This document shows positions 1-64,000 of a stretch of 64,000 nt of DNA, in pieces. This DNA comes from Bacilli bacterium (GTDB lineage: Bacteria; Bacillota_I; Bacilli_A; Izemoplasmatales; Hujiaoplasmataceae). Every line of letters starts with the position of its first letter. The stretch's first letter is position 1. Location of the stretch: NCBI GenBank assembly GCA_018399755.1, contig JAGYOE010000001.1:53457-117456 (forward strand). The letters are read 5' to 3'. The position numbers and the translations under genes were made by a program. The notes under the pieces are model-generated. The model did not search any database. It saw only the letters and a program-made list of their open reading frames with translations, and was not told where the DNA came from.

Positions 1-1
1 C

Positions 2-199
2 AGCTTTGTGGTTTTTTATGTGTTATTGAAAAAAGGATTACCTGGAATGAAACCTTTAACTGATAATGAATTATATGATGCAATTATTAATACTGATTTT
101 TTCCACTTTATAAATCCGAGGATAAGGAAAATATATAAGGAAAACTCTGAAGTTTTTAACTCAATAGTAGCTGATGTTATTAGTGAGGTGGAAAAATGA
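2..199 (+). CDS. C-terminal part of an uncharacterised protein (open to window edge)
   Basis: Frame is open to the window start; ends in TGA overlapping the next ATG (atga). Confidence 0.5.
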   Translation, partial: SFVVFYVLLKKGLPGMKPLTDNELYDAIINTDFFHFINPRIRKIYKENSEVFNSIVADVISEVEK

Positions 200-1362
200 T
201 ATTAGAATTTTTTAAGAAAATATTAAATACCGAATATTTGCCAATGACTGAAGTAAGAAAATTAAAAGTATATTTAATTTTATTGTTCTTAGTTATTTTT
301 ACTATCTTGACTATACCAATTTCACAATTGTTAAATTACAGTTTTTGGATTAAATTTATTTTTATAGGTTTTTTCTTTTTGTTAACGATTTTAACTATTG
401 TATTTTTGAAATTAGAAAAATTATTCTTAGCAATGCAAAATACAATTATACATTCACTACTAATAATGATTTTCTATACACAAGGTATTTCTAGTTTTTA
501 TGCTTATTTATTGTTTTATGTTACACTAACTATTATAGCTTTATATCAAGAAGTATATTCATATTTTGTTTATGGAACTACTGTTTTAGTTTTAGGTGTA
601 TTATATATATTATCGCATAAAAGTGGGTTGTTAATTACTAATGATATAGCAGGAGCTATATATATTTATCTTAGTGGATTAGCGCTTTATTATACAATTA
701 ATTTTGTTCATATATTAATTAATGAAAAATCTTATGCAGATATGAATTTAGAATGGATAAAATCTAAAAAAACCAATGATAGTATTCAAGAGGATCTATA
801 TTCTTATATAAACTCTTTAAGGAAGATGGAAAAAAAACCTCCTATCTATGAAGATTTAGAATTTCAAAAAGCTGTATTTGAAATATCTCAGTTTATTGCT
901 AAACAAATTATGAAAGATGGGGAAGAGATTATAAACATAGCTGATTTATATGTATATATTCATGAAAAAGGAATAGATACAATAATTGATAATGATGAAA
1001 TTAGTTTTAATATGAAAAAAACTACTGAAAGTTTAAAGAAATATCTTTTAAATGATAATTCTGATTTATTCTCTATGGCGATAAATTTTTATTTAAGAAG
1101 CAAGAAATCTAAGTTTTCTTTAGGGCATGACTTAATAATAGATGTACTAACTCAATTTAGCGATGAACAATTAATTGCTTTTTGTTTAATTTATAGCTAT
1201 TTAGCCTTAAATTTATATCAATCAAGTGAATGGAATAAATTTGATGAAAACGCATTTCTTCATAACTTTAATTTAGTTAATTTTGAAGAGTTTTTTACAG
1301 ATGATATAATTGGCTTTTATAAAGATAATGAAGATATTATTAAAAAACATTTAACGAAATAA
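196..1362 (+). CDS. Multi-TM membrane protein with cytoplasmic C-terminal domain, unknown function
   Basis: 388 aa ORF, about 6 hydrophobic segments in N-terminal half, overlaps upstream stop by 4 nt. Confidence 0.8.
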   Translation: MILEFFKKILNTEYLPMTEVRKLKVYLILLFLVIFTILTIPISQLLNYSFWIKFIFIGFFFLLTILTIVFLKLEKLFLAMQNTIIHSLLIMIFYTQGISSFYAYLLFYVTLTIIALYQEVYSYFVYGTTVLVLGVLYILSHKSGLLITNDIAGAIYIYLSGLALYYTINFVHILINEKSYADMNLEWIKSKKTNDSIQEDLYSYINSLRKMEKKPPIYEDLEFQKAVFEISQFIAKQIMKDGEEIINIADLYVYIHEKGIDTIIDNDEISFNMKKTTESLKKYLLNDNSDLFSMAINFYLRSKKSKFSLGHDLIIDVLTQFSDEQLIAFCLIYSYLALNLYQSSEWNKFDENAFLHNFNLVNFEEFFTDDIIGFYKDNEDIIKKHLTK

Positions 1363-1371
1363 GGTGAAAAA

Positions 1372-2154
1372 ATGGCGCTTGTTTTATCTATAGCTAATCA
1401 AAAAGGCGGGGTTGGCAAAACAACAACCGCAATAAATTTAGCTAGTTCTCTAGCTAATTTAAGAAATAAGATATTATTAATAGATTTAGACTATCAAGCT
1501 AATGCAACTTCTTGTATGGGAATAAATCGTGGCAGCTATACAAAAAGTGTTTTTGATGTTTTTAAAAAAGCTGCTAATTTTGAAGATATCTTAATCAAAA
1601 GCAACCATAGAAATATTGATGTTTTACCAGCCAAAACTATGGTTGAAGGTGTAGAAGAGATTATTATTGCAGATTCAAACCGAGACTTTATCCTTCATGA
1701 TTTATTAAAAAAAGCAAAGGAGAGTTATGATTATATTTTGGTGGATTGTCCACCTTCTTTAGGCTATATAACAACTAATGCTTTAATAGCTTCTGATGGG
1801 GTTATAATACCTGTACAATGTGAATTCTTAGCTATGGATGGTTTAACCCAACTTTTAAATACAATCAGAACAGTACAAAATAAAAAGAAAGTTAATAAAG
1901 AAGAATTAACAATCTTTGGAGTTTTATTAACTATGTTAGATAAACGAGTAAACTCTGGTTTTCAAATTGTAAATGAAATTAAAACCTATTTTAAAGAAAA
2001 AGTATTTAAAACTATTATTCCAAGAAATATAACTTGTTCTAATGCAACGTTTTATGGAATGCCGGTTACTCAATATTCACCTAAATGTAAATCTTCAATT
2101 AGTTATAAAAAGTTAGCTAAAGAGGTGGTTAATCGTTATGAACAGCAAGGATGA
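1372..2154 (+). CDS. parA: ParA/Soj chromosome partitioning ATPase
   Basis: Deviant Walker A KGGVGKTTTAINLA, LVDCPPSLG motif; followed by parB. Confidence 0.96.
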   Translation: MALVLSIANQKGGVGKTTTAINLASSLANLRNKILLIDLDYQANATSCMGINRGSYTKSVFDVFKKAANFEDILIKSNHRNIDVLPAKTMVEGVEEIIIADSNRDFILHDLLKKAKESYDYILVDCPPSLGYITTNALIASDGVIIPVQCEFLAMDGLTQLLNTIRTVQNKKKVNKEELTIFGVLLTMLDKRVNSGFQIVNEIKTYFKEKVFKTIIPRNITCSNATFYGMPVTQYSPKCKSSISYKKLAKEVVNRYEQQG

Positions 2155-3001
2155 ATTAATTAAAAGAAGTTTATCAGATTTATTAAAAGAAAATGAAATA
2201 GAAGTTAAAGAAAATGAAGAAATCTATGATTTAGAACTTGATAAGATTAGTCCTAATCCTTTTCAACCTCGTAAACACTTTGATGAAAAGGCTATGAGAG
2301 AACTAGCGGATTCTATTAGAATAAATGGTGTTTTACAACCTGTTATTGTAAAGAAAATAGCTAATGGCTATTTATTAGTTGCGGGTGAGAGAAGATGTCG
2401 CGCTGCTGAAATGGCTGGGTTTAAAACAGTTCCTGGTATAATCAGGGACTATAATAATCAATATTTAGCTGAATTAGCTTTGTTAGAAAATATTCAAAGA
2501 GAAGATTTGACTATAGTTGAAGAAGCAAAAGCTTACCAAAATGCTATAGAATCTTTAGAATTAACTCATTTAGAATTAGCTAATAAGATTGGTAAAAGCA
2601 GATCATATGTCTCTAATGCTTTAGGTATTTTATCATTGCCTGAAGAAGTAATTAAAGAAATAAATGAAGGTAATATTACTATGGGGCATGCAAGAAGTTT
2701 GAGTAAATTAAAAGATAATACTCGGATTATCGATATTGCTAAAATTATTATTAATAAAAAACTAACAGTTCGCGATATTGAACAGTTAGTAAAAAAAGAA
2801 AAAAAGAAAAAAACTATTAAAAGAAAACCTGTAGATATTAATTTACAAAAAAATTTAACTGAAACCAGAGATAAATTAAACCAATATTTAAACTTAAAAA
2901 GCGAGATTAAATTATCTAGTAATAAATTGATTATTACAATTAAAGATAATATGGAATTAGAAAAAGTTAAACAATTATTAAAAGGTGACAATAATGAATA
3001 A
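2138..3001 (+). CDS. parB: ParB/Spo0J partition protein
   Basis: NPFQPRKHF, GERRCRAAEMAG, ENIQREDLTIVEEA motifs. Confidence 0.96.
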   Translation: MNSKDELIKRSLSDLLKENEIEVKENEEIYDLELDKISPNPFQPRKHFDEKAMRELADSIRINGVLQPVIVKKIANGYLLVAGERRCRAAEMAGFKTVPGIIRDYNNQYLAELALLENIQREDLTIVEEAKAYQNAIESLELTHLELANKIGKSRSYVSNALGILSLPEEVIKEINEGNITMGHARSLSKLKDNTRIIDIAKIIINKKLTVRDIEQLVKKEKKKKTIKRKPVDINLQKNLTETRDKLNQYLNLKSEIKLSSNKLIITIKDNMELEKVKQLLKGDNNE

Positions 3002-3194
3002 AGATAAACTAAAAAAAGGTTCAATTTTAGTTTTAAAAAAAGGTCATCCCTGTGGAGAAAATTTATGGGAAATTATTCGTTTCGGAGCTGTTTGTAAACT
3101 AAAATGTTTAGGATGTCAAAGAGAAGTTTTGATGAACAGAATGGATTTACGGAAAAAGGTAAAAAAGGTGGTTAACAATGAAGAAGATAATTGA
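2994..3194 (+). CDS. DUF951 family protein
   Basis: KGHPCGENLWEIIRFGAVCKLKCLGCQREVLMNR typical of DUF951; ATG at 2994. Confidence 0.85.
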   Translation: MNKDKLKKGSILVLKKGHPCGENLWEIIRFGAVCKLKCLGCQREVLMNRMDLRKKVKKVVNNEEDN

Positions 3195-3468
3195 GGAGAT
3201 AATAAAATTTAGAGATGAACGTGGCTGGAAAAGACATGATACTCCTTCAGCGCTTGCAAAATCAATCATTATTGAAGCCGCAGAGTTACTAGAAAATTAT
3301 CAATGGGAAGACGTTACCCCTAACGAAGAAAATGTAAAAGAAGAATTAGCTGATGTATTAATTTACGCTTTGGCTATGGCTACTGATTTAGGTTTAGATC
3401 CAGAAAAAATTATTAAAGAAAAATTAATAAAAAACGAAGAAAAATATCCTAAATTTGATAAAAAATGA
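3178..3468 (+). CDS. MazG-like nucleotide pyrophosphohydrolase
   Basis: EAAELLENYQW...EELADVLIYAL motifs. Confidence 0.88.
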   Translation: MKKIIEEIIKFRDERGWKRHDTPSALAKSIIIEAAELLENYQWEDVTPNEENVKEELADVLIYALAMATDLGLDPEKIIKEKLIKNEEKYPKFDKK

Positions 3469-3607
3469 TTTAAAATCATTAATTTCCATCATTTATCTGG
3501 CTATATTTGGTTATTTTGGTTTTTTTTGCGAAAACGGAAAATAATAATTGACAAATGGCTCTATAAATAGTAAAATATTATTCGCATTGCAAAGAGATTT
3601 AGGAAAT

Positions 3608-3684
<77 letters not shown>

Positions 3685-3692
3685 TTTTTTAT

Positions 3693-3768
3693 GGGGTATT
3701 AGCTCAGCTGGGAGAGCGCCTGCCTTGCACGCAGGAGGTCAGCGGTTCGAGCCCGCTATACTCCACCA
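3693..3768 (+). tRNA. tRNA-Ala(TGC)
   Basis: Complete cloverleaf, anticodon TGC, CCA end. Confidence 0.95.
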
Positions 3769-3788
3769 TTTATCTGAAATAAAGTAAC

Positions 3789-3865
3789 GGCGGTGTAGCT
3801 CAACTGGCTAGAGCGTACGGTTCATACCCGTGAGGTTGAGAGTTCAAGTCTCTCTGCCGCTACCA
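3789..3865 (+). tRNA. tRNA-Met(CAT), elongator type
   Basis: Cloverleaf with loop TTCATAC, CCA end. Confidence 0.92.
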
Positions 3866-3871
3866 TTTGAA

Positions 3872-3949
3872 GGACCCATAGCTCAGCTGGTTAGGAGCTA
3901 TCGGCTCATAACCGATCGGTCGTAGGTTCGAATCCTACTGGGTCCACCA
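3872..3949 (+). tRNA. tRNA with CAT anticodon (Ile2 or Met)
   Basis: GGACCCA...TGGGTCC acceptor stem, CTCATAA loop; apparent extra G in D arm (ttaggagcta). Confidence 0.85.
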
Positions 3950-3977
3950 TATATATTTTTATCAACACAATCCATTC

Positions 3978-4064
3978 GGAGAAATACCCAAGCCCGGCTG
4001 AAGGATCGGTCTTGAAAACCGACAGGGCGTGCGAGCGCCGCGTCTGAATCCCCTTTCTCCGCCA
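3978..4064 (+). tRNA. tRNA-Ser(TGA), sequence apparently carrying several indels
   Basis: ggagaaatacccaag...tcggtcttgaaaaccga...gagcgccgcg...tttctccgcca; T arm damaged. Confidence 0.75.
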
Positions 4065-4066
4065 CA

Positions 4067-4127
4067 TGTCAATATTAGCTTAATGGCAAAGCCTATGGAA
4101 GTAGGTTCGATTCCTACAGTTGACACT
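4067..4127 (+). tRNA. Truncated tRNA, anticodon arm missing (identity unclear)
   Basis: tgtcaatattagcttaatggcaaagc...gtaggttcgattcctacagttgaca: acceptor, D and T arms present, anticodon arm collapsed. Confidence 0.5.
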
Positions 4128-4161
4128 GTAATTTTCACTCGCTGATTCAAAACAGCGTATT

Positions 4162-4238
4162 GACCCGCTAGCTCAGTTGGTAGAGCATTTGACTTTTAAT
4201 CAAAGGGTCAGGCGTTCGAATCGGGTCAGGAGCCACCA
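4162..4238 (+). tRNA. tRNA-Lys(TTT) with damaged T arm/acceptor 3' side
   Basis: gacccgctagctcagttggtagagcatttgacttttaatcaaagggtcaggcgttcgaatc then aberrant 3' end. Confidence 0.7.
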
Positions 4239-4240
4239 CC

Positions 4241-4325
4241 GCCGGAGGGCGAACAGGTACGTGCCGGACTTTAACCCTAAATTGCCTTAAAGTAGCGACG
4301 CGTCGGCTCAAGTCCTGGGCCTGGA
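4241..4325 (+). tRNA. Heavily corrupted tRNA-Leu-like sequence
   Basis: gccggagggcgaacaggtacg...ggacttta...gtagcgacgcgtcggctcaagtcc resembles a long-variable-arm tRNA-Leu. Confidence 0.4.
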
Positions 4326-4337
4326 AAATATCTTAGT

Positions 4338-4407
4338 AAGTATTAGCTCAGCTGGGAGAGCGCCTGCCTTAATGCAGGAGGTCATGGTTCGATCCCGCTA
4401 TCCACCA
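4338..4407 (+). tRNA. Second tRNA-Ala-like copy, corrupted
   Basis: tattagctcagctgggagagcgcctgcctt..tgcaggaggtc.. matches the clean tRNA-Ala at 3693 with anticodon-loop and T-arm losses. Confidence 0.6.
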
Positions 4408-4473
4408 AAAGAAAATATGCGTTGACAAACTATTTTCATTTTTGATATCATAGAATAGCAGCAAATATAACAC

Positions 4474-4548
4474 CGCGGGGTGGAGCAGTCTGGTAGCTCG
4501 TTGGGCTCATAACCCAGAGGTCGGAGGTTCAAATCCTTCCCGCAACCA
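4474..4548 (+). tRNA. Initiator tRNA-fMet(CAT), apparent loss of C residues near 3' end
   Basis: cgcggggtggagcagtctggtagctcgttgggctcataacccagaggtcggaggttcaaatccttcccgcaacca; lacks acceptor base 1-72 pair as in initiators. Confidence 0.88.
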
Positions 4549-4551
4549 TAA

Positions 4552-4626
4552 GGTCCGGTAGTGTAGTGGTTAACATGCCAGTCTGTCACACTGGAGATCG
4601 TGGGTTCAAGTCCCGTCCGACCGCCA
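4552..4626 (+). tRNA. tRNA-Asp(GTC)
   Basis: Cloverleaf, loop CTGTCAC. Confidence 0.85.
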
Positions 4627-4642
4627 TTTTTTTATTTTGTAT

Positions 4643-4718
4643 GGTCCGGTAGCTCAGTAGGTAGAGCAATGGACTGAAAATCCATGTGTCGGCGGTTCGA
4701 TCCCGCCCTGGACCACCA
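4643..4718 (+). tRNA. tRNA-Phe(GAA)
   Basis: Complete cloverleaf, loop CTGAAAA, CCA end. Confidence 0.93.
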
Positions 4719-4771
4719 TAGAGAACGAAATGCAGCCATCTTAGATGGCTTTTTTTGTCGGTTTAATTGAT
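4671..4771 (+). repeat. tRNA-Phe 3' half + terminator, copy A (within functional tRNA)
   Basis: Shares a 53-nt exact match (cgccctggaccacc...gatggcttttttt, 4704-4756) with 7275-7327. Confidence 0.9.
4735..4756 (+). terminator. Rho-independent terminator of the tRNA cluster
   Basis: gccatc ttag? gatggc hairpin region followed by T7. Confidence 0.8.
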
Positions 4772-5066
4772 ATAGTGATTTATGGCTTTACCATAAAGAA
4801 GCGATTATAGATTTTTGTTATTATATATTGTATTTTTAAATTGGAAACAAATCTTTACTATTGATTTTGTTTTTATTCTTATTTACACATTGTTTTTACT
4901 ATTTTGAAGGTTTTATTTTATAATATAAGTTAAGTATCAGTTAAATAACTTGTAAGGCCTTTAAAATAGTTTATTTTATGTAAATTAAAGTAAACCCATA
5001 GTTAACTATTAACAGTATTTACACATACATCAATAAATATATAATACAATTATCGGAGGTGTATTG

Positions 5067-6296
5067 ATGTCTCAAGTTATAGATAATGTAAAAGTAGGTA
5101 ATCATATTAAAACTTTATTAAAGAAAAAAAGATGACTCAGAGTGAGCTCGCTGAAAATTATTAATATCAAAATCAGCTGTTTCACAAAATTTAAGTGGAA
5201 GAAGTACATTTGACATTGAGAATTTATTAAAAATCGCAAAAATTATTTGATATGTCATTAGAAGAATTAATTGAGGAGAAATCAAAATCAACAATATATA
5301 TCAGATTATGAAAAGATTGTTGATAAGGGTTTAAAAGGTATTCAGCAAGTTGATGCTAAGAATTTAAGAATTGCTGAGCCAGACTTTACGGGAAAGTACT
5401 AGTTGATTATATCATCGAGCATGAAAAAATGGGATATGCTTGAATAATTACATAATCGCGATGTGATTTTCACACATGATTATTTTAGACGAGCAAAGGA
5501 TGTTTTATTAAAAGTAATTCTTGTTTTGTTGGAACACGACATTAAGGATGTCGTAAAGTATTTCATTCATTATAAAAATATAAATGGTGATTTACTTATT
5601 GAGGATGAAGAAAAAGGTTATTTGATATGGAAACTATTGATAAAAATAATAATAAAGATGTTGTTAAGCTACTTTATTCAAACCAAAGTAACTTATTCAA
5701 AAAATATTAAATGTTTTTGATTATAAACAAAAATGACTTAATTAGGTAAATCTGTTCTAATCAAGTCTATTGGTGAATATAAACTATCAAATGTATTTTC
5801 TATTTTAAACTATTGTAGATGATGATTTTTCTGAAGTGTTTAATGTCTTTTTACATCATCAATATTATAAAGGTATTAAATTCTAGCTGAGCATTATAAT
5901 GAATCTACAATATCCTATTATAAAAAGATGAGCATTGGTGTTCAAGCATGTATTCTCAAATTAGTAGAAGATCATCAGTTCGACTTGGAGATTGAGTTTT
6001 TTAAAAATCGTTTATACACAAAACTTAACAGAAGTTCTCAGATTATCAATAGAAACTGGTCAAAATAAAATTGTTTCAATATATTATTGCGAATTATAAA
6101 GACGATGTTATATTTAAGAAAATCGGTGAATATTGTATTGAATATAATAACTTAGAGTTGTTTGATTCAATATGTGAATATTTAGTCGATGATGATTTAG
6201 ATTATTTACTATCGTACAATAAAGTCAAAGGATATTGGTTTCATGGTTGCTTTAGTGAATTTAGGTGCAAGATTTAGAGAAAATATTACAATCTAG
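5067..6296 (+). pseudogene. XRE-family HTH regulator with long alpha-helical C-terminal region, frameshifted in this sequence
   Basis: RBS ggaggt; conceptual MSQVIDNVKVGNHIKTLLKKK/MTQSELAE/ISKSAVSQNLSGRSTFDIENLLKIAK/LFDMSLEELIEEK; ORFs 5463-5720 and 6071-6277 are later segments. Confidence 0.7.
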
Positions 6297-6356
6297 ATAC
6301 ATACAATAAAAATCAATATAATATTAGAATACTTTATTAAAATGGAGGAAAAATAG

Positions 6357-7026
6357 ATGGATTTATAAAAGAAAATTTTGAAGTAATTATGATCCTTTGT
6401 GTAATTTTTCTAGCTGTATTAATGTTTATAGTGATAGGCTTAAATCGTTATTTAGTTTCTTATTATTTAACAAAGAAGTTTAATATAGATGCGAATTATG
6501 AAGTTGATGCTAAAACGGGGACAAAAACGCTTTTACTCTTAAAATCTACAATAACAATATTAATGATATTATAGCGGGGTTTGGTTTTTGTTTATAAAAA
6601 TCATAATATAGATTTTTATAATAAATTCTTAGAACTAAACAATTTTTCCAATAAATCATAAACTAGTGATTCCATCAAGGGATTTATAAATATGTTCATC
6701 ACTGTTGATGATTTAAAAGCTATTATCTACGAAATTAATAAGGGTAATTATAAAGTATCTTCAATTAAAGCTTATGTTACAGATTCATTAGGTATAACGA
6801 CAATGAATAAAACAAAACGATAAGAAAATTATTATATAAAGATTTAAAGAATGATTATTTGGAGGATAAGCAAAAGGAGAAGAATGTTCAGAAACTCGAG
6901 AGATTAGAAAGAAAAAATAAAGAAAAACAACGTTTAGAAAATAGATTAAAAAGAAAAGAAAAAATTAATAAGATGAAAATGTCATTTAAAAAGTTCATTA
7001 ATTTTTTCCGAAGAAAAAGAAATTAA
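6357..7026 (+). pseudogene. Single-TM protein with charged coiled-coil basic C-terminus, frameshifted
   Basis: TM segment in ORF 6389-6574; conceptual C-terminus KNDYLEDKQKEKNVQKLERLERKNKEKQRLENRLKRKEKINKMKMSFKKF. Confidence 0.55.
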
Positions 7027-7243
7027 TACTCCTTAAACATTCAAATAGATAAATATTCCTAGAAAAAAATACAAGAATTAGCAATTATAATTATTACTGT
7101 ATTATTTAATGAACAGAGAAAAGGTAAAGAAATCCTTTAGTTCGATTTATTGTTTTATATAAAATTAAGCATCTTATTTATATCATATAGATAGGATTGG
7201 TAATTATTTTTTTACTTAAACTGTATTCTCTAATTGCATTTTT

Positions 7244-7345
7244 GGACTGAAAGCATGTATTGGCGGTTCGATTTCGCCCTGGACCACCATAGAGAACGAA
7301 ATGCAGCCATCTTAGATGGCTTTTTTTTTTTGTTGGTTTAATCGA
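7244..7345 (+). repeat. tRNA-Phe 3' half + terminator, copy B
   Basis: ggactgaaagcatgtattggcggttcgatttcgccctggaccaccatagagaacgaaatgcagccatcttagatggctttt. Confidence 0.9.
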
Positions 7346-7812
7346 GTTGTATTATTTGGTTAAATATTTATTTTCCTTTGTCTTATGACATTACTAATTA
7401 TTTTATAAATATATTAATTCAAAGTTACCTAATGTAATATCTTGTTTATGCGTAGAGATTTTACCCATGGTACTTAATATTGGTATTTTAGATCCATTGC
7501 CGAAATAAGAGCTGAACACTGGCAGTTGCCATATCATTGGTAAGATGCATTGATCATCATTGAACAAATTTGACGACAGTGTTATATGCAGCTCACGAAA
7601 TATGAGAAAATATCTGGTAAAACATATGGTGTTTGCTTCATCTGGTTACCGGAAAACTATTATCATTATAAATATGCTTTTGATGAGAATTATATGTCAA
7701 TGTTCTAGAGGAAAGATCATTTTCATATTTTGATGATGACTGTACGGCTGCCAAGAAGCAAGAGAAATCAAAAATATAGTTAGTCTTGTTGATACAATAA
7801 TGATGTGGATGT

Positions 7813-8210
7813 ATGAATATAATTTTGGAGTCATCAACATATGAGGAACTAACATCTTTGATGACCAATGATATAAAATCAATTATCTCAATGATACATC
7901 AACATTTAGAAAAAGAAGGAGAACTTGTCGGTTTTGCTGATATGTATTCAGTGATTTATGAAGCCTTATTAATTGGAAAAGAACATGGGAAAATTCAAGC
8001 ATATGGACAGTCATTGACATTATGGCTTCCATAGATACATATTTAAAATATGCATCAAAATTTAAACAGCATCTTCTTAACATATATGGTAATGATAAGT
8101 ACAATCAAGTCATTGACTCAATGAATGATTCTCCTTATAAAAACACACATTTAAAATTCCGATTGAATTCAGACGAAGAAGCTATAATGCCTTTTTCAAG
8201 TTTTTTATAG
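7813..8210 (+). pseudogene. Uncharacterised alpha-helical protein, frameshifted
   Basis: ORFs 7813-8034 and 8022-8210 read as one protein after one frameshift. Confidence 0.5.
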
Positions 8211-8905
8211 ACAAATAGAATACTATATAATAGAAGTCTATCCTTCTTCCTTCAATGATGAGTATAATTTTTGGTCAATAATATTGGAAGTCATTACTTA
8301 ATAAAAATCTTTACTTAAACTGGACTCTAAATTAACTGACAAATAGATAGGTTAATGAATTATGTAGTAGGTATATTCAGTCAAGTTTTTGTGTCTATAT
8401 ATATATATTTTTAATTAGGATACGAGAGGTGCTGTTATTTTAGAACAAATACTGTGCATTTCGAGGCTATACTGTTGATGCATTTTTGCAAGGTAAAAGG
8501 ATTGATATAGATTAAAGTGCTATGGTTTAAAGTTAACAGTTAAAAATGAAAGGAAACATAAAAATGAAAAAAACGTGGTTACAATCGTCATTTCTTTTTA
8601 TGTATTCACTTTAATTTTTATAATCTTTTTTTCCTCGAGAAAGTATAGATTTAGGATTACAGAGCAATCACGTTTATCTATGTGTTGGTTCTGTTGATTT
8701 CTTCCATTGTCTTTCATCCCAAGATAAGATTTATTTTAGACAAAAGCATTTTTTAAAGTATATTGACTGGCTATTAAAATTTATTGTTTTATTGTTGCAA
8801 TAGTTTACTTTAACAGATTTTCCACAGCTAGCAATGGCTCTAGTTTACACGTTTTCAGTATTGTGTGAAATTCAGTTAAGTATTTTTTGAACAAACATAT
8901 AGCTT

Positions 8906-9307
8906 TTGATATCTAGAACCGAAATAACTAACCATATTGAAGATTATAAAGATAAATTAAATAAAATTTCTAAAAAGGGAATTATATTCCCGCTAACTCT
9001 TATGTATGTTTTGGTATTGATGATTATTATGAACTTATTATTTTACTATAACGATATTATTTTAGGAGTGCTTTTTATAAGTTTTTGTTTGATAAATATA
9101 TTTGTTTAAGACTAAATAGAAGTCAAAAACTAATTGGTTTTCAAAATTTATCATTGTTAGCAGGCATCTTATTAGCACAAATTCTTAATAGATTCTTTGG
9201 AGAGACTCTCTATTTAAATGTAAAAAGGAATTATTGAACTAATAGGAATTGTTATTATAGTTGTTTCATTGATACCGTTAAACAATGAAGTGAAAAAAAG
9301 TCCTTAA
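8906..9307 (+). pseudogene. Small membrane protein, frameshifted
   Basis: Hydrophobic segments in ORF 8906-9109 continue in another frame (GFQNLSLLAGILLAQILNRFFG...IELIGIVIIVVSLIPL). Confidence 0.5.
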
Positions 9308-9490
9308 AATTTAAAAAAAGAAACCATGTAATAGTGTTTTTTAGAATACATAACTCCAGAAATATTTTTTGTCTTTGCAAATGAGAAAGTATTTATTATT
9401 CAAATTGTTCATAATGAAACTAGCGAAATAAGAAGAACATTTCAAAGGATATTCAGCTCAACAGAGAAATGAATTAGTTACTTCTTCTTA

Positions 9491-9524
9491 TTGATTGCAT
9501 TTTTGGATTGAAAATCTATTATTC
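9491..9524 (+). repeat. Partial tRNA-Phe anticodon-arm fragment, copy C
   Basis: ttgattgcatttttggattgaaaatctattattc matches the left edge of copy B (aattgcatttttggactgaaa). Confidence 0.6.
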
Positions 9525-9580
9525 AAAATAATTTGTATGTATCATATTAAACATGATTATTTGTACAAGGAGGAAACTAT

Positions 9581-9745
9581 ATGAAGATGAAACATGTTGA
9601 TATCCTTATTACTTTTATAGGATTAGCAGGATTAATAACAATTGGGTTAATGAGCATTACAGACCACAAAGCTGACAGATATTTTTCAGTTGTTCCGGTT
9701 CAAATATTTTTCGCATCACTTTTCATTGCTGGGTATAAGTTATAA
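9581..9745 (+). CDS. 54-aa hydrophobic protein
   Basis: Strong RBS aaggaggaaactatATG; MKMKHVDILITFIGLAGLITIGLMSITDHKADRYFSVVPVQIFFASLFIAGYKL; one of the few intact ORFs here. Confidence 0.65.
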   Translation: MKMKHVDILITFIGLAGLITIGLMSITDHKADRYFSVVPVQIFFASLFIAGYKL

Positions 9746-9806
9746 AAGTAATTAATATTTTCAAATAACTTTAAATTAATCTTTATTAATTAATCGATGC
9801 ATGAAA

Positions 9807-9895
9807 CGACTGGAAACTAAGTTTTAGTGGTCGGTCACACCCTGACCAATTATAGAGATCGAAATACAGCCATCTTAAGATGGCTTTTTGTTGTT
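9807..9895 (+). repeat. Diverged tRNA-Phe 3' half + terminator, copy D
   Basis: cgactggaaactaagttttagtggtcggtcacaccctgaccaattatagagatcgaaatacagccatcttaagatggcttttt. Confidence 0.8.
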
Positions 9896-10229
9896 GGCTC
9901 TATAAAATTTTGTCCATGGTGAATATATGGTTATTATTATATTTAAGAATATATATTTACTATAATTTTTAGTATCTTATTGATTTTACTTAAGAAATGA
10001 TTAATAATATTTTGTAAGATTATCTAAGATATGACGATATAATGAAAAAAACATATATATAGGATTTTTTTCATTTTTCATTTTTTACTATTTGACGTCA
10101 TTTATAAAGTTGAAAACAATAACCATTACTGATTATATGAGCAGTAATAGATATAAGTTTTTTTCTTACATTGCTATTTAGTATAGAACTATTATATTGA
10201 AAAAATGTGGAAAAGGGAATAAAAGAGAA

Positions 10230-10890
10230 TAACTAGGGATTTCAGTTCAGTTGTTATTGACTTTATATGTTCTTAGCATAATTATTGCAGTTCTTTCACA
10301 TTTATTTTTTAAAAGTATAATTGCATAGATAAGATAATTAGATAAGATTGGCAAATAATAGATTTTCGCTAAAGGTAATCAAGTAAATTTAATAAAAGCA
10401 GGTATGTCCAATGAATATATTATTTGCGTTTGCTTTCATTATTTTTTAGATTTAGCGAGATGATGGGAAATATAAATGGAATAATATATAGTTGGTGATA
10501 AAAATGAAGAAATGAATTTATATTATAATGGCAAAGGTAACAAATATTAAAAATATCGATAATTATAGTTATATAAATATCCATGTAGTCGAGAAATACT
10601 ATATTTTTATCTAAATTTTGGTGGTCAAGATGTCCTTGTTTTTGATATGATATTAGGGTTTCGTTGGGAGCACTTATACAGAAAACAAATTAGAACCAAT
10701 ACTTAGCTTTGATATTGAATACAAAGACATTGACCCCGAAAATTTCTCAATTGAGGTAAAATCAGGAAAACATTAAGATTTTTGGTGTTACGAATATCAA
10801 TAAATTTATAATAAAATAAATGAAATTCATCCTCTTGCCAAAAAAGAGTTGATAGCAAAAGAAGCTAGTTATTATGATGGCTATTAGTAT
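10230..10890 (+). pseudogene. Hypothetical membrane-anchored protein, multiply frameshifted
   Basis: Conceptual TM segment then ENKLEPILSFDIEYKDIDPENFSIEVKSGKH ... LAKKELIAKEASYYDGY; boundaries approximate. Confidence 0.35.
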
Positions 10891-11025
10891 ATTAACAATT
10901 ATTTTTTCTTGTTATCTTATTGATAAGTTTATCTAACTACTTAACTTTTTAGTATGTCATCTTGCAGATATTATCGTTGTAATTTCTTATTGTGAGCCTT
11001 AGAAAATTTTCTTTGGCTCACATAA

Positions 11026-11880
11026 ATGAATTGGTATTGTATGGTAAGTAGAATCAAACAAATATCAATGCAAATTACTTTTATTATTGGTAACATTACG
11101 ACATACGCAATTAGTTATTTTTATAGCGGAAACAATGATGTTCTATGGATTTTGTGTATGCTAACTACTATAATATTTATGTTTTATCTATTGGTAATGC
11201 AGAAAATGTTAATCGTCAAATATTTGGTGAAAATAGAATTAAATATTTCATTATTTATTTGTTGATACTGTTATTTTATTATTATTACTGTTGTTAGGGT
11301 TTTATATCTCTGTATCAGAAGATTTTTTTACAACTACTCTTATTGATTAGTTATGTTTTCGGATGCCTTCTATTACTTTTAAAAGATTATTATTTTTATT
11401 CGAAAACAATATTCATGCAAAGAGAAAGAAATATCATTTAAAAAGCATGATTTAAGTTAACATTGTTGATATCAACGAAAATACTGATGCGAGGATGAGA
11501 AAAGAAAAATATTATTACTGCGAGCGCAGTTTCAACAATTATATTAGGATCTTATAATCAATTTTATTGCCAGGTCAGATTTAACAAAGATGTAACTATA
11601 ATACACGAACTGTTAGTTATCATCTTTGTAATTACGGCAATAGTATCTTCAATACTGTAAAATTATGTAAACTAAGTAAAGCCTCAAGTTATCATTTTTG
11701 GGAAACAGGTATGTTTGTTTCAAGTATGATCGTTTATGATATATTTTCAATTATATGTACTTCTGGGTGACTTTTAACATCCCACTAATGATTGTTTCAA
11801 TATTAATAATAATACCTTTTGTTAAAAACCAAGTGAAATTCATGATTTAATGGAAGTTCATTTTAGTGATAAAGAATAGC
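11026..11880 (+). pseudogene. Polytopic membrane protein, multiply frameshifted
   Basis: ORF 11026-11265 hydrophobic; further hydrophobic stretches in shifted frames; boundaries approximate. Confidence 0.4.
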
Positions 11881-12261
11881 GTTTATTAACAAAGAAATAA
11901 TAGTAAAAGTATTTGACAAAACGAAATGAAATTTTTTAAAAATAATTTTAATTGGTGTTTTTATGTTGGATAGTATTGATTTGTGGTTTGGTATTAGCTG
12001 GTTCATATAATTTTATATTCCTTTTGTAGGTTTTTTTTATTTTTAATTGCAATTATACCGTATTTATATAAAGTCATAATAAATACAAACAATAGTTCAT
12101 TTAAAACTGGTAAGAACACTTATTAATAATATTTTTCAATAAGAAGACTTTATTAAAAGAAAAATCAACTTCATATGTAAATATACAACATTCCTTACGA
12201 GAAGAGTTATACTCCGTAATGCCAAGATAGGAGTTCATATCCGAAGTTAATTGAATTTCTT

Positions 12262-12343
12262 CGACTAAAATTCATGTTTTAGTGGTCGGTCACGCCCTAG
12301 ACCTCCAAAGAGATTGAAATGCAGCCATCTTAGGATGGCTTTT
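12262..12343 (+). repeat. Diverged tRNA-Phe 3' half + terminator, copy E
   Basis: cgactaaaattcatgttttagtggtcggtcacgccctagacctccaaagagattgaaatgcagccatcttaggatggctttt. Confidence 0.8.
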
Positions 12344-12461
12344 AATGATTTGTAACAAAAACAGGAAAAGCATATAAATATGCAGAACCTGTTCTTATTT
12401 TCTTCTTATTTAGACTGTTTCTTACAGTCCTTTTTTTAATTATTTACAAATTCAATACAGT

Positions 12462-13112
12462 TCATATTGACTGCCTTGGTTTTTGTCTCCTTTGTTGATG
12501 AGATTCATTTTGATTCCTGTTTTGGAACATTCTTCTGAATTGATTTTTTAACTTGATTGACCATGTCTTCACCGACATATTGGTATCGATCACTAGAGAA
12601 AGCGAATTAAAGTTGTTCAGAAGCTTGTAATAAGTATTCGAAAACTTCTCTAACATCATCAGGGATATTTTCTTTGTGCTAAAAATTTTTGATACATAGA
12701 GATGTTCATTTCTTCAGCTTCAACTCCGGTTGCCATAGCACTGGTTATTGATTCTGGTATAACGACTCAACTCACTTGCGTTATTTTCAGGAACATCTAT
12801 ACCGTATGCCTCGAAGAGTGGTAATAATAAATTGATGTGTGTTTGTTCAGCTTGAACGATGTTAACAAATGGTTTTATTGCACCAAACTCATTGATAATG
12901 GCTTCATATTCTGCTTTGCTAAAAATTCATCATTAATTGCATAAATCAGCATTTCTTCTACAGAATAATCAATGTCCTCAGATACAAGTGCTAGCTGATT
13001 CACATTGGTATTCAGAATAAACGCTTTTGCTATTACTAGATAAGGATACGTAAGACCGGAGAATTAATACCAATGTTACAACCGATAAAGTTTTTACTAG
13101 TTTCTTTTTCAT
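12462..13112 (-). pseudogene. DUF2202 ferritin-like domain protein with signal peptide, frameshifted
   Basis: Reverse complement reads MKKKLVKTLSVVTLVL..., EDIDYSVEEMLIYAINDE / AEYEAIINEFGAIKPFVNIVQAEQTHINLLLPLFEAYGIDVPEN / DDVREVFEYLLQASEQL. Confidence 0.7.
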
Positions 13113-13387
13113 AATAATTCCCTCCGTTTCTGTATAAGATATACGGATAGATAGCGGAATTTATTGGAACTTTTAAAAATATTTAAATTTAGTTATTTTA
13201 ATCCCAAAGCAATATTAAGTAACATCATCTCAATAAATTCAATAATAGCAACTATTGTGTGTGATTTATTTAGTTTAACTTGTATATATTGGAAAGAATA
13301 ATCATATTGAATTTAGTAGATGTTATTATAATTAGTATTTTTTAGTGTATAATTATAAACATATGCAAGGATTTAGGAGGTAGATTT

Positions 13388-13903
13388 TTGATAAGGAGAA
13401 TTATTTATTTAACACCTAAAGATGAATTGCCTCTAGATAGGAATATCTATATAGACAAGCATCAAGGCTATAATTAAAAAAGGCCAGCTATTTTTAATGG
13501 TTTACCTAATGTGAATGGAGATTATAAATTTCCTGGTGGTGGAATCGAAAAGACGAGTAAAGTAGAAGCTTTAAGAAGAGAGGTTTTGGAAGAAGTTGGC
13601 GGAATAGTAACAAAGGTGGAACCGCAATATGCTTTAATAACAACTTATAATAAAGAATCTTTAATTAATGAATTTGATGTATTTCATATGGATTCTCATT
13701 ACTTTTTTGTGAGATTGAAGAAAACTAATGAAACAAGCTTTAAGTCAATATGAAGTTGAATTGTCATTTGTTCCAAAGTGGTGACGATTGAAGGAGCTAT
13801 TCAAGTCAATGAGTTAGTCCTTAAACGCGGTAATCCACCGAGATGGACATTTCGCGAAACAACCATGTTAAAAATCCTTAGAAAAATGAGCGATAAGTTT
13901 TAG
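13388..13903 (+). pseudogene. NUDIX hydrolase, frameshifted
   Basis: Nudix box GGGIEKTSKVEALRREVLEEVGG in ORF 13511-13753; upstream LIRRIIYLTPKDELPLDRNIYIDKHQGY after TTG start. Confidence 0.75.
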
Positions 13904-14001
13904 TGATAAAAGTGAGTGACATATACGCCCTTTAGTTTTAGATAAAAGATGTGTTTAATATATATGTAGTAAGAATATGTAAAAGAATAAAAGGTGGTTT
14001 T

Positions 14002-15456
14002 ATGAAAAAATTATTTTTATGTCAATGACTTTAATGTTAATTTTTGTATTAATTGGTTGTGATGCTTTTTCAAACACACATACAGTTAATTTTGTTTTGG
14101 ATAATGAATTAGAAGACGTTGCTGTCAAAGTTGAGGATGGAAAAACAATCCAACCAATTATACTACCTGAAGAAAGTAATCATTTAATTTTGGGATGGTA
14201 CACATCTAGTGACTTTGAAACAAAATTTGATTTTAATGAACCCATCAATGAAGATATTGATCTTTATGTAAAATACAGTCATTTTGAATTTGGTAAAGAA
14301 AACTTTATCACTTATCAAGAAAATAATTGATTATGGTTCATGTTGCTCAGAGAAATTATTGAAGCTCAATATGATGATGCTTCTATATTTAGATTTGGTT
14401 ATGCCTTAGTGGTCAAGGATGATCAATTATTATTCATTGACGAACTAGGAAATGAATTTGACTTGGATGCAAATGATACACGGATGTTCCTTTATAGAGA
14501 AACAATAAATTTTACGCGTGATGGGAAGGTTTTAATCTTTACTGATGAAGGTGCGAAGTTATTGAATACAGAGGGAAAGAAGTCTTATTTAGAAGAGCGA
14601 TGTTGATGAAGAGAGGATATTATATTCATCATATTTTGAAGATGGTTTAATTCCATTCGAGCAAATATAAGATCAGGTTCTAATACGGATGAATGTGTTT
14701 ATCTTGATGAAAATGGAGATGTTGTTCTTGATGATAATGTACTAAAAGTACTCATCATTTAGTGATGGCTTGGCCGCTGTAAGAATAACAAGTGGGGAGC
14801 CTTTACAGATTCTTATTATTATGGCTATAGTTTTATTAATCCTTCAGGGAGATATTTTATTGAATACAGGTTTAACATCTATTTACAGAATGTTTGATGG
14901 CATTCAACCAGTATTACTTAAAGATGGTTATGCAATTGGTAAATATCATCTTATTTAGGGTCAGATGAGCCAATGAGATATGTAGTGATAGATGAAGAAG
15001 GCCAAATCATACTAGAATTTGAACCTTCTTTTGACAATGAGACTAGTCATACTGAAATTCCGATAGATGTTAGTAATGGCTATGTTTTAACCAGAAATGA
15101 TGATTACTATTATGCTATTTATGATTTTGAATGGAAACTTAATCTATGATTATATGATGTACAGAAATATTCCTTATTCGAAATCTTGGAAGACGGCGAT
15201 TTCTGACGAACCCAGATGAATTTCCGGCCCAACGATCTATCTAATACGGCGCAGTCGACGTTAAACCAGGTGATGTTATTATTGATTCGAATTATTGATT
15301 CACAGCGCGGATGAATGGTGGTTATGCAGCAGTAGAAGACAATGGGGTTATATGGTATTATCGATACTTTCTCGAGATATTATATAAGTTGATATAGAAT
15401 ATGAAAATATGTATTCTGTGACTAGAACTTATATTGAAAAAGAGGATGTAAGATAA
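14002..15456 (+). pseudogene. Lipoprotein with InlB-B-repeat-like domain and WG-like repeats, frameshifted
   Basis: Lipobox VLIGC; HTVNFVLDNELEDVAVKVEDGKTI...GWYTSSDFETKFDFNEPINEDIDLYVKY; repeats such as FSDGLAAVR, FGYALVVKDDQLLFIDELG. Confidence 0.6.
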
Positions 15457-15609
15457 AAAATAGTTTTTAAATATATTATATATTTTCAACATAGGGATGT
15501 AAAATTTTTGTAAATTCAAAACGCTTTTCTCATCATTTAAAAATAAATATGATATGATAAATTTAACTTGGGTAATTATTTTTATAATTATAAACGAAAA
15601 GGAGAAATG

Positions 15610-16066
15610 ATGTTAAAAAGTATTGTTTGTATGTGTTCATAATAGTGCTAGGAGTCAAATGGGAGAAGCATTCTTAAATAAATTAGGCAAGGGCTACTTT
15701 TAGCAGAAAGTGCTGGTATTGAAAAAGGAGAACTAAATCCATACGTTGTAAAAGTTGATGAAAGAAGTTGGTTATGATATTAGTCATAATGAAACCAATA
15801 AAGTATTTGACTTCTATAAAGAAGGAAGAACTTATACTCAAGGTTCATGAAAAGCGGTGGTGATGAGATGAAACTTATCACAGGCGGTCCAATATTGTGA
15901 GGGCGTTGAATGATATTTATTGGAATATTGAAGATCCATCTAGTTTTAAAGGTTCTGAAGAAGAAATATTAATAAAGACGAGACAAATTAGAGATTTGAT
16001 TCAAACAAAAGTAGAAGATTTTATTGATAAGAATATAGAATACGCTAAAATTAAAAATAGTTTAAA
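15610..16066 (+). pseudogene. ArsC/LMW tyrosine phosphatase-type arsenate reductase, frameshifted
   Basis: Conceptual SIVFVCVHNSARSQMGEAFLNKLGKGYFLAESAGIEKGELNPYVVKVMKEVGYDISHNETNKVFDFYKEG ... WNIEDPSSFKGSEEEILIKTRQIRDLIQTKVEDFI. Confidence 0.75.
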
Positions 16067-16094
16067 AAAGCATAACCTCGTGAGGTTATGCTTT
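16067..16094 (+). terminator. Rho-independent terminator / strong palindrome
   Basis: aaagcataacctc gt gaggttatgcttt. Confidence 0.75.
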
Positions 16095-16137
16095 ATTCGT
16101 CTTAATGCTTAGCGAGATATATTCAAGATTTTCTATA

Positions 16138-16882
16138 TTACTCTATTTTATTTTTAATAAATTCAGGAGATTTACCATCTTCTTCAGTTAAACAGGGTTA
16201 TAGGCGGCAAGACCATATCTAATGGTTTGAATTGATTAACTGTTGAATTTAGAGCCATAACCTTGTAGGGTCAAGGTATAAATGAAATATATCATCCATT
16301 AGTAGAATACGCCAAGGTTGTTTGTTTGAAGCACTCGGACCAGATTGAACAGTTTGTAAGTTGCGAGAATATTTGTGGTTATCTTCCAAAGGAGTGAGTT
16401 GCTTATCTTTAAAAAATAGTTCACTAAAAGCTTTTCTTATCAGCGCGAGATAGGCCACGTATTACTTTTTCTTAGTGAACGATTGGTAGGATATCCGACT
16501 GGTGATATGGCTGCAATGATTTCATCGTCTTTGACATCAATGTCAAAATCTTTTCTATTAAAAGTACCGCCTAGCCAAACAGTGCCTAAATGAGCCTCAG
16601 TTAATTTAAGAATCACTTCTTCAAATAAGAAACCAAAGTCGACATGCCTTCTGGTGTTTTTAACAAACACCTAATAAATTTAAAAGAGATTGCGAACCAT
16701 AGGTTCCGATTTTGTTTTCTTTATTTTTGTTATCAACAAAGAAAATTTCACTTGATGTTTAAAAGGACCACTTTTCTCCTCCACAGACTTTAAAATCTTC
16801 TTTATAAGTAATTTGTCGCTGTTGGATAAGGGTTTGTTTTCATAACTTCTTATAGATACTCTTTTTCAATCGCTTTATACAT
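16138..16882 (-). pseudogene. Nitroreductase family protein, frameshifted
   Basis: LTEAHLGTVWLGGTFNRKDF...DDEIIAAISPVGYPT and SASNKQPWRILLMDDIFHLYLD in two minus ORFs. Confidence 0.75.
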
Positions 16883-17167
16883 AATTTTCACCTCAATATT
16901 TCTATTGTTATTAGGTCATTATATTATAATAATCATTTTTTTAAAAGTCAGCATAAGATGTATACGGTTACATAAAACTTAAATAATTTTTCTATTAAAT
17001 ATAGAAATTAAATGAATATCGTGCTATATTTAAATTAATAGCATTCAAAGCAATATTCTTTGTATTTTTAAGTTCAATGAAAAGAAATAGTAACTGGTCT
17101 AAAATTAATTGATGCCGACTATGAATGGTGTGATGCCTTCAAGATAAAAAAAAAAGAGGTGTAATAA

Positions 17168-17530
17168 ATGAAAAAAAAGGATGATTGGGGCTTTAACAAA
17201 AGAGAATCAATAGACAGAGATAAATATGATCAAAGGACTTTTCTTAATAAGTATATAAAAAGATATAAGTCTTATACATCGATGATGAGATGGCTTTTAC
17301 CTATGGTTGTGATTGTGAATTTAGTACTCGTTGTTATTATTTACTTTACTAATTATATGACCAATGGGAAACATCAGATTTTGGTGATTTCTATTTTCTG
17401 GTCCATCGCTACTATAATTTGGATTTTTTAGTATCGATTGCAAACTTTTCTTTTATTTTAAGTTTATTGATGAAAAATTGGGGACTTGGAAAAAGAATTA
17501 AATGAGATTGAAGACACTGAAAATGAATAA
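17168..17530 (+). pseudogene. Hypothetical two-TM protein, frameshifted near 17430
   Basis: ORF 17168-17431 plus continuation in another frame. Confidence 0.45.
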
Positions 17531-17542
17531 TTGATTAAAAAT

Positions 17543-17569
17543 AAATCATCTTTAGGATGATTTTTTTTT
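17543..17569 (+). terminator. Rho-independent terminator
   Basis: aaatcatctttaggatgattttttttt. Confidence 0.75.
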
Positions 17570-17618
17570 ATTGTTTAAAATATATAATTTTTTTGATATA
17601 ATTATATTTGAGGTGCTT

Positions 17619-18044
17619 ATGAAAATATTAATTGATGCGGATGCAAGTCCAGTAAGAAATATTACTACTGAATTGGCAAAAATATATCATATTGATTTAA
17701 TCATTGTATGTAATGTTCATCATATGATTAATACAGATTATGGGAAAGTTATTACTGTGGATTCAGGGAGTGATGTGGCGGATCATGAAATTGTTAATTT
17801 GACTAAAAAAGGAGATTTAGTTATAACTCAAGATTATGGGTTGGCTAGTCTTATTTTATTAAAAGGAGCTTATGTATTACATCAAGATGGTTGGTTTTAT
17901 ACAGCTGATAATATAGACACATTATTATTACAAAGACATTTAAGTCAAAAAATGAGAAAAGCAAAAAAAAGGCATGGACATATTAAGAAAAGACAAGAAA
18001 GTGATAATGAAAAGTTTAGAGAATCTTTAAAATATTTTTTATGA
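17619..18044 (+). CDS. UPF0178 (YaiI/YqxD) family protein
   Basis: MKILIDADASPVRN...DSGSDVADHEIVNLTKKGDLVITQDYGLASL. Confidence 0.92.
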   Translation: MKILIDADASPVRNITTELAKIYHIDLIIVCNVHHMINTDYGKVITVDSGSDVADHEIVNLTKKGDLVITQDYGLASLILLKGAYVLHQDGWFYTADNIDTLLLQRHLSQKMRKAKKRHGHIKKRQESDNEKFRESLKYFL

Positions 18045-18112
18045 ACAAATGAATAAGGAGAAATAACAAATGAGTTTAAGATTTATAAACTACCCAAGTG
18101 AAAAGACTTTTC

Positions 18113-18940
18113 TTATTCATTAATAATTCTTGCTTTTCCGCCTACCCAAACTTCGATAATTTTTTGGTTATGTGTTTTTAGTTTGCTTATTATTTCTGAT
18201 GGCTGATTCATAGAATAACCTTGTCTTAAAATGAACTTATTCTTTTCATTATCATATTTATACAGGTAACATGCTAATGCGCCATTAGAAGTTCCGGTAG
18301 CACTTTCTTCGTTTATTCCAATTAGAGGAGCAAAGTTTCTTCCGTAAGCATCAACTTTTTGGGCTAAAGCAAAGGCGTGAATGCCAATAACATTATGTTT
18401 AATTGATAATTGTTTAATTGCTTCAAAATTAGGGATTAATTGATTTAAAGCGGTGTTATTTTTTATTGGTAGAAATATCTCTCTTAAGCCAGTTGAAAGT
18501 ATTTGTGGTTGTAAATTTTCTGAAAATTCTATATTTTCAAAACATTTTTCTAATTTTTGTTTTGCGATAATATCACTATAAATTGGTTTCGGTTGTTGCA
18601 TAAAGACAATATCATGCTTTACATCTATTTGTAATATACCTGCCTTTGTTTCTTGGGTATAGATATTATTTGGTTTTATAATCTTTAAATCTCTTAATAA
18701 ATTAAATGTTGCTATTGTTGCATGGCCACATAAATCAACTTGATTTTTTGGAGTAAAGAATCTTACTTCAAAATCAGCTATTTCACTTTTTGAAACAAAT
18801 GCAGTTTCACTATATCCAACTTCTTTAGCAATTTTTTGGCAGTCTTTATCTTTTAAATTATCTGCGTTTATATATACACCGGCTTTATTACCACCTGTTT
18901 TTGTCTTATAGAAAGCTGTTAGTTTATATATTTTTTGCAT
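18113..18940 (-). CDS. PhzF family isomerase
   Basis: GNKAGVY..., SETAFV, VDLCGHATIATFNLL motifs. Confidence 0.92.
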   Translation of the reverse strand: MQKIYKLTAFYKTKTGGNKAGVYINADNLKDKDCQKIAKEVGYSETAFVSKSEIADFEVRFFTPKNQVDLCGHATIATFNLLRDLKIIKPNNIYTQETKAGILQIDVKHDIVFMQQPKPIYSDIIAKQKLEKCFENIEFSENLQPQILSTGLREIFLPIKNNTALNQLIPNFEAIKQLSIKHNVIGIHAFALAQKVDAYGRNFAPLIGINEESATGTSNGALACYLYKYDNEKNKFILRQGYSMNQPSEIISKLKTHNQKIIEVWVGGKARIINE

Positions 18941-18995
18941 AAGTCACCTCTTGTATAGTTTACTATAAAATGTAAGTTTATAAAAACATGTTATA

Positions 18996-19025
18996 AAAAC
19001 GCAACTTGAAAAAGTTGCGTTTTTT
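18996..19025. terminator. Rho-independent terminator
   Basis: aaaacgcaacttgaaaaagttgcgttttt. Confidence 0.75.
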
Positions 19026-19035
19026 ATTATATAGA

Positions 19036-19869
19036 TTAAAATATTACATTATCAAATTCAGGGAACATCTTTCTTCCTCTATTTAATTTACTTATTTCAT
19101 TCATATCTTCTTCAGTTAATGAAAAGTCAAAAATATCAAAGTTTTCTTTAATTCTTTTTGGATTGACACTTTTTGGAATAACAACAATATCTCTTTCTGT
19201 TAACCATTTTATTGCTATTTGAGGAACTGTTTTATTGTATTTTTTTGCAATCTTTTGCATAGTCTCATTTTCTAATAAGTCTTTAATGTTATGACTCATT
19301 AATGGTGCATATGCTTCTAATTGTATTCCATTTTTCAAGCAAAAATCTTGTAAAAACTGATTTTGTAATTCAATATGAGTTTCTACTTGATTTACCATAG
19401 GTTTAATCTTTGCATTGTTTAGTAAATGTTGTAAATGATGAACATTGTAATTTGAAACTCCGATAGCTTTAACCTTCCCCATTTTATAAAGCGTTTCAAA
19501 TGCCTTCCAAGTATCAAGAGAGTTTTTGTAACCTTTAAACCAATGAATTAAATAAAGATCAACATACTCTAAACCTAATTTTTCTAAAGAATCATTAAAA
19601 GCTTTAATTGTTGTTTCATAACCTTGATCTGTATTCCATAATTTGGTTGTAATAAATAATTCTTCTCTTTTAACCTTAGAATCTTTAATGGCTCTTCCTA
19701 CAGCTTCTTCATTTTTATAAGCTGATGCAGTATCAATATGTCGATAGCCTGTTTCAATAGCTGTTAAAACAGCATTGTAAGCATCCTCTTCTTTACTTCT
19801 AAATGTACCTAAGCCAATAACTGGCATTAAGTGATCGTTATGTAATTTCTCTTTTTTCATTTTAGTCAC
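19036..19869 (-). CDS. Aldo/keto reductase
   Basis: GYRHIDTASAYKNEEAVGRAI, DLYLIHW, KAIGVSNY motifs. Confidence 0.95.
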   Translation of the reverse strand: MTKMKKEKLHNDHLMPVIGLGTFRSKEEDAYNAVLTAIETGYRHIDTASAYKNEEAVGRAIKDSKVKREELFITTKLWNTDQGYETTIKAFNDSLEKLGLEYVDLYLIHWFKGYKNSLDTWKAFETLYKMGKVKAIGVSNYNVHHLQHLLNNAKIKPMVNQVETHIELQNQFLQDFCLKNGIQLEAYAPLMSHNIKDLLENETMQKIAKKYNKTVPQIAIKWLTERDIVVIPKSVNPKRIKENFDIFDFSLTEEDMNEISKLNRGRKMFPEFDNVIF

Positions 19870-19968
19870 CTCTTAATTATTATATCATGATTAAAAATCA
19901 ATTTAAAATAATTAGATTTAAAGAATTTCTATTTTCTAACAGTATCATTTAAGTAAAAAGGAGGATTT

Positions 19969-21630
19969 ATGAAAAAATATTTATTTGTTTTAGTTTTATT
20001 ATTAACATTATCACTATTTATTAATGATAATGTTTTTGCTGGTGATTCTGATTATTTGCCTGGGGGGAAAAATTATATTTCAAATGAAAATCTAACATAT
20101 GTTGATGATCAAGATTATTTATATACTACTAATAATATTTTGGTTAAACCTGATAGTAATTATACGTTATCTTTACCAATGGATTTTTTAACTTCACGTT
20201 TCTTAACAGTTACAATTTCATTTTATAATAATGAAACCTTTGTGACTGAATTATCCATTGAGATAGTGGAGTTTAATCAAAATTCCACACAAGAGGGGAA
20301 TGGATATTATTCTTTTTATGTATATCATGATTGTAATTATTTGCGACTAGAATTTGATAATGCTGATTTTCCAATGGATTTTACTGCTGATGAGGAAATT
20401 ATAGGAATGCAATTAGAAGAAGGTACTAGTGGCACGAATTATGAAACATATATACAAGGAACGATGATAGATACAGAGTCACCATATTTTCAGAGTTCTG
20501 GGTCAATAATTTCTTATATTGATCAACCTATAACAGCTACAGAGATCAAAGATTCTTTAGTAGCTATTGATGGAATTGATGGAGATGTTTCTGAAAATAT
20601 TGTTATTGTTGATGATCAATATACTGAATTTATGAATACAATTGGCAGTTATCAGATAGTATTTTCAGTTTCTGATTCTAGTAGCAATACTACAGAAATT
20701 ACTATTCCAATAGAAGTGATTGATGTTTTAGAACCAGTTTTTTCAGATATAGGAGTTATTCAAGCGGTATATCCTAATGCTTACACAGTTGAAGATATAT
20801 TGGGAATGTTATCAGCTAGTGATAATTACGATGGTGATATTTCTAGCGAGATTACTTTAGTTGAAGAAAATTATACAATAAACGCTGATCAAGTTGGAAC
20901 ATATGAATTAACTTTCACAGTTTCTGATTCAAGTAATAATTCTACTAATTATACTCAAGTAGTAGAAGTAATTGATGTTGAAGATCCAGTTATTGATGGC
21001 ATCTCAGAAATTCATACAGGTTATCAAACCTATGTAAGCGAAAGCGAAATAAAAGATCAGTTAACTATAACAGATAATTATGATGATGTTATTGATTTAG
21101 TTATTGTTACTGAAGCAAATACTTATAAGAATAATTCAGATACTATAGGGAATTATTCAGTAACTTTTTCTGTTACTGATTCATCGGGAAATAAAACTGA
21201 AAAGGCCATTGAAATGATTGTTATAGATAGTATTGGACCAATGATATATTTTGATTTATCTTATATTCAAGTTTATGCTGATACGGTAATGGAATTGCCA
21301 GATTTTGGGGAATTATTAACAAAATCAAATGAGTTAGATTCTAGCAAAAAGTATTTGATTACTGTGAAATATGATTCTTATACAAAACATGCTAATATGC
21401 CTGGCACATACCATCTATCATTGCAATTTGAAGATGAAGTCGGTGAAATGATAGAAAAAGATTTAGAAATTAGAGTGATAGATCGTGGTGTAGATGATAT
21501 TTATATAGCACAGGAGAATGAAGATATAGGTTTCTTTGAAAAAGCAAAAGATTATTTAATAACCGGAGGTATATCTTTGGTGTTAGTTATTAGTAATGTT
21601 TTGTGGTTTATAATTCTAAAGAAAAAGTAG
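19969..21630 (+). CDS. Surface protein with three DUF5011-type Ig-like repeats and C-terminal TM anchor
   Basis: Signal peptide; repeated ...GDVSENIVIV...GSYQIVFSVSDSSSNTT...VIDVLEPVF; C-terminal hydrophobic helix + KKK. Confidence 0.85.
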   Translation: MKKYLFVLVLLLTLSLFINDNVFAGDSDYLPGGKNYISNENLTYVDDQDYLYTTNNILVKPDSNYTLSLPMDFLTSRFLTVTISFYNNETFVTELSIEIVEFNQNSTQEGNGYYSFYVYHDCNYLRLEFDNADFPMDFTADEEIIGMQLEEGTSGTNYETYIQGTMIDTESPYFQSSGSIISYIDQPITATEIKDSLVAIDGIDGDVSENIVIVDDQYTEFMNTIGSYQIVFSVSDSSSNTTEITIPIEVIDVLEPVFSDIGVIQAVYPNAYTVEDILGMLSASDNYDGDISSEITLVEENYTINADQVGTYELTFTVSDSSNNSTNYTQVVEVIDVEDPVIDGISEIHTGYQTYVSESEIKDQLTITDNYDDVIDLVIVTEANTYKNNSDTIGNYSVTFSVTDSSGNKTEKAIEMIVIDSIGPMIYFDLSYIQVYADTVMELPDFGELLTKSNELDSSKKYLITVKYDSYTKHANMPGTYHLSLQFEDEVGEMIEKDLEIRVIDRGVDDIYIAQENEDIGFFEKAKDYLITGGISLVLVISNVLWFIILKKK

Positions 21631-21687
21631 ATTTATTATATAAAATTTATTGACATCTATTTAAGCATAAGGTATTATTATAATCAA

Positions 21688-21778
21688 TAAGGGAGTAGCT
21701 GGCCAAAGTGCGATTAAATCAACATCTTGGTTATTATACCTGGTTTAATTTAACAGCAAGACTTATGCACTTTTTTTT
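21688..21778 (+). promoter_or_regulatory. Candidate yybP-ykoY (Mn2+) riboswitch
   Basis: gggagtagct ... acagcaagacttatgcac spaced like the conserved 5' and 3' blocks of the class, immediately before a P-type ATPase; ends in U-run. Confidence 0.65.
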
Positions 21779-21817
21779 GTGTGTAGGTCTCTTTTTTTAA
21801 ATAGAGAGGATGGAAAG

Positions 21818-24508
21818 ATGGATTTTTATAATAAAAACAAGCAAGAAATTTTAGATGAATTAAAGGTTAATCCTAAAGAGGGATTAACTTCTAAAGAAGT
21901 TCAATTAAGAAAAGAAAAATACGGAATTAATCAATTAAGAGAAAAGAAGAAAAAAACATTATTAATGATGTTTTTAGATCAATTCAAAGATTTTTTGGTG
22001 ATAATTTTAATTATTGCGGCTGCCGTTTCAGTAATAGTAGGTATTATTGAGGGCGAAGGCTTAATTGATGGTTTCATTATTATTGCTATTGTTATTTTAA
22101 ATGCTGTTTTAGGTGTTAATCAAGAGCAAAAAGCTAATAATGCTTTAGCGGCATTAAAGAAAATGAGTTCACCACATGCAAAAGTTATTAGAGACGGAAA
22201 AATTATGGAAATTTCTTCTGAAGAGCTAACTGTTGGTGATATTGTTTTATTGGAAACTGGAGATTATGTAGCTGCGGATATTCGTTTATTAGAATCTACT
22301 AATTTAAAAACCGATGAATCTTCTTTAACTGGAGAATCTACTCCAGTTGAAAAAGACGCTGAAGTTAAGCTAAAAGAAGGAACTACTTTAGCTGAACGCG
22401 AAAACTCAGTTTATATGTCAACTTTAGTTACTTATGGTAAAGGTAAAGGTATAGTTACTGATATCGGTATGGAAACTGAAATCGGTAAGATAGCTACAAT
22501 GTTAGATGCTGTAGAAGAAGGAAAAACTCCCCTACAAAAAACCATTGATCAATTTGCTAAATTTTTAGGAATTATAATTATAATTATTTCTGTATTTGTT
22601 TTTATTTTAGGTTTAATTCAAGCAGAAACGTCTCAAGATATATTTGAAATATTCTTAACATCTGTTGCTTTAGCTGTAGCTGCTATTCCTGAAGGCTTAA
22701 CTGCGGTTATAACTGTTGTTTTAGCTTTGGGTATGCAACGAATGGTTAAACGAAATGCAATTATAAAAAATCTATCTACTGTTGAAACTTTAGGTCAAGC
22801 TTCAGTTATTTGTTCAGATAAGACTGGAACACTTACGCAAAATGAAATGACAGTAAGAAGGGTTTATGATTTAGATAATGCATATGAAATAACCGGTAGT
22901 GGATATGAAACTAAGGGGAAAATTCTCTTAAATAAAAAGGAAGTTAAGTTAACTCATAATTTAGAGAAGATAATGCAGATATCAGTTCTTTGTAATGATT
23001 CTAAGTTAGAGAGTGAAGATAAAGTTATTGGTGACCCAACTGAAGCTGCACTTTTAGTTTTAGCTGCTAAGGCTGGATTTGAAGTTGATAATCCTGAAGA
23101 TAAATATCCTCAAGCAAACGAGTATACTTTTGATTCAACTAGAAAAATGATGTCTTCAATTAATAAAATCGAAGATAAATACTTTGTTTTAACCAAAGGT
23201 GCTAGTGACCAACTAATTAAGAAATGTAATCGTATTTCAATAAATGGAAAAATTAGAGAAATAAAGGATAAAGATATTGAAAAAATATCAAAACAAAATG
23301 AAAAATATTCAAAACAGGCTTATAGAGTTTTAGGTTTTGCTTATCGCGAAACTGATAATCCTAAATCAATGGATTTAGAGCAAGATTTAATCTTTGTTGG
23401 TTTAGTAGCAATGATTGATCCGCCTAGAGTAGAAGCAAAAGATGCAATTGCTAAATGTCATAATGCTGGTATTAGAGTAATGATGATTACGGGCGACCAT
23501 TTAACTACTGCAAAAGCAATTGCTAGTGAGTTAAATATATTAAAAGAAGGTGGCTTAGCTTTATCTGGTGAAGATACTCAGAATATGAGTGATGAAGAAT
23601 TTGAAGAAGCAATTATGAAATGTGATGTTTTTGCTAGAAGCACTCCATCAGATAAGATTAGAATAGTTGAAGTATTGCAAAAAAATGGTGAAGTTGTTGC
23701 TATGACAGGTGATGGGGTAAATGATTCACCGGCTTTAAAACAAGCTGAAATTGGTGTTGCTATGGGTATTACTGGAACAGAAGTTTCTAAAGAAGCTTCT
23801 AATATGATTCTTACTGATGATAATTTTTCTTCTATTGTAGCGGCGGTTGAAGAAGGAAGAACGATTTATAGCAATATTAGAAAGTTTACTGTATTCTTAG
23901 TTTCTTGTAATATTGGGGAAATTCTAGTGATTTTAATCTCAATGATATTTAGCGGGTTCTTCGGAGGATTATTACCATTACTTGCAATTCATTTATTATG
24001 GATTAATTTAATGACAGACTCATTCCCAGCATTTGCTCTTGGGATGGAAGAAGCTGAAGGTAATACTATGGACCGTGAGCCTAGAGATACTAATGAAAAA
24101 ATCTTAAATAAAGAAACACTAATTAAAGTTTCAATTCAAGGTTTAGGATTAATGATTGCTGGTTTAACAGCATTTAAACTAGGGTTAGATGTTATACCAG
24201 ATGCTTCAATTGCACAAGCGAGAACGATGGCTTTTGTAACGATTGTATTTGGCGAGTTGTTTAGAGCTTATTCAGCTAGATCAGAAAGAAAATTTTTGTT
24301 CCAAATGAATCCGTTTAGTAATAAGTTTTTAAATTATTCGATTTTCCTATCAGTAGGATTGGTACTTTTATTAGTTTATGTACCTTTCTTAGCTAATGTT
24401 TTTAGTATAGAAGGATTAACGTTAGTGGAATTATTAATTACTATTGGTCTTGGGTTTGTACCAATGTTATTTGGTGAACTTACAAAAATCGTACAAAAGC
24501 AAACATAA
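21818..24508 (+). CDS. P-type cation ATPase (P2A, Ca2+/Mn2+ type)
   Basis: DKTGTLTQNEM, PEGL, TGES, MTGDGVNDSPALKQA motifs. Confidence 0.95.
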   Translation: MDFYNKNKQEILDELKVNPKEGLTSKEVQLRKEKYGINQLREKKKKTLLMMFLDQFKDFLVIILIIAAAVSVIVGIIEGEGLIDGFIIIAIVILNAVLGVNQEQKANNALAALKKMSSPHAKVIRDGKIMEISSEELTVGDIVLLETGDYVAADIRLLESTNLKTDESSLTGESTPVEKDAEVKLKEGTTLAERENSVYMSTLVTYGKGKGIVTDIGMETEIGKIATMLDAVEEGKTPLQKTIDQFAKFLGIIIIIISVFVFILGLIQAETSQDIFEIFLTSVALAVAAIPEGLTAVITVVLALGMQRMVKRNAIIKNLSTVETLGQASVICSDKTGTLTQNEMTVRRVYDLDNAYEITGSGYETKGKILLNKKEVKLTHNLEKIMQISVLCNDSKLESEDKVIGDPTEAALLVLAAKAGFEVDNPEDKYPQANEYTFDSTRKMMSSINKIEDKYFVLTKGASDQLIKKCNRISINGKIREIKDKDIEKISKQNEKYSKQAYRVLGFAYRETDNPKSMDLEQDLIFVGLVAMIDPPRVEAKDAIAKCHNAGIRVMMITGDHLTTAKAIASELNILKEGGLALSGEDTQNMSDEEFEEAIMKCDVFARSTPSDKIRIVEVLQKNGEVVAMTGDGVNDSPALKQAEIGVAMGITGTEVSKEASNMILTDDNFSSIVAAVEEGRTIYSNIRKFTVFLVSCNIGEILVILISMIFSGFFGGLLPLLAIHLLWINLMTDSFPAFALGMEEAEGNTMDREPRDTNEKILNKETLIKVSIQGLGLMIAGLTAFKLGLDVIPDASIAQARTMAFVTIVFGELFRAYSARSERKFLFQMNPFSNKFLNYSIFLSVGLVLLLVYVPFLANVFSIEGLTLVELLITIGLGFVPMLFGELTKIVQKQT

Positions 24509-24559
24509 TAAAAACTATTCTTAATGATTATCTTAATAATAGATAATAATAAATAAACA

Positions 24560-24960
24560 TGAAAAAATGGTGATAGTGATTGTGTAAATTAAAAAATATA
24601 GAAAAAGTGTATAGATGAATTTATATTAACACAAACACAGAAGACAAATGTTTTATTAGATATATTGATAAAACTTATATAAATAAGCTAATTGGATTTA
24701 ATCAAGCTATTGATTGTTTAATGGCTGAGATTTTAATTTATTTTGATAGAATTATATTTCCTATAATTATGACAGTAGTTTGTTATAATCAATTAACCTT
24801 TTACAAAGTATCAGCAACTTATTGTTGGTTGGTATTATTGATTCTTTTATCACAAGAAAGATTTAGGATTTGTAGTTATTTACGAATATGAACATAATAA
24901 GAAAGTGCTTTTAAAAGCTAGAAAATATAATGAAAGAGCGATAAGATATATAACAAGTAA
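24560..24960 (+). pseudogene. Degenerate coding remnant (uncharacterised)
   Basis: Short protein-like stretches in changing frames (e.g. FIRYIDKTYINKLIGFNQAIDCLMAEILIYFD), no intact ORF. Confidence 0.35.
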
Positions 24961-24980
24961 GTTGCCGGTACAAGTGAAAA

Positions 24981-25002
24981 GAAAAGCGCTGTAAAGCGCT
25001 TT
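24981..25002 (+). terminator. Rho-independent terminator
   Basis: aaaagcgctgtaaagcgctttt. Confidence 0.7.
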
Positions 25003-25079
25003 TGTATTTTTCTATAATTTTATAAAAATAGTTTCATTTCGTGATATAATAAAAATAACATTAATTTTTGAGGTGAAAT

Positions 25080-26693
25080 ATGAAGCTAAATTATAGAAAG
25101 ATTTTTTATGTAGGGCTTGCGTTTTTATTAATATCAATGTTTTGGCAAACTTATGATTCAATTATCACAAAAATCTTGATTGATAAATTTGGTTTAAACC
25201 AAACCTGGTCTGGATTAGTGATGGCTTTAGATAATATTTTAGCTTTATTTTTAATTCCATTATTTGGAAGTTTATCTGATAAAGCTAATACTAAAAGGGG
25301 TAGAAGAACTCCTTTTATTATAATTGGTACTGTTATTGCAGCGTTTGCTTTTATGGCTTTAACTTTTACTGATAATGTACAAAAGTCTAAGATTAATGCT
25401 CAATCAGAAATTATTAATAATTATAATACTATTTATGAATCTGGAGATAATTTAACTTATAATGAATGGAATAGTATTTACTTACAAGTTGAAAATGAAT
25501 GGCTTGAGTTAAAAAATGATGAAATTATTTCTAATGAAAAATATAATGAGTATGAAGAAGATATTATTACTCCTATGGGTGAAATATTAGAAGATGATAT
25601 TGTAAGCGAAGATGAAGAGAATGATTTGAAAACACTATTTGATTTACATGCTAATAAAAGAGCCTGGGTTGTTACATCTAGGTCACCTTCGACTTTTATT
25701 ATCTTTGTAGCAACTTTATTTATTGCGCTTTTATCGATGGCAACTTTTAGATCACCTGCAGTTGCGTTGATGCCAGATGTTACTATTAAACCGTTAAGAT
25801 CTAAAGCGAATGCGATTATTAACTTAATGGGATCATTTGGAGCATTGATATCATTAGGTATATTAATGCTTTTCGGATTAGATAGATTATCTTATGTTGA
25901 TTATACTCCGGCCTTTATTGCGGTTGGGTTAATGATGATTATGCTTTTAATATTCTTCTTGTTAAAAGTAAAAGAACCTGAATTGGTTGCAGAAAAGGTT
26001 TCTGAAGAGGTTAAATATAATTTAGAAATAGATGAAGTAGAAATAAATGAGGTTGAACCAGAAAAATTAGCTGATGAAAAATTATCGAAAGATAAAAAAA
26101 TATCTCTAATCTTAATTTTAACTTCAGTTTCATTGTGGTTTATGGGTTATAATGCTGTTACAACAAAATTATCAGATTATGCACCTAAGGTATTAGAAAT
26201 AGGTTACGGGATACCAATTTATATTGCTCATGGAGCCGCTTTATTAGCGTTTATACCTATTGGAATATTAGCTACTAAAATTGGTAGAAAAAAAATAATC
26301 TTAATAGGAATCACCTTACTTACTCTTTGTTTTGGTTCAGTATATTTTCTTACTAAAGATACAGCTTTTATTATGTATTTAATCTTTGGTTTAACGGGAA
26401 TTGCTTGGGCGACTATAAATGTTAATTCTTATCCTATGGTTGTAGAATTAGCTAAAGGATCTAATGTTGGAAAATATACCGGTTATTATTATACATTTTC
26501 TATGGGTGCACAAATATTAACACCAATATTTTCTGGTTTTCTAATGGATCAATTTGGAAGAATTGCCTTGTTCCCATATGCAACTGTATTTGTGGCTATG
26601 TCTTTTGTTACAATGTTTTTAGTTAAACATGGGGATGCTAAGATTGATAAAAAAGGTTCATTAATTGAGAATTTTGATGTTGATATGGATTAA
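25080..26693 (+). CDS. MFS transporter with a roughly 110-residue hydrophilic insertion
   Basis: LFGSLSDKANTKRGRRTPFIIIGT; hydrophilic acidic insertion between early TM helices. Confidence 0.85.
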   Translation: MKLNYRKIFYVGLAFLLISMFWQTYDSIITKILIDKFGLNQTWSGLVMALDNILALFLIPLFGSLSDKANTKRGRRTPFIIIGTVIAAFAFMALTFTDNVQKSKINAQSEIINNYNTIYESGDNLTYNEWNSIYLQVENEWLELKNDEIISNEKYNEYEEDIITPMGEILEDDIVSEDEENDLKTLFDLHANKRAWVVTSRSPSTFIIFVATLFIALLSMATFRSPAVALMPDVTIKPLRSKANAIINLMGSFGALISLGILMLFGLDRLSYVDYTPAFIAVGLMMIMLLIFFLLKVKEPELVAEKVSEEVKYNLEIDEVEINEVEPEKLADEKLSKDKKISLILILTSVSLWFMGYNAVTTKLSDYAPKVLEIGYGIPIYIAHGAALLAFIPIGILATKIGRKKIILIGITLLTLCFGSVYFLTKDTAFIMYLIFGLTGIAWATINVNSYPMVVELAKGSNVGKYTGYYYTFSMGAQILTPIFSGFLMDQFGRIALFPYATVFVAMSFVTMFLVKHGDAKIDKKGSLIENFDVDMD

Positions 26694-26728
26694 ACAAATA
26701 AGCAATTATTGAAATTTAATATAAATAT

Positions 26729-26770
26729 AAAAGATGGTAGTATTATAGCAATTAAATACTAGCATCTTTT
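26729..26770. terminator. Bidirectional terminator between convergent genes
   Basis: aaaagatggtagtatt...aatactagcatctttt. Confidence 0.7.
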
Positions 26771-26806
26771 ATATTTCAATATTAGAATACGCTATTTTAA
26801 AAAAAA

Positions 26807-27553
26807 TTATTTTTCTTCAATTTCAGGTCTAAAGAATTCAAACACAGCGTTATCGTAGTGTTTTCTAACCATATTGAATTCTAATTTATTTCTTGCACAG
26901 TAAGAAATTACTGTCATACCTTTTTTATAAATTTTATCTGCGTATTTATTAGGTAAGTCTTTAATACCATAATTTATAAAATCTGGTTTTGTGAAGATAT
27001 TAAAAGTCATACTTCTCATCAAATACTTAATAAAACGATTCATTTTTAAATCATCATTAAAATATTCGGTTACTTGTCCTCTAATAATATCAGGATGATA
27101 TTTTTTAAACCAATGAACTATTTTAGGGCTAAATGAGTGAATTGCAAATTGACCTTTATAATTATCTATTGTTTTAATAAATGATTCACATAATAATTTA
27201 TTATCGCCTTTAGGTTTTAGTTCAATTAGAAGTGGAACTCTGCCATTAATAAATTCTAATACTTCAGATAATAATGGTATTTTTTCATTAGTATTTAGAA
27301 GATGATAATTTTTAATATCTGCATAATTTACTTTAGACAAATCAATATTCACATTACATAGTCTTTTAAGATTAATATCATGAAAAACAACTACTTTTCC
27401 ATCTTTAGTAACGTTTACATCCATTTCAATTGAGTAATTATAGTCAATTGCTTTTTTGAAAGCTAGTAAAGAGTTTTCTGGAATAGATTTATCTAATGAA
27501 TGAAACCCTCTATGAGCAATATAGTTTTCTTTAATCCATTTAACTTCTCTCAT
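26807..27553 (-). CDS. Glycerophosphodiester phosphodiesterase
   Basis: YIAHRGFHSLDKSIPENSLLAFKKAID...EMDVNVTKDGKVVVFHD. Confidence 0.93.
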   Translation of the reverse strand: MREVKWIKENYIAHRGFHSLDKSIPENSLLAFKKAIDYNYSIEMDVNVTKDGKVVVFHDINLKRLCNVNIDLSKVNYADIKNYHLLNTNEKIPLLSEVLEFINGRVPLLIELKPKGDNKLLCESFIKTIDNYKGQFAIHSFSPKIVHWFKKYHPDIIRGQVTEYFNDDLKMNRFIKYLMRSMTFNIFTKPDFINYGIKDLPNKYADKIYKKGMTVISYCARNKLEFNMVRKHYDNAVFEFFRPEIEEK

Positions 27554-27714
27554 ATTTTCACTCCTTAATTATTTCCGTCAAATATTATAACATGTTATTT
27601 AAAAAAATTGAGTTATTAATAAAAAATTATCAAAATATCATTTAGGTTTTTAATTTTTAAAGGTGGAATTTAGTTCATTTAATATGATATAATAATGTTG
27701 GAAGAGGTGGTTTT

Positions 27715-28890
27715 ATGGAAAATTTTATTTTTCATTCTCCTACAAAATTTGTTTTTGGTAAAGATACTGAAATTGAAGTTGGAGATTTATTAAATTCTTA
27801 TGGAGCGAAAAAAGTTTTAATTCATTATGGAACTGGTTCAATTAAGCGTTCTGGTTTATTTGATCGTGTAATTGAGTCTTTGAAAGAAGCTAGGATTGAT
27901 TTTGTGGAATTAGGTGGTGTAGTACCTAATCCAAGAGATGATTTAGTTTATGAAGGTATTGATTTATGTAAAAAAGAAAATGTCGATTTTGTTTTAGCAG
28001 TTGGCGGCGGATCAGCAATTGATTCCGCAAAAGCAATAGCTGCTGGAGCAAAATATGATGGAGATTTTTGGGATTTTTATGATAGAAAAGCAAAGATAGA
28101 AGACGCTTTAAAAATTGGAGTTATTTTAACACTTCCAGCTGCTGGTAGTGAAGGTTCTGCTAGTGCGGTTATTACCAATACAGATAGAATGTTAAAAAGA
28201 GGTTTGAATTCATCTTATTATCGGCCTACGTTTTCAATAATTAATCCAGAGTTAACCTATACTTTGCCTACTTATCAAACTTCTGCAGGTGTAGTGGATA
28301 TGATGGGGCATATTTTTGAAAGATATTTTACAAATAGTAAAAACACATTGTTTGTGGATAGATTAGCTGAGGGAACTTTAGTTTCAATTATGGAAGCCGG
28401 AAAAAAATTGATGAATGAACCAACTAATTATGAAGCAAGATCTATAATTTGTTGGGCCGGAACAATAGCACATAATGGTTTCTTTGGTGTTGGTAGAGAA
28501 GAAGATTGGACAAGCCACAGACTTGAACATGAGTTAAGTGCATTATTAGATGTTACTCATGGAGCTGGGTTAGCTGTTATTTATCCTGCTTATATGAAAT
28601 ACACTTTAAATAATCATATTAAGCGCTACAAACGTTTTGCGGAAAAATTATTTAATATAAATCCTGAGGGAAAAACTGATAAAGAGGTAGCTGAAGCGGG
28701 CATTAAAGCATTAGAGAATTTCTATGAATCAATTGATATGCCTACTAGATTTGCGGGTATTAATGCTTCAGAAAAAGACATTCCAAAACTATTAAAAAAA
28801 CTTGAAGAAAATGGCGGAAAGAGTTTTGGGCAATTTGAAAAATTAACAATTGAAGATGCTAAAAAAATATATCAACTAGCATGTGAATAG
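27715..28890 (+). CDS. Iron-containing alcohol dehydrogenase (butanol dehydrogenase-like)
   Basis: VGGGSAIDSAKAIAAGA; DVTHGAGLAVIYPAYM. Confidence 0.94.
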   Translation: MENFIFHSPTKFVFGKDTEIEVGDLLNSYGAKKVLIHYGTGSIKRSGLFDRVIESLKEARIDFVELGGVVPNPRDDLVYEGIDLCKKENVDFVLAVGGGSAIDSAKAIAAGAKYDGDFWDFYDRKAKIEDALKIGVILTLPAAGSEGSASAVITNTDRMLKRGLNSSYYRPTFSIINPELTYTLPTYQTSAGVVDMMGHIFERYFTNSKNTLFVDRLAEGTLVSIMEAGKKLMNEPTNYEARSIICWAGTIAHNGFFGVGREEDWTSHRLEHELSALLDVTHGAGLAVIYPAYMKYTLNNHIKRYKRFAEKLFNINPEGKTDKEVAEAGIKALENFYESIDMPTRFAGINASEKDIPKLLKKLEENGGKSFGQFEKLTIEDAKKIYQLACE

Positions 28891-28905
28891 AAGAGGAGAT
28901 AATCT

Positions 28906-29709
28906 ATGCCAGATACGCAAACTGTTATAATAGCATTTTTGGTAACTCTGGGTGCTGGTTTAGCAACTGGAATTGGTTCATTACTAGCGTTTTATCGAAA
29001 AAAAACTGATGCAAAATTTTTATCTATGTCATTAGGTTTTTCTGCTGGAGTTATGATTTATGTGTCTTTTGTAGAAATTTTTCCTAAAGCAAAAGATAAT
29101 TTAGGTGGCGACTCAAAAGCATATCTTTTGGCAACAATTGCTTTTTTTGTTGGAATTGCAATAATTGCTTTAATTGATAAATTGGTTCCTAGCGCAGAAA
29201 ACCCCCATGAAGTTAGAGATGTTTCTGATTTAAATGATGAAGCTAATAAAAAAAGTTTAATGAGAATGGGTCTTTTTTCAGCTTTGGCTATTGGAATTCA
29301 TAATTTTCCTGAAGGTTTAGCAACTTTTATGGCAATGTTAGATTCTCCTACTTTAGGTATTTCAATCACAATCGCAATCGCAATACATAATATACCAGAA
29401 GGTATAGCGGTTTCAGTGCCGATTTATTATGCTACCGGAGATAAGAAAAAAGCCTTTAAATATTCTTTTTTATCAGGTTTATCTGAACCAATAGGAGCTG
29501 TTGTTGGATATGTATTACTGATAACTATTTTTGGTTCAAGTTTGATGATTATGGGATATGTATTTGCTGGAGTAGCAGGAATAATGGTTTATATTTCCCT
29601 AGATGAATTATTGCCCACTGCAGAAAAATATGGAGAGCACCATTTATCAATTTATGGCTTAATAGCTGGAATGATAGTGATGGCTATAAGTCTTTTGCTT
29701 TTTAGTTAG
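28906..29709 (+). CDS. ZIP family metal transporter (ZupT-like)
   Basis: [15 protein letters not shown] and [20 protein letters not shown] motifs. Confidence 0.93.
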
Positions 29710-29752
29710 TTTTAATTTTTAATATATAATTTTTTTAAGAAGGAGTGAAAAA

Positions 29753-30853
29753 ATGATTATAGGATCAGTTAGAGAAATTAAAAAACTTGAGAGTCGCGTA
29801 GGATTAACTCCAAGTAGCGTTAAAGAATATGTAAGTCACGGTCATAAAGTTTATATTGAAAAAAATGCTGGGATTAATTCAGGTTTCTCAGATGATGACT
29901 ACATAAATGCAGGAGCTGAAATACTTGATAAAGCTATGGATGTTTGGAATAAATCAGACATGATAGTAAAAGTAAAAGAGCCTTTAGAACCTGAATATAA
30001 ATTTTTTAGAGATGGGTTGATTATTTATACGTATTTACATCTAGCAGCCGATGAAACATTAACACAAGAATTAATGAAAAGAGGTGTGAAATCTGTAGCT
30101 TATGAGACAATTGAATTAGAAGATGGTAAATTACCATGTTTAAAACCAATGAGTTCAGTGGCTGGCCGTTTAGGCGTTATAGAAGGAGCTAAGCATCTTC
30201 AAAAACCATTAGGTGGTTCGGGAATTTTATTATCAGGAGTTCCAGGCACAAGAAGAGCTAATGTTACTATTATAGGTGCTGGTACTGTAGGTGAAAGCGC
30301 AATTAAAATGGCTGTAGGACTAGGAGCTAATGTTACAGTATTAGACATAAATGTAGAAAAATTAACTTATCTAGATGATATATATGGAAATAGAGTTAAC
30401 ACACTTTATTCAAACGCTCATAATATTCAAGAGTCACTAGCAAAATCAGATTTAGTTATTAGTGGGGTATTATTACCAGGCGCTAAAGCACCAAAAATAA
30501 TTAAAAAAGAGTATTATAAAGATATGGCTCCTGGATCAGTGATTGTGGATGTAGCGATAGATCAAGGAGGCTCAACAGAAGTATCAAAGCCTACTTATCA
30601 TGATAACCCAACCTTTATAGTTGATGATATTATTCATTATTGCGTAGCTAATATGCCTGGGGCAGTACCTCAAACTTCCACAGTGGCCTTAAATAATTCA
30701 ACAATAAGATATGGACTAATGATAGCTAATTTAGGATTAGAAAAAGCAATGAATTTATCTAAACCAATTAAACTAGGAGTTAATACTTATAATGGAAAAT
30801 GCACTTGTAAAGGTGTTTGCGAGGCTTTTGAATTAGAGTATAAAGTTTTATAA
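29753..30853 (+). CDS. ald: Alanine dehydrogenase
   Basis: MIIGSVREIKKLESRVGLTPSSV; GAGTVGESAIKMAVGLGANVTVLD. Confidence 0.95.
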   Translation: MIIGSVREIKKLESRVGLTPSSVKEYVSHGHKVYIEKNAGINSGFSDDDYINAGAEILDKAMDVWNKSDMIVKVKEPLEPEYKFFRDGLIIYTYLHLAADETLTQELMKRGVKSVAYETIELEDGKLPCLKPMSSVAGRLGVIEGAKHLQKPLGGSGILLSGVPGTRRANVTIIGAGTVGESAIKMAVGLGANVTVLDINVEKLTYLDDIYGNRVNTLYSNAHNIQESLAKSDLVISGVLLPGAKAPKIIKKEYYKDMAPGSVIVDVAIDQGGSTEVSKPTYHDNPTFIVDDIIHYCVANMPGAVPQTSTVALNNSTIRYGLMIANLGLEKAMNLSKPIKLGVNTYNGKCTCKGVCEAFELEYKVL

Positions 30854-30888
30854 TATGAAATATATATTATTATATACAATAATAAAAA

Positions 30889-30920
30889 TAACCAGGAATT
30901 AAATTTCCTGGTTTATTTTT
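30889..30920. terminator. Rho-independent terminator between convergent genes
   Basis: aaccaggaattaaatttcctggtt + T-rich. Confidence 0.75.
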
Positions 30921-31896
30921 TCGTTTTATATTCTTCTTTATTAAATATTTTAAATAAAGAGCCTTTTTTATTTTTAGCTTGATACATTGCGAAATCTGCA
31001 TAATCTATTAAGAGATGAATGTCAGTTGTATCTTTATTGTAAATTGCTATTCCAAAAGATAAATCAAGTGGAAGAGTTACATCTTCAATTTCAATATTAT
31101 ATATAACTGTATCTTTAAAAGTTTCAACTAAACTTTTTATATTAGACTTAGAGATATCTTTAATTCCAGGAATAAATATACCAAATTCATCTCCAGCTAT
31201 ACGCATTTTTACTGCATCTTCAAATGGTAATTTTTTTATTCTTTTAGCAAATTCAATCAAGTATTTATCGCCTAGATTATGGCCATAAGTATCGTTGATT
31301 AATTTGAAGTCATCAATATCAATAAACCAAAATAATCCATAATCTTCTTTATGCTTTTTAATGACTAGATTGATTTCATCGCGATATTGATATCTGCTTA
31401 CTAAATCTGTTAATGGATCAGAAACTAACCGATCATTTAAGATTGAATTAAGACGATTGAGTTTATTGTTTAGTTTTTCTGTTTCACGAGTTTTGTTTAT
31501 TATTTGATTATTTAATTTTTGAATACTGTTGTAGATAAATTGATTATCGCCTTTATCGAAATTTTTGTTATTTACACTACAGTGATGTGATAAAACCGAC
31601 AAAATATTTATTATTAAAGTTTTTTGTTCTTTACCTAAGTCAATATCGGTCGCATAAAAAAGATAATGGCTTCCTAAAGGTTGTAAAATAATTTTGAAGC
31701 TTTGTTGGTTGATATTGACATTAATAAATGAGTGTGTTTTCTTTTTTGAATGTAACAGTTTCTTAACTCTTTCGCTATCATCAGCGCTTAAAATAGTATA
31801 AATACTTCTAGGAATTTCTTTATCTAAATTGCAATTTGCAAAATAAGTGTAATCTATCACTCCTAAATCATTTACTCTAAATAATAAATCAGCCAT
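30913..31896 (-). CDS. Diguanylate cyclase (AGDEF variant) with N-terminal PAS-like sensor and coiled coil
   Basis: DPLTDLVSRYQYRDE, FWFIDIDDFKLINDTYGHNLGDKYL, RIAGDEFGIF; ATG at 31896 overlaps the upstream gene's TGA. Confidence 0.9.
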   Translation of the reverse strand: MADLLFRVNDLGVIDYTYFANCNLDKEIPRSIYTILSADDSERVKKLLHSKKKTHSFINVNINQQSFKIILQPLGSHYLFYATDIDLGKEQKTLIINILSVLSHHCSVNNKNFDKGDNQFIYNSIQKLNNQIINKTRETEKLNNKLNRLNSILNDRLVSDPLTDLVSRYQYRDEINLVIKKHKEDYGLFWFIDIDDFKLINDTYGHNLGDKYLIEFAKRIKKLPFEDAVKMRIAGDEFGIFIPGIKDISKSNIKSLVETFKDTVIYNIEIEDVTLPLDLSFGIAIYNKDTTDIHLLIDYADFAMYQAKNKKGSLFKIFNKEEYKTKK

Positions 31897-32953
31897 GGTT
31901 AAACACCTCTTTAGACCAATTAAGCAATTCTTTAGCATCATTAGTTGATATATCCACATGCCATTTTTTCCAAACTTGATTTGTCATTTTAAAAGCCCGG
32001 CCACCAACAGCTATTTTAGGTGGATTATCTAGTTTTTGTAAGTCTTCAATTATTTCTTTACATTCTGTTAAGTGTTGTGGCATTGTGACAGAGAGAATAA
32101 TTAAATTTGGTTTTGATTTTTTAACTTTATTGATAATTACTTTTTTAGGAATACCAGCACCTAAATATGTACTATCCCAACCATGATACTCAAATAAATC
32201 AGAAATCATTCTTGCGCCCATTTCATGTAATTCACTACCAACACTACAAGCAACTAAGGTTAAACCGTTTCTATCTGTAGAAAATATTTTAGTATAAAAC
32301 TGAGATAAAACAGTTTGAGTAATTGAAGTCATATAGTGTTCTTGGTCAACAGAAATAATATTTTTTTGCCATCTTTCACCAATTTCTACCATAACTTCTT
32401 GAAGAATATCTACATAGATATCTTCTAAAGGAATATTGGTTTTCTCAATTTCTATAATATATTCAATAGCTTTAGACGTTTTTTCTTTCATAAGATAATC
32501 AAGATATGTTTCACGAATATGAGCATATTTACCTTTATTAAAGTTTGATGGCTTGTCTTTAATTTCATAGTTTTTTGTTAGTTCTATAGCATTTTTTAGA
32601 TAATTATGAATGGTTTTATATTCAAAGGTATCTAAAACTTTTTTTAATTCTTTATCTAATAAATTGTAATGAATAACCATGTGCTCTTTTATTCGTTCTT
32701 TAGTTAAATCTGGCATTAGATTTACCATTAATTCATATAACCATTTAGCATATTCTAGAAATAAATTGTCTTCTTCAAGATTATAACTCACTTCTAAAAA
32801 ACTAAGATTATAAAGAATATCTTCATACATCTTTTTTTTGCGATAGTCATCATATTCTTCTTCGAGTTTCTTATCTTCAATAAAGTGTTGTTTATACACA
32901 TTCTCAGCTACTTTATTAAAAGCTGTAGAAAGAGTGTTATTTAATAGGCTCAT
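31889..32953 (-). CDS. Cobalamin-binding (CarH-like cap + B12-binding) sensor protein
   Basis: ERWQKNIISVDQEHYMTSI (Wx9EH); VGSELHEMGARMISDLFEYHGWDSTYLGAGIP; IILSVTMPQHL. Confidence 0.88.
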   Translation of the reverse strand: MSLLNNTLSTAFNKVAENVYKQHFIEDKKLEEEYDDYRKKKMYEDILYNLSFLEVSYNLEEDNLFLEYAKWLYELMVNLMPDLTKERIKEHMVIHYNLLDKELKKVLDTFEYKTIHNYLKNAIELTKNYEIKDKPSNFNKGKYAHIRETYLDYLMKEKTSKAIEYIIEIEKTNIPLEDIYVDILQEVMVEIGERWQKNIISVDQEHYMTSITQTVLSQFYTKIFSTDRNGLTLVACSVGSELHEMGARMISDLFEYHGWDSTYLGAGIPKKVIINKVKKSKPNLIILSVTMPQHLTECKEIIEDLQKLDNPPKIAVGGRAFKMTNQVWKKWHVDISTNDAKELLNWSKEVFNHG

Positions 32954-33118
32954 AGTTAACCTCCATTAATATGTTTTCTAATTATATTATATCATATCTA
33001 TAAATAATAAACATTTATGATTGTTGTTATAACTTTTGAATAAATTACTAAATTTTTATTTACAAGTTGAGGTTAATTTTGTTATACTAATCGTAATGTG
33101 CCTGAAGGAGTTGCGAGA

Positions 33119-34396
33119 ATGAAAAAAAGATTTAGCTTAGATCCGGTTTTTACTGATAATATGATTTTTCAAGCAAATAAACCAATAAGAATTTTTGGCA
33201 AATGCAAAAAAAGAACAGAATTAACCGTAAAATTTTTAAATCAAGAAAAAACTATAAAGACTGATTCAAACACTTTTGTAATCGAACTAAAGCCTGAAGA
33301 TTATCACTCTAAACCTTTTGCTTTTTCAATTACTTCTAAGAAACAAACAATTACCATTTTTAATGTATTGATAGGTGATGTGTTTTTGTTTTTAGGAGGA
33401 GAGAAAGTTAAACAAAGTTTAGCTGATACTAATACAATTGAAGATTATAAATTTGGCGATACACGAATACTAGATTTAACAAACACAAAGAAGTGGTTGA
33501 GCAGTTCAAGAGATGATTTGTCTTCAGTAAGTGCAATTAGTTATTTGTTTTTAAAAACTTTAAAAAAGAAAATTAATCAACCAATTGGAGTTATTGCCTA
33601 TAGCAATATTGAAGAGAATATATTTTCATGGTCTAATAAATCGTCCATTTTAAATGATAAAGAGATGTATAATTATATAAATTGTCAAGTTGATAAGAAA
33701 AACAATCTTTTAGCTAAAGATTTTATTTTCCTGCAAAAACATATTTTTAATTTAGCCTATAAAGCCATTGTTTTTTATCAAGGCGAAAATGATTTATTAC
33801 ATTATCATTTTTATGAGAAAGCTTTTAGACTTTTAATAAAAGCATATCGCTTAGAACTAAAAGAAAAAATACTACCGTTTAATATTATCCAAGTTCCAGG
33901 TTTTGATAAGAGTAAAAACTATATAGGGGCTAGTGAAATAAGAATAGCACAAAGCAACTTATATTCTGAAAAAAATCAAGTTTATTTAACAAGCGTGATA
34001 GATATTAACGAAATTGAAGATGTAAATGTAATAAACAATATCTTGTCTAAACGTCTAGCCAATATGATGTTAGATAAACAATATAATATTGGTAAAAACA
34101 GTTTATGTCCACAGGTTTTTTCGTATAAATTAAATGCAAATAAACTTTATATTTATATTGAAAGTAATTATTTAAACCTTATTTCTAGATCAAATCAAAA
34201 GTTAAGTTTTACTTATTCTGAAAATAAAGTTGATTATTTACCTTTAAAAAAAGTTAAACTTAACGGTAATCAAATAATGATAAAAATTAATTCTGATATG
34301 AAAGAAATAAGATATGCCTATGATAATAATCCTAATTGCGATATTTATTCTAGTAATAGCTTACCGTTATTACCATTTAAGGCAAAATTAAACTAA
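33119..34396 (+). CDS. Sialate O-acetylesterase (SGNH)-like protein lacking catalytic residues
   Basis: VFTDNMIFQANKPIRIFGKCKK..., NVLIGDVFLFLGGEKVKQSL, IVFYQGENDLLHYHFYEKAFRLLIKAYR. Confidence 0.75.
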   Translation: MKKRFSLDPVFTDNMIFQANKPIRIFGKCKKRTELTVKFLNQEKTIKTDSNTFVIELKPEDYHSKPFAFSITSKKQTITIFNVLIGDVFLFLGGEKVKQSLADTNTIEDYKFGDTRILDLTNTKKWLSSSRDDLSSVSAISYLFLKTLKKKINQPIGVIAYSNIEENIFSWSNKSSILNDKEMYNYINCQVDKKNNLLAKDFIFLQKHIFNLAYKAIVFYQGENDLLHYHFYEKAFRLLIKAYRLELKEKILPFNIIQVPGFDKSKNYIGASEIRIAQSNLYSEKNQVYLTSVIDINEIEDVNVINNILSKRLANMMLDKQYNIGKNSLCPQVFSYKLNANKLYIYIESNYLNLISRSNQKLSFTYSENKVDYLPLKKVKLNGNQIMIKINSDMKEIRYAYDNNPNCDIYSSNSLPLLPFKAKLN

Positions 34397-34420
34397 AGCA
34401 AGTGAGAAACTTGCTTTTTA
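34395..34420 (+). terminator. Rho-independent terminator
   Basis: aaagcaagtgagaaacttgcttttt. Confidence 0.7.
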
Positions 34421-34458
34421 AATTTTTATTCTAAGGTATAATATAGGTGGTGATATTT

Positions 34459-36795
34459 ATGAAAGAAATAAATGTAAGTATAAAAGAACTTGTTGAATTT
34501 ATTTATGGTTCTGGCAGTATTACTAATTTGAAAGCACTAAAAAGAAGAGGCCAGGAAGGAACATTGATTCATAAATTTTGGCAAGATAAATATAAAGCAG
34601 ATGATGAATTAGAAGTTTTTGTTAGTGATGCTTTTAAAATAAAAGATTTTACAATTAATCTTAGCGGAAGAATTGATGGTGTTTTATTTAGAGATAATAA
34701 CTATATTATTGAAGAGATTAAATCCACTACTATCGATTTAGATAATTTAGATGAGACTACTACACCAAGTCATTTATCACAAGCTAAAATTTACGCTTAT
34801 ATATTTTCAAAAATAAATAATTTATCTGGAATTGATATTTGGTTAACCTATATATATGTTAAAGATAGAACTGTTAAACAGTTCAAAAACTATTATAGTA
34901 TCGAAGAGTTAACAAAGTTTTATAATAAAACGCTTAATTTATTTGTTGATTGGCAAGAGAAACTAATTAACCATGAAAAAAATCGTTTATCATCAATAGC
35001 GGGTTTAAATTTTCCTTTTAAAGAATATAGGTTTAATCAAAGAAGGATGATGGCGGTAGTTTACCGTAATATTATTGCAAAAGATATAGCTTATATTGAA
35101 GCACCAACTGGCTTAGGTAAAACAGTTGCCGCAATTTTTTCTGGGTTAAAAGCAATTCATCAACCCAGACAAAAAGTTTTTTATTTAACCGCCAAAAACG
35201 ATGGTAAAAGGACAGCTTTAGAAACTATTAAACTATTAGAAAAAGCTGGATTAAAAGCTAAAACTGTAGAGATTACTGCAAAAGATAATGTTTGTTTTTT
35301 AGAAAAAAGAGATTGTGATCCCTTGGTTTGCCCGTTTGCGAACGGATATTATTCACGGGTTTTTAAAGCTATAGAAGATGTTTTTGTTAATGAGATGATT
35401 TTTTCAAGAAGAGTTATTGAAAAATATGCTAGAAAGCATGAAGTATGTCCTTTTGAACTAAGTCTAGATTTATCTAATTTTTCAGATATAATTATTTGTG
35501 ATTATAATTATGTATTTGATCCAATTGTTCATTTAATAAGGTATTTTGAAGAAAATAGATATCAACCGATAATCCTCGTTGATGAAGCTCATAATTTGGT
35601 TTCAAGATCGCGAGATATGTATTCGGCTAGTATTAAAAAAAGGATGTTTTCTGAGTTCTTAGAAATCGCTAAATTTTTTAAACCCAACCCAACATATCAA
35701 ATAAAATCAATAATTAAGCTTTTTTCAGAAGTTGAAGTGGAATTAGAAAAAGTAAACTTTAAACGTAAATATGAAATTAATCCTGTTTTATTAGAAAAAC
35801 TTAAGACATTACTAATTAAACTAGATGATATTTTAAGTAATGAAGAAATTAAATTTGAAAAAGCAGAAATTCAAGACTTATATTTTGAAGTGAATCGATT
35901 CTTAAAAATTTCTGAATATTATAATAAAGAATTTGTCTATTTATTAGAAAAAGATAAGGAAGATGTTTATATTTCAATTAAATGTTTAAATGCATCAGGT
36001 TATATAAATAATGTAATAGAAGACTATATTGAAAGTATTGTTTTTTTTAGCGCAACTTTAAAACCAATTGATTACTATAAAAATTTATTAACTAATAATT
36101 TAGGACAATTTGTTGCTTTAACAAGTGGTTTTAAACAAACAAATTTATTAGTGCTAGCTGTAGATGATGTATCAACTAGATATAACGATAGAGAAGCATC
36201 AATTCCAAGAATTATCGAAACTATTTCTGCAATGGTAAAAGCAAAACCAGGTAATTATATTGTGTATTTTCCTAGTTATAGATATATGAAACGGGTACAA
36301 ACAAAGGCGTTTGAAACTATGAAAAATGTAAATTTTATAACCCAAACAAGGGCTATGAAAACAAGCGAAAGAGATTCGACAATGGACTTGTTTAAAAACC
36401 CTGAGGCTAAGACGCAAGTATTTATGTTTGTAATGGGCGGTATATTTGGTGAATCTATTGATTTAATCGGAGAACTTCTAAGTGGAGTTTTAATTGTCGG
36501 AGTTGGCTTGCCAGGGTTAAGTAATTATAATAATGTATTAAAATCACATTATGATATTAGTTTTAACAATGGTTTTGACTATGCCTATACTTATCCAGGA
36601 TTAAATAAAGTTATTCAGGCAGTGGGAAGAGTTATTAGAACAGAAGAGGATAGAGGTATTGCTATTTTATTAGATGATCGGTTTACAATGAGAAAATATT
36701 TACGTCTATACCCTAATTCTTGGAGTCATTTATCTGTTTGTAATAATCCTGATGATATTTATGAAATGACAAAAAGTTTTTGGGAAAGCGAATAA
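34459..36795 (+). CDS. Cas4-like PD-(D/E)XK nuclease fused to a Rad3/DinG-type helicase
   Basis: SGRIDGVLF...IIEEIKST; IEAPTGLGKTVAAIFSG; four Cys CFLEKRDCDPLVCPF..CPF; DEAH; QAVGRVIRTEEDRG. Confidence 0.9.
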   Translation: MKEINVSIKELVEFIYGSGSITNLKALKRRGQEGTLIHKFWQDKYKADDELEVFVSDAFKIKDFTINLSGRIDGVLFRDNNYIIEEIKSTTIDLDNLDETTTPSHLSQAKIYAYIFSKINNLSGIDIWLTYIYVKDRTVKQFKNYYSIEELTKFYNKTLNLFVDWQEKLINHEKNRLSSIAGLNFPFKEYRFNQRRMMAVVYRNIIAKDIAYIEAPTGLGKTVAAIFSGLKAIHQPRQKVFYLTAKNDGKRTALETIKLLEKAGLKAKTVEITAKDNVCFLEKRDCDPLVCPFANGYYSRVFKAIEDVFVNEMIFSRRVIEKYARKHEVCPFELSLDLSNFSDIIICDYNYVFDPIVHLIRYFEENRYQPIILVDEAHNLVSRSRDMYSASIKKRMFSEFLEIAKFFKPNPTYQIKSIIKLFSEVEVELEKVNFKRKYEINPVLLEKLKTLLIKLDDILSNEEIKFEKAEIQDLYFEVNRFLKISEYYNKEFVYLLEKDKEDVYISIKCLNASGYINNVIEDYIESIVFFSATLKPIDYYKNLLTNNLGQFVALTSGFKQTNLLVLAVDDVSTRYNDREASIPRIIETISAMVKAKPGNYIVYFPSYRYMKRVQTKAFETMKNVNFITQTRAMKTSERDSTMDLFKNPEAKTQVFMFVMGGIFGESIDLIGELLSGVLIVGVGLPGLSNYNNVLKSHYDISFNNGFDYAYTYPGLNKVIQAVGRVIRTEEDRGIAILLDDRFTMRKYLRLYPNSWSHLSVCNNPDDIYEMTKSFWESE

Positions 36796-36823
36796 TTTAA
36801 TGATAAAATGCCTAAATTTATTT

Positions 36824-36850
36824 AAAAACGAGAGGTTTTCTCGTTTTTTT
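36824..36850 (+). terminator. Rho-independent terminator
   Basis: aaaacgagaggttttctcgttttttt. Confidence 0.7.
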
Positions 36851-36881
36851 AAAGAAATATTAAAGTTCACGGAAAAAATCC

Positions 36882-36910
36882 TTGCATTTGAAATATAAAT
36901 TTGGTATTAT
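36882..36910 (+). promoter_or_regulatory. Sigma-A-type promoter of the ribosomal superoperon
   Basis: TTGCAT - 17 nt - TATTAT. Confidence 0.75.
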
Positions 36911-36915
36911 ATTAA

Positions 36916-37050
36916 AGCCTATGCGAATAGGAAGGCAGAGATTTGTGAGGTTGCTGACACACACGCAGGCGTTGTAGTGACGTTTTCGTTGGAGGTTAGG
37001 GAATTCACAATGAGCCAGTATGTAAGCTAAATTATATGCGAAGGAGGAGC
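36916..37050 (+). promoter_or_regulatory. Structured 5' leader of the S10 operon (candidate r-protein leader)
   Basis: CCTAT-GCGA-ATAGG hairpin at presumed 5' end; GC-richer than surroundings; ttgtga/tcacaa long-range complementarity. Confidence 0.5.
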
Positions 37051-37054
37051 TAAA

Positions 37055-37360
37055 TTGGCTAATCAAGTTATTAGAATAAGATTAAAATCTTATGATCACA
37101 GATTGTTAGATCAATCATCAAAAAGAATCGTTGATACAGCGAAAAAAACCGGGGCAAAGGTAAGTGGACCAATTCCATTACCTACTGAAAAAGAAATTTT
37201 TACAGTTTTACGTAGTCCTCATGTTAATAAGGATTCACGTGAGCAATTCGAAAGAAGAACTCATAAAAGATTAATAGATATTATTAATCCTACGCCAAAA
37301 ACAATTGATTCTTTAATGCACTTAGATTTACCATCTGGTGTAGATATCGTTTTAAAATAA
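37055..37360 (+). CDS. rpsJ: Ribosomal protein uS10 (TTG start)
   Basis: [41 protein letters not shown]. Confidence 0.98.
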
Positions 37361-37381
37361 AATAAATTAGGAGGTGTACTC

Positions 37382-38014
37382 ATGGCAAGAAAAGGTATCT
37401 TAGGAAGAAAAGAAGGAATGACTCAAATATTTGATGAAGCTGGAAATATGATTCCTGTTACAGTAATTTCGGCGGAGCCGAATGTTGTATTACAAAAGAA
37501 AACAATTGAAACTGACGGATATGAAGCAGTTCAATTAGGCTTTATGGAGAAAAAAGCAAATTTAGTAAACAAACCATTAACTGGTCACTTTGCTAAAATT
37601 GAAACAACACCTAAGCGCTACATTAAGGAGATGCGTCTTTCAGGAATGAAAGGGTATGAACCTGGCCAAGAGGTAAAAATAGATATATTTACCGCTGGTG
37701 ATTTTGTAGACGTTACAGGAACTTCAAAAGGGAAAGGTTTTCAAGGTGTGATAAAACGTCACAACCAACATAGAGGACCTATGTCTCATGGTTCTAAATA
37801 TCATCGCGGTGTTGGATCAATGGGTGTTATTTCACCTAACCATATTAGAAAAGGTAAAAACATGCCTGGAAGAATGGGACATGAAACTGTTACAATTCAA
37901 AATTTAGAAGTTGTACGTGTTGACACAGACAAAAACATCATTCTTATAAAAGGGAATGTACCTGGGGCTAATAAAACATTAATACAAATAAGAACATCAA
38001 TTAAAAAACAATAA
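37382..38014 (+). CDS. rplC: Ribosomal protein uL3
   Basis: [17 protein letters not shown]; operon position. Confidence 0.98.
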
Positions 38015-38035
38015 TCTTTGGAAGGAGGAAAAGCT

Positions 38036-38659
38036 ATGCCTAAATTAGCAATGTTAAACCAAAACGGTGAATCAGTTAAAAAGGTTAATTTAAAAGACGA
38101 AATATTTAAAGTTGAAGAAAACAACCAAGTAATCTATGACGTTGTTAAACAACAAAGAGCTGCAATGCGCCAAGGAACTGCAATGACAAAAAACAGATCA
38201 GCAGTTAGAGGCGGTGGGAGAAAACCATATCGTCAAAAAGGTACTGGACACGCTCGTCAAGGAACAATCCGTGCACCACAATATGTTGGCGGTGGAGTTG
38301 TTTTTGGACCAAGTCCAAGAAGTTATAAATATAAAGTTAATAAGAAAGTTCGTCGCTTAGCTTTGAAAATAGCATTATCAGAAAAGTTAAGAGAAAAGAA
38401 TTTAATTCTTGTTGATGAAATCTCTTTGGAAACAAGAAAAACTAAAGAGATGGTTAATATATTAAATAAACTTAAAGCAGAAGGAAAAGTAATGGTAGTT
38501 TTAGGTAGTGTTTCAGATTTAGTTATGACTGCTTCTAGAAACATCCCTAATGTTTATATTGAATTAAGTAATCATATAAGTGTGTATGATATTTTAAATG
38601 CAAATCAAATTATTATTACTAAGGAAGCTTTAGAGAAGATTGAGGAGGCTTTAAATTAA
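38036..38659 (+). CDS. rplD: Ribosomal protein uL4
   Basis: [25 protein letters not shown]. Confidence 0.98.
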
Positions 38660-38660
38660 T

Positions 38661-38942
38661 ATGAAAAATTATGACATTATTAAACGCCCAATCGTAACTG
38701 AAAAATCAACAAAATTATCAGAACAAAATAAATACACATTTGAAGTTGATAAAAAAGCAAACAAAATTCAAATCAAAGAAGCTATTGAAGCTATCTTTGA
38801 TGTTAAAGTAAAAAAAGTAAATGTCATCAATGGTAAACCAAAAGCAAAAAGAGTTGGTCAATATCAAGGATTTAAACCGGCTGTTTCTAAAGCAATTGTT
38901 ACTTTAGAAGAAGGTCATAAAATTGACATTTATACAGCGTAA
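38661..38942 (+). CDS. rplW: Ribosomal protein uL23
   Basis: [14 protein letters not shown]; operon position. Confidence 0.98.
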
Positions 38943-38958
38943 ATAGGAGGAAAAAATA

Positions 38959-39789
38959 ATGGCTATTATAAAGTTTAAACCACAAACGAATGGTACGCGC
39001 CATATGACAAAGCGCGATTATGCAGAAATAACCACTTCAAAGCCAGAGAAATCCTTGTTAACTACTGTTAAGAAAAATGGTGGAAGAAACAATCAAGGTA
39101 AAATTACAGTTCGCCACCAAGCTGGAGGAGCAAAACGTAAATACAGAGTAATTGATTTTAAAAGAAATAAAGATGGAATTATTGGGAAAGTAGCTAGTAT
39201 AGAATATGATCCTAATAGAACAGCTAATATTGCTTTAATTAATTATGCTGATGGAGAAAAACGTTATATCTTAGCTCCAAAAGGCTTAGAAGTAGGAATG
39301 ACAGTTGAATCTGGAGAAAAAGCAGATATCGTTTTAGGAAATTCAAAAGAACTTAAAGATATACCTGTTGGTACTGTGATTCATAATGTTGAATTACATC
39401 CTGGTAAAGGTGGTCAATTGATTAGAGCTGCTGGAACAAGCGCTCAAATTCAAGCCCGCGAGTCAAAATATATTTTATTAAGATTAAAATCTGGTGAAGT
39501 TAGAAGAATACTAGGTAAATGTCGTGCAACTATTGGTGAAGTTGGTAATGAAAACAATTCATTAATTAGCTTAGGAAAAGCTGGTAGAAAAAGACATATG
39601 GGAGTTAGACCTACAGTTAGAGGTTCTGTTATGAATCCTAATGATCACCCACATGGTGGGGGAGAAGGTAAACAACCTATTGGTCATCCATCGCCACTTA
39701 CTCCTTGGGGTAAAAAAGCACTTGGAAAAATCACGAGAAAAAATAAAAAAACTAGCAATAAACATATTGTTAGAAGAAGAAATAAATAG
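38959..39789 (+). CDS. rplB: Ribosomal protein uL2
   Basis: [35 protein letters not shown]. Confidence 0.98.
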
Positions 39790-39807
39790 GGAAGGAGGAA
39801 CTCAAGT

Positions 39808-40095
39808 ATGTCACGTTCAATTAAAAAAGGTCCATTTTGTGATGATCACTTAATGAAGAAAGTAGAAAATGCTAAAAAAACTAATTCAAAGAAAGTAATT
39901 CAAACATGGTCGAGACGTTCAACAATTTTTCCACAATTTGTTGGCTTAACTATTGGAATTCATAACGGGAAAGAACATGTTCCTGTATATATTACTGAAG
40001 ACATGGTTGGTCATAAATTAGGAGAGTTCGCTCCGACTAGAACCTTCCGAGGTCACTCGGAGAAGAAAGCTGTTAGAGGAGGTACTAAAGAATAA
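39808..40095 (+). CDS. rpsS: Ribosomal protein uS19
   Basis: [18 protein letters not shown]. Confidence 0.98.
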
Positions 40096-40448
40096 TGGAG
40101 ACAAATCAAGTAACTGAAGCTAAAGCAGTTGTAAGATCTGTGAGAATAGCTCCTCGTAAAGTAAAATTAGTAGTTGATTTAATTAGAGGTAAAGATGTAG
40201 GCGATGCTTATGCTTTGTTAAGAAACACACCAAAGCGTTCAGCTATTGTAATTGGTAAACTTCTTAAGTCAGCGGTTGCTAATGCAGAACATAACTATCA
40301 ACTTGATCAAGATAATTTATATATTAAAGAAATTTATGTTGGTGAAGCTAAAACACTTAAGAGAATGCAACCACATGCTCAAGGTCGTGCATTTCAAATC
40401 TTAAAGAGAGCAAGTCACATTTATATTACTGTGGCAGAGAGAGAGTAA
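40095..40448 (+). CDS. rplV: Ribosomal protein uL22
   Basis: [18 protein letters not shown]. Confidence 0.98.
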
Positions 40449-40459
40449 GGAGGAATTTT

Positions 40460-41110
40460 ATGGGACAAAAAGTAAATCCAGTTGGACAACGTATTGGAAT
40501 CATTCATGATTGGGAATCTAGATGGTACGCTGAAAAAAAAGATGTAGCTGACTTATTACACGAAGACATTAAAATTCGCGACTTAATCAATGATTTGTAT
40601 AAGAATGCAAGTGTTTCTAAAGTTGAAATAGAAAGAAGTAAAAAAAGAGTTATTATTACAGTACATACTGCTAAACCAGGTATGGTTATCGGTAGAAATG
40701 CTGAAACAAAAAAAGCTGTTGTTGAAAAATTACAAAAGCTTACAAATAAAACAGTTTATTTAAACGTAGTAGAAATAAAACGTCCGGAAATTGATGCTAA
40801 ATTAGTTGCAGAAAATATTGCTAAGCAATTAGAAAATAGAGCATCATTTAGAAGAGTGCAAAAAGTTGCAATTCAAAGAGCTCTAAAAGCAGGAGCTAAA
40901 GGATGTAAAACATTAATTTCAGGCCGCTTAGGTGGGGCTGAAATGGCACGAAGTGAAGGATATAATGAAGGTAATGTCCCTTTACATACTTTAAGAGCTG
41001 ATATTGACTATGCATTAGCAGAAGCTAATACAACTTATGGTAAAGTTGGCGTTAAAGTATGGGTATACAAAGGCGAAATACTTCCTTCTAAAAAAAAGGG
41101 GGCTAAGTAA
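40460..41110 (+). CDS. rpsC: Ribosomal protein uS3
   Basis: [23 protein letters not shown]. Confidence 0.98.
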
Positions 41111-41118
41111 AAATGTTA

Positions 41119-41535
41119 ATGCCTAAAAGAACTAAATATCGTCGCCCACATCGTGTTAGCTATGAAGGGTTTGCTAAAGGTGGAACTGAAATCACTTTTG
41201 GTGAATATGGTCTAAAAGCTCTTGATGGAGCTTGGATTACTTCAAGACAAATAGAAGCTAGCCGTATTGCGATGACTAGATATATGAAACGTGCTGGGAA
41301 AGTATGGATTAAGATTTTCCCACATCTAGCAAAAACTAAAAAACCTTTAGAGGTTCGTATGGGATCTGGTAAAGGTGCACCGGAAGAATGGGTAGCAGTT
41401 GTTAAAAAAGGAGCAGTAATGTTTGAAGTTGCAGGTATCCCAGAAGAACTTGCAAAAGAAGCATTAAGACTTGCTGCACACAAACTACCTATTAGAACAA
41501 AGTTTGTTAAAAAAGAAAGTGGTGATTCTAAATGA
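41119..41535 (+). CDS. rplP: Ribosomal protein uL16
   Basis: [22 protein letters not shown]. Confidence 0.97.
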
Positions 41536-41726
41536 TTTACGCAGAAGAAATCCGCGAGTGGGACACCCCAAAAATCTTAGAAGAAATTGATACATTAAAA
41601 AAAGAAATGTTTGACCTTCGTTTCAAGCAAGCGACTGGTCAATTAGAAGATACTGCACGCTTATCAACAGTTAGAAAAACGATTGCACGAATGAAAACAG
41701 TTCTTACTGAAAGAGAAAGAAGCTAA
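41532..41726 (+). CDS. rpmC: Ribosomal protein uL29
   Basis: [23 protein letters not shown]. Confidence 0.97.
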
Positions 41727-41740
41727 GGGGGAGGATAATT

Positions 41741-41998
41741 ATGGAAAAGAACAATAAATTTTTTACCGGAACAGTTGTCTCTGATGCAAATGATAAAACT
41801 ATCACTGTATTAGTTACAACCTATAAAAAACATCCATTATATGGAAAACGAGTTATCTCTTCTAAAAAGTTTAGAGCTCACGATGAAAAAAATACTGCAA
41901 AAAATGGTGATACTGTTAAAATTACTGAATGCAGACCTTTATCAGCTACTAAACGTTTTCGTTTAGTTGAAATAGTTGAAAAAAGTAAGACTATTTAG
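41741..41998 (+). CDS. rpsQ: Ribosomal protein uS17
   Basis: [28 protein letters not shown]. Confidence 0.97.
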
Positions 41999-42014
41999 GT
42001 TGGAGGAATAAGAT

Positions 42015-42383
42015 ATGTTACAACAAGAGTCAAGACTAAAAGTAGCTGATAATTCCGGCGCAAGAATAATTCAAGTAATTAAAGTAGTTGGCGGTACTAG
42101 CCGTAAATATGCTGGTATTGGAGATATTATCGTGGCTTCAGTAAAAACAGCTATTCCTGGGGGAATGGTTAAAAAGAGTGAGATTGTTAGAGCAGTAATC
42201 GTTAGAACGAAAAAACCATTAAAACGTGCAGATGGTTCGTTTATAAAATTTGATGATAACGCAGCAGTTATTTTAAAAGAAGACGGCAACATGAGAGGAA
42301 CCAGAATTTTTGGACCTGTTGCAAGAGAGTTAAGAGACGCTAATTACACTAAACTAGTTTCTTTAGCTCCAGAAGTATTATAG
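42015..42383 (+). CDS. rplN: Ribosomal protein uL14
   Basis: [24 protein letters not shown]. Confidence 0.98.
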
Positions 42384-42394
42384 GAGGCGCAGTT

Positions 42395-42733
42395 ATGAAA
42401 TTAAAAAAAGGTGATAAAGTAATTATAATCTCTGGCGCAGATAAAGGAAAAGAAGGTACAATTCTTAAAGTTTTAAAGAAATCAGATCGTGTAGTTTTAG
42501 AAGGTGAAGGTTTAACTAAGATTAAAAAACATCTTAAACCATCACAAGTTAATCCAGATGGTGGAATTATCGAAATAGAAAAACCAATTCACGCTTCTAA
42601 TGTTATGTTAATAGATCCAAAAGAAAAAACTAGAACAAGAATTGGCTATAAAACAGTAACTGAAACTAATAAAAAAGAAGAAGTTACTAAAAAAGTTAGA
42701 TATGCAAAAAAATCTGGCAAAGAATTGAAATAG
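42395..42733 (+). CDS. rplX: Ribosomal protein uL24
   Basis: [22 protein letters not shown]. Confidence 0.97.
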
Positions 42734-42748
42734 TGAAGGGAGAAAATA

Positions 42749-43288
42749 ATGAATAGATTACAAGAAAAATATCGTAAAGAAATCACACCAAGTTTAATGG
42801 AAAAATTCAATTATTCTTCCATCATGGAAACCCCAAAAATCAGCAAAATAGTTATTAATATTGGTGCTGGAGATGCGGTTCAAAATCCAAAAGTATTAGA
42901 TAATGCTGTTAATGAATTAACACAAATAACAGGACAAAAGCCAGTTGTTACTAGAGCTAAGAAATCTATAGCGACATTTAAATTAAGAGAAGGCATGCCA
43001 ATTGGATGTAAAGTTACTTTAAGAGGTATGAGAATGTATGACTTCTTAGATAAACTAATTACCATAGCACTTCCTCGAGTTAGAGATTTTAGAGGTGTTA
43101 ATCCTAAAGGATTTGATGGTAGAGGTAACTATACATTAGGTGTTAAAGAACAGTTGATTTTTCCGGAAGTTGATTACGATAAAGTAAGTAAAATCCGTGG
43201 AATGGATATTGTAATAGTAACATCAGCAAATACAGATCAAGAAGCATTCGAATTATTAAGTCAATTCGGAATGCCATTTAGAAGATAG
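42749..43288 (+). CDS. rplE: Ribosomal protein uL5
   Basis: [19 protein letters not shown]; operon position. Confidence 0.98.
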
Positions 43289-43297
43289 GAGGATACA

Positions 43298-43483
43298 ATG
43301 GCAAAAACATCAAAAAGAGTTAGTGCAAGACGCAGTAAAAAATTTGCTGTAAGAAATTATACAAGATGTGAACGTTGTGGACGTCCTCATTCTGTATATC
43401 GCAAATTTAAACTATGTCGTATTTGTTTTAGAGAATTAGCTTACAAGGGTCAAATCCCTGGTGTTAAAAAAGCAAGTTGGTAA
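43298..43483 (+). CDS. rpsN: Ribosomal protein uS14, zinc-binding type
   Basis: [25 protein letters not shown]. Confidence 0.97.
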
Positions 43484-43536
43484 TAGATTATGAAAAAATA
43501 TATTTCCTATAAATCGAGGAAGGAGGCATTATTGAT

Positions 43537-43938
43537 ATGGTCATGACAGATCCTATTGCGGATATGTTGACGAGAATTCGCAACGCAAATCAAATGAAAC
43601 ATAAAAAAGTTGATGTACCAGCATCAAAACTAAAATCAGAAATCCTTAAAGTTTTAAAACAAGAAGGATATATCACTGATTTCGAAAGTGTAAGTGATGG
43701 TGGAGTGCAAGGTACTTTACGTGTATATTTAAAATATTTAGATAATGAAGAAAGAGTTATAAGAGGTTTGAAGAAAATTTCCAAACCTGGATTACGTGTG
43801 TATGCTAAAACGGATGACCTTCCTAAAGTTCTTAATGGACTTGGAATAGCTATCATTTCAACTTCTAAAGGTCTATTAACTGATAGAACTGCAAGAAGTG
43901 AAAAAGTTGGTGGCGAAGTAGTAGCATATGTATGGTAA
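43537..43938 (+). CDS. rpsH: Ribosomal protein uS8
   Basis: [27 protein letters not shown]. Confidence 0.98.
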
Positions 43939-43962
43939 AAATAATGGAGGTGCAAGAAAATT

Positions 43963-44505
43963 ATGAGTCGAGTTGGTAATCAATCGATCAAGCTTCCTAA
44001 AGGTGTCGAAGTTAAAATCAACAAAGATAATATTGTTGAAGTTAAAGGCCCTAAAGGAGAATTAAGCTTTGGATTCGATAAAAATATGACAATAAAATTA
44101 AATGAAGACGAAATTTCTGTAACCCGACCAAATGATTCATTACGCTACCGTGCTCTTCACGGAACAACTAGAGCGTTATTGAATAATATGGTTATTGGAG
44201 TAAGTGAAGGATATTCAAAATCCCTTGAGATTAAAGGTGTAGGATACCGTGCGCAATTAAAAGGTTCAAAAACATTAGTTCTTAATGTAGGATATTCTAA
44301 TCCAGTTGAAATGGAAATTCCTGAAGGATTAACCATTGAAGTTCCAAAAAATACAGAAATAAAAGTAATGGGTGCTAATAAACAAGAAGTCGGTGAATTT
44401 GCTGCACAAATTCGTAAGGTTCGTTTACCTGAACCATACCTTGGTAAAGGTATTAGATATAAAGACGAATATGTACGTCGTAAAGAAGGGAAAACAGCTG
44501 CTTAA
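43963..44505 (+). CDS. rplF: Ribosomal protein uL6
   Basis: [32 protein letters not shown]. Confidence 0.98.
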
Positions 44506-44526
44506 AAGCAGTTAAGAGGTGATATT

Positions 44527-44880
44527 ATGTTTAAACCAGTAATTAGAAATAAACAAAGAAAAATTAGACATCGTAGAATGAGATTCTATATTAAAGGTAC
44601 ACCAGAAAGACCACGTCTAAATGTTTTTCGTTCAAACAAGCAAATTTACACTCAAATTATCGATGATAAAAACAATGTAACATTAGCACAAGCTTCATCA
44701 AGAGAACTAGAAAAAAATGGAGCTAATATTGAAGGCGCAAAATCTGTAGGAAAATTAATTGCTGAAAGAGCAATAGATAAAGGTGTTAAAAATATAGTAT
44801 TTGACCGTGGCGGATATTTATACCATGGTAGAGTCAAAGCTTTAGCAGAAGCTGCTAGAGAAGCAGGGCTAGAATTCTAA
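44527..44880 (+). CDS. rplR: Ribosomal protein uL18
   Basis: [24 protein letters not shown]. Confidence 0.97.
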
Positions 44881-44897
44881 TGAAGGAGGTAATCTAA

Positions 44898-45431
44898 ATG
44901 GAAAATAAAAAACGTAGCAAAAGAGGAAGAAAGCCTCGTTCTAAAAGAGAGCCAAAACTTTATGAAGAAAGAGTAGTTAATATTGGACGTGTGACCAAAG
45001 TTGTTAAAGGTGGTAGACGTTTTAAATTCTCTGCTTTAGTTGTAGTTGGCAATCAAAAAGGAAAAGTAGGATTTGGAATCGGAAAAGCTAGTGAGGTTCC
45101 AGATGCAATTAAAAAAGCAATTGAAGCTGCTAAGAAAAATATAGTTGAAGTTTCATTAAATGGAACAACAATACCTCATACAATCACTGGAAAATTTGGT
45201 GGTGGAAAAGTATTCTTGAGACCAGCAGTTGAAGGTACCGGTGTTATCGCTGGTGGAGCTGTTCGCGCAGTCTTAGAATTAGCAGGAATCAAAGATGTTT
45301 TATCTAAATCTTTAGGTTCAGATGCTTCAGTTAATATCGTTAGTGCAACTGTTCAAGCTCTAAAAGAACTTAGAAGTGTAGAAGAGGTTGCTGAAATGAG
45401 AGGATTAACTGTTCAGGAGGTATTGAAATAA
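44898..45431 (+). CDS. rpsE: Ribosomal protein uS5
   Basis: [28 protein letters not shown]. Confidence 0.98.
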
Positions 45432-45616
45432 TGGCTCAATTAAAAGTTACTTTAATTAAAGGTTTGATGAGAAGAAAACCAAATCAAGTTAAAACAGTTA
45501 AAGCTCTTGGACTTTCTAAAAGAAATTCTTCTGTTATCGTAGAAGAAAATGACATGATTAACGGTATGATAAGTACAATTCGTCATTTAGTTAAAGTCGA
45601 AGAAGTTAAGAAGTAG
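45431..45616 (+). CDS. rpmD: Ribosomal protein uL30
   Basis: [25 protein letters not shown]. Confidence 0.97.
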
Positions 45617-45627
45617 GAGGTGTTGAT

Positions 45628-46068
45628 ATGAAATTACACGAATTAAAACCTAATTCAGGCGCAACACATTACAAAAAAAGAGTAGGCCGTGGAACAAGTA
45701 GTGGCTTAGGAAAAACAAGTGGCCGTGGAGCGGACGGACAAAATTCACGTTCTGGTGGCGGTGTAAGACTTGGATTTGAAGGTGGACAAACTCCATTATT
45801 CAAACGTCTTCCTAAAAAAGGATTTACTAATCCTTTCAGAAAGGAATTCGCTGTAGTAAACTTATCTGACCTCAACAAATATGAAGCAGATACAGAAGTT
45901 ACTCCAGAGTTATTACTAAAAGACAGAATTATAAGAAAACAATTAAGCGGTATTAAAATCCTTGGAAGAGGTAAATTAGAAGTAAAACTTACAGTAAAAG
46001 CACATAAATTTTCAGCTTCAGCTAAAGAAGCTATAGAATCAGCTGGTGGCACGGTTGAGGTGATATAA
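45628..46068 (+). CDS. rplO: Ribosomal protein uL15
   Basis: [34 protein letters not shown]. Confidence 0.97.
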
Positions 46069-47429
46069 TGGAAACTCTAAAGAAGATTTTCACAAATAAA
46101 GAAGTCTTGAAAAAAATTGGGTTTACATTATTAGTGTTTTTAGTTTTTAAACTATTAACAAAAGTTACAATTCCACTAGTGGATCAAGCAGCTTTTGGAG
46201 ATGCTTTCGAAGGTGGATTCCTAGGGATTGCTAACTCAATATCAGGGGGAGCCTTAAGAAATTACTCAGTAGTTGCTCTTGGTATTAGCCCATATATTAC
46301 TGCATCAATTGTTGTTCAGTTACTACAAATGGATATTGTACCATTCTTAAAAGAATGGAGCGAAGAAGGAGAAGTTGGTAAGAAGAAAATCGCTAGATTA
46401 ACACGTTACCTAGCAATCGGGCTAGCCTTTATTCAAGCAGTTGCTATGACATTTGCTTTTAATAATACTGGTGCTGGTTTGTTTACTTCTCAAGCTGAAA
46501 CATGGGCAACACTTGGTGGTAGAAACTTATGGTTTATTGTATATTTCTATATTGCTGTAGTTATTACTGCAGGTACAGCATTTATGATTTGGTTAGCAGA
46601 TCAAATCTCACTTAAAGGAATCGGTAATGGAACATCAATGTTAATTGTTGGTGGGATTATTATTTCATTCCCTGGAACAATAGCTTCATTAGTACAATAC
46701 TATATAGCTGATCCAAACAATGCTTTAGGAGAAGTCTTTTCTAATCAAGGAAGCTTTGGTGGATATATGCTATTTGGAGTTAGTATGTTAATGTTTGTAC
46801 TAGTATTAATTGGAATAACATATATGCAAATCTCAGTTAGAAAAGTTCCAATTCAATATGCAAATAGACCTGGTTCAGCTAAATTTAAGGGTAAATCAGA
46901 ATCTAATATTCCGATTAAATTAAATACAGCAGGGGTAATACCAGTTATCTTTGCTTCAATTATTTTATCCTTACCTTTAACAATAGTTGGCTATTTATCA
47001 TCAGGTACACAAGAAACATCTAGTGCGATTAATTGGTTAACACAAATATTTACTTACACAGAACCAATTGGATTCGTTATTTATGTTTTATTAATTTTTA
47101 TCTTTACATTCTTCTATTCGTTCATCTTAATTAAGCCTGAACAAATAGCAGAAAACTTAAATAAACAAAATGCTTATATTCCTGGGGTAAGACCTGGAAA
47201 AGAAACCGAAGCTCATATTACTAAGACATTATTTAGAGTTACGGTTGTTGGTGCATTTTATCTAGTTGTTGTAGCTAGTTTGCCAATTGTCACATCAATT
47301 ATTTTAGGTCACAATTATGCTCAAATTGGTGGTACATCATTATTGATTATTGTTGGTGTTGCACTAGAAACAGCTAAACAAATAGAAACAGACACACAAG
47401 AAAAAGCCTATGCAGGCTTTATGAGATAG
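46068..47429 (+). CDS. secY: Protein translocase subunit SecY
   Basis: Polytopic; GISPYITASIVVQLLQ; ISLKGIGNGTSMLI; operon position. Confidence 0.98.
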   Translation: METLKKIFTNKEVLKKIGFTLLVFLVFKLLTKVTIPLVDQAAFGDAFEGGFLGIANSISGGALRNYSVVALGISPYITASIVVQLLQMDIVPFLKEWSEEGEVGKKKIARLTRYLAIGLAFIQAVAMTFAFNNTGAGLFTSQAETWATLGGRNLWFIVYFYIAVVITAGTAFMIWLADQISLKGIGNGTSMLIVGGIIISFPGTIASLVQYYIADPNNALGEVFSNQGSFGGYMLFGVSMLMFVLVLIGITYMQISVRKVPIQYANRPGSAKFKGKSESNIPIKLNTAGVIPVIFASIILSLPLTIVGYLSSGTQETSSAINWLTQIFTYTEPIGFVIYVLLIFIFTFFYSFILIKPEQIAENLNKQNAYIPGVRPGKETEAHITKTLFRVTVVGAFYLVVVASLPIVTSIILGHNYAQIGGTSLLIIVGVALETAKQIETDTQEKAYAGFMR

Positions 47430-47433
47430 CAAA

Positions 47434-48084
47434 ATGATAAATTTGTTAATAATGGGGAAACCTGGTGCTGGCAAGGGGACCCAAGCAAAAAAAATTCTTG
47501 ACTACTTTAACTTAACTCATATTTCTACTGGCGATATTTATCGTGAGGAAATTAGAAAAAATACTAAAATAGGTCAAGAAGCAAAAAAATACTTAGATCA
47601 AGGTAATTTGGTTCCAGATAAAATGACTAATGATATCGTTTGGGAAGTACTAAAACACAAAAAATATCCTAATGGCTTTATGCTTGATGGATATCCAAGA
47701 ACTATTACTCAAGCAAAAGCATTGGACGAAATGTTAGCTATGTTAAATATCAAGCTAACAGCTGTTATTAATGTTGATGTTGATGATGATATTATTTCTG
47801 ATAGAATGTCTGGAAGAAGGGTGTGTTCAAATTGTGGTCATACTTACCATCTTGAATATCATCCACCACAAATTCTTGGAATTTGTGATATATGTGGACA
47901 TAAACTAATTCAAAGACCAGATGATTTAAAAGAATCAGTTTTAAATCGTTTACATATATATAAAGAAAAGACACAGCCATTATTAGATTATTACGATAAT
48001 AAAAATTTACTATTAGTAATAGATGGCGAAAATGCTTCGGAAGAAGTATTTCAGGATATATTAGATAAATTAGGTGGGTTGTAA
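47434..48084 (+). CDS. adk: Adenylate kinase (zinc-type LID)
   Basis: GKPGAGKGTQAKKI; CSNCGHTYH...CDICG. Confidence 0.97.
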   Translation: MINLLIMGKPGAGKGTQAKKILDYFNLTHISTGDIYREEIRKNTKIGQEAKKYLDQGNLVPDKMTNDIVWEVLKHKKYPNGFMLDGYPRTITQAKALDEMLAMLNIKLTAVINVDVDDDIISDRMSGRRVCSNCGHTYHLEYHPPQILGICDICGHKLIQRPDDLKESVLNRLHIYKEKTQPLLDYYDNKNLLLVIDGENASEEVFQDILDKLGGL

Positions 48085-48834
48085 ATGATTAATATTAAGT
48101 CAAATCGCGAAATTTTATTAATGAAGAAAGCTGGCAGAATTGTTGCTCTAGCTCATAAAACAGCTAAAGAAAACATTAAACCAGGTATTTCTACAAAAAA
48201 AATTAATGATTTGATTGAAAATGTTATTCTTGAAAATGATGCAATCCCTTCTTTTAAAAACTATAATGGTTTTCCCGCAGCTGCATGCATATCAATCAAT
48301 GAAGAAGTTGTTCATGGTATTCCAAGTAAAAAAAGAATTCTTAAAGACGGAGATATTGTCTCGGTTGATATAGGTGCAATTTATAAAGGTTATCATGGCG
48401 ATTCAGCATGGACATATGCATGCGGGAAAATTTCTGAAGCTGCAAAAGCTTTATTAGTTGGCACAGAGGCTAGTTTATTTACTGGTTTAGAAATGGCCAA
48501 AGCTAATAATCGTTTATCAGATATTTCGCATGCAATTCAAAAATATGCAGAAAATCTTGGCTATAGTGTAGTTAGAGAATTCGTTGGACATGGTTTAGGT
48601 AGAAACCTTCATGAAGATCCGCAAATACCTAATTTTGGGTTGCCGGGTAGAGGCCCTAAACTAAAACCAGGAATGACGTTAGCTATTGAACCAATGATTA
48701 ATTTAGGAAACAAAGAAGTAAAAGTATTAGCCGATGGTTGGACGGCTGTAACTAGAGACAAATCAATATCAGCTCATTTTGAGCATTCAATATTGATAAC
48801 TAAAACTGGTTATGAAATTCTGACTAAATTATAA
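48085..48834 (+). CDS. map: Methionine aminopeptidase type I
   Basis: [33 protein letters not shown]. Confidence 0.97.
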
Positions 48835-48846
48835 GGAGTGATTTAT

Positions 48847-49071
48847 TTGGCAAAAAAAGATGATGTAATTGAAATGGTAGGTACAGTTATAGAAGTTTTA
48901 CCTAACGCAAAATTTGTTATTGAGCTAGAAAATCAACACCGTATTATCGGTCACGTTTCTGGTAAAATCCGCATGCACTACATACGCATTTTACCAGGCG
49001 ATAAAGTTAAGGTTGAAATATCACCTTACGATTTAACACGTGGCAGAATAACGTATCGTATGAAAAATTAG
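48847..49071 (+). CDS. infA: Translation initiation factor IF-1 (TTG start likely)
   Basis: [33 protein letters not shown] aaggagtg. Confidence 0.96.
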
Positions 49072-49098
49072 ATAGAAAGATTTTAAGGAGGTAGTGGT

Positions 49099-49215
49099 AT
49101 GAAAGTAAGACCATCTGTAAAAAAAATCTGTGATAAATGTAAGATTGTTAAAAGAAAAGGTAGAGTTTATGTAATTTGTGATAATCCAAAGCATAAACAA
49201 AGACAAGGGAAATAG
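49099..49215 (+). CDS. rpmJ: Ribosomal protein bL36 (38 aa; absent from ORF track)
   Basis: [38 protein letters not shown] read from sequence, RBS aaggaggt. Confidence 0.96.
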
Positions 49216-49224
49216 GAGGAAACT

Positions 49225-49590
49225 ATGGCAAGAATAGCAGGAGTTGACATTCCTAGAGAAAAAAGAGTTGTCGTGGCTTTAACATATGTATATGGTATTG
49301 GTAGAACTAGAGCAGAAAAAATTCTCGCAGCTAGTGATATATCTGAAAGCAAAAGAGTTAAAGATTTAACCGACGCAGAAATTGTAAAAATCCGTCAAGA
49401 AATTGAAAATTATACAGTTGAAGGTGACTTAAGACGTGAAGTAGCTTTAAATGTTAAGCGACTTAGTGAAATAGGCAGTTATCGTGGTATGAGACATCGT
49501 AGAAATTTACCAGTTCGTGGACAAAATACTCAAAATAATGCTAGAACACGTAAAGGCCCTAAAAGAACTGTAGCTAACAAGAAAAAATAA
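49225..49590 (+). CDS. rpsM: Ribosomal protein uS13
   Basis: [25 protein letters not shown]. Confidence 0.98.
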
Positions 49591-49608
49591 GAAGGGAGAC
49601 TGAATAAA

Positions 49609-49998
49609 ATGGCACGTAAAAAAGTAAGAGCTAAACGTCGTGTGAAAAAGAATATTCCTTCAGGGATAGCACATATTCATTCGACTTTCAATAATACTAT
49701 AATTACTATTACTGATTCTTCTGGTAATGCTATTGCTTGGAGTTCGTCTGGAGCAATTGGATACAAGGGAAGCCGTAAATCCACTCCTTTTGCAGCTGGA
49801 TTAGCTTCTGAAGCAGCAGCTAAATCAGCGATGGATCATGGTGTATTAAAAGTAGAGGTAGAAGTAAAAGGACCAGGTCCTGGTAGAGAAGCAGCTATAA
49901 GAAGTTTGCAAGTTGCCGGACTTGAGATTACAGCTATAAAAGATGTTACACCAGTTCCTCATAACGGTTGTCGTCCACCAAAACGACCACGCGGCTAG
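49609..49998 (+). CDS. rpsK: Ribosomal protein uS11
   Basis: [36 protein letters not shown]. Confidence 0.98.
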
Positions 49999-50007
49999 GA
50001 GGCATAT

Positions 50008-50955
50008 ATGAAAGACTTGAAATTCGAAAAACCTAAAACAGAAATCGTTGAGTTAGAAGAAAATTATGGAAAATTCACTATCTTACCTTTAGAACGAGGC
50101 TACGGTATCACACTAGGTAATTCATTAAGACGAGTTTTATTGTCTTCTTTACCTGGCTCAGCAATTGTAAATGTAAATATCGAAGGTATTGTACATGAAT
50201 TTACACCAATTGAAGGTGTTTTAGAAGATGTAACAACTATTATTCTAAATTTAAAAGGGGTTATCTTATCAATTGATAACGAAGATCCACTTGTTGAAAA
50301 AAACTTAGATATAACAGTTGAAGGGCCTAGAGATGTTTATGCAGAAGATATAATTGGTGATGAAGAAGTAGAAATTAAAAACCCAAAACACTATATTTGT
50401 CGCGTTAATAAAGGCCGTTTAAGAATGAGACTCAAAGCTAAAAAAGGTAATGGCTATGTAAACGCAAAGGAAAATGCTATTTATAAAGAAGACGTTAATG
50501 ATATCGCAATCGATAGTATTTACACACCTATTACAAGAGCTAGATATGAAGTTGAAAAAACTAGAGTTGAAGATTCAGCTGATTATGATAAATTAACTGT
50601 AGAAGTTTGGACTGATAAATCAATTGATCCAAAAGAAGCAATTGGTTTAGCATCTAAAATGCTAATAGATCATTTAAATGAATTTGTTGATTTATCTGTA
50701 AGAGCAGCTGAAGAAGATTTTATGGTTGAACGCGAAGTTGAAGAAACTAATAAAAACTTAGAAAAACCAATAGAAGATCTAGAACTAACCGTTAGATCAT
50801 ATAACTGTTTAAAACGCGCAGGAATAAATACCTTATCTGAGTTAATTGAAAAAACAGAAGAAGATATGATAAAAGTTAGAAATCTAGGTAAAAAATCATT
50901 GAAAGAAATTAAGCAAAAGCTTGAAGAATTGAATTTAAGCTTAGCTAAACACTAA
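50008..50955 (+). CDS. rpoA: RNA polymerase alpha subunit
   Basis: LERGYGITLGNSLRRVLLSSLPG; RNLGKKSLKEIKQKL. Confidence 0.98.
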   Translation: MKDLKFEKPKTEIVELEENYGKFTILPLERGYGITLGNSLRRVLLSSLPGSAIVNVNIEGIVHEFTPIEGVLEDVTTIILNLKGVILSIDNEDPLVEKNLDITVEGPRDVYAEDIIGDEEVEIKNPKHYICRVNKGRLRMRLKAKKGNGYVNAKENAIYKEDVNDIAIDSIYTPITRARYEVEKTRVEDSADYDKLTVEVWTDKSIDPKEAIGLASKMLIDHLNEFVDLSVRAAEEDFMVEREVEETNKNLEKPIEDLELTVRSYNCLKRAGINTLSELIEKTEEDMIKVRNLGKKSLKEIKQKLEELNLSLAKH

Positions 50956-50971
50956 TCGATAGGAGGAAATT

Positions 50972-51334
50972 ATGGCAAGTAGAGGATATACAAAACTTAA
51001 TCGTAATAGCGCTAATCGTAAGGCCCTAATTCGTGATTTAGCTACTCAACTTATTATGCATGAGAGAATTGAAACAACATTGATTAAAGCTAAAGAAATT
51101 AGACGTACTGTAGAAAAGTTAATTACTCTCGCAAAAAAAGGCGACTTGAATTCAATAAGATTAGCTGAAAAAACTGTTAGAGAATTAAAAATTGATGATA
51201 AATATGCTATAGTAAAACTAATTGAAGAATTAGGCCCTAAATATAAAGATAGAAACGGTGGATATACACGTATCTATAAGACTGGACCACGTTTGGGTGA
51301 CTCTAGTCCTATGGCTATTATCGAATTAGTATAG
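50972..51334 (+). CDS. rplQ: Ribosomal protein bL17
   Basis: [23 protein letters not shown]. Confidence 0.97.
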
Positions 51335-51342
51335 TAAAATTA

Positions 51343-51366
51343 AGTATCGAGGAATCGATACTTTTT
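51343..51366 (+). terminator. Rho-independent terminator of the ribosomal superoperon
   Basis: agtatcgaggaatcgatacttttt. Confidence 0.8.
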
Positions 51367-51385
51367 CTATTTAGAGGTGAAATCT

Positions 51386-52105
51386 ATGAATAAAGAAGAA
51401 TATTTTTTAAAATTATATAATGAATTAGATGAATATTTACGTCTTCATCACTTTAATAATCACTCATCTTATACAAGTTACGTAAAAAAGATATTTTATA
51501 TAAAGAATCATAAATTAAATCCAATTATAGAAAACAATTATAATTTTGATTTATTAAAAAAAGCGGGTGAAATTAGAAATATAATCGCTCACAACAATGA
51601 TGTGATTGTACCAAGTGATGGATTTATTGAAGCTTTTGAAAAGCTTGTAAAAGAAATCACTAAACCTAAAATGGTATATCAGATAATGACTAAAGCAAGC
51701 GATTTACAAACCAAAAGTATTGATGATTCTATAGCCGATGCAATTAAACTGATAAAGAAAAGAGGCTATTCATCAATTCCGATTTTAAAAAAGGATAAGA
51801 TAATTGGTATGTTTACAGAAAAATCAATTTTTGATTACTTGACAATATCTGGTAATAGTCATATTGACACATCAATGTCATTGGAAACTATAATATCAGC
51901 AATTGATTTAGATAATAAACCAAGACAGTATTTCAAATTTATTCCTAAAGACTTAAATGTTTATGATGCTTACGAAATTTTCTCTGAAGATTTTAAAGGT
52001 AAAAGAGAATTAGTTTTATTGTTAGTTACTAATTCAGGTAATTTTTCCGAAAAAATTCTGGGCATTGTAGCTTTAAGAGATTTAAAAAGCGAATTATATA
52101 AGTAA
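51386..52105 (+). CDS. HEPN-like N-terminal domain fused to a CBS-domain pair
   Basis: KKAGEIRNIIAHNNDVIVPS (RX4H) then two CBS-like repeats (KASDLQTKSIDDSIADAIKLIKKRGYSSIPILKKDKIIGMFTEKSIFDYL...). Confidence 0.75.
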   Translation: MNKEEYFLKLYNELDEYLRLHHFNNHSSYTSYVKKIFYIKNHKLNPIIENNYNFDLLKKAGEIRNIIAHNNDVIVPSDGFIEAFEKLVKEITKPKMVYQIMTKASDLQTKSIDDSIADAIKLIKKRGYSSIPILKKDKIIGMFTEKSIFDYLTISGNSHIDTSMSLETIISAIDLDNKPRQYFKFIPKDLNVYDAYEIFSEDFKGKRELVLLLVTNSGNFSEKILGIVALRDLKSELYK

Positions 52106-52120
52106 GATAACAAAGGTTAT

Positions 52121-52149
52121 AAAGCAAATCTTAATGGATTTGCTTTTTT
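52121..52149 (+). terminator. Rho-independent terminator
   Basis: aaagcaaatcttaatggatttgctttttt. Confidence 0.75.
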
Positions 52150-52215
52150 AAATTCATTAACAAGAATAATAGTATTTTTATAAAGATTTTGTTATAATAT
52201 CTTAGGTGGTGCTAA

Positions 52216-53016
52216 ATGAGTTATATAGAAGTTAAAGGCTTAGATTACTCTTATACTAAAAATAAAAAAGTATTAAAAAATATAGATTTTTCTATTAATA
52301 AAGGTGATTGGGTTGCTGTACTCGGACATAATGGTTCAGGCAAATCAACCTTAGCTAAAGCAATGGTAGGATTAATAGAACCTAGCATAGGTTCTATAAA
52401 AATAGATGGCTTAGAGCTTAATCAAGACACTGTATATGATATTCGTAGAAAAATAGGAATTGTATTTCAAAACCCAGATAATCAATTTGTCGGCGTTACT
52501 GTTAAAGATGATATTGCTTTTGGCATGGAAAATTTAGCTGTCCCAAGAGAAGAAATGCTAAAGCGAATTGATTTTTTTGCTAAGAAGGTTCAGATGGAAA
52601 AATATTTGGATAAAGAACCTTCACAACTTTCTGGCGGGCAAAAACAAAGAGTTGCTATTGCGGGTATTTTAGCTATGCAAACAGACATTATTATTTTTGA
52701 TGAAGCTACATCTATGTTGGATCCTTTTTCACGCGAAGATTTAATGAAATATATTAAAAAACTTCATGAAGAAGGCTTAACAATTATTATGATAACTCAT
52801 GATATTAATGAAGCTTTATTAGCTGATAAAATGCTTATTTTAAAATCAGGCGAAGTTTTTGCATATGACGATTCACATAGTTTAATGAAGGATAAAGATG
52901 TTTTTAGAAATAGTTATTTAGAGTTGCCGGTAGCTTTAGAAATAGCTAATTCTTTGACAGAAAAAAAGTATGACAGTGTTAAGGAGAAATTATGGGAATA
53001 CGTTTCAATGAAGTAA
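52216..53016 (+). CDS. ecfA1: ECF transporter ATPase A1
   Basis: GHNGSGKSTLAKAM, LSGGQKQRVAIAG; gene order A-A-T. Confidence 0.94.
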   Translation: MSYIEVKGLDYSYTKNKKVLKNIDFSINKGDWVAVLGHNGSGKSTLAKAMVGLIEPSIGSIKIDGLELNQDTVYDIRRKIGIVFQNPDNQFVGVTVKDDIAFGMENLAVPREEMLKRIDFFAKKVQMEKYLDKEPSQLSGGQKQRVAIAGILAMQTDIIIFDEATSMLDPFSREDLMKYIKKLHEEGLTIIMITHDINEALLADKMLILKSGEVFAYDDSHSLMKDKDVFRNSYLELPVALEIANSLTEKKYDSVKEKLWEYVSMK

Positions 53017-53852
53017 GTCATAAATACAGTTCCTTTTCTGATGGTAACTTATCGGCTATTTATCAAGTCAGTTTAAAAATTAAAGCCAAGGATGAATTTA
53101 TTGCTTTAGTTGGGCATACTGGATCAGGAAAAACAACTCTCGCAAAGCATATGAATGCTTTGATTTTTCCTACTGAAGGAAATGTAGAAATATTTAATAA
53201 AATAATTACAAAAAAACGTAATAGGGACATAAAATATAATGAAATTAGAAAAAAAGTTGGTTTAGTTTTTCAATTTCCTGAGTATCAATTATTTGAAGAA
53301 ACTGTTTTAAAAGACATTATGTTTGGACCATTAAACTTTCATATCTCAAAAGAAGAGGCTAGAAATCTTGCAATAAATGCGCTTAAACTTGTTGGCTTAG
53401 ACGAAAGTTATTCAAATAGAAACCCTTATAACTTATCTGGTGGAGAAAAGAAAAGAGTTTCAATTGCTGGTATTTTAGCTATGGATCCAGATATATTAGT
53501 TTTAGATGAACCTACTTCAGGATTAGATCCTGCAGGGAAACGAGTTTTAATGGAATTGTTTAAAGATATTCATAAAAGAACAAATAAAACCATAATAATA
53601 ATTACTCATGATATGGATTTGGTTTATGAGTATTTTTCTCGAGCTGTTGTAATGAATGAAGGAGAATTGGTTTATGATGGTTCTCCAGAAAGTCTTTTTA
53701 AAGAGCATGATCTTTCAAAGAATCATTTGGATTATCCAAACACAATAAAAGTATTAACTCATTTAAATAAAACTTTAAAATTAAATTTAAATGTTTATCA
53801 AAAAACCGCCATTGATGCGTTAAAAGAAATTGAAAAGGCGGGAATATTATGA
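52992..53852 (+). CDS. ecfA2: ECF transporter ATPase A2
   Basis: GHTGSGKTTLAKHMNALI, LSGGEKKRVSIAG. Confidence 0.94.
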   Translation: MGIRFNEVSHKYSSFSDGNLSAIYQVSLKIKAKDEFIALVGHTGSGKTTLAKHMNALIFPTEGNVEIFNKIITKKRNRDIKYNEIRKKVGLVFQFPEYQLFEETVLKDIMFGPLNFHISKEEARNLAINALKLVGLDESYSNRNPYNLSGGEKKRVSIAGILAMDPDILVLDEPTSGLDPAGKRVLMELFKDIHKRTNKTIIIITHDMDLVYEYFSRAVVMNEGELVYDGSPESLFKEHDLSKNHLDYPNTIKVLTHLNKTLKLNLNVYQKTAIDALKEIEKAGIL

Positions 53853-54829
53853 ATGGAATTATTATAGGACAATTTATTCCTGGAGATGGTTTTTTTTATA
53901 AAGTAGATCCTCGTTCTAAGATTGCGGGAATATTCTTTTTGATGATAGCTGTTTTTTTGTTAAAAGATATATATCAAGTATTAGGAGCGTTATTGCTTAC
54001 CTTTGGGTTATTAATTATTGGAAAAATATCATTTATAAAAGTTCTTAAAGGATTAAAACCAATTTTTATTCTTTTAATCTTTACCTTTGTTTTTCAAATT
54101 TTGATTAATCGACAAGGAAATATTCTTGTTGATACTAATTTGAACATTTCTTTAATAAATATCGGCTTAGTTATTATTCTTTTTGTTATATGGCGATTCT
54201 TGGCTAAATTCAAGAAGTTTAACTTTTTGTTATTTTTAGGGTTTTTATTTGGTTCAATCTTTATCTTTATTTATTCAAGTTTTAGTTTTGACTATAATTT
54301 AACTAGTTTTAATTTACAAATTTATGAAAAAGGCATAGAGATGTCTATATTTGTGGTGATAAGATTATTAATTATTATTACCTTATCTACAATACTAACC
54401 TTAACTACTAAACCAACTGATTTAACCCAAGGTTTGGAAAGCTTATTATCGCCTTTAAAAAAGATTGGTTTTAATTCAGAAGATTTTGCATTAATTATTT
54501 CTATTAGTTTAAGATATATACCAACTATATTTGATGAAGCTAATAAAATTATGCAAGCTCAAGCTTCTAGGGGAGCTGACTTTTCAGAAGGAAAACTAAA
54601 AGAAAAATTGAAACAAGTTATTTCCTTATTAATTCCTATGTTTATTATCGCATTTATGCGTAGTGAAGAATTAGCAGATGCTATGGAATCTAGAAATTTT
54701 GTTCCTGGGAAAGCTAGAACAAGAATTCATGAATTAAACTATTCCTATAGAGATGTCTTAGTAACAGCTTTTACTGTGGTATTTTTTGCAGTTGCTTTAT
54801 TATTTAGATTGAATGTCTTGGGGTATTAA
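53849..54829 (+). CDS. ecfT: ECF transporter T component
   Basis: KVDPRSKIAGIFFLM; AQASRGADFSEG; AMESRNFVPGKART. Confidence 0.94.
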   Translation: MNGIIIGQFIPGDGFFYKVDPRSKIAGIFFLMIAVFLLKDIYQVLGALLLTFGLLIIGKISFIKVLKGLKPIFILLIFTFVFQILINRQGNILVDTNLNISLINIGLVIILFVIWRFLAKFKKFNFLLFLGFLFGSIFIFIYSSFSFDYNLTSFNLQIYEKGIEMSIFVVIRLLIIITLSTILTLTTKPTDLTQGLESLLSPLKKIGFNSEDFALIISISLRYIPTIFDEANKIMQAQASRGADFSEGKLKEKLKQVISLLIPMFIIAFMRSEELADAMESRNFVPGKARTRIHELNYSYRDVLVTAFTVVFFAVALLFRLNVLGY

Positions 54830-55783
54830 ATGGAAAAATTAAGTGAAAAGATTGGATTAAAAATTGATGATGAAATTATATTTGGCAAAGGACAAGTTAG
54901 TGAATTTATTAACGATAATCAAAATCTCTTTGCCGATTTAAACTTAGAGTTTATTGATTCAAAAATAACTCAATATGGCTATAACAAGTATCAACACCTT
55001 GTAAAAATAACCTATATAGAAGGATTGATTGAAAAAATTGTTGTTGTAACTGATAAACCTGATTATAAAAGATATAAGGCGAATATAAGTTATGATGGAA
55101 GTAATTTTAGCGGGTTTCAAATTCAAAAAAATCAAAGAACTGTTCAAGGGGAATTAACTAAATTAGTAAACAAGATGAACAATGATAGTCAATTAGTTCA
55201 AGGCGCTTCAAGAACAGACACTTCAGTTCATGCAGAGAATCAAGTAATACATTTTGATTCAAATCTAGATATTAGCGTAAAAAAATGGCAAGAGATTTTT
55301 AATCATCAATTGCCAAAAGATATATATATTAAAAATATAAAAGTAGTTCATCCTCTATTTCATTCTAGATATGATGTTTATAAAAAGAAATATATTTATA
55401 AAATATATTTAGGAGAATATAATCCATTACTTGCAAATTATTATTTGTTTAAAAAAAATTTAGATTTAGATATAATCCAAGAAAATTTAAAGTATTTAGT
55501 AGGACGCCATGATTTTGCTTGTTTTTCTAAAGGTGATATAGAAAATTCAATACGAACTATTTATTCGGCTAAGCTTATAAGAAAACCCAATGAGATAAAT
55601 TTAGAATTTATTGGCAATGGTTTTCTAAGGTATATGATACGTTTAATAGTTGGTTATTTAATTAAATTAGGCAAAGCAGAAGTAAATTTATCTATAAAAG
55701 AAGTTTTAAAAACTAAGTCTAGAAAATATACCAGTACTATCGCAATTGCTAATGGTTTATATTTAGATGAAGTTATCTATTAA
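54830..55783 (+). CDS. truA: tRNA pseudouridine(38-40) synthase with about 80-residue N-terminal extension
   Basis: YDGSNFSGFQIQKNQRTVQGEL; GASRTDTSVHAENQV; NGFLRYMIRLIVG. Confidence 0.92.
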   Translation: MEKLSEKIGLKIDDEIIFGKGQVSEFINDNQNLFADLNLEFIDSKITQYGYNKYQHLVKITYIEGLIEKIVVVTDKPDYKRYKANISYDGSNFSGFQIQKNQRTVQGELTKLVNKMNNDSQLVQGASRTDTSVHAENQVIHFDSNLDISVKKWQEIFNHQLPKDIYIKNIKVVHPLFHSRYDVYKKKYIYKIYLGEYNPLLANYYLFKKNLDLDIIQENLKYLVGRHDFACFSKGDIENSIRTIYSAKLIRKPNEINLEFIGNGFLRYMIRLIVGYLIKLGKAEVNLSIKEVLKTKSRKYTSTIAIANGLYLDEVIY

Positions 55784-55805
55784 AAAAAAGCCCTTCTGGG
55801 CTTTT
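55784..55805. terminator. Terminator between convergent genes
   Basis: aaaaagcccttctgggctttt. Confidence 0.8.
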
Positions 55806-56682
55806 ATTTAATTTGGTTCTTATCAATTTTAGAAATTCTGCGCGCATTAATTATTTTTTTGGTTAAAGCAACAACTAGTAGTATTATAATATTAATAGAT
55901 ACAATTGCTGCACCACTAGGAATAGTTAATGAATAAGCTAGCCAAAGTCCGACTAATACAGATAACTCAGAAAAAACAATGGAGATAATAGTTGTAGATC
56001 TAAAGGACCAACCAATACGCATTCCTGCAGCTACAGGAATAATCATCATTGATGATATTAATAATACTCCGGCTGCTTCAAGTAATACCGAAACAACAAC
56101 AGATAACATTATCATAAATATTAACTGAAAAATACTTACATTGATACCTAAAAATTTTGCGCTTGTTTCATCAAAACTAACAGCTACTATTTGTTTTCCA
56201 AAGAAAATAAATAGTAAACTTACTATACCTAATGTGACTAAAATTAAATAGATATAATAATTAGTTACCGTTAGAATTGAACCAAATAAATATTGATATA
56301 ATGAACCAGTTTTGCTAGCTAATGCAAAGAAAATAGCACTTAATGCTGCGCCTAAACTAATAACTATAACCATGGATATTTCTTTATAATTGGTGTAAGA
56401 GCGTCTAAAGAATTCGATTAATAAACCACCTATAACTGAAAAAGCAATTCCTAAATATAATGGTTTTTCAAAGAAATAAGAAAAACCTAGTGAACTCAAA
56501 AATAAGCTAACAGAAATACCTACTAAAGAAAAGTGGCCTAAGGTATCTGCGATAAAAGAAAGTCTTCTTACCACAACAATTGAACCTAGTAAAGGTGCAA
56601 GAATCCCCAACATAACACCAGCGGTTAAAGCTCTTAACATAAAGTCTTGTTGGAAAAGATCAGTAATAAAGGATAAAAACAT
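55804..56682 (-). CDS. Zn/Mn ABC transporter permease (ZnuB/MntB family)
   Basis: GVMLGILAPLLGSIVVVRRLSFIADTLGHFSLVG. Confidence 0.93.
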   Translation of the reverse strand: MFLSFITDLFQQDFMLRALTAGVMLGILAPLLGSIVVVRRLSFIADTLGHFSLVGISVSLFLSSLGFSYFFEKPLYLGIAFSVIGGLLIEFFRRSYTNYKEISMVIVISLGAALSAIFFALASKTGSLYQYLFGSILTVTNYYIYLILVTLGIVSLLFIFFGKQIVAVSFDETSAKFLGINVSIFQLIFMIMLSVVVSVLLEAAGVLLISSMMIIPVAAGMRIGWSFRSTTIISIVFSELSVLVGLWLAYSLTIPSGAAIVSINIIILLVVALTKKIINARRISKIDKNQIK

Positions 56683-57341
56683 TATTCATTACCCCCTTTA
56701 TTTCTGATATCAAAAGAGTTTGTATAATCATCAAACATTGTTAGTATGTGAGTGTAGTTTAAATGTTCGATTTCATCACTATGAGTGATTAAAATAATTG
56801 TAATGCCTTCTTTATTTAAATCCTCTACAGTTTGATAAAAGAATTCCTTGTTCTGTTTGTCAATTGAAGCTGTAGGTTCATCTAAGATCAAAACTTTAGG
56901 CTTATTGAGCATTGCTCTTACAATAAAAACCCTTTGCAATTGGCCCCCAGATAAAGAATTAATATTTTGATTTTGAATATCAAATATTTTCATTTTATCT
57001 AATAATTTTAGTCTGTCTGAAGCAGTGGTTTGTTTTGTGCTTGAAACACTTAAAAGTTCAGAAACTGTAATTGGGAACTCATAATTAAAATTATCAAAAC
57101 TCTGACTCACATAACCAAATTTTGTCCAACTATTGAAATTGGTTATATCGGTTTTATCAAAAAAAATAGTACCAGGTTTAACTTCATTAACTCCTAATAA
57201 GCATTTAATAAAAGTAGTTTTGCCAGTACCATTTTTCCCTTTTACAACCAAATAATCACCTTGATTTAAGGTGATAGATAGATTGTTTATTATCGATTTA
57301 ATACCATAAGCGAAAGATAGATTGTTTATATATATTTGCAT
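56682..57341 (-). CDS. Zn/Mn ABC transporter ATPase (ZnuC/MntA family)
   Basis: GKNGTGKTTFIKCLLG; LSGGQLQRVFIVRAM; linked permease. Confidence 0.92.
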   Translation of the reverse strand: MQIYINNLSFAYGIKSIINNLSITLNQGDYLVVKGKNGTGKTTFIKCLLGVNEVKPGTIFFDKTDITNFNSWTKFGYVSQSFDNFNYEFPITVSELLSVSSTKQTTASDRLKLLDKMKIFDIQNQNINSLSGGQLQRVFIVRAMLNKPKVLILDEPTASIDKQNKEFFYQTVEDLNKEGITIILITHSDEIEHLNYTHILTMFDDYTNSFDIRNKGGNE

Positions 57342-57450
57342 AAGTTACCTTCCTTAAGCAATATTGTAACATAATCAAAGATTATAATAAATAAATATGT
57401 TTAAAAAAACCATAAATTATGAGATAATAATTTAACAAGCAGGTGATGAT

Positions 57451-58071
57451 ATGAAGGGAAAGTTTATAACTTTTGAAGGTACAGAAGGTTCAGGAAAAAC
57501 CTCAGTTATTAAAAAAGTTAAATTACATTATGAAGATTTAGGCTATAAGGTTTTAACTACGAGAGAACCTGGAGGAATTAATATTTCTGAACAGATTCGC
57601 TCAATCCTTTTAGATAAAAAAAATATAGAAATGGATGCTAAAACGGAAGCGTTACTTTTCGCTGCTGCGAGAAGGCAACATTTAGTTGAAAAAATAATAC
57701 CAGCTTTAGAAGCTGGTTATATGGTTTTATGTGATCGATTTGTGGATAGTTCTTTAATCTATCAAGGACATGCAAGAGATATTGGTATTGACAAGGTTTA
57801 TGATATTAACTATTTTGCTATTGAAGAAGCTTTACCAGATTTGACAATATTTGTTGATGTAAGACCTGAAGTGGGTTTAAATAGAGTTTTTTCTACACCA
57901 AATCGAGAAGTTAATCGTTTAGACTTAGAAAACTTGGAATTCCATAAAAAAATTTATCAGGGTTATTTAAGTTTAGTAAAAAAATATGATAGAATCAAGA
58001 AAGTAAATGGAGAGAATTGTCTTGATGAAGTAACTAAGGAAACTATTGAATTAATTGATAAAATTATTTGA
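57451..58071 (+). CDS. tmk: Thymidylate kinase
   Basis: FEGTEGSGKTSVIKKV; TREPGG; DRFVDSSLIYQG. Confidence 0.97.
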   Translation: MKGKFITFEGTEGSGKTSVIKKVKLHYEDLGYKVLTTREPGGINISEQIRSILLDKKNIEMDAKTEALLFAAARRQHLVEKIIPALEAGYMVLCDRFVDSSLIYQGHARDIGIDKVYDINYFAIEEALPDLTIFVDVRPEVGLNRVFSTPNREVNRLDLENLEFHKKIYQGYLSLVKKYDRIKKVNGENCLDEVTKETIELIDKII

Positions 58072-58106
58072 GTAAATTATTATTAATAAAAAAACAGAGG
58101 TGAAAT

Positions 58107-59138
58107 ATGGCTTATCAATCATGGGAAGATATTGCAAAAGAACAAGCAATAGCTGCTAGATTATTAAAAAACCATATTCAATTAAATAGAGTTAATCATG
58201 CATATATATTTGAAGGCGATAAAGGAACAAAAAAAGGAGAAATTGCTCACTTTTTCGCAAAAACTTTACTATGCAAAAACTTAGATGATAATTTAAACCC
58301 TTGTAATGAATGTAATAATTGTCAAAGAATTAATAAAGACATTCATCCCAATATAATTACTATTAAACCAGATGGGAAGTTTATAAAAAAAGAGCAAGTA
58401 CAAGATTTAATCGAAGAATACTCTAAAACAGCTTTAGAAGACTCTCCAAGAATTAATATAATTTATCAAGCAGATAAATTTAATTTATCTTCAGCTAATT
58501 CCCTTCTAAAAACGATGGAAGAGCCCGGGGATGACATCTATCAAATATTGATTACTGAAAATTATAACTCACTTATACCAACAATAAAGTCGCGTGCAGA
58601 GTCAATCCATTTTAAAGAATTAGATAGAAGTTTAATAAGAGATGAACTAAAGAAACTTAATATCAAGAGTTCTTATGCCAATCCAGTTAGTCAGTATACA
58701 TCTAATTTAGATGCGGCAAAAATAATCGCTACAGATGAAGATATGATAGAAATTATTGATTTGGTTATAGCAATATATAATGCATTATTAGCAGATAAAG
58801 AATCAGCTGTTATAACATTTTTAGAAAAAAATAAACAAGTACTATCAGACAATGATAAAGCAAAATTTTTCCTTGAATTAATGATTATTTTTCAAAAAGA
58901 CATTCTTCAGTTTAAGTTAAACAATAAAGATATGTGTTTTATTAATCAACAACAAACAATAAATAAATTAGCAAGTAAAATTGATATAAAACTAGCAGAA
59001 AAAACTCTAAAAAATATGTTAGAATTATCGATTAGATTAAAATATAATATTAATTTAAAATTAGCATTTAATAAATTACTTATGAATTTAGAAAGAGGTT
59101 ATAAACATGCAACACACAGTAGTCGCGATTCAATTTAA
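58107..59138 (+). CDS. holB: DNA polymerase III delta' subunit
   Basis: HAYIFEGDKGTKKG; CNECNNCQRI; SSANSLLKTMEEPG; follows tmk. Confidence 0.92.
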   Translation: MAYQSWEDIAKEQAIAARLLKNHIQLNRVNHAYIFEGDKGTKKGEIAHFFAKTLLCKNLDDNLNPCNECNNCQRINKDIHPNIITIKPDGKFIKKEQVQDLIEEYSKTALEDSPRINIIYQADKFNLSSANSLLKTMEEPGDDIYQILITENYNSLIPTIKSRAESIHFKELDRSLIRDELKKLNIKSSYANPVSQYTSNLDAAKIIATDEDMIEIIDLVIAIYNALLADKESAVITFLEKNKQVLSDNDKAKFFLELMIIFQKDILQFKLNNKDMCFINQQQTINKLASKIDIKLAEKTLKNMLELSIRLKYNINLKLAFNKLLMNLERGYKHATHSSRDSI

Positions 59139-59949
59139 TTATTTAGGTAAAAAATATTATTTTGAAGCAAATGATTTAGAACTAAAACAAAATGACTATG
59201 TTGTAGTTGAAACAGTAAGAGGCTATGAATTAGGTGAAGTTATCTCAGATATAATTCAGATATCTGATGAAGAGATAGTATCGCCCTTAAAACCCGTTTT
59301 GCGGTTAGCTACAGCTGAAGATATTCAAAAATTTAAAGACAATATGGCTGAACAGCCAAAAGTAATGGATATTACCGAAAAACTAGTAAAAAAACATGAG
59401 TTAGATATGAAGTTATTGAATTCCGAATACACTTTGGATAAATCAAAACTTATTATCTATTTTACAGCTGAAGGTAGAGTAGATTTTCGTGAGTTAGTTA
59501 AAGATTTAGCGAATGAATTTCACGTTAGAATAGAATTAAGACAAGTCGGAGCTAGGGATGGAGCTAAAGTTATTGGCGGAATTGGTCCTTGCGGAAGACA
59601 AACTTGTTGTACTTCTTTTTTAAGAGAGTTTGAACCAGTAACAATTAAAATGGCAAAAACACAAAATCTTTCATTAAATCCAGCTAATATTTCTGGCTTA
59701 TGCGGTAAATTATTATGTTGTATTAGATATGAGAATGAAAATTATAAAAATTTTAAAGCAGAAACCCCTAATGTAGATTCAACTGTTTACACCGTTGATG
59801 GCAAGGGTAAAGTTATAAAAATAAATTATGCTGAACAAAGTGTAACAGTTAAACTAGCTGATGATACAAAAACTTATCATATCGATAATGTTTCAACCAA
59901 TAAAGAAGATGTTGATTTAGACCCTGAATTATTAAATCTTGAGGACTAA
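59107..59949 (+). CDS. ricT: PSP1/RicT (YaaT) family protein
   Basis: GGIGPCGRQTCCTSFL; LNPANISGLCGKLLCCIRYE. Confidence 0.94.
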   Translation: MQHTVVAIQFNYLGKKYYFEANDLELKQNDYVVVETVRGYELGEVISDIIQISDEEIVSPLKPVLRLATAEDIQKFKDNMAEQPKVMDITEKLVKKHELDMKLLNSEYTLDKSKLIIYFTAEGRVDFRELVKDLANEFHVRIELRQVGARDGAKVIGGIGPCGRQTCCTSFLREFEPVTIKMAKTQNLSLNPANISGLCGKLLCCIRYENENYKNFKAETPNVDSTVYTVDGKGKVIKINYAEQSVTVKLADDTKTYHIDNVSTNKEDVDLDPELLNLED

Positions 59950-59950
59950 A

Positions 59951-60715
59951 ATGTCGAAGGTTTATAAGCACGACCTTTTAGCCTATGACGGGTTAAAAAT
60001 ACTACAAAAAGATAACTTATTTAAATTTTCCATTGATGCTTTGTTATTAGGGGATTTTGTTAAGGTTAATAAAAGAACAAAAAGAATAATTGATTTAGGT
60101 TCTGGTTTAGGAGCAGTGGCTTTTTATTTAACCTTAAAAACCAAGGCATTAATTTATGGAGTAGATATTCAAAAAGAAGTTATCGAATTGGCAAATAAAT
60201 CTACAATAATTAATAAACTTGATAATCAAGTCAAATTTATTAATGACGATATTAAAAACGTATATAAAAATTTTGAAACTAATAGTTTTGATATAGTAAT
60301 TTCTAATCCGCCTTTTTATAAAACAAAAAATATTAATAATCAAAATGATAATGAAGCACTTACAATTGCTAGACATGAAGTTTTAATAAATCTAGATGAT
60401 ATATTTATTGCAACAAAAAGATTATTAGCAAATGGCGGTATGTTTTATTTCATTCATCGGGTTGAAAGATTAGATGAAATTATTATTAAATTACATAATA
60501 ATAATTTTGTGGTAAAAAGATTAAAGTTTGTTTATACTAAACCAAATAAACCCGCAAAAATGTTATTGATTGAGGCTAGATTAAATGGATCAACTGGTTC
60601 TTTAGAAATAGAAGAGCCTTTATATATTTATAATAAAAACAAAGAATATACTAAAGAAATATTAGATATTTTTCATCTAGGAGATGAAAATTATGATAAA
60701 AAAACAAAATTATAA
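59951..60715 (+). CDS. tRNA1(Val) (adenine-N6)-methyltransferase-like (TrmN6/YabB)
   Basis: FKFSIDALLLGDFV; DLGSGLGAVAFYL; ISNPPFYK (NPPF motif). Confidence 0.92.
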   Translation: MSKVYKHDLLAYDGLKILQKDNLFKFSIDALLLGDFVKVNKRTKRIIDLGSGLGAVAFYLTLKTKALIYGVDIQKEVIELANKSTIINKLDNQVKFINDDIKNVYKNFETNSFDIVISNPPFYKTKNINNQNDNEALTIARHEVLINLDDIFIATKRLLANGGMFYFIHRVERLDEIIIKLHNNNFVVKRLKFVYTKPNKPAKMLLIEARLNGSTGSLEIEEPLYIYNKNKEYTKEILDIFHLGDENYDKKTKL

Positions 60716-61544
60716 TAATGACAATCCAACTTTTTATATAATACCTACGCCAATAGGCAATCTTGAGGATATGACTTATAGAGCAATTAGAGTATTAAAA
60801 GAAGTTGACTTAGTTTTAGCTGAAGATACCAGAGTTACTAGAAAATTATTTTCTCATTATGATATTAAGACACATTTAGAATCCTTTCATGATTTTAATG
60901 AAGATAGTAAAATTTCTGAAATTATTAAAAAATTACAAAATGGATTAAACATTGGTTTAGTTAGTGATGCGGGAATGCCTTTGATTTCTGATCCTGGGTA
61001 TAAATTGATTAGAAAACTTAGTGTGCTTGATTTTAATCTAGTTGCCCTACCTGGTAGTAATGCATTATTACCTGGATTGGTTATGTCAGGATTAAAAACA
61101 CAACCGTTTATTTTTTTAGGTTTTTTAGATCATAAAAAAAATAAACGTATAGAAACTATCGAAAAACTTAAATATTATTCTGAAACTCTCGTTTTTTATG
61201 AATCAATTCATAGAATTAATGATACATTAAATAATCTATTTAGTGTTTTAGGGGATAGAAAATTTTCGCTTATAAGAGAAATTTCAAAAACCTATGAAGA
61301 GATTATTAGGGGTAATTTATCTGAATTCAGTGATTTGCCAAATTTAAAAGGTGAATTAGTTTTGGTTGTAGAAGGTTATAATGAAGACTTAATTAATAGC
61401 AATTTAACAATAGTTGAACAAGTAGATTATTTTATTGATCAGGGTTTAAGAAAAACAGAAGCAATGAAAAAAGTTTCACAAATGACTAAAATACCAAAAA
61501 ATAAAATTTATCAAGATTATTTAAATGCAAAAATCAAGGAGTGA
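60693..61544 (+). CDS. rsmI: 16S rRNA (cytidine1402-2'-O)-methyltransferase
   Basis: YIIPTPIGNLEDMTYRAIRVLKEVDLVLAEDTRVTRKL; SDAGMPLISDPGY. Confidence 0.96.
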   Translation: MIKKQNYNNDNPTFYIIPTPIGNLEDMTYRAIRVLKEVDLVLAEDTRVTRKLFSHYDIKTHLESFHDFNEDSKISEIIKKLQNGLNIGLVSDAGMPLISDPGYKLIRKLSVLDFNLVALPGSNALLPGLVMSGLKTQPFIFLGFLDHKKNKRIETIEKLKYYSETLVFYESIHRINDTLNNLFSVLGDRKFSLIREISKTYEEIIRGNLSEFSDLPNLKGELVLVVEGYNEDLINSNLTIVEQVDYFIDQGLRKTEAMKKVSQMTKIPKNKIYQDYLNAKIKE

Positions 61545-61550
61545 ATTTTT

Positions 61551-62090
61551 ATGAAATTTGCATGTTTATTAGCTGATGGTTTTGAAGATGTTGAAGCATT
61601 AGGATCAGCTGCGCTTTTAAGAAGGGCAGGATTTGAAGTTGATTTTTATAGTGTATATAATAAAAAGAAAGTGACTGGTGCATATAAAACTGTAGTTACC
61701 GAGTTATTACCTATGAAAGAGTTAACTTCAAATAATTATGATGGATTATTTATTCCTGGAGGTAAAGCTGCCTTTACTTTAAGAGAAGAAGAAACTGTTA
61801 AAACTATCGTTAAAGATTTTAATGATAAAGAAAAATGGATGATGGCAATCTGTGCAGCACCAACTGTCTTTGGAATGATGCACTTATTAGATAACAAAAA
61901 ATATATTTCGTTTCCTGGCACAGAAGAAAATATGGGAAAAGCAATAAGAGTTAACCAAAAAGCAATAAGCGATGGCAGATTTATAACCGCTATTAGTGCT
62001 GGTGCAATATATGATTTTGTGTTTGAAATAATTAAAACGATTAATGGCAAAGACGTACTTGAATCGTTTAAAAATAAACTATATTATTAA
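61551..62090 (+). CDS. DJ-1/PfpI family protein
   Basis: LADGFEDVEALGSAALLRRAGFEVDFYSV; MAICAAPTVFG nucleophile elbow. Confidence 0.93.
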   Translation: MKFACLLADGFEDVEALGSAALLRRAGFEVDFYSVYNKKKVTGAYKTVVTELLPMKELTSNNYDGLFIPGGKAAFTLREEETVKTIVKDFNDKEKWMMAICAAPTVFGMMHLLDNKKYISFPGTEENMGKAIRVNQKAISDGRFITAISAGAIYDFVFEIIKTINGKDVLESFKNKLYY

Positions 62091-62107
62091 CTTACGAGGT
62101 GATTAAA

Positions 62108-64000
62108 TTGAAAACATTTTATATAACAACTCCAATATACTATCCTAATTCTAAATATCATATTGGTTCATCATATACTACCTGTTTATGTGATAGTTTA
62201 AAACGATATAAAAAATTACAGGGTTATGATACTCGCTTTTTAACTGGTAATGATGAACATGGACAAAAAATAGCCGAAACTGCAGAAAAAAAGCAAATAA
62301 CTCCACAAAAGCATGTTGATTATATGGCTGAACAAACCCAAGAATTATGGGATTATTTAAAAATAGATAATGATGACTTTATAAGAACAACTGAAAAACG
62401 TCACGAAATTGTTGTACAAAAAATATTTGAAAAACTATTAGACAAAGGTGATATTTATTTAGGAGAATACTCTGGACATTACTGTACATCATGTGAAGCC
62501 TATTTAACGGAAACACAGTTAATTGATGGGTCAATTTGTCCTGATTGTGGTTCAAAAACAAAGATTTTAAAAGAAGAAACCTATTTGTTTAAACTCTCAA
62601 AATATTCTGAGAGGCTATTAAAATATATTGAAGATAATCCTAATTTTATCTTTCCTGAATCAAGGAAAAATGAAGTGGTTCAGTTTATTAAATCAGGATT
62701 AAACGATTTATCAGTTTCTCGAACTGCTTTTGATTGGGGAGTAAAAGTTAAAAGTAATCCCAAACATGTAGTTTATGTTTGGATAGATGCTTTAAGTAAT
62801 TATATTACTTCATTAGGATATAACTCTAAAGATGATAGCTTATTTCAAAAATATTGGGTTAATGGCGATGAAGTAGTACATATTATTGGTAAGGATATAT
62901 TAAGATTCCATGCAATTTATTGGCCGATTATTTTAATGGCTTTAGATTTGCCAATTAAATTCCGTTTATTTGCTCATGGTTGGTACTTAATGAAATCAGG
63001 AAAAATATCTAAGTCAAAAGGAAATGTTATTTATCCAGAACAACTAGTTGATAAATATAGTTTGGATGCATTTAGATATTATATAGTTAGAGAGTTAAGT
63101 TACGGACATGATGGTGAATTTACACCTGAATATTATGTTAAAAGGATTAATACTGACTTAGCTAATGACTATGGAAATTTAGTATCTAGAACAATATCTA
63201 TGGTTAATAAATACTTTGATGGCGAAGTAGAAAATAAGCCACATAATCATAAATATAATAAGTTTGAAGCTGAGTTAAGAGATAAAACTAATAAAACTTA
63301 TATCAAATATAGAAAATTGATGGATGAATTTAAAATAGCTGAGGCTTTATCAGAGGTTAGTTCATTAGTTAAACGCACTAACAAATTAATAGATGATACA
63401 TTTCCATGGGAATTGGCCAAAGATAAGAGTTTAACCGATGTCTTAGAGTCTGTAATGTTTCATTTGCTTGAAAGCATCCGCTTAATAACTATTCTTTATA
63501 TTCCTGTTTTAATAGATACTACTGATAAAGTTTTTAATTACTTAAATGTGGAATCAGAAAATAAAGATTTTAATGCTTATGATTTCGGAAGAAAAGCAAA
63601 GTATAAAGTTGCTAAAAAAACTAGCCACCTTTTTCCTAGGTTAGATGTAGAAAAAGAGAGTAAAAAAATTAGAGAAATGATGGAAAACAATATTTCAAAA
63701 ACTAAAAAAATAGATCAAAAGGAATCAGTAAATATAAAACCTGAAATTGAGTTTAATGATTTCACTAAACTTGATATTGTAGTAGGGAAAATAATCTCAG
63801 CAAAACACCATGAAAACGCAGATAAACTTTTGGTTTTTGCGGTTGATACTGGAGATAAAGTTAGATCAATCGTTTCAGGGATAGCTAAATTTTATAATCC
63901 AGATAATTTAGTAAATAAAAATGTATTAGTAGTTCGTAACTTAAAACCAGTTAAACTAAGAGGTGTTTTAAGCGAAGGTATGATTCTAAGTGCAGAAGCA
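62108..64000 (+). CDS. metG: Methionyl-tRNA synthetase (TTG start, continues beyond window)
   Basis: FYITTPIYYPNSKYHIGSSYTT; GNDEHGQKIAE; KISKSKGNVI; C-terminal tRNA-binding domain FTKLDIVVGKIISAKHHENADKLLVFAVDTG; not in ORF track. Confidence 0.96.
   Translation, partial: MKTFYITTPIYYPNSKYHIGSSYTTCLCDSLKRYKKLQGYDTRFLTGNDEHGQKIAETAEKKQITPQKHVDYMAEQTQELWDYLKIDNDDFIRTTEKRHEIVVQKIFEKLLDKGDIYLGEYSGHYCTSCEAYLTETQLIDGSICPDCGSKTKILKEETYLFKLSKYSERLLKYIEDNPNFIFPESRKNEVVQFIKSGLNDLSVSRTAFDWGVKVKSNPKHVVYVWIDALSNYITSLGYNSKDDSLFQKYWVNGDEVVHIIGKDILRFHAIYWPIILMALDLPIKFRLFAHGWYLMKSGKISKSKGNVIYPEQLVDKYSLDAFRYYIVRELSYGHDGEFTPEYYVKRINTDLANDYGNLVSRTISMVNKYFDGEVENKPHNHKYNKFEAELRDKTNKTYIKYRKLMDEFKIAEALSEVSSLVKRTNKLIDDTFPWELAKDKSLTDVLESVMFHLLESIRLITILYIPVLIDTTDKVFNYLNVESENKDFNAYDFGRKAKYKVAKKTSHLFPRLDVEKESKKIREMMENNISKTKKIDQKESVNIKPEIEFNDFTKLDIVVGKIISAKHHENADKLLVFAVDTGDKVRSIVSGIAKFYNPDNLVNKNVLVVRNLKPVKLRGVLSEGMILSAEA

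Follow-up and report, generated by a model that had tools for sequence, protein, structure and literature searches.

Photoglobins reportedly form a family of non-heme globins linked to B12-binding and signalling domains, with gene neighbourhoods that are reported to have been surveyed (Schneider et al. 2022, cited in PMC10979010 and PMC10151467). The closest described systems are the photocobilins, which are grouped by the N- or C-terminal position of their AdoCbl domain (PMC10979010). In one of them, AbDPcob from Acidimicrobiaceae (PDB 8J2Y), light raises the turnover of the cyclase more than 10-fold and AdoCbl binding alone lowers its activity in comparison with the apo form, and a separate photocobilin protein acts on a cyclase in trans (PMC10979010). 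The window analysed here, a stretch of 64,000 nucleotides from an Izemoplasma-like anaerobe, contains two overlapping minus-strand genes that encode a B12 sensor and its candidate target enzyme.

Gene layout and the sensor protein

The two-gene unit is composed of the following elements:

31889–32953, minus strand: sensor gene, 354 aa, with photoglobin, B12-binding cap and B12-binding Rossmann domain (open reading frame, Pfam, AlphaFold, PDB sequence matches)
30913–31896, minus strand: cyclase gene, 327 aa from ATG 31896 (open reading frame, AlphaFold)
31889–31896, minus strand: overlap of sensor stop and cyclase start, 8 nt, ATGGCTGA (sequence)
30890–30913, no single strand: bidirectional intrinsic-terminator-like hairpin closing the unit (terminator scan, 2 found against 0.5 expected)

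The cyclase frame is open over 30913–31959 of the minus strand, and ATG 31896, with GAGGTG just before it, is most likely its start. The overlap of the two frames, proposed in the initial annotation, was confirmed at 8 nt, and the identical overlap occurs in a same-genus relative. The number of matches in the promoter scan was at chance level and no promoter is claimed. The neighbours of the unit, named by eye, are unrelated to it: it is flanked by an alanine-dehydrogenase-like gene and, at its opposite end, by a divergent esterase-like gene. The esterase/helicase flank is conserved in the same-genus genome G003 and the opposite flank is not. Viral carriage was rejected, as no relative was present among viral contigs and no PHROG match was obtained. 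Elsewhere in the window, the region 4719–17555, some 13 kb that follow a tRNA cluster, contains one single ORF of at least 100 aa (103 aa, 14019–14330) and no Rfam match; this part looks partly coding, either a frameshift-rich assembly or a decaying region.

The sensor protein has the following features, all on the minus strand:

32564–32926, minus strand: photoglobin (phycobilisome-type globin), residues ~10–130 (83-homologue profile against PDB; PF00502 Phycobilisome)
32819–32821, minus strand: D45, aligned with SasPcob Asp270 and with the Asp of the phycobiliprotein CxRD motif; D in 77 of 83 homologues
32741–32743, minus strand: W71, aligned with SasPcob Trp296, which contacts biliverdin ring D and the corrin; W in 83 of 83
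32303–32515, minus strand: B12-binding_2 four-helix cap, residues 147–217, with G192xxW195 and E205H206 (Pfam; residues in 83 of 83)
32336–32371, minus strand: W-x9-EH (W195...E205H206), the adenosyl-contacting signature (sequence; 83 of 83)
31976–32257, minus strand: B12-binding Rossmann domain, residues 233–326 (Pfam, E 1.5e-15)
32216–32233, minus strand: ELHEMG (residues 241–246), axial-His motif; H243, E244 and G246 in 83 of 83

The B12 module is strongly conserved. Trp195, Glu205, His206, His243, Gly192 and Gly265 are invariant in all 83 sensor homologues and Pro269 of the GxxxP element is kept in 79 of them; with the W, E, H and H invariant throughout, the signature is not due to chance. 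The signature of light-responsive cobalamin-binding domains given by SignatureFinder comprises GxxW, EH, GxxH and GxxxP and was validated for light response (PMC11796333). Its GxxW, EH and GxxxP elements are present in the sensor, and GxxH is matched loosely, since the corresponding GSELH is one residue longer and position 240 is occupied by Ser in 33 and by Gly in 29 of the 83 homologues. The W-x(9/10)-EH and E/DxH motifs in a CarH-type B12 module, by which photocobilins are recognised, are both found. The best PDB sequence matches of the sensor are the photocobilins 8j2w, 8j2x and 8j2y (E 1e-18 to 4e-18; 2e-34 to 1e-26 with a profile of 16 sensor sequences), and CarH is matched at E of only ~8e-4. 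In a Foldseek search with the AlphaFold model (mean pLDDT 91.7, pTM 0.87) the best match of the whole sensor was 8j2y, with the alignment limited to the B12 part (~210 columns), as is expected for a reversed order of the domains.

The initial annotation had left the first ~180 residues as an unassigned helical region, a description that has to be replaced for residues ~10–130. In the photocobilin search a second stretch of all three proteins aligned out of order, their C-terminal globin falling on the N-terminus of the sensor, and a profile was therefore built from the N-terminal ~130 residues of the 83 homologues. This profile matches allophycocyanin with E 1.4e-7, the three photocobilin globins with 5e-7 to 1.4e-6 and dozens of further phycobiliproteins. 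PF00502 was matched individually by 29 of the 83 homologues (best E 1.7e-11); the window protein alone lies below the match level of this family. The identity of the globin, the phycobilisome-like five-helix domain that a photocobilin carries in the same polypeptide, rests on these profile matches together with the helices of the AlphaFold model, not on superposition. The putative bilin pocket is lined by Asp45 and Trp71, the former also aligned with the Asp of the allophycocyanin CLRD motif. In SasPcob Asp270 (chain index 264, the offset of 6 being taken from Trp296 at index 290) makes the key contact with biliverdin, at a position where the weak binder AbPcob has His, and Trp296 touches ring D of biliverdin and the corrin (PMC10979010). 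The equivalent of Asp45 is missing in six of the 83 homologues (L068, L069, L070, L075, L017 and L101), four of which belong, judged by name, to gut-type Bacillota lineages; that of Trp71 is never missing.

The CarH identity was rejected: the Pfam scan gave no MerR helix-turn-helix, the globin being located there, and NCBIfam TransRegCarH scored 42 bits against a cut-off of 400 bits. Since the N-terminal domain is a photoglobin, the sensor is, by its sequence, a photocobilin with reversed domain order and not a CarH. The Wx9EH signature, the axial-His-type ELHEMG motif and the lack of a MerR domain had all been noted correctly from the sequence alone; the choice of CarH as the nearest kind did not hold, since photocobilins are closer by both sequence and structure matches to the PDB.

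The cyclase and its pairing with the sensor

The downstream protein consists of a receiver module and a catalytic domain:

31642–31896, minus strand: PAS-like N-terminal domain, residues 1–85 (order of secondary structure on the AlphaFold model; no Pfam match)
31423–31632, minus strand: receiver coiled coil, residues 89–158, with LNN-x-hNK/Q-R-E core (model helix 117–158; N129, R137 and L146 invariant)
30964–31422, minus strand: GGDEF domain, residues 159–311 (Pfam PF00990, E 4.9e-33)
31183–31197, minus strand: AGDEF active-site motif, residues 234–238 (sequence)

The AlphaFold model (pLDDT 92.7) places the PAS-like β/α domain, the coil and the GGDEF domain one after another, in agreement, together with the Pfam match, with the layout proposed initially, and Foldseek returned PAS/coil-GGDEF proteins. 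All metal- and GTP-binding residues are present (Asp193, Asn201, Asp202, GD, GDEF and Lys308), and the catalytic positions are complete in the 39 GGDEF-bearing partners of the sensor family, with a single Asn in place of Asp at position 202. The RxxD inhibitory site is absent, as had been stated, with FEDA found at that position. The AGDEF motif is likewise real, but it is no peculiarity of this protein: its first residue is Ala in 20, Gly in 11 and Ser in 8 of the 39 partners, with GDEF in all of them. Cyclases with AGDEF can be active, the precedent being VCA0965, which makes c-di-GMP with the same motif (PMC3974145). No PilZ effector, a possible target of c-di-GMP, was found in the nine genomes searched. 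The own assembly, which is 80% complete, has ten GGDEF matches and no EAL match; the same-genus genomes have 2–8 EAL matches.

The sensor and the cyclase form a specific cognate pair. A search of 61 related genomes gave 16 full-length Wx9EH homologues, including that of the window, and in all 16 cases the next gene downstream in the same orientation is a GGDEF gene, which mostly overlaps the sensor gene or lies within a few bases of it. None of the 14 B12-binding homologues without Wx9EH has such a downstream gene. A profile of the N-terminal part of the cyclase (PAS-like domain and coil) matches exactly the 16 sensor-bearing genomes, once in each and adjacent to the sensor, as well as one fragment in genome G004, while the number of GGDEF matches per genome varies from 1 to 25 across the 61 genomes. 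The co-occurrence of sensor and receiver corresponds to p ~8e-14 in Fisher's exact test, calculated by hand and ignoring phylogeny.

The G004 fragment belongs to a same-genus genome without the sensor, in which the cognate cyclase is a stub of 105 aa ending before the active site (L117:3041–3358, minus strand). Such a stub is expected if the cyclase is useless without its sensor.

For the wider family, genome contigs were scanned with selection on the axial-His motif of the sensor, so that there is no bias towards the partner. This returned 80 additional loci, which are spread over about 14 phyla and include Izemoplasma-type MAGs. The lineages comprise Bacillota, Fusobacteriota, Synergistota, Bacteroidota, Chloroflexota, Acidobacteriota, Thermodesulfobacteriota, Pseudomonadota, Spirochaetota, Balneolota, the methanogen Methanolobus and others. 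At 74 of the 80 loci the stop codon of the sensor is adjoined by a partner that matches the cyclase profile; the partners at another four loci carry the coil signature only. Conservation of the gene pair had been set beforehand as a refuting test in the initial annotation; the pair was found in all 16 sensor-bearing relatives within the taxonomic order and at these 74 distant loci, so that the test was passed.

The outputs of the partners differ: GGDEF in 34, histidine kinase in 28, GGDEF-EAL in 6 and untyped in 10, several of the latter on truncated contigs (Pfam domain calls were made for ten example partners). On a quick sensor tree with long branches, the 72 typed members show no fewer than 4 changes of output. 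Asn129, Arg137 and Leu146 of the coil are invariant in 56 partners, cyclases and kinases alike, and at L064, L066, L074 and L111 the coil is retained although the PAS-like domain has been lost and the output replaced. Because the coil stays constant across different outputs, we infer that it is the place where the signal of the sensor is received. At L111, from the methanogen Methanolobus vulcani, the sensor is accompanied by a kinase-like partner that keeps just the coil, so the system occurs in Archaea too.

Cofactor supply and mode of switching

The own genome encodes a PduO-type cobalamin adenosyltransferase next to the lysine 5,6-aminomutase β subunit, as well as the D-ornithine aminomutase OraE; with this enzyme and these AdoCbl-dependent proteins encoded, AdoCbl should be available in the host. 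A second B12-binding family, without Wx9EH and with CIW[KR]EH and EEYHEIG motifs, is also present in this genome (C75, L004:1426–2061, minus strand). Its gene overlaps a LolCE/MacB-like ABC permease gene (L004:254–1429, minus strand) by 4 nt, an arrangement found at most of 14 related loci (L023–L036); a B12-gated exporter operon is possible.

Bilin-dependent systems need the oxygen-requiring heme oxygenase (PMC10151467). For a photocobilin such a supply in the host is context and not strictly part of the definition. Heme oxygenase (PF01126) was found neither in the 61 related genomes, 16 of them with the sensor, nor in 39 other sensor-carrying genomes; the same search was positive in three control genomes. 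Some of these genomes are incomplete MAGs, yet incompleteness does not explain the absence in 100 genomes. No HutW/ChuW scored above the cut-off in 30 genomes; matches below it were obtained in every genome, including all 14 controls, and were taken as HemW/HemN-like radical-SAM proteins. HugZ-type DUF2470 was detected in 1 of 55 genomes. The search for a bilin source covered these three kinds of enzyme. Conservation of the predicted bilin-type pocket thus extends to genomes in which no bilin source was recognised.

The model of switching builds on what is established here, namely which domains are present, which residues are conserved and that the pairing is cognate. That the sensor would bind AdoCbl, respond to light, act in the direction given below and contact the cyclase is taken from crystallised relatives. 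The two genes probably, though by no means certainly, constitute a split photocobilin–diguanylate cyclase switch gated by AdoCbl and green light. The sensor would hold AdoCbl between the helical cap and the Rossmann domain in the base-off/His-on form via His243, with the adenosyl group gripped by Trp195, Glu205 and His206 at the dimer interface; the N-terminal photoglobin would cover the edge of the corrin and offer a bilin-type pocket (Asp45, Trp71). By analogy with AbDPcob, dark restraint and release by light through the coil are proposed: in the dark the AdoCbl-bound sensor dimer would restrain the cyclase via the PAS-like domain and coiled coil, and green light would cleave the Co–C bond, release the adenosyl group and alter the dimer, so that the freed coil aligns the GGDEF domains and c-di-GMP rises. 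The split c-di-GMP switch of the initial annotation is thus supported in part, as to signature, translational coupling and conservation of the pair; it had missed the photoglobin and the exchange of outputs.

The main rival of the light-switch model supposes that the sensor reads AdoCbl occupancy, that is, coenzyme supply or damage by oxygen or redox chemistry, and that the empty or hydroxocobalamin-bound form frees the cyclase. Homologues with intact W, EH and H occur in gut bacteria (e.g. L060, L061 and L068). Clostridium citroniae, C. asparagiforme and Blautia parvula are gut species, and their homologues keep every adenosyl contact; such members, whose hosts live in the dark, speak against light as a universal input. 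The coenzyme status also matters to a host that uses OraE and lysine 5,6-aminomutase, and the lower activity of the AbDPcob cyclase with AdoCbl than in the apo form (PMC10979010) is what occupancy sensing would give. Nevertheless, it was for light response that this signature was validated (PMC11796333), record titles point to lake and soda-lake type samples as the origin of the nearest relatives, and an added photoglobin with bilin-pocket residues is hard to explain in a pure ligand sensor, so occupancy sensing is regarded as rather unlikely, if still appreciable. Slightly less likely again is a stronger version of the light-switch model, overlapping with it, in which the sensor is a full dual-chromophore photocobilin, with biliverdin or some other scavenged bilin bound as well and a response to red light. 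The match of Asp45 and Trp71 to the SasPcob residues speaks for it, as does the retention of Asp in the window protein where the poor binder AbPcob has His; the near-complete lack of bilin-source enzymes described above and the absence of a cysteine for covalent attachment speak against it. It is possible, with doubt somewhat prevailing, that in this large anaerobe-centred branch of split photocobilins the globin works without bilins made by heme oxygenase: it might take up a different linear tetrapyrrole or serve as a protein lid over the corrin. If true, the role of the globin in B12 sensing would be independent of oxygen-dependent bilin synthesis and possibly older.

Two further readings concern the partnership itself. 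PAS-like domains often bind ligands, and the genes might be co-transcribed with no direct coupling, the cyclase obeying some ligand bound by its PAS-like domain, with the B12 protein acting elsewhere. This is improbable in view of the restriction of the receiver module to sensor-bearing genomes (bar the G004 remnant), the survival of the coil at loci with a replaced output and no PAS-like domain any more (L064, L066, L074, L111), and the mere truncated cyclase left in sensor-less G004. It is far more improbable that the upstream protein is a methyltransferase-type corrinoid protein standing beside the cyclase by chance: E-x-H-x-x-G is shared with such proteins and NCBIfam MtgC/MtbC are matched weakly, far under the cut-off, but the neighbourhood has no methyltransferase partner gene, the sensor carries Wx9EH and a photoglobin, and the pairing is conserved over about 14 phyla.

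Comparison with known systems

The cyclase resembles VCA0965 in its AGDEF active site; VCA0965 differs in having an RxxD site and an unrelated sensor (PMC3974145). With CarH/LitR (PDB 5C8A etc.) the sensor shares the cap and Rossmann fold, Wx9EH and the axial His. Unlike CarH/LitR, it has no MerR DNA-binding domain, carries a photoglobin instead, keeps HxxG and is not a transcription factor. In the sensor family the glycine of HxxG, the classic corrinoid motif, never varies; the photocobilin sequences aligned with the sensor lack it (EWHALP, DWHSLS). Photoglobins carry a CxQD motif (PMC10151467), of which the sensor lacks the Cys and has only the Asp.

Photocobilins, both orders of their domains and a photocobilin–cyclase fusion are already known, so that the reversed order itself is not new. 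A pair of separate genes for sensor and receiver, strictly cognate and with exchanged outputs, was not found described in the literature searched, nor was its spread in heme-oxygenase-free anaerobes or its presence in Izemoplasma-like bacteria; for all of these priority is uncertain beside the neighbourhood survey of the photoglobin family. The occurrence of one sensor type with a cyclase, a cyclase–phosphodiesterase or a histidine kinase helps to map signalling from the sensor to the coiled coil, and the parts may be of use in green/red optogenetics. A phycobilisome-related globin with conserved pocket residues in heme-oxygenase-free genomes, one of them a methanogen, poses a testable question.

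SasPcob (PDB 8J2W/8J2X) is like the present sensor in its B12 signature, in the Asp270/Trp296 equivalents and in being a separate protein. It can regulate a diguanylate cyclase in trans in vitro and has no known cognate cyclase, and its domain order is the reverse of that found here. The present locus offers a candidate two-protein B12 photoswitch with a natural cognate cyclase. AbDPcob is like this pair in that a B12 photoreceptor domain and a photoglobin control a GGDEF cyclase, a control that is putative here (PMC10979010). AbDPcob is a single fused polypeptide in which the photoglobin follows the B12 domain and the bilin Asp is replaced by His, whereas the present locus consists of two overlapping genes, with an N-terminal photoglobin, the Asp retained and a PAS-like and coiled-coil receiver on the cyclase.
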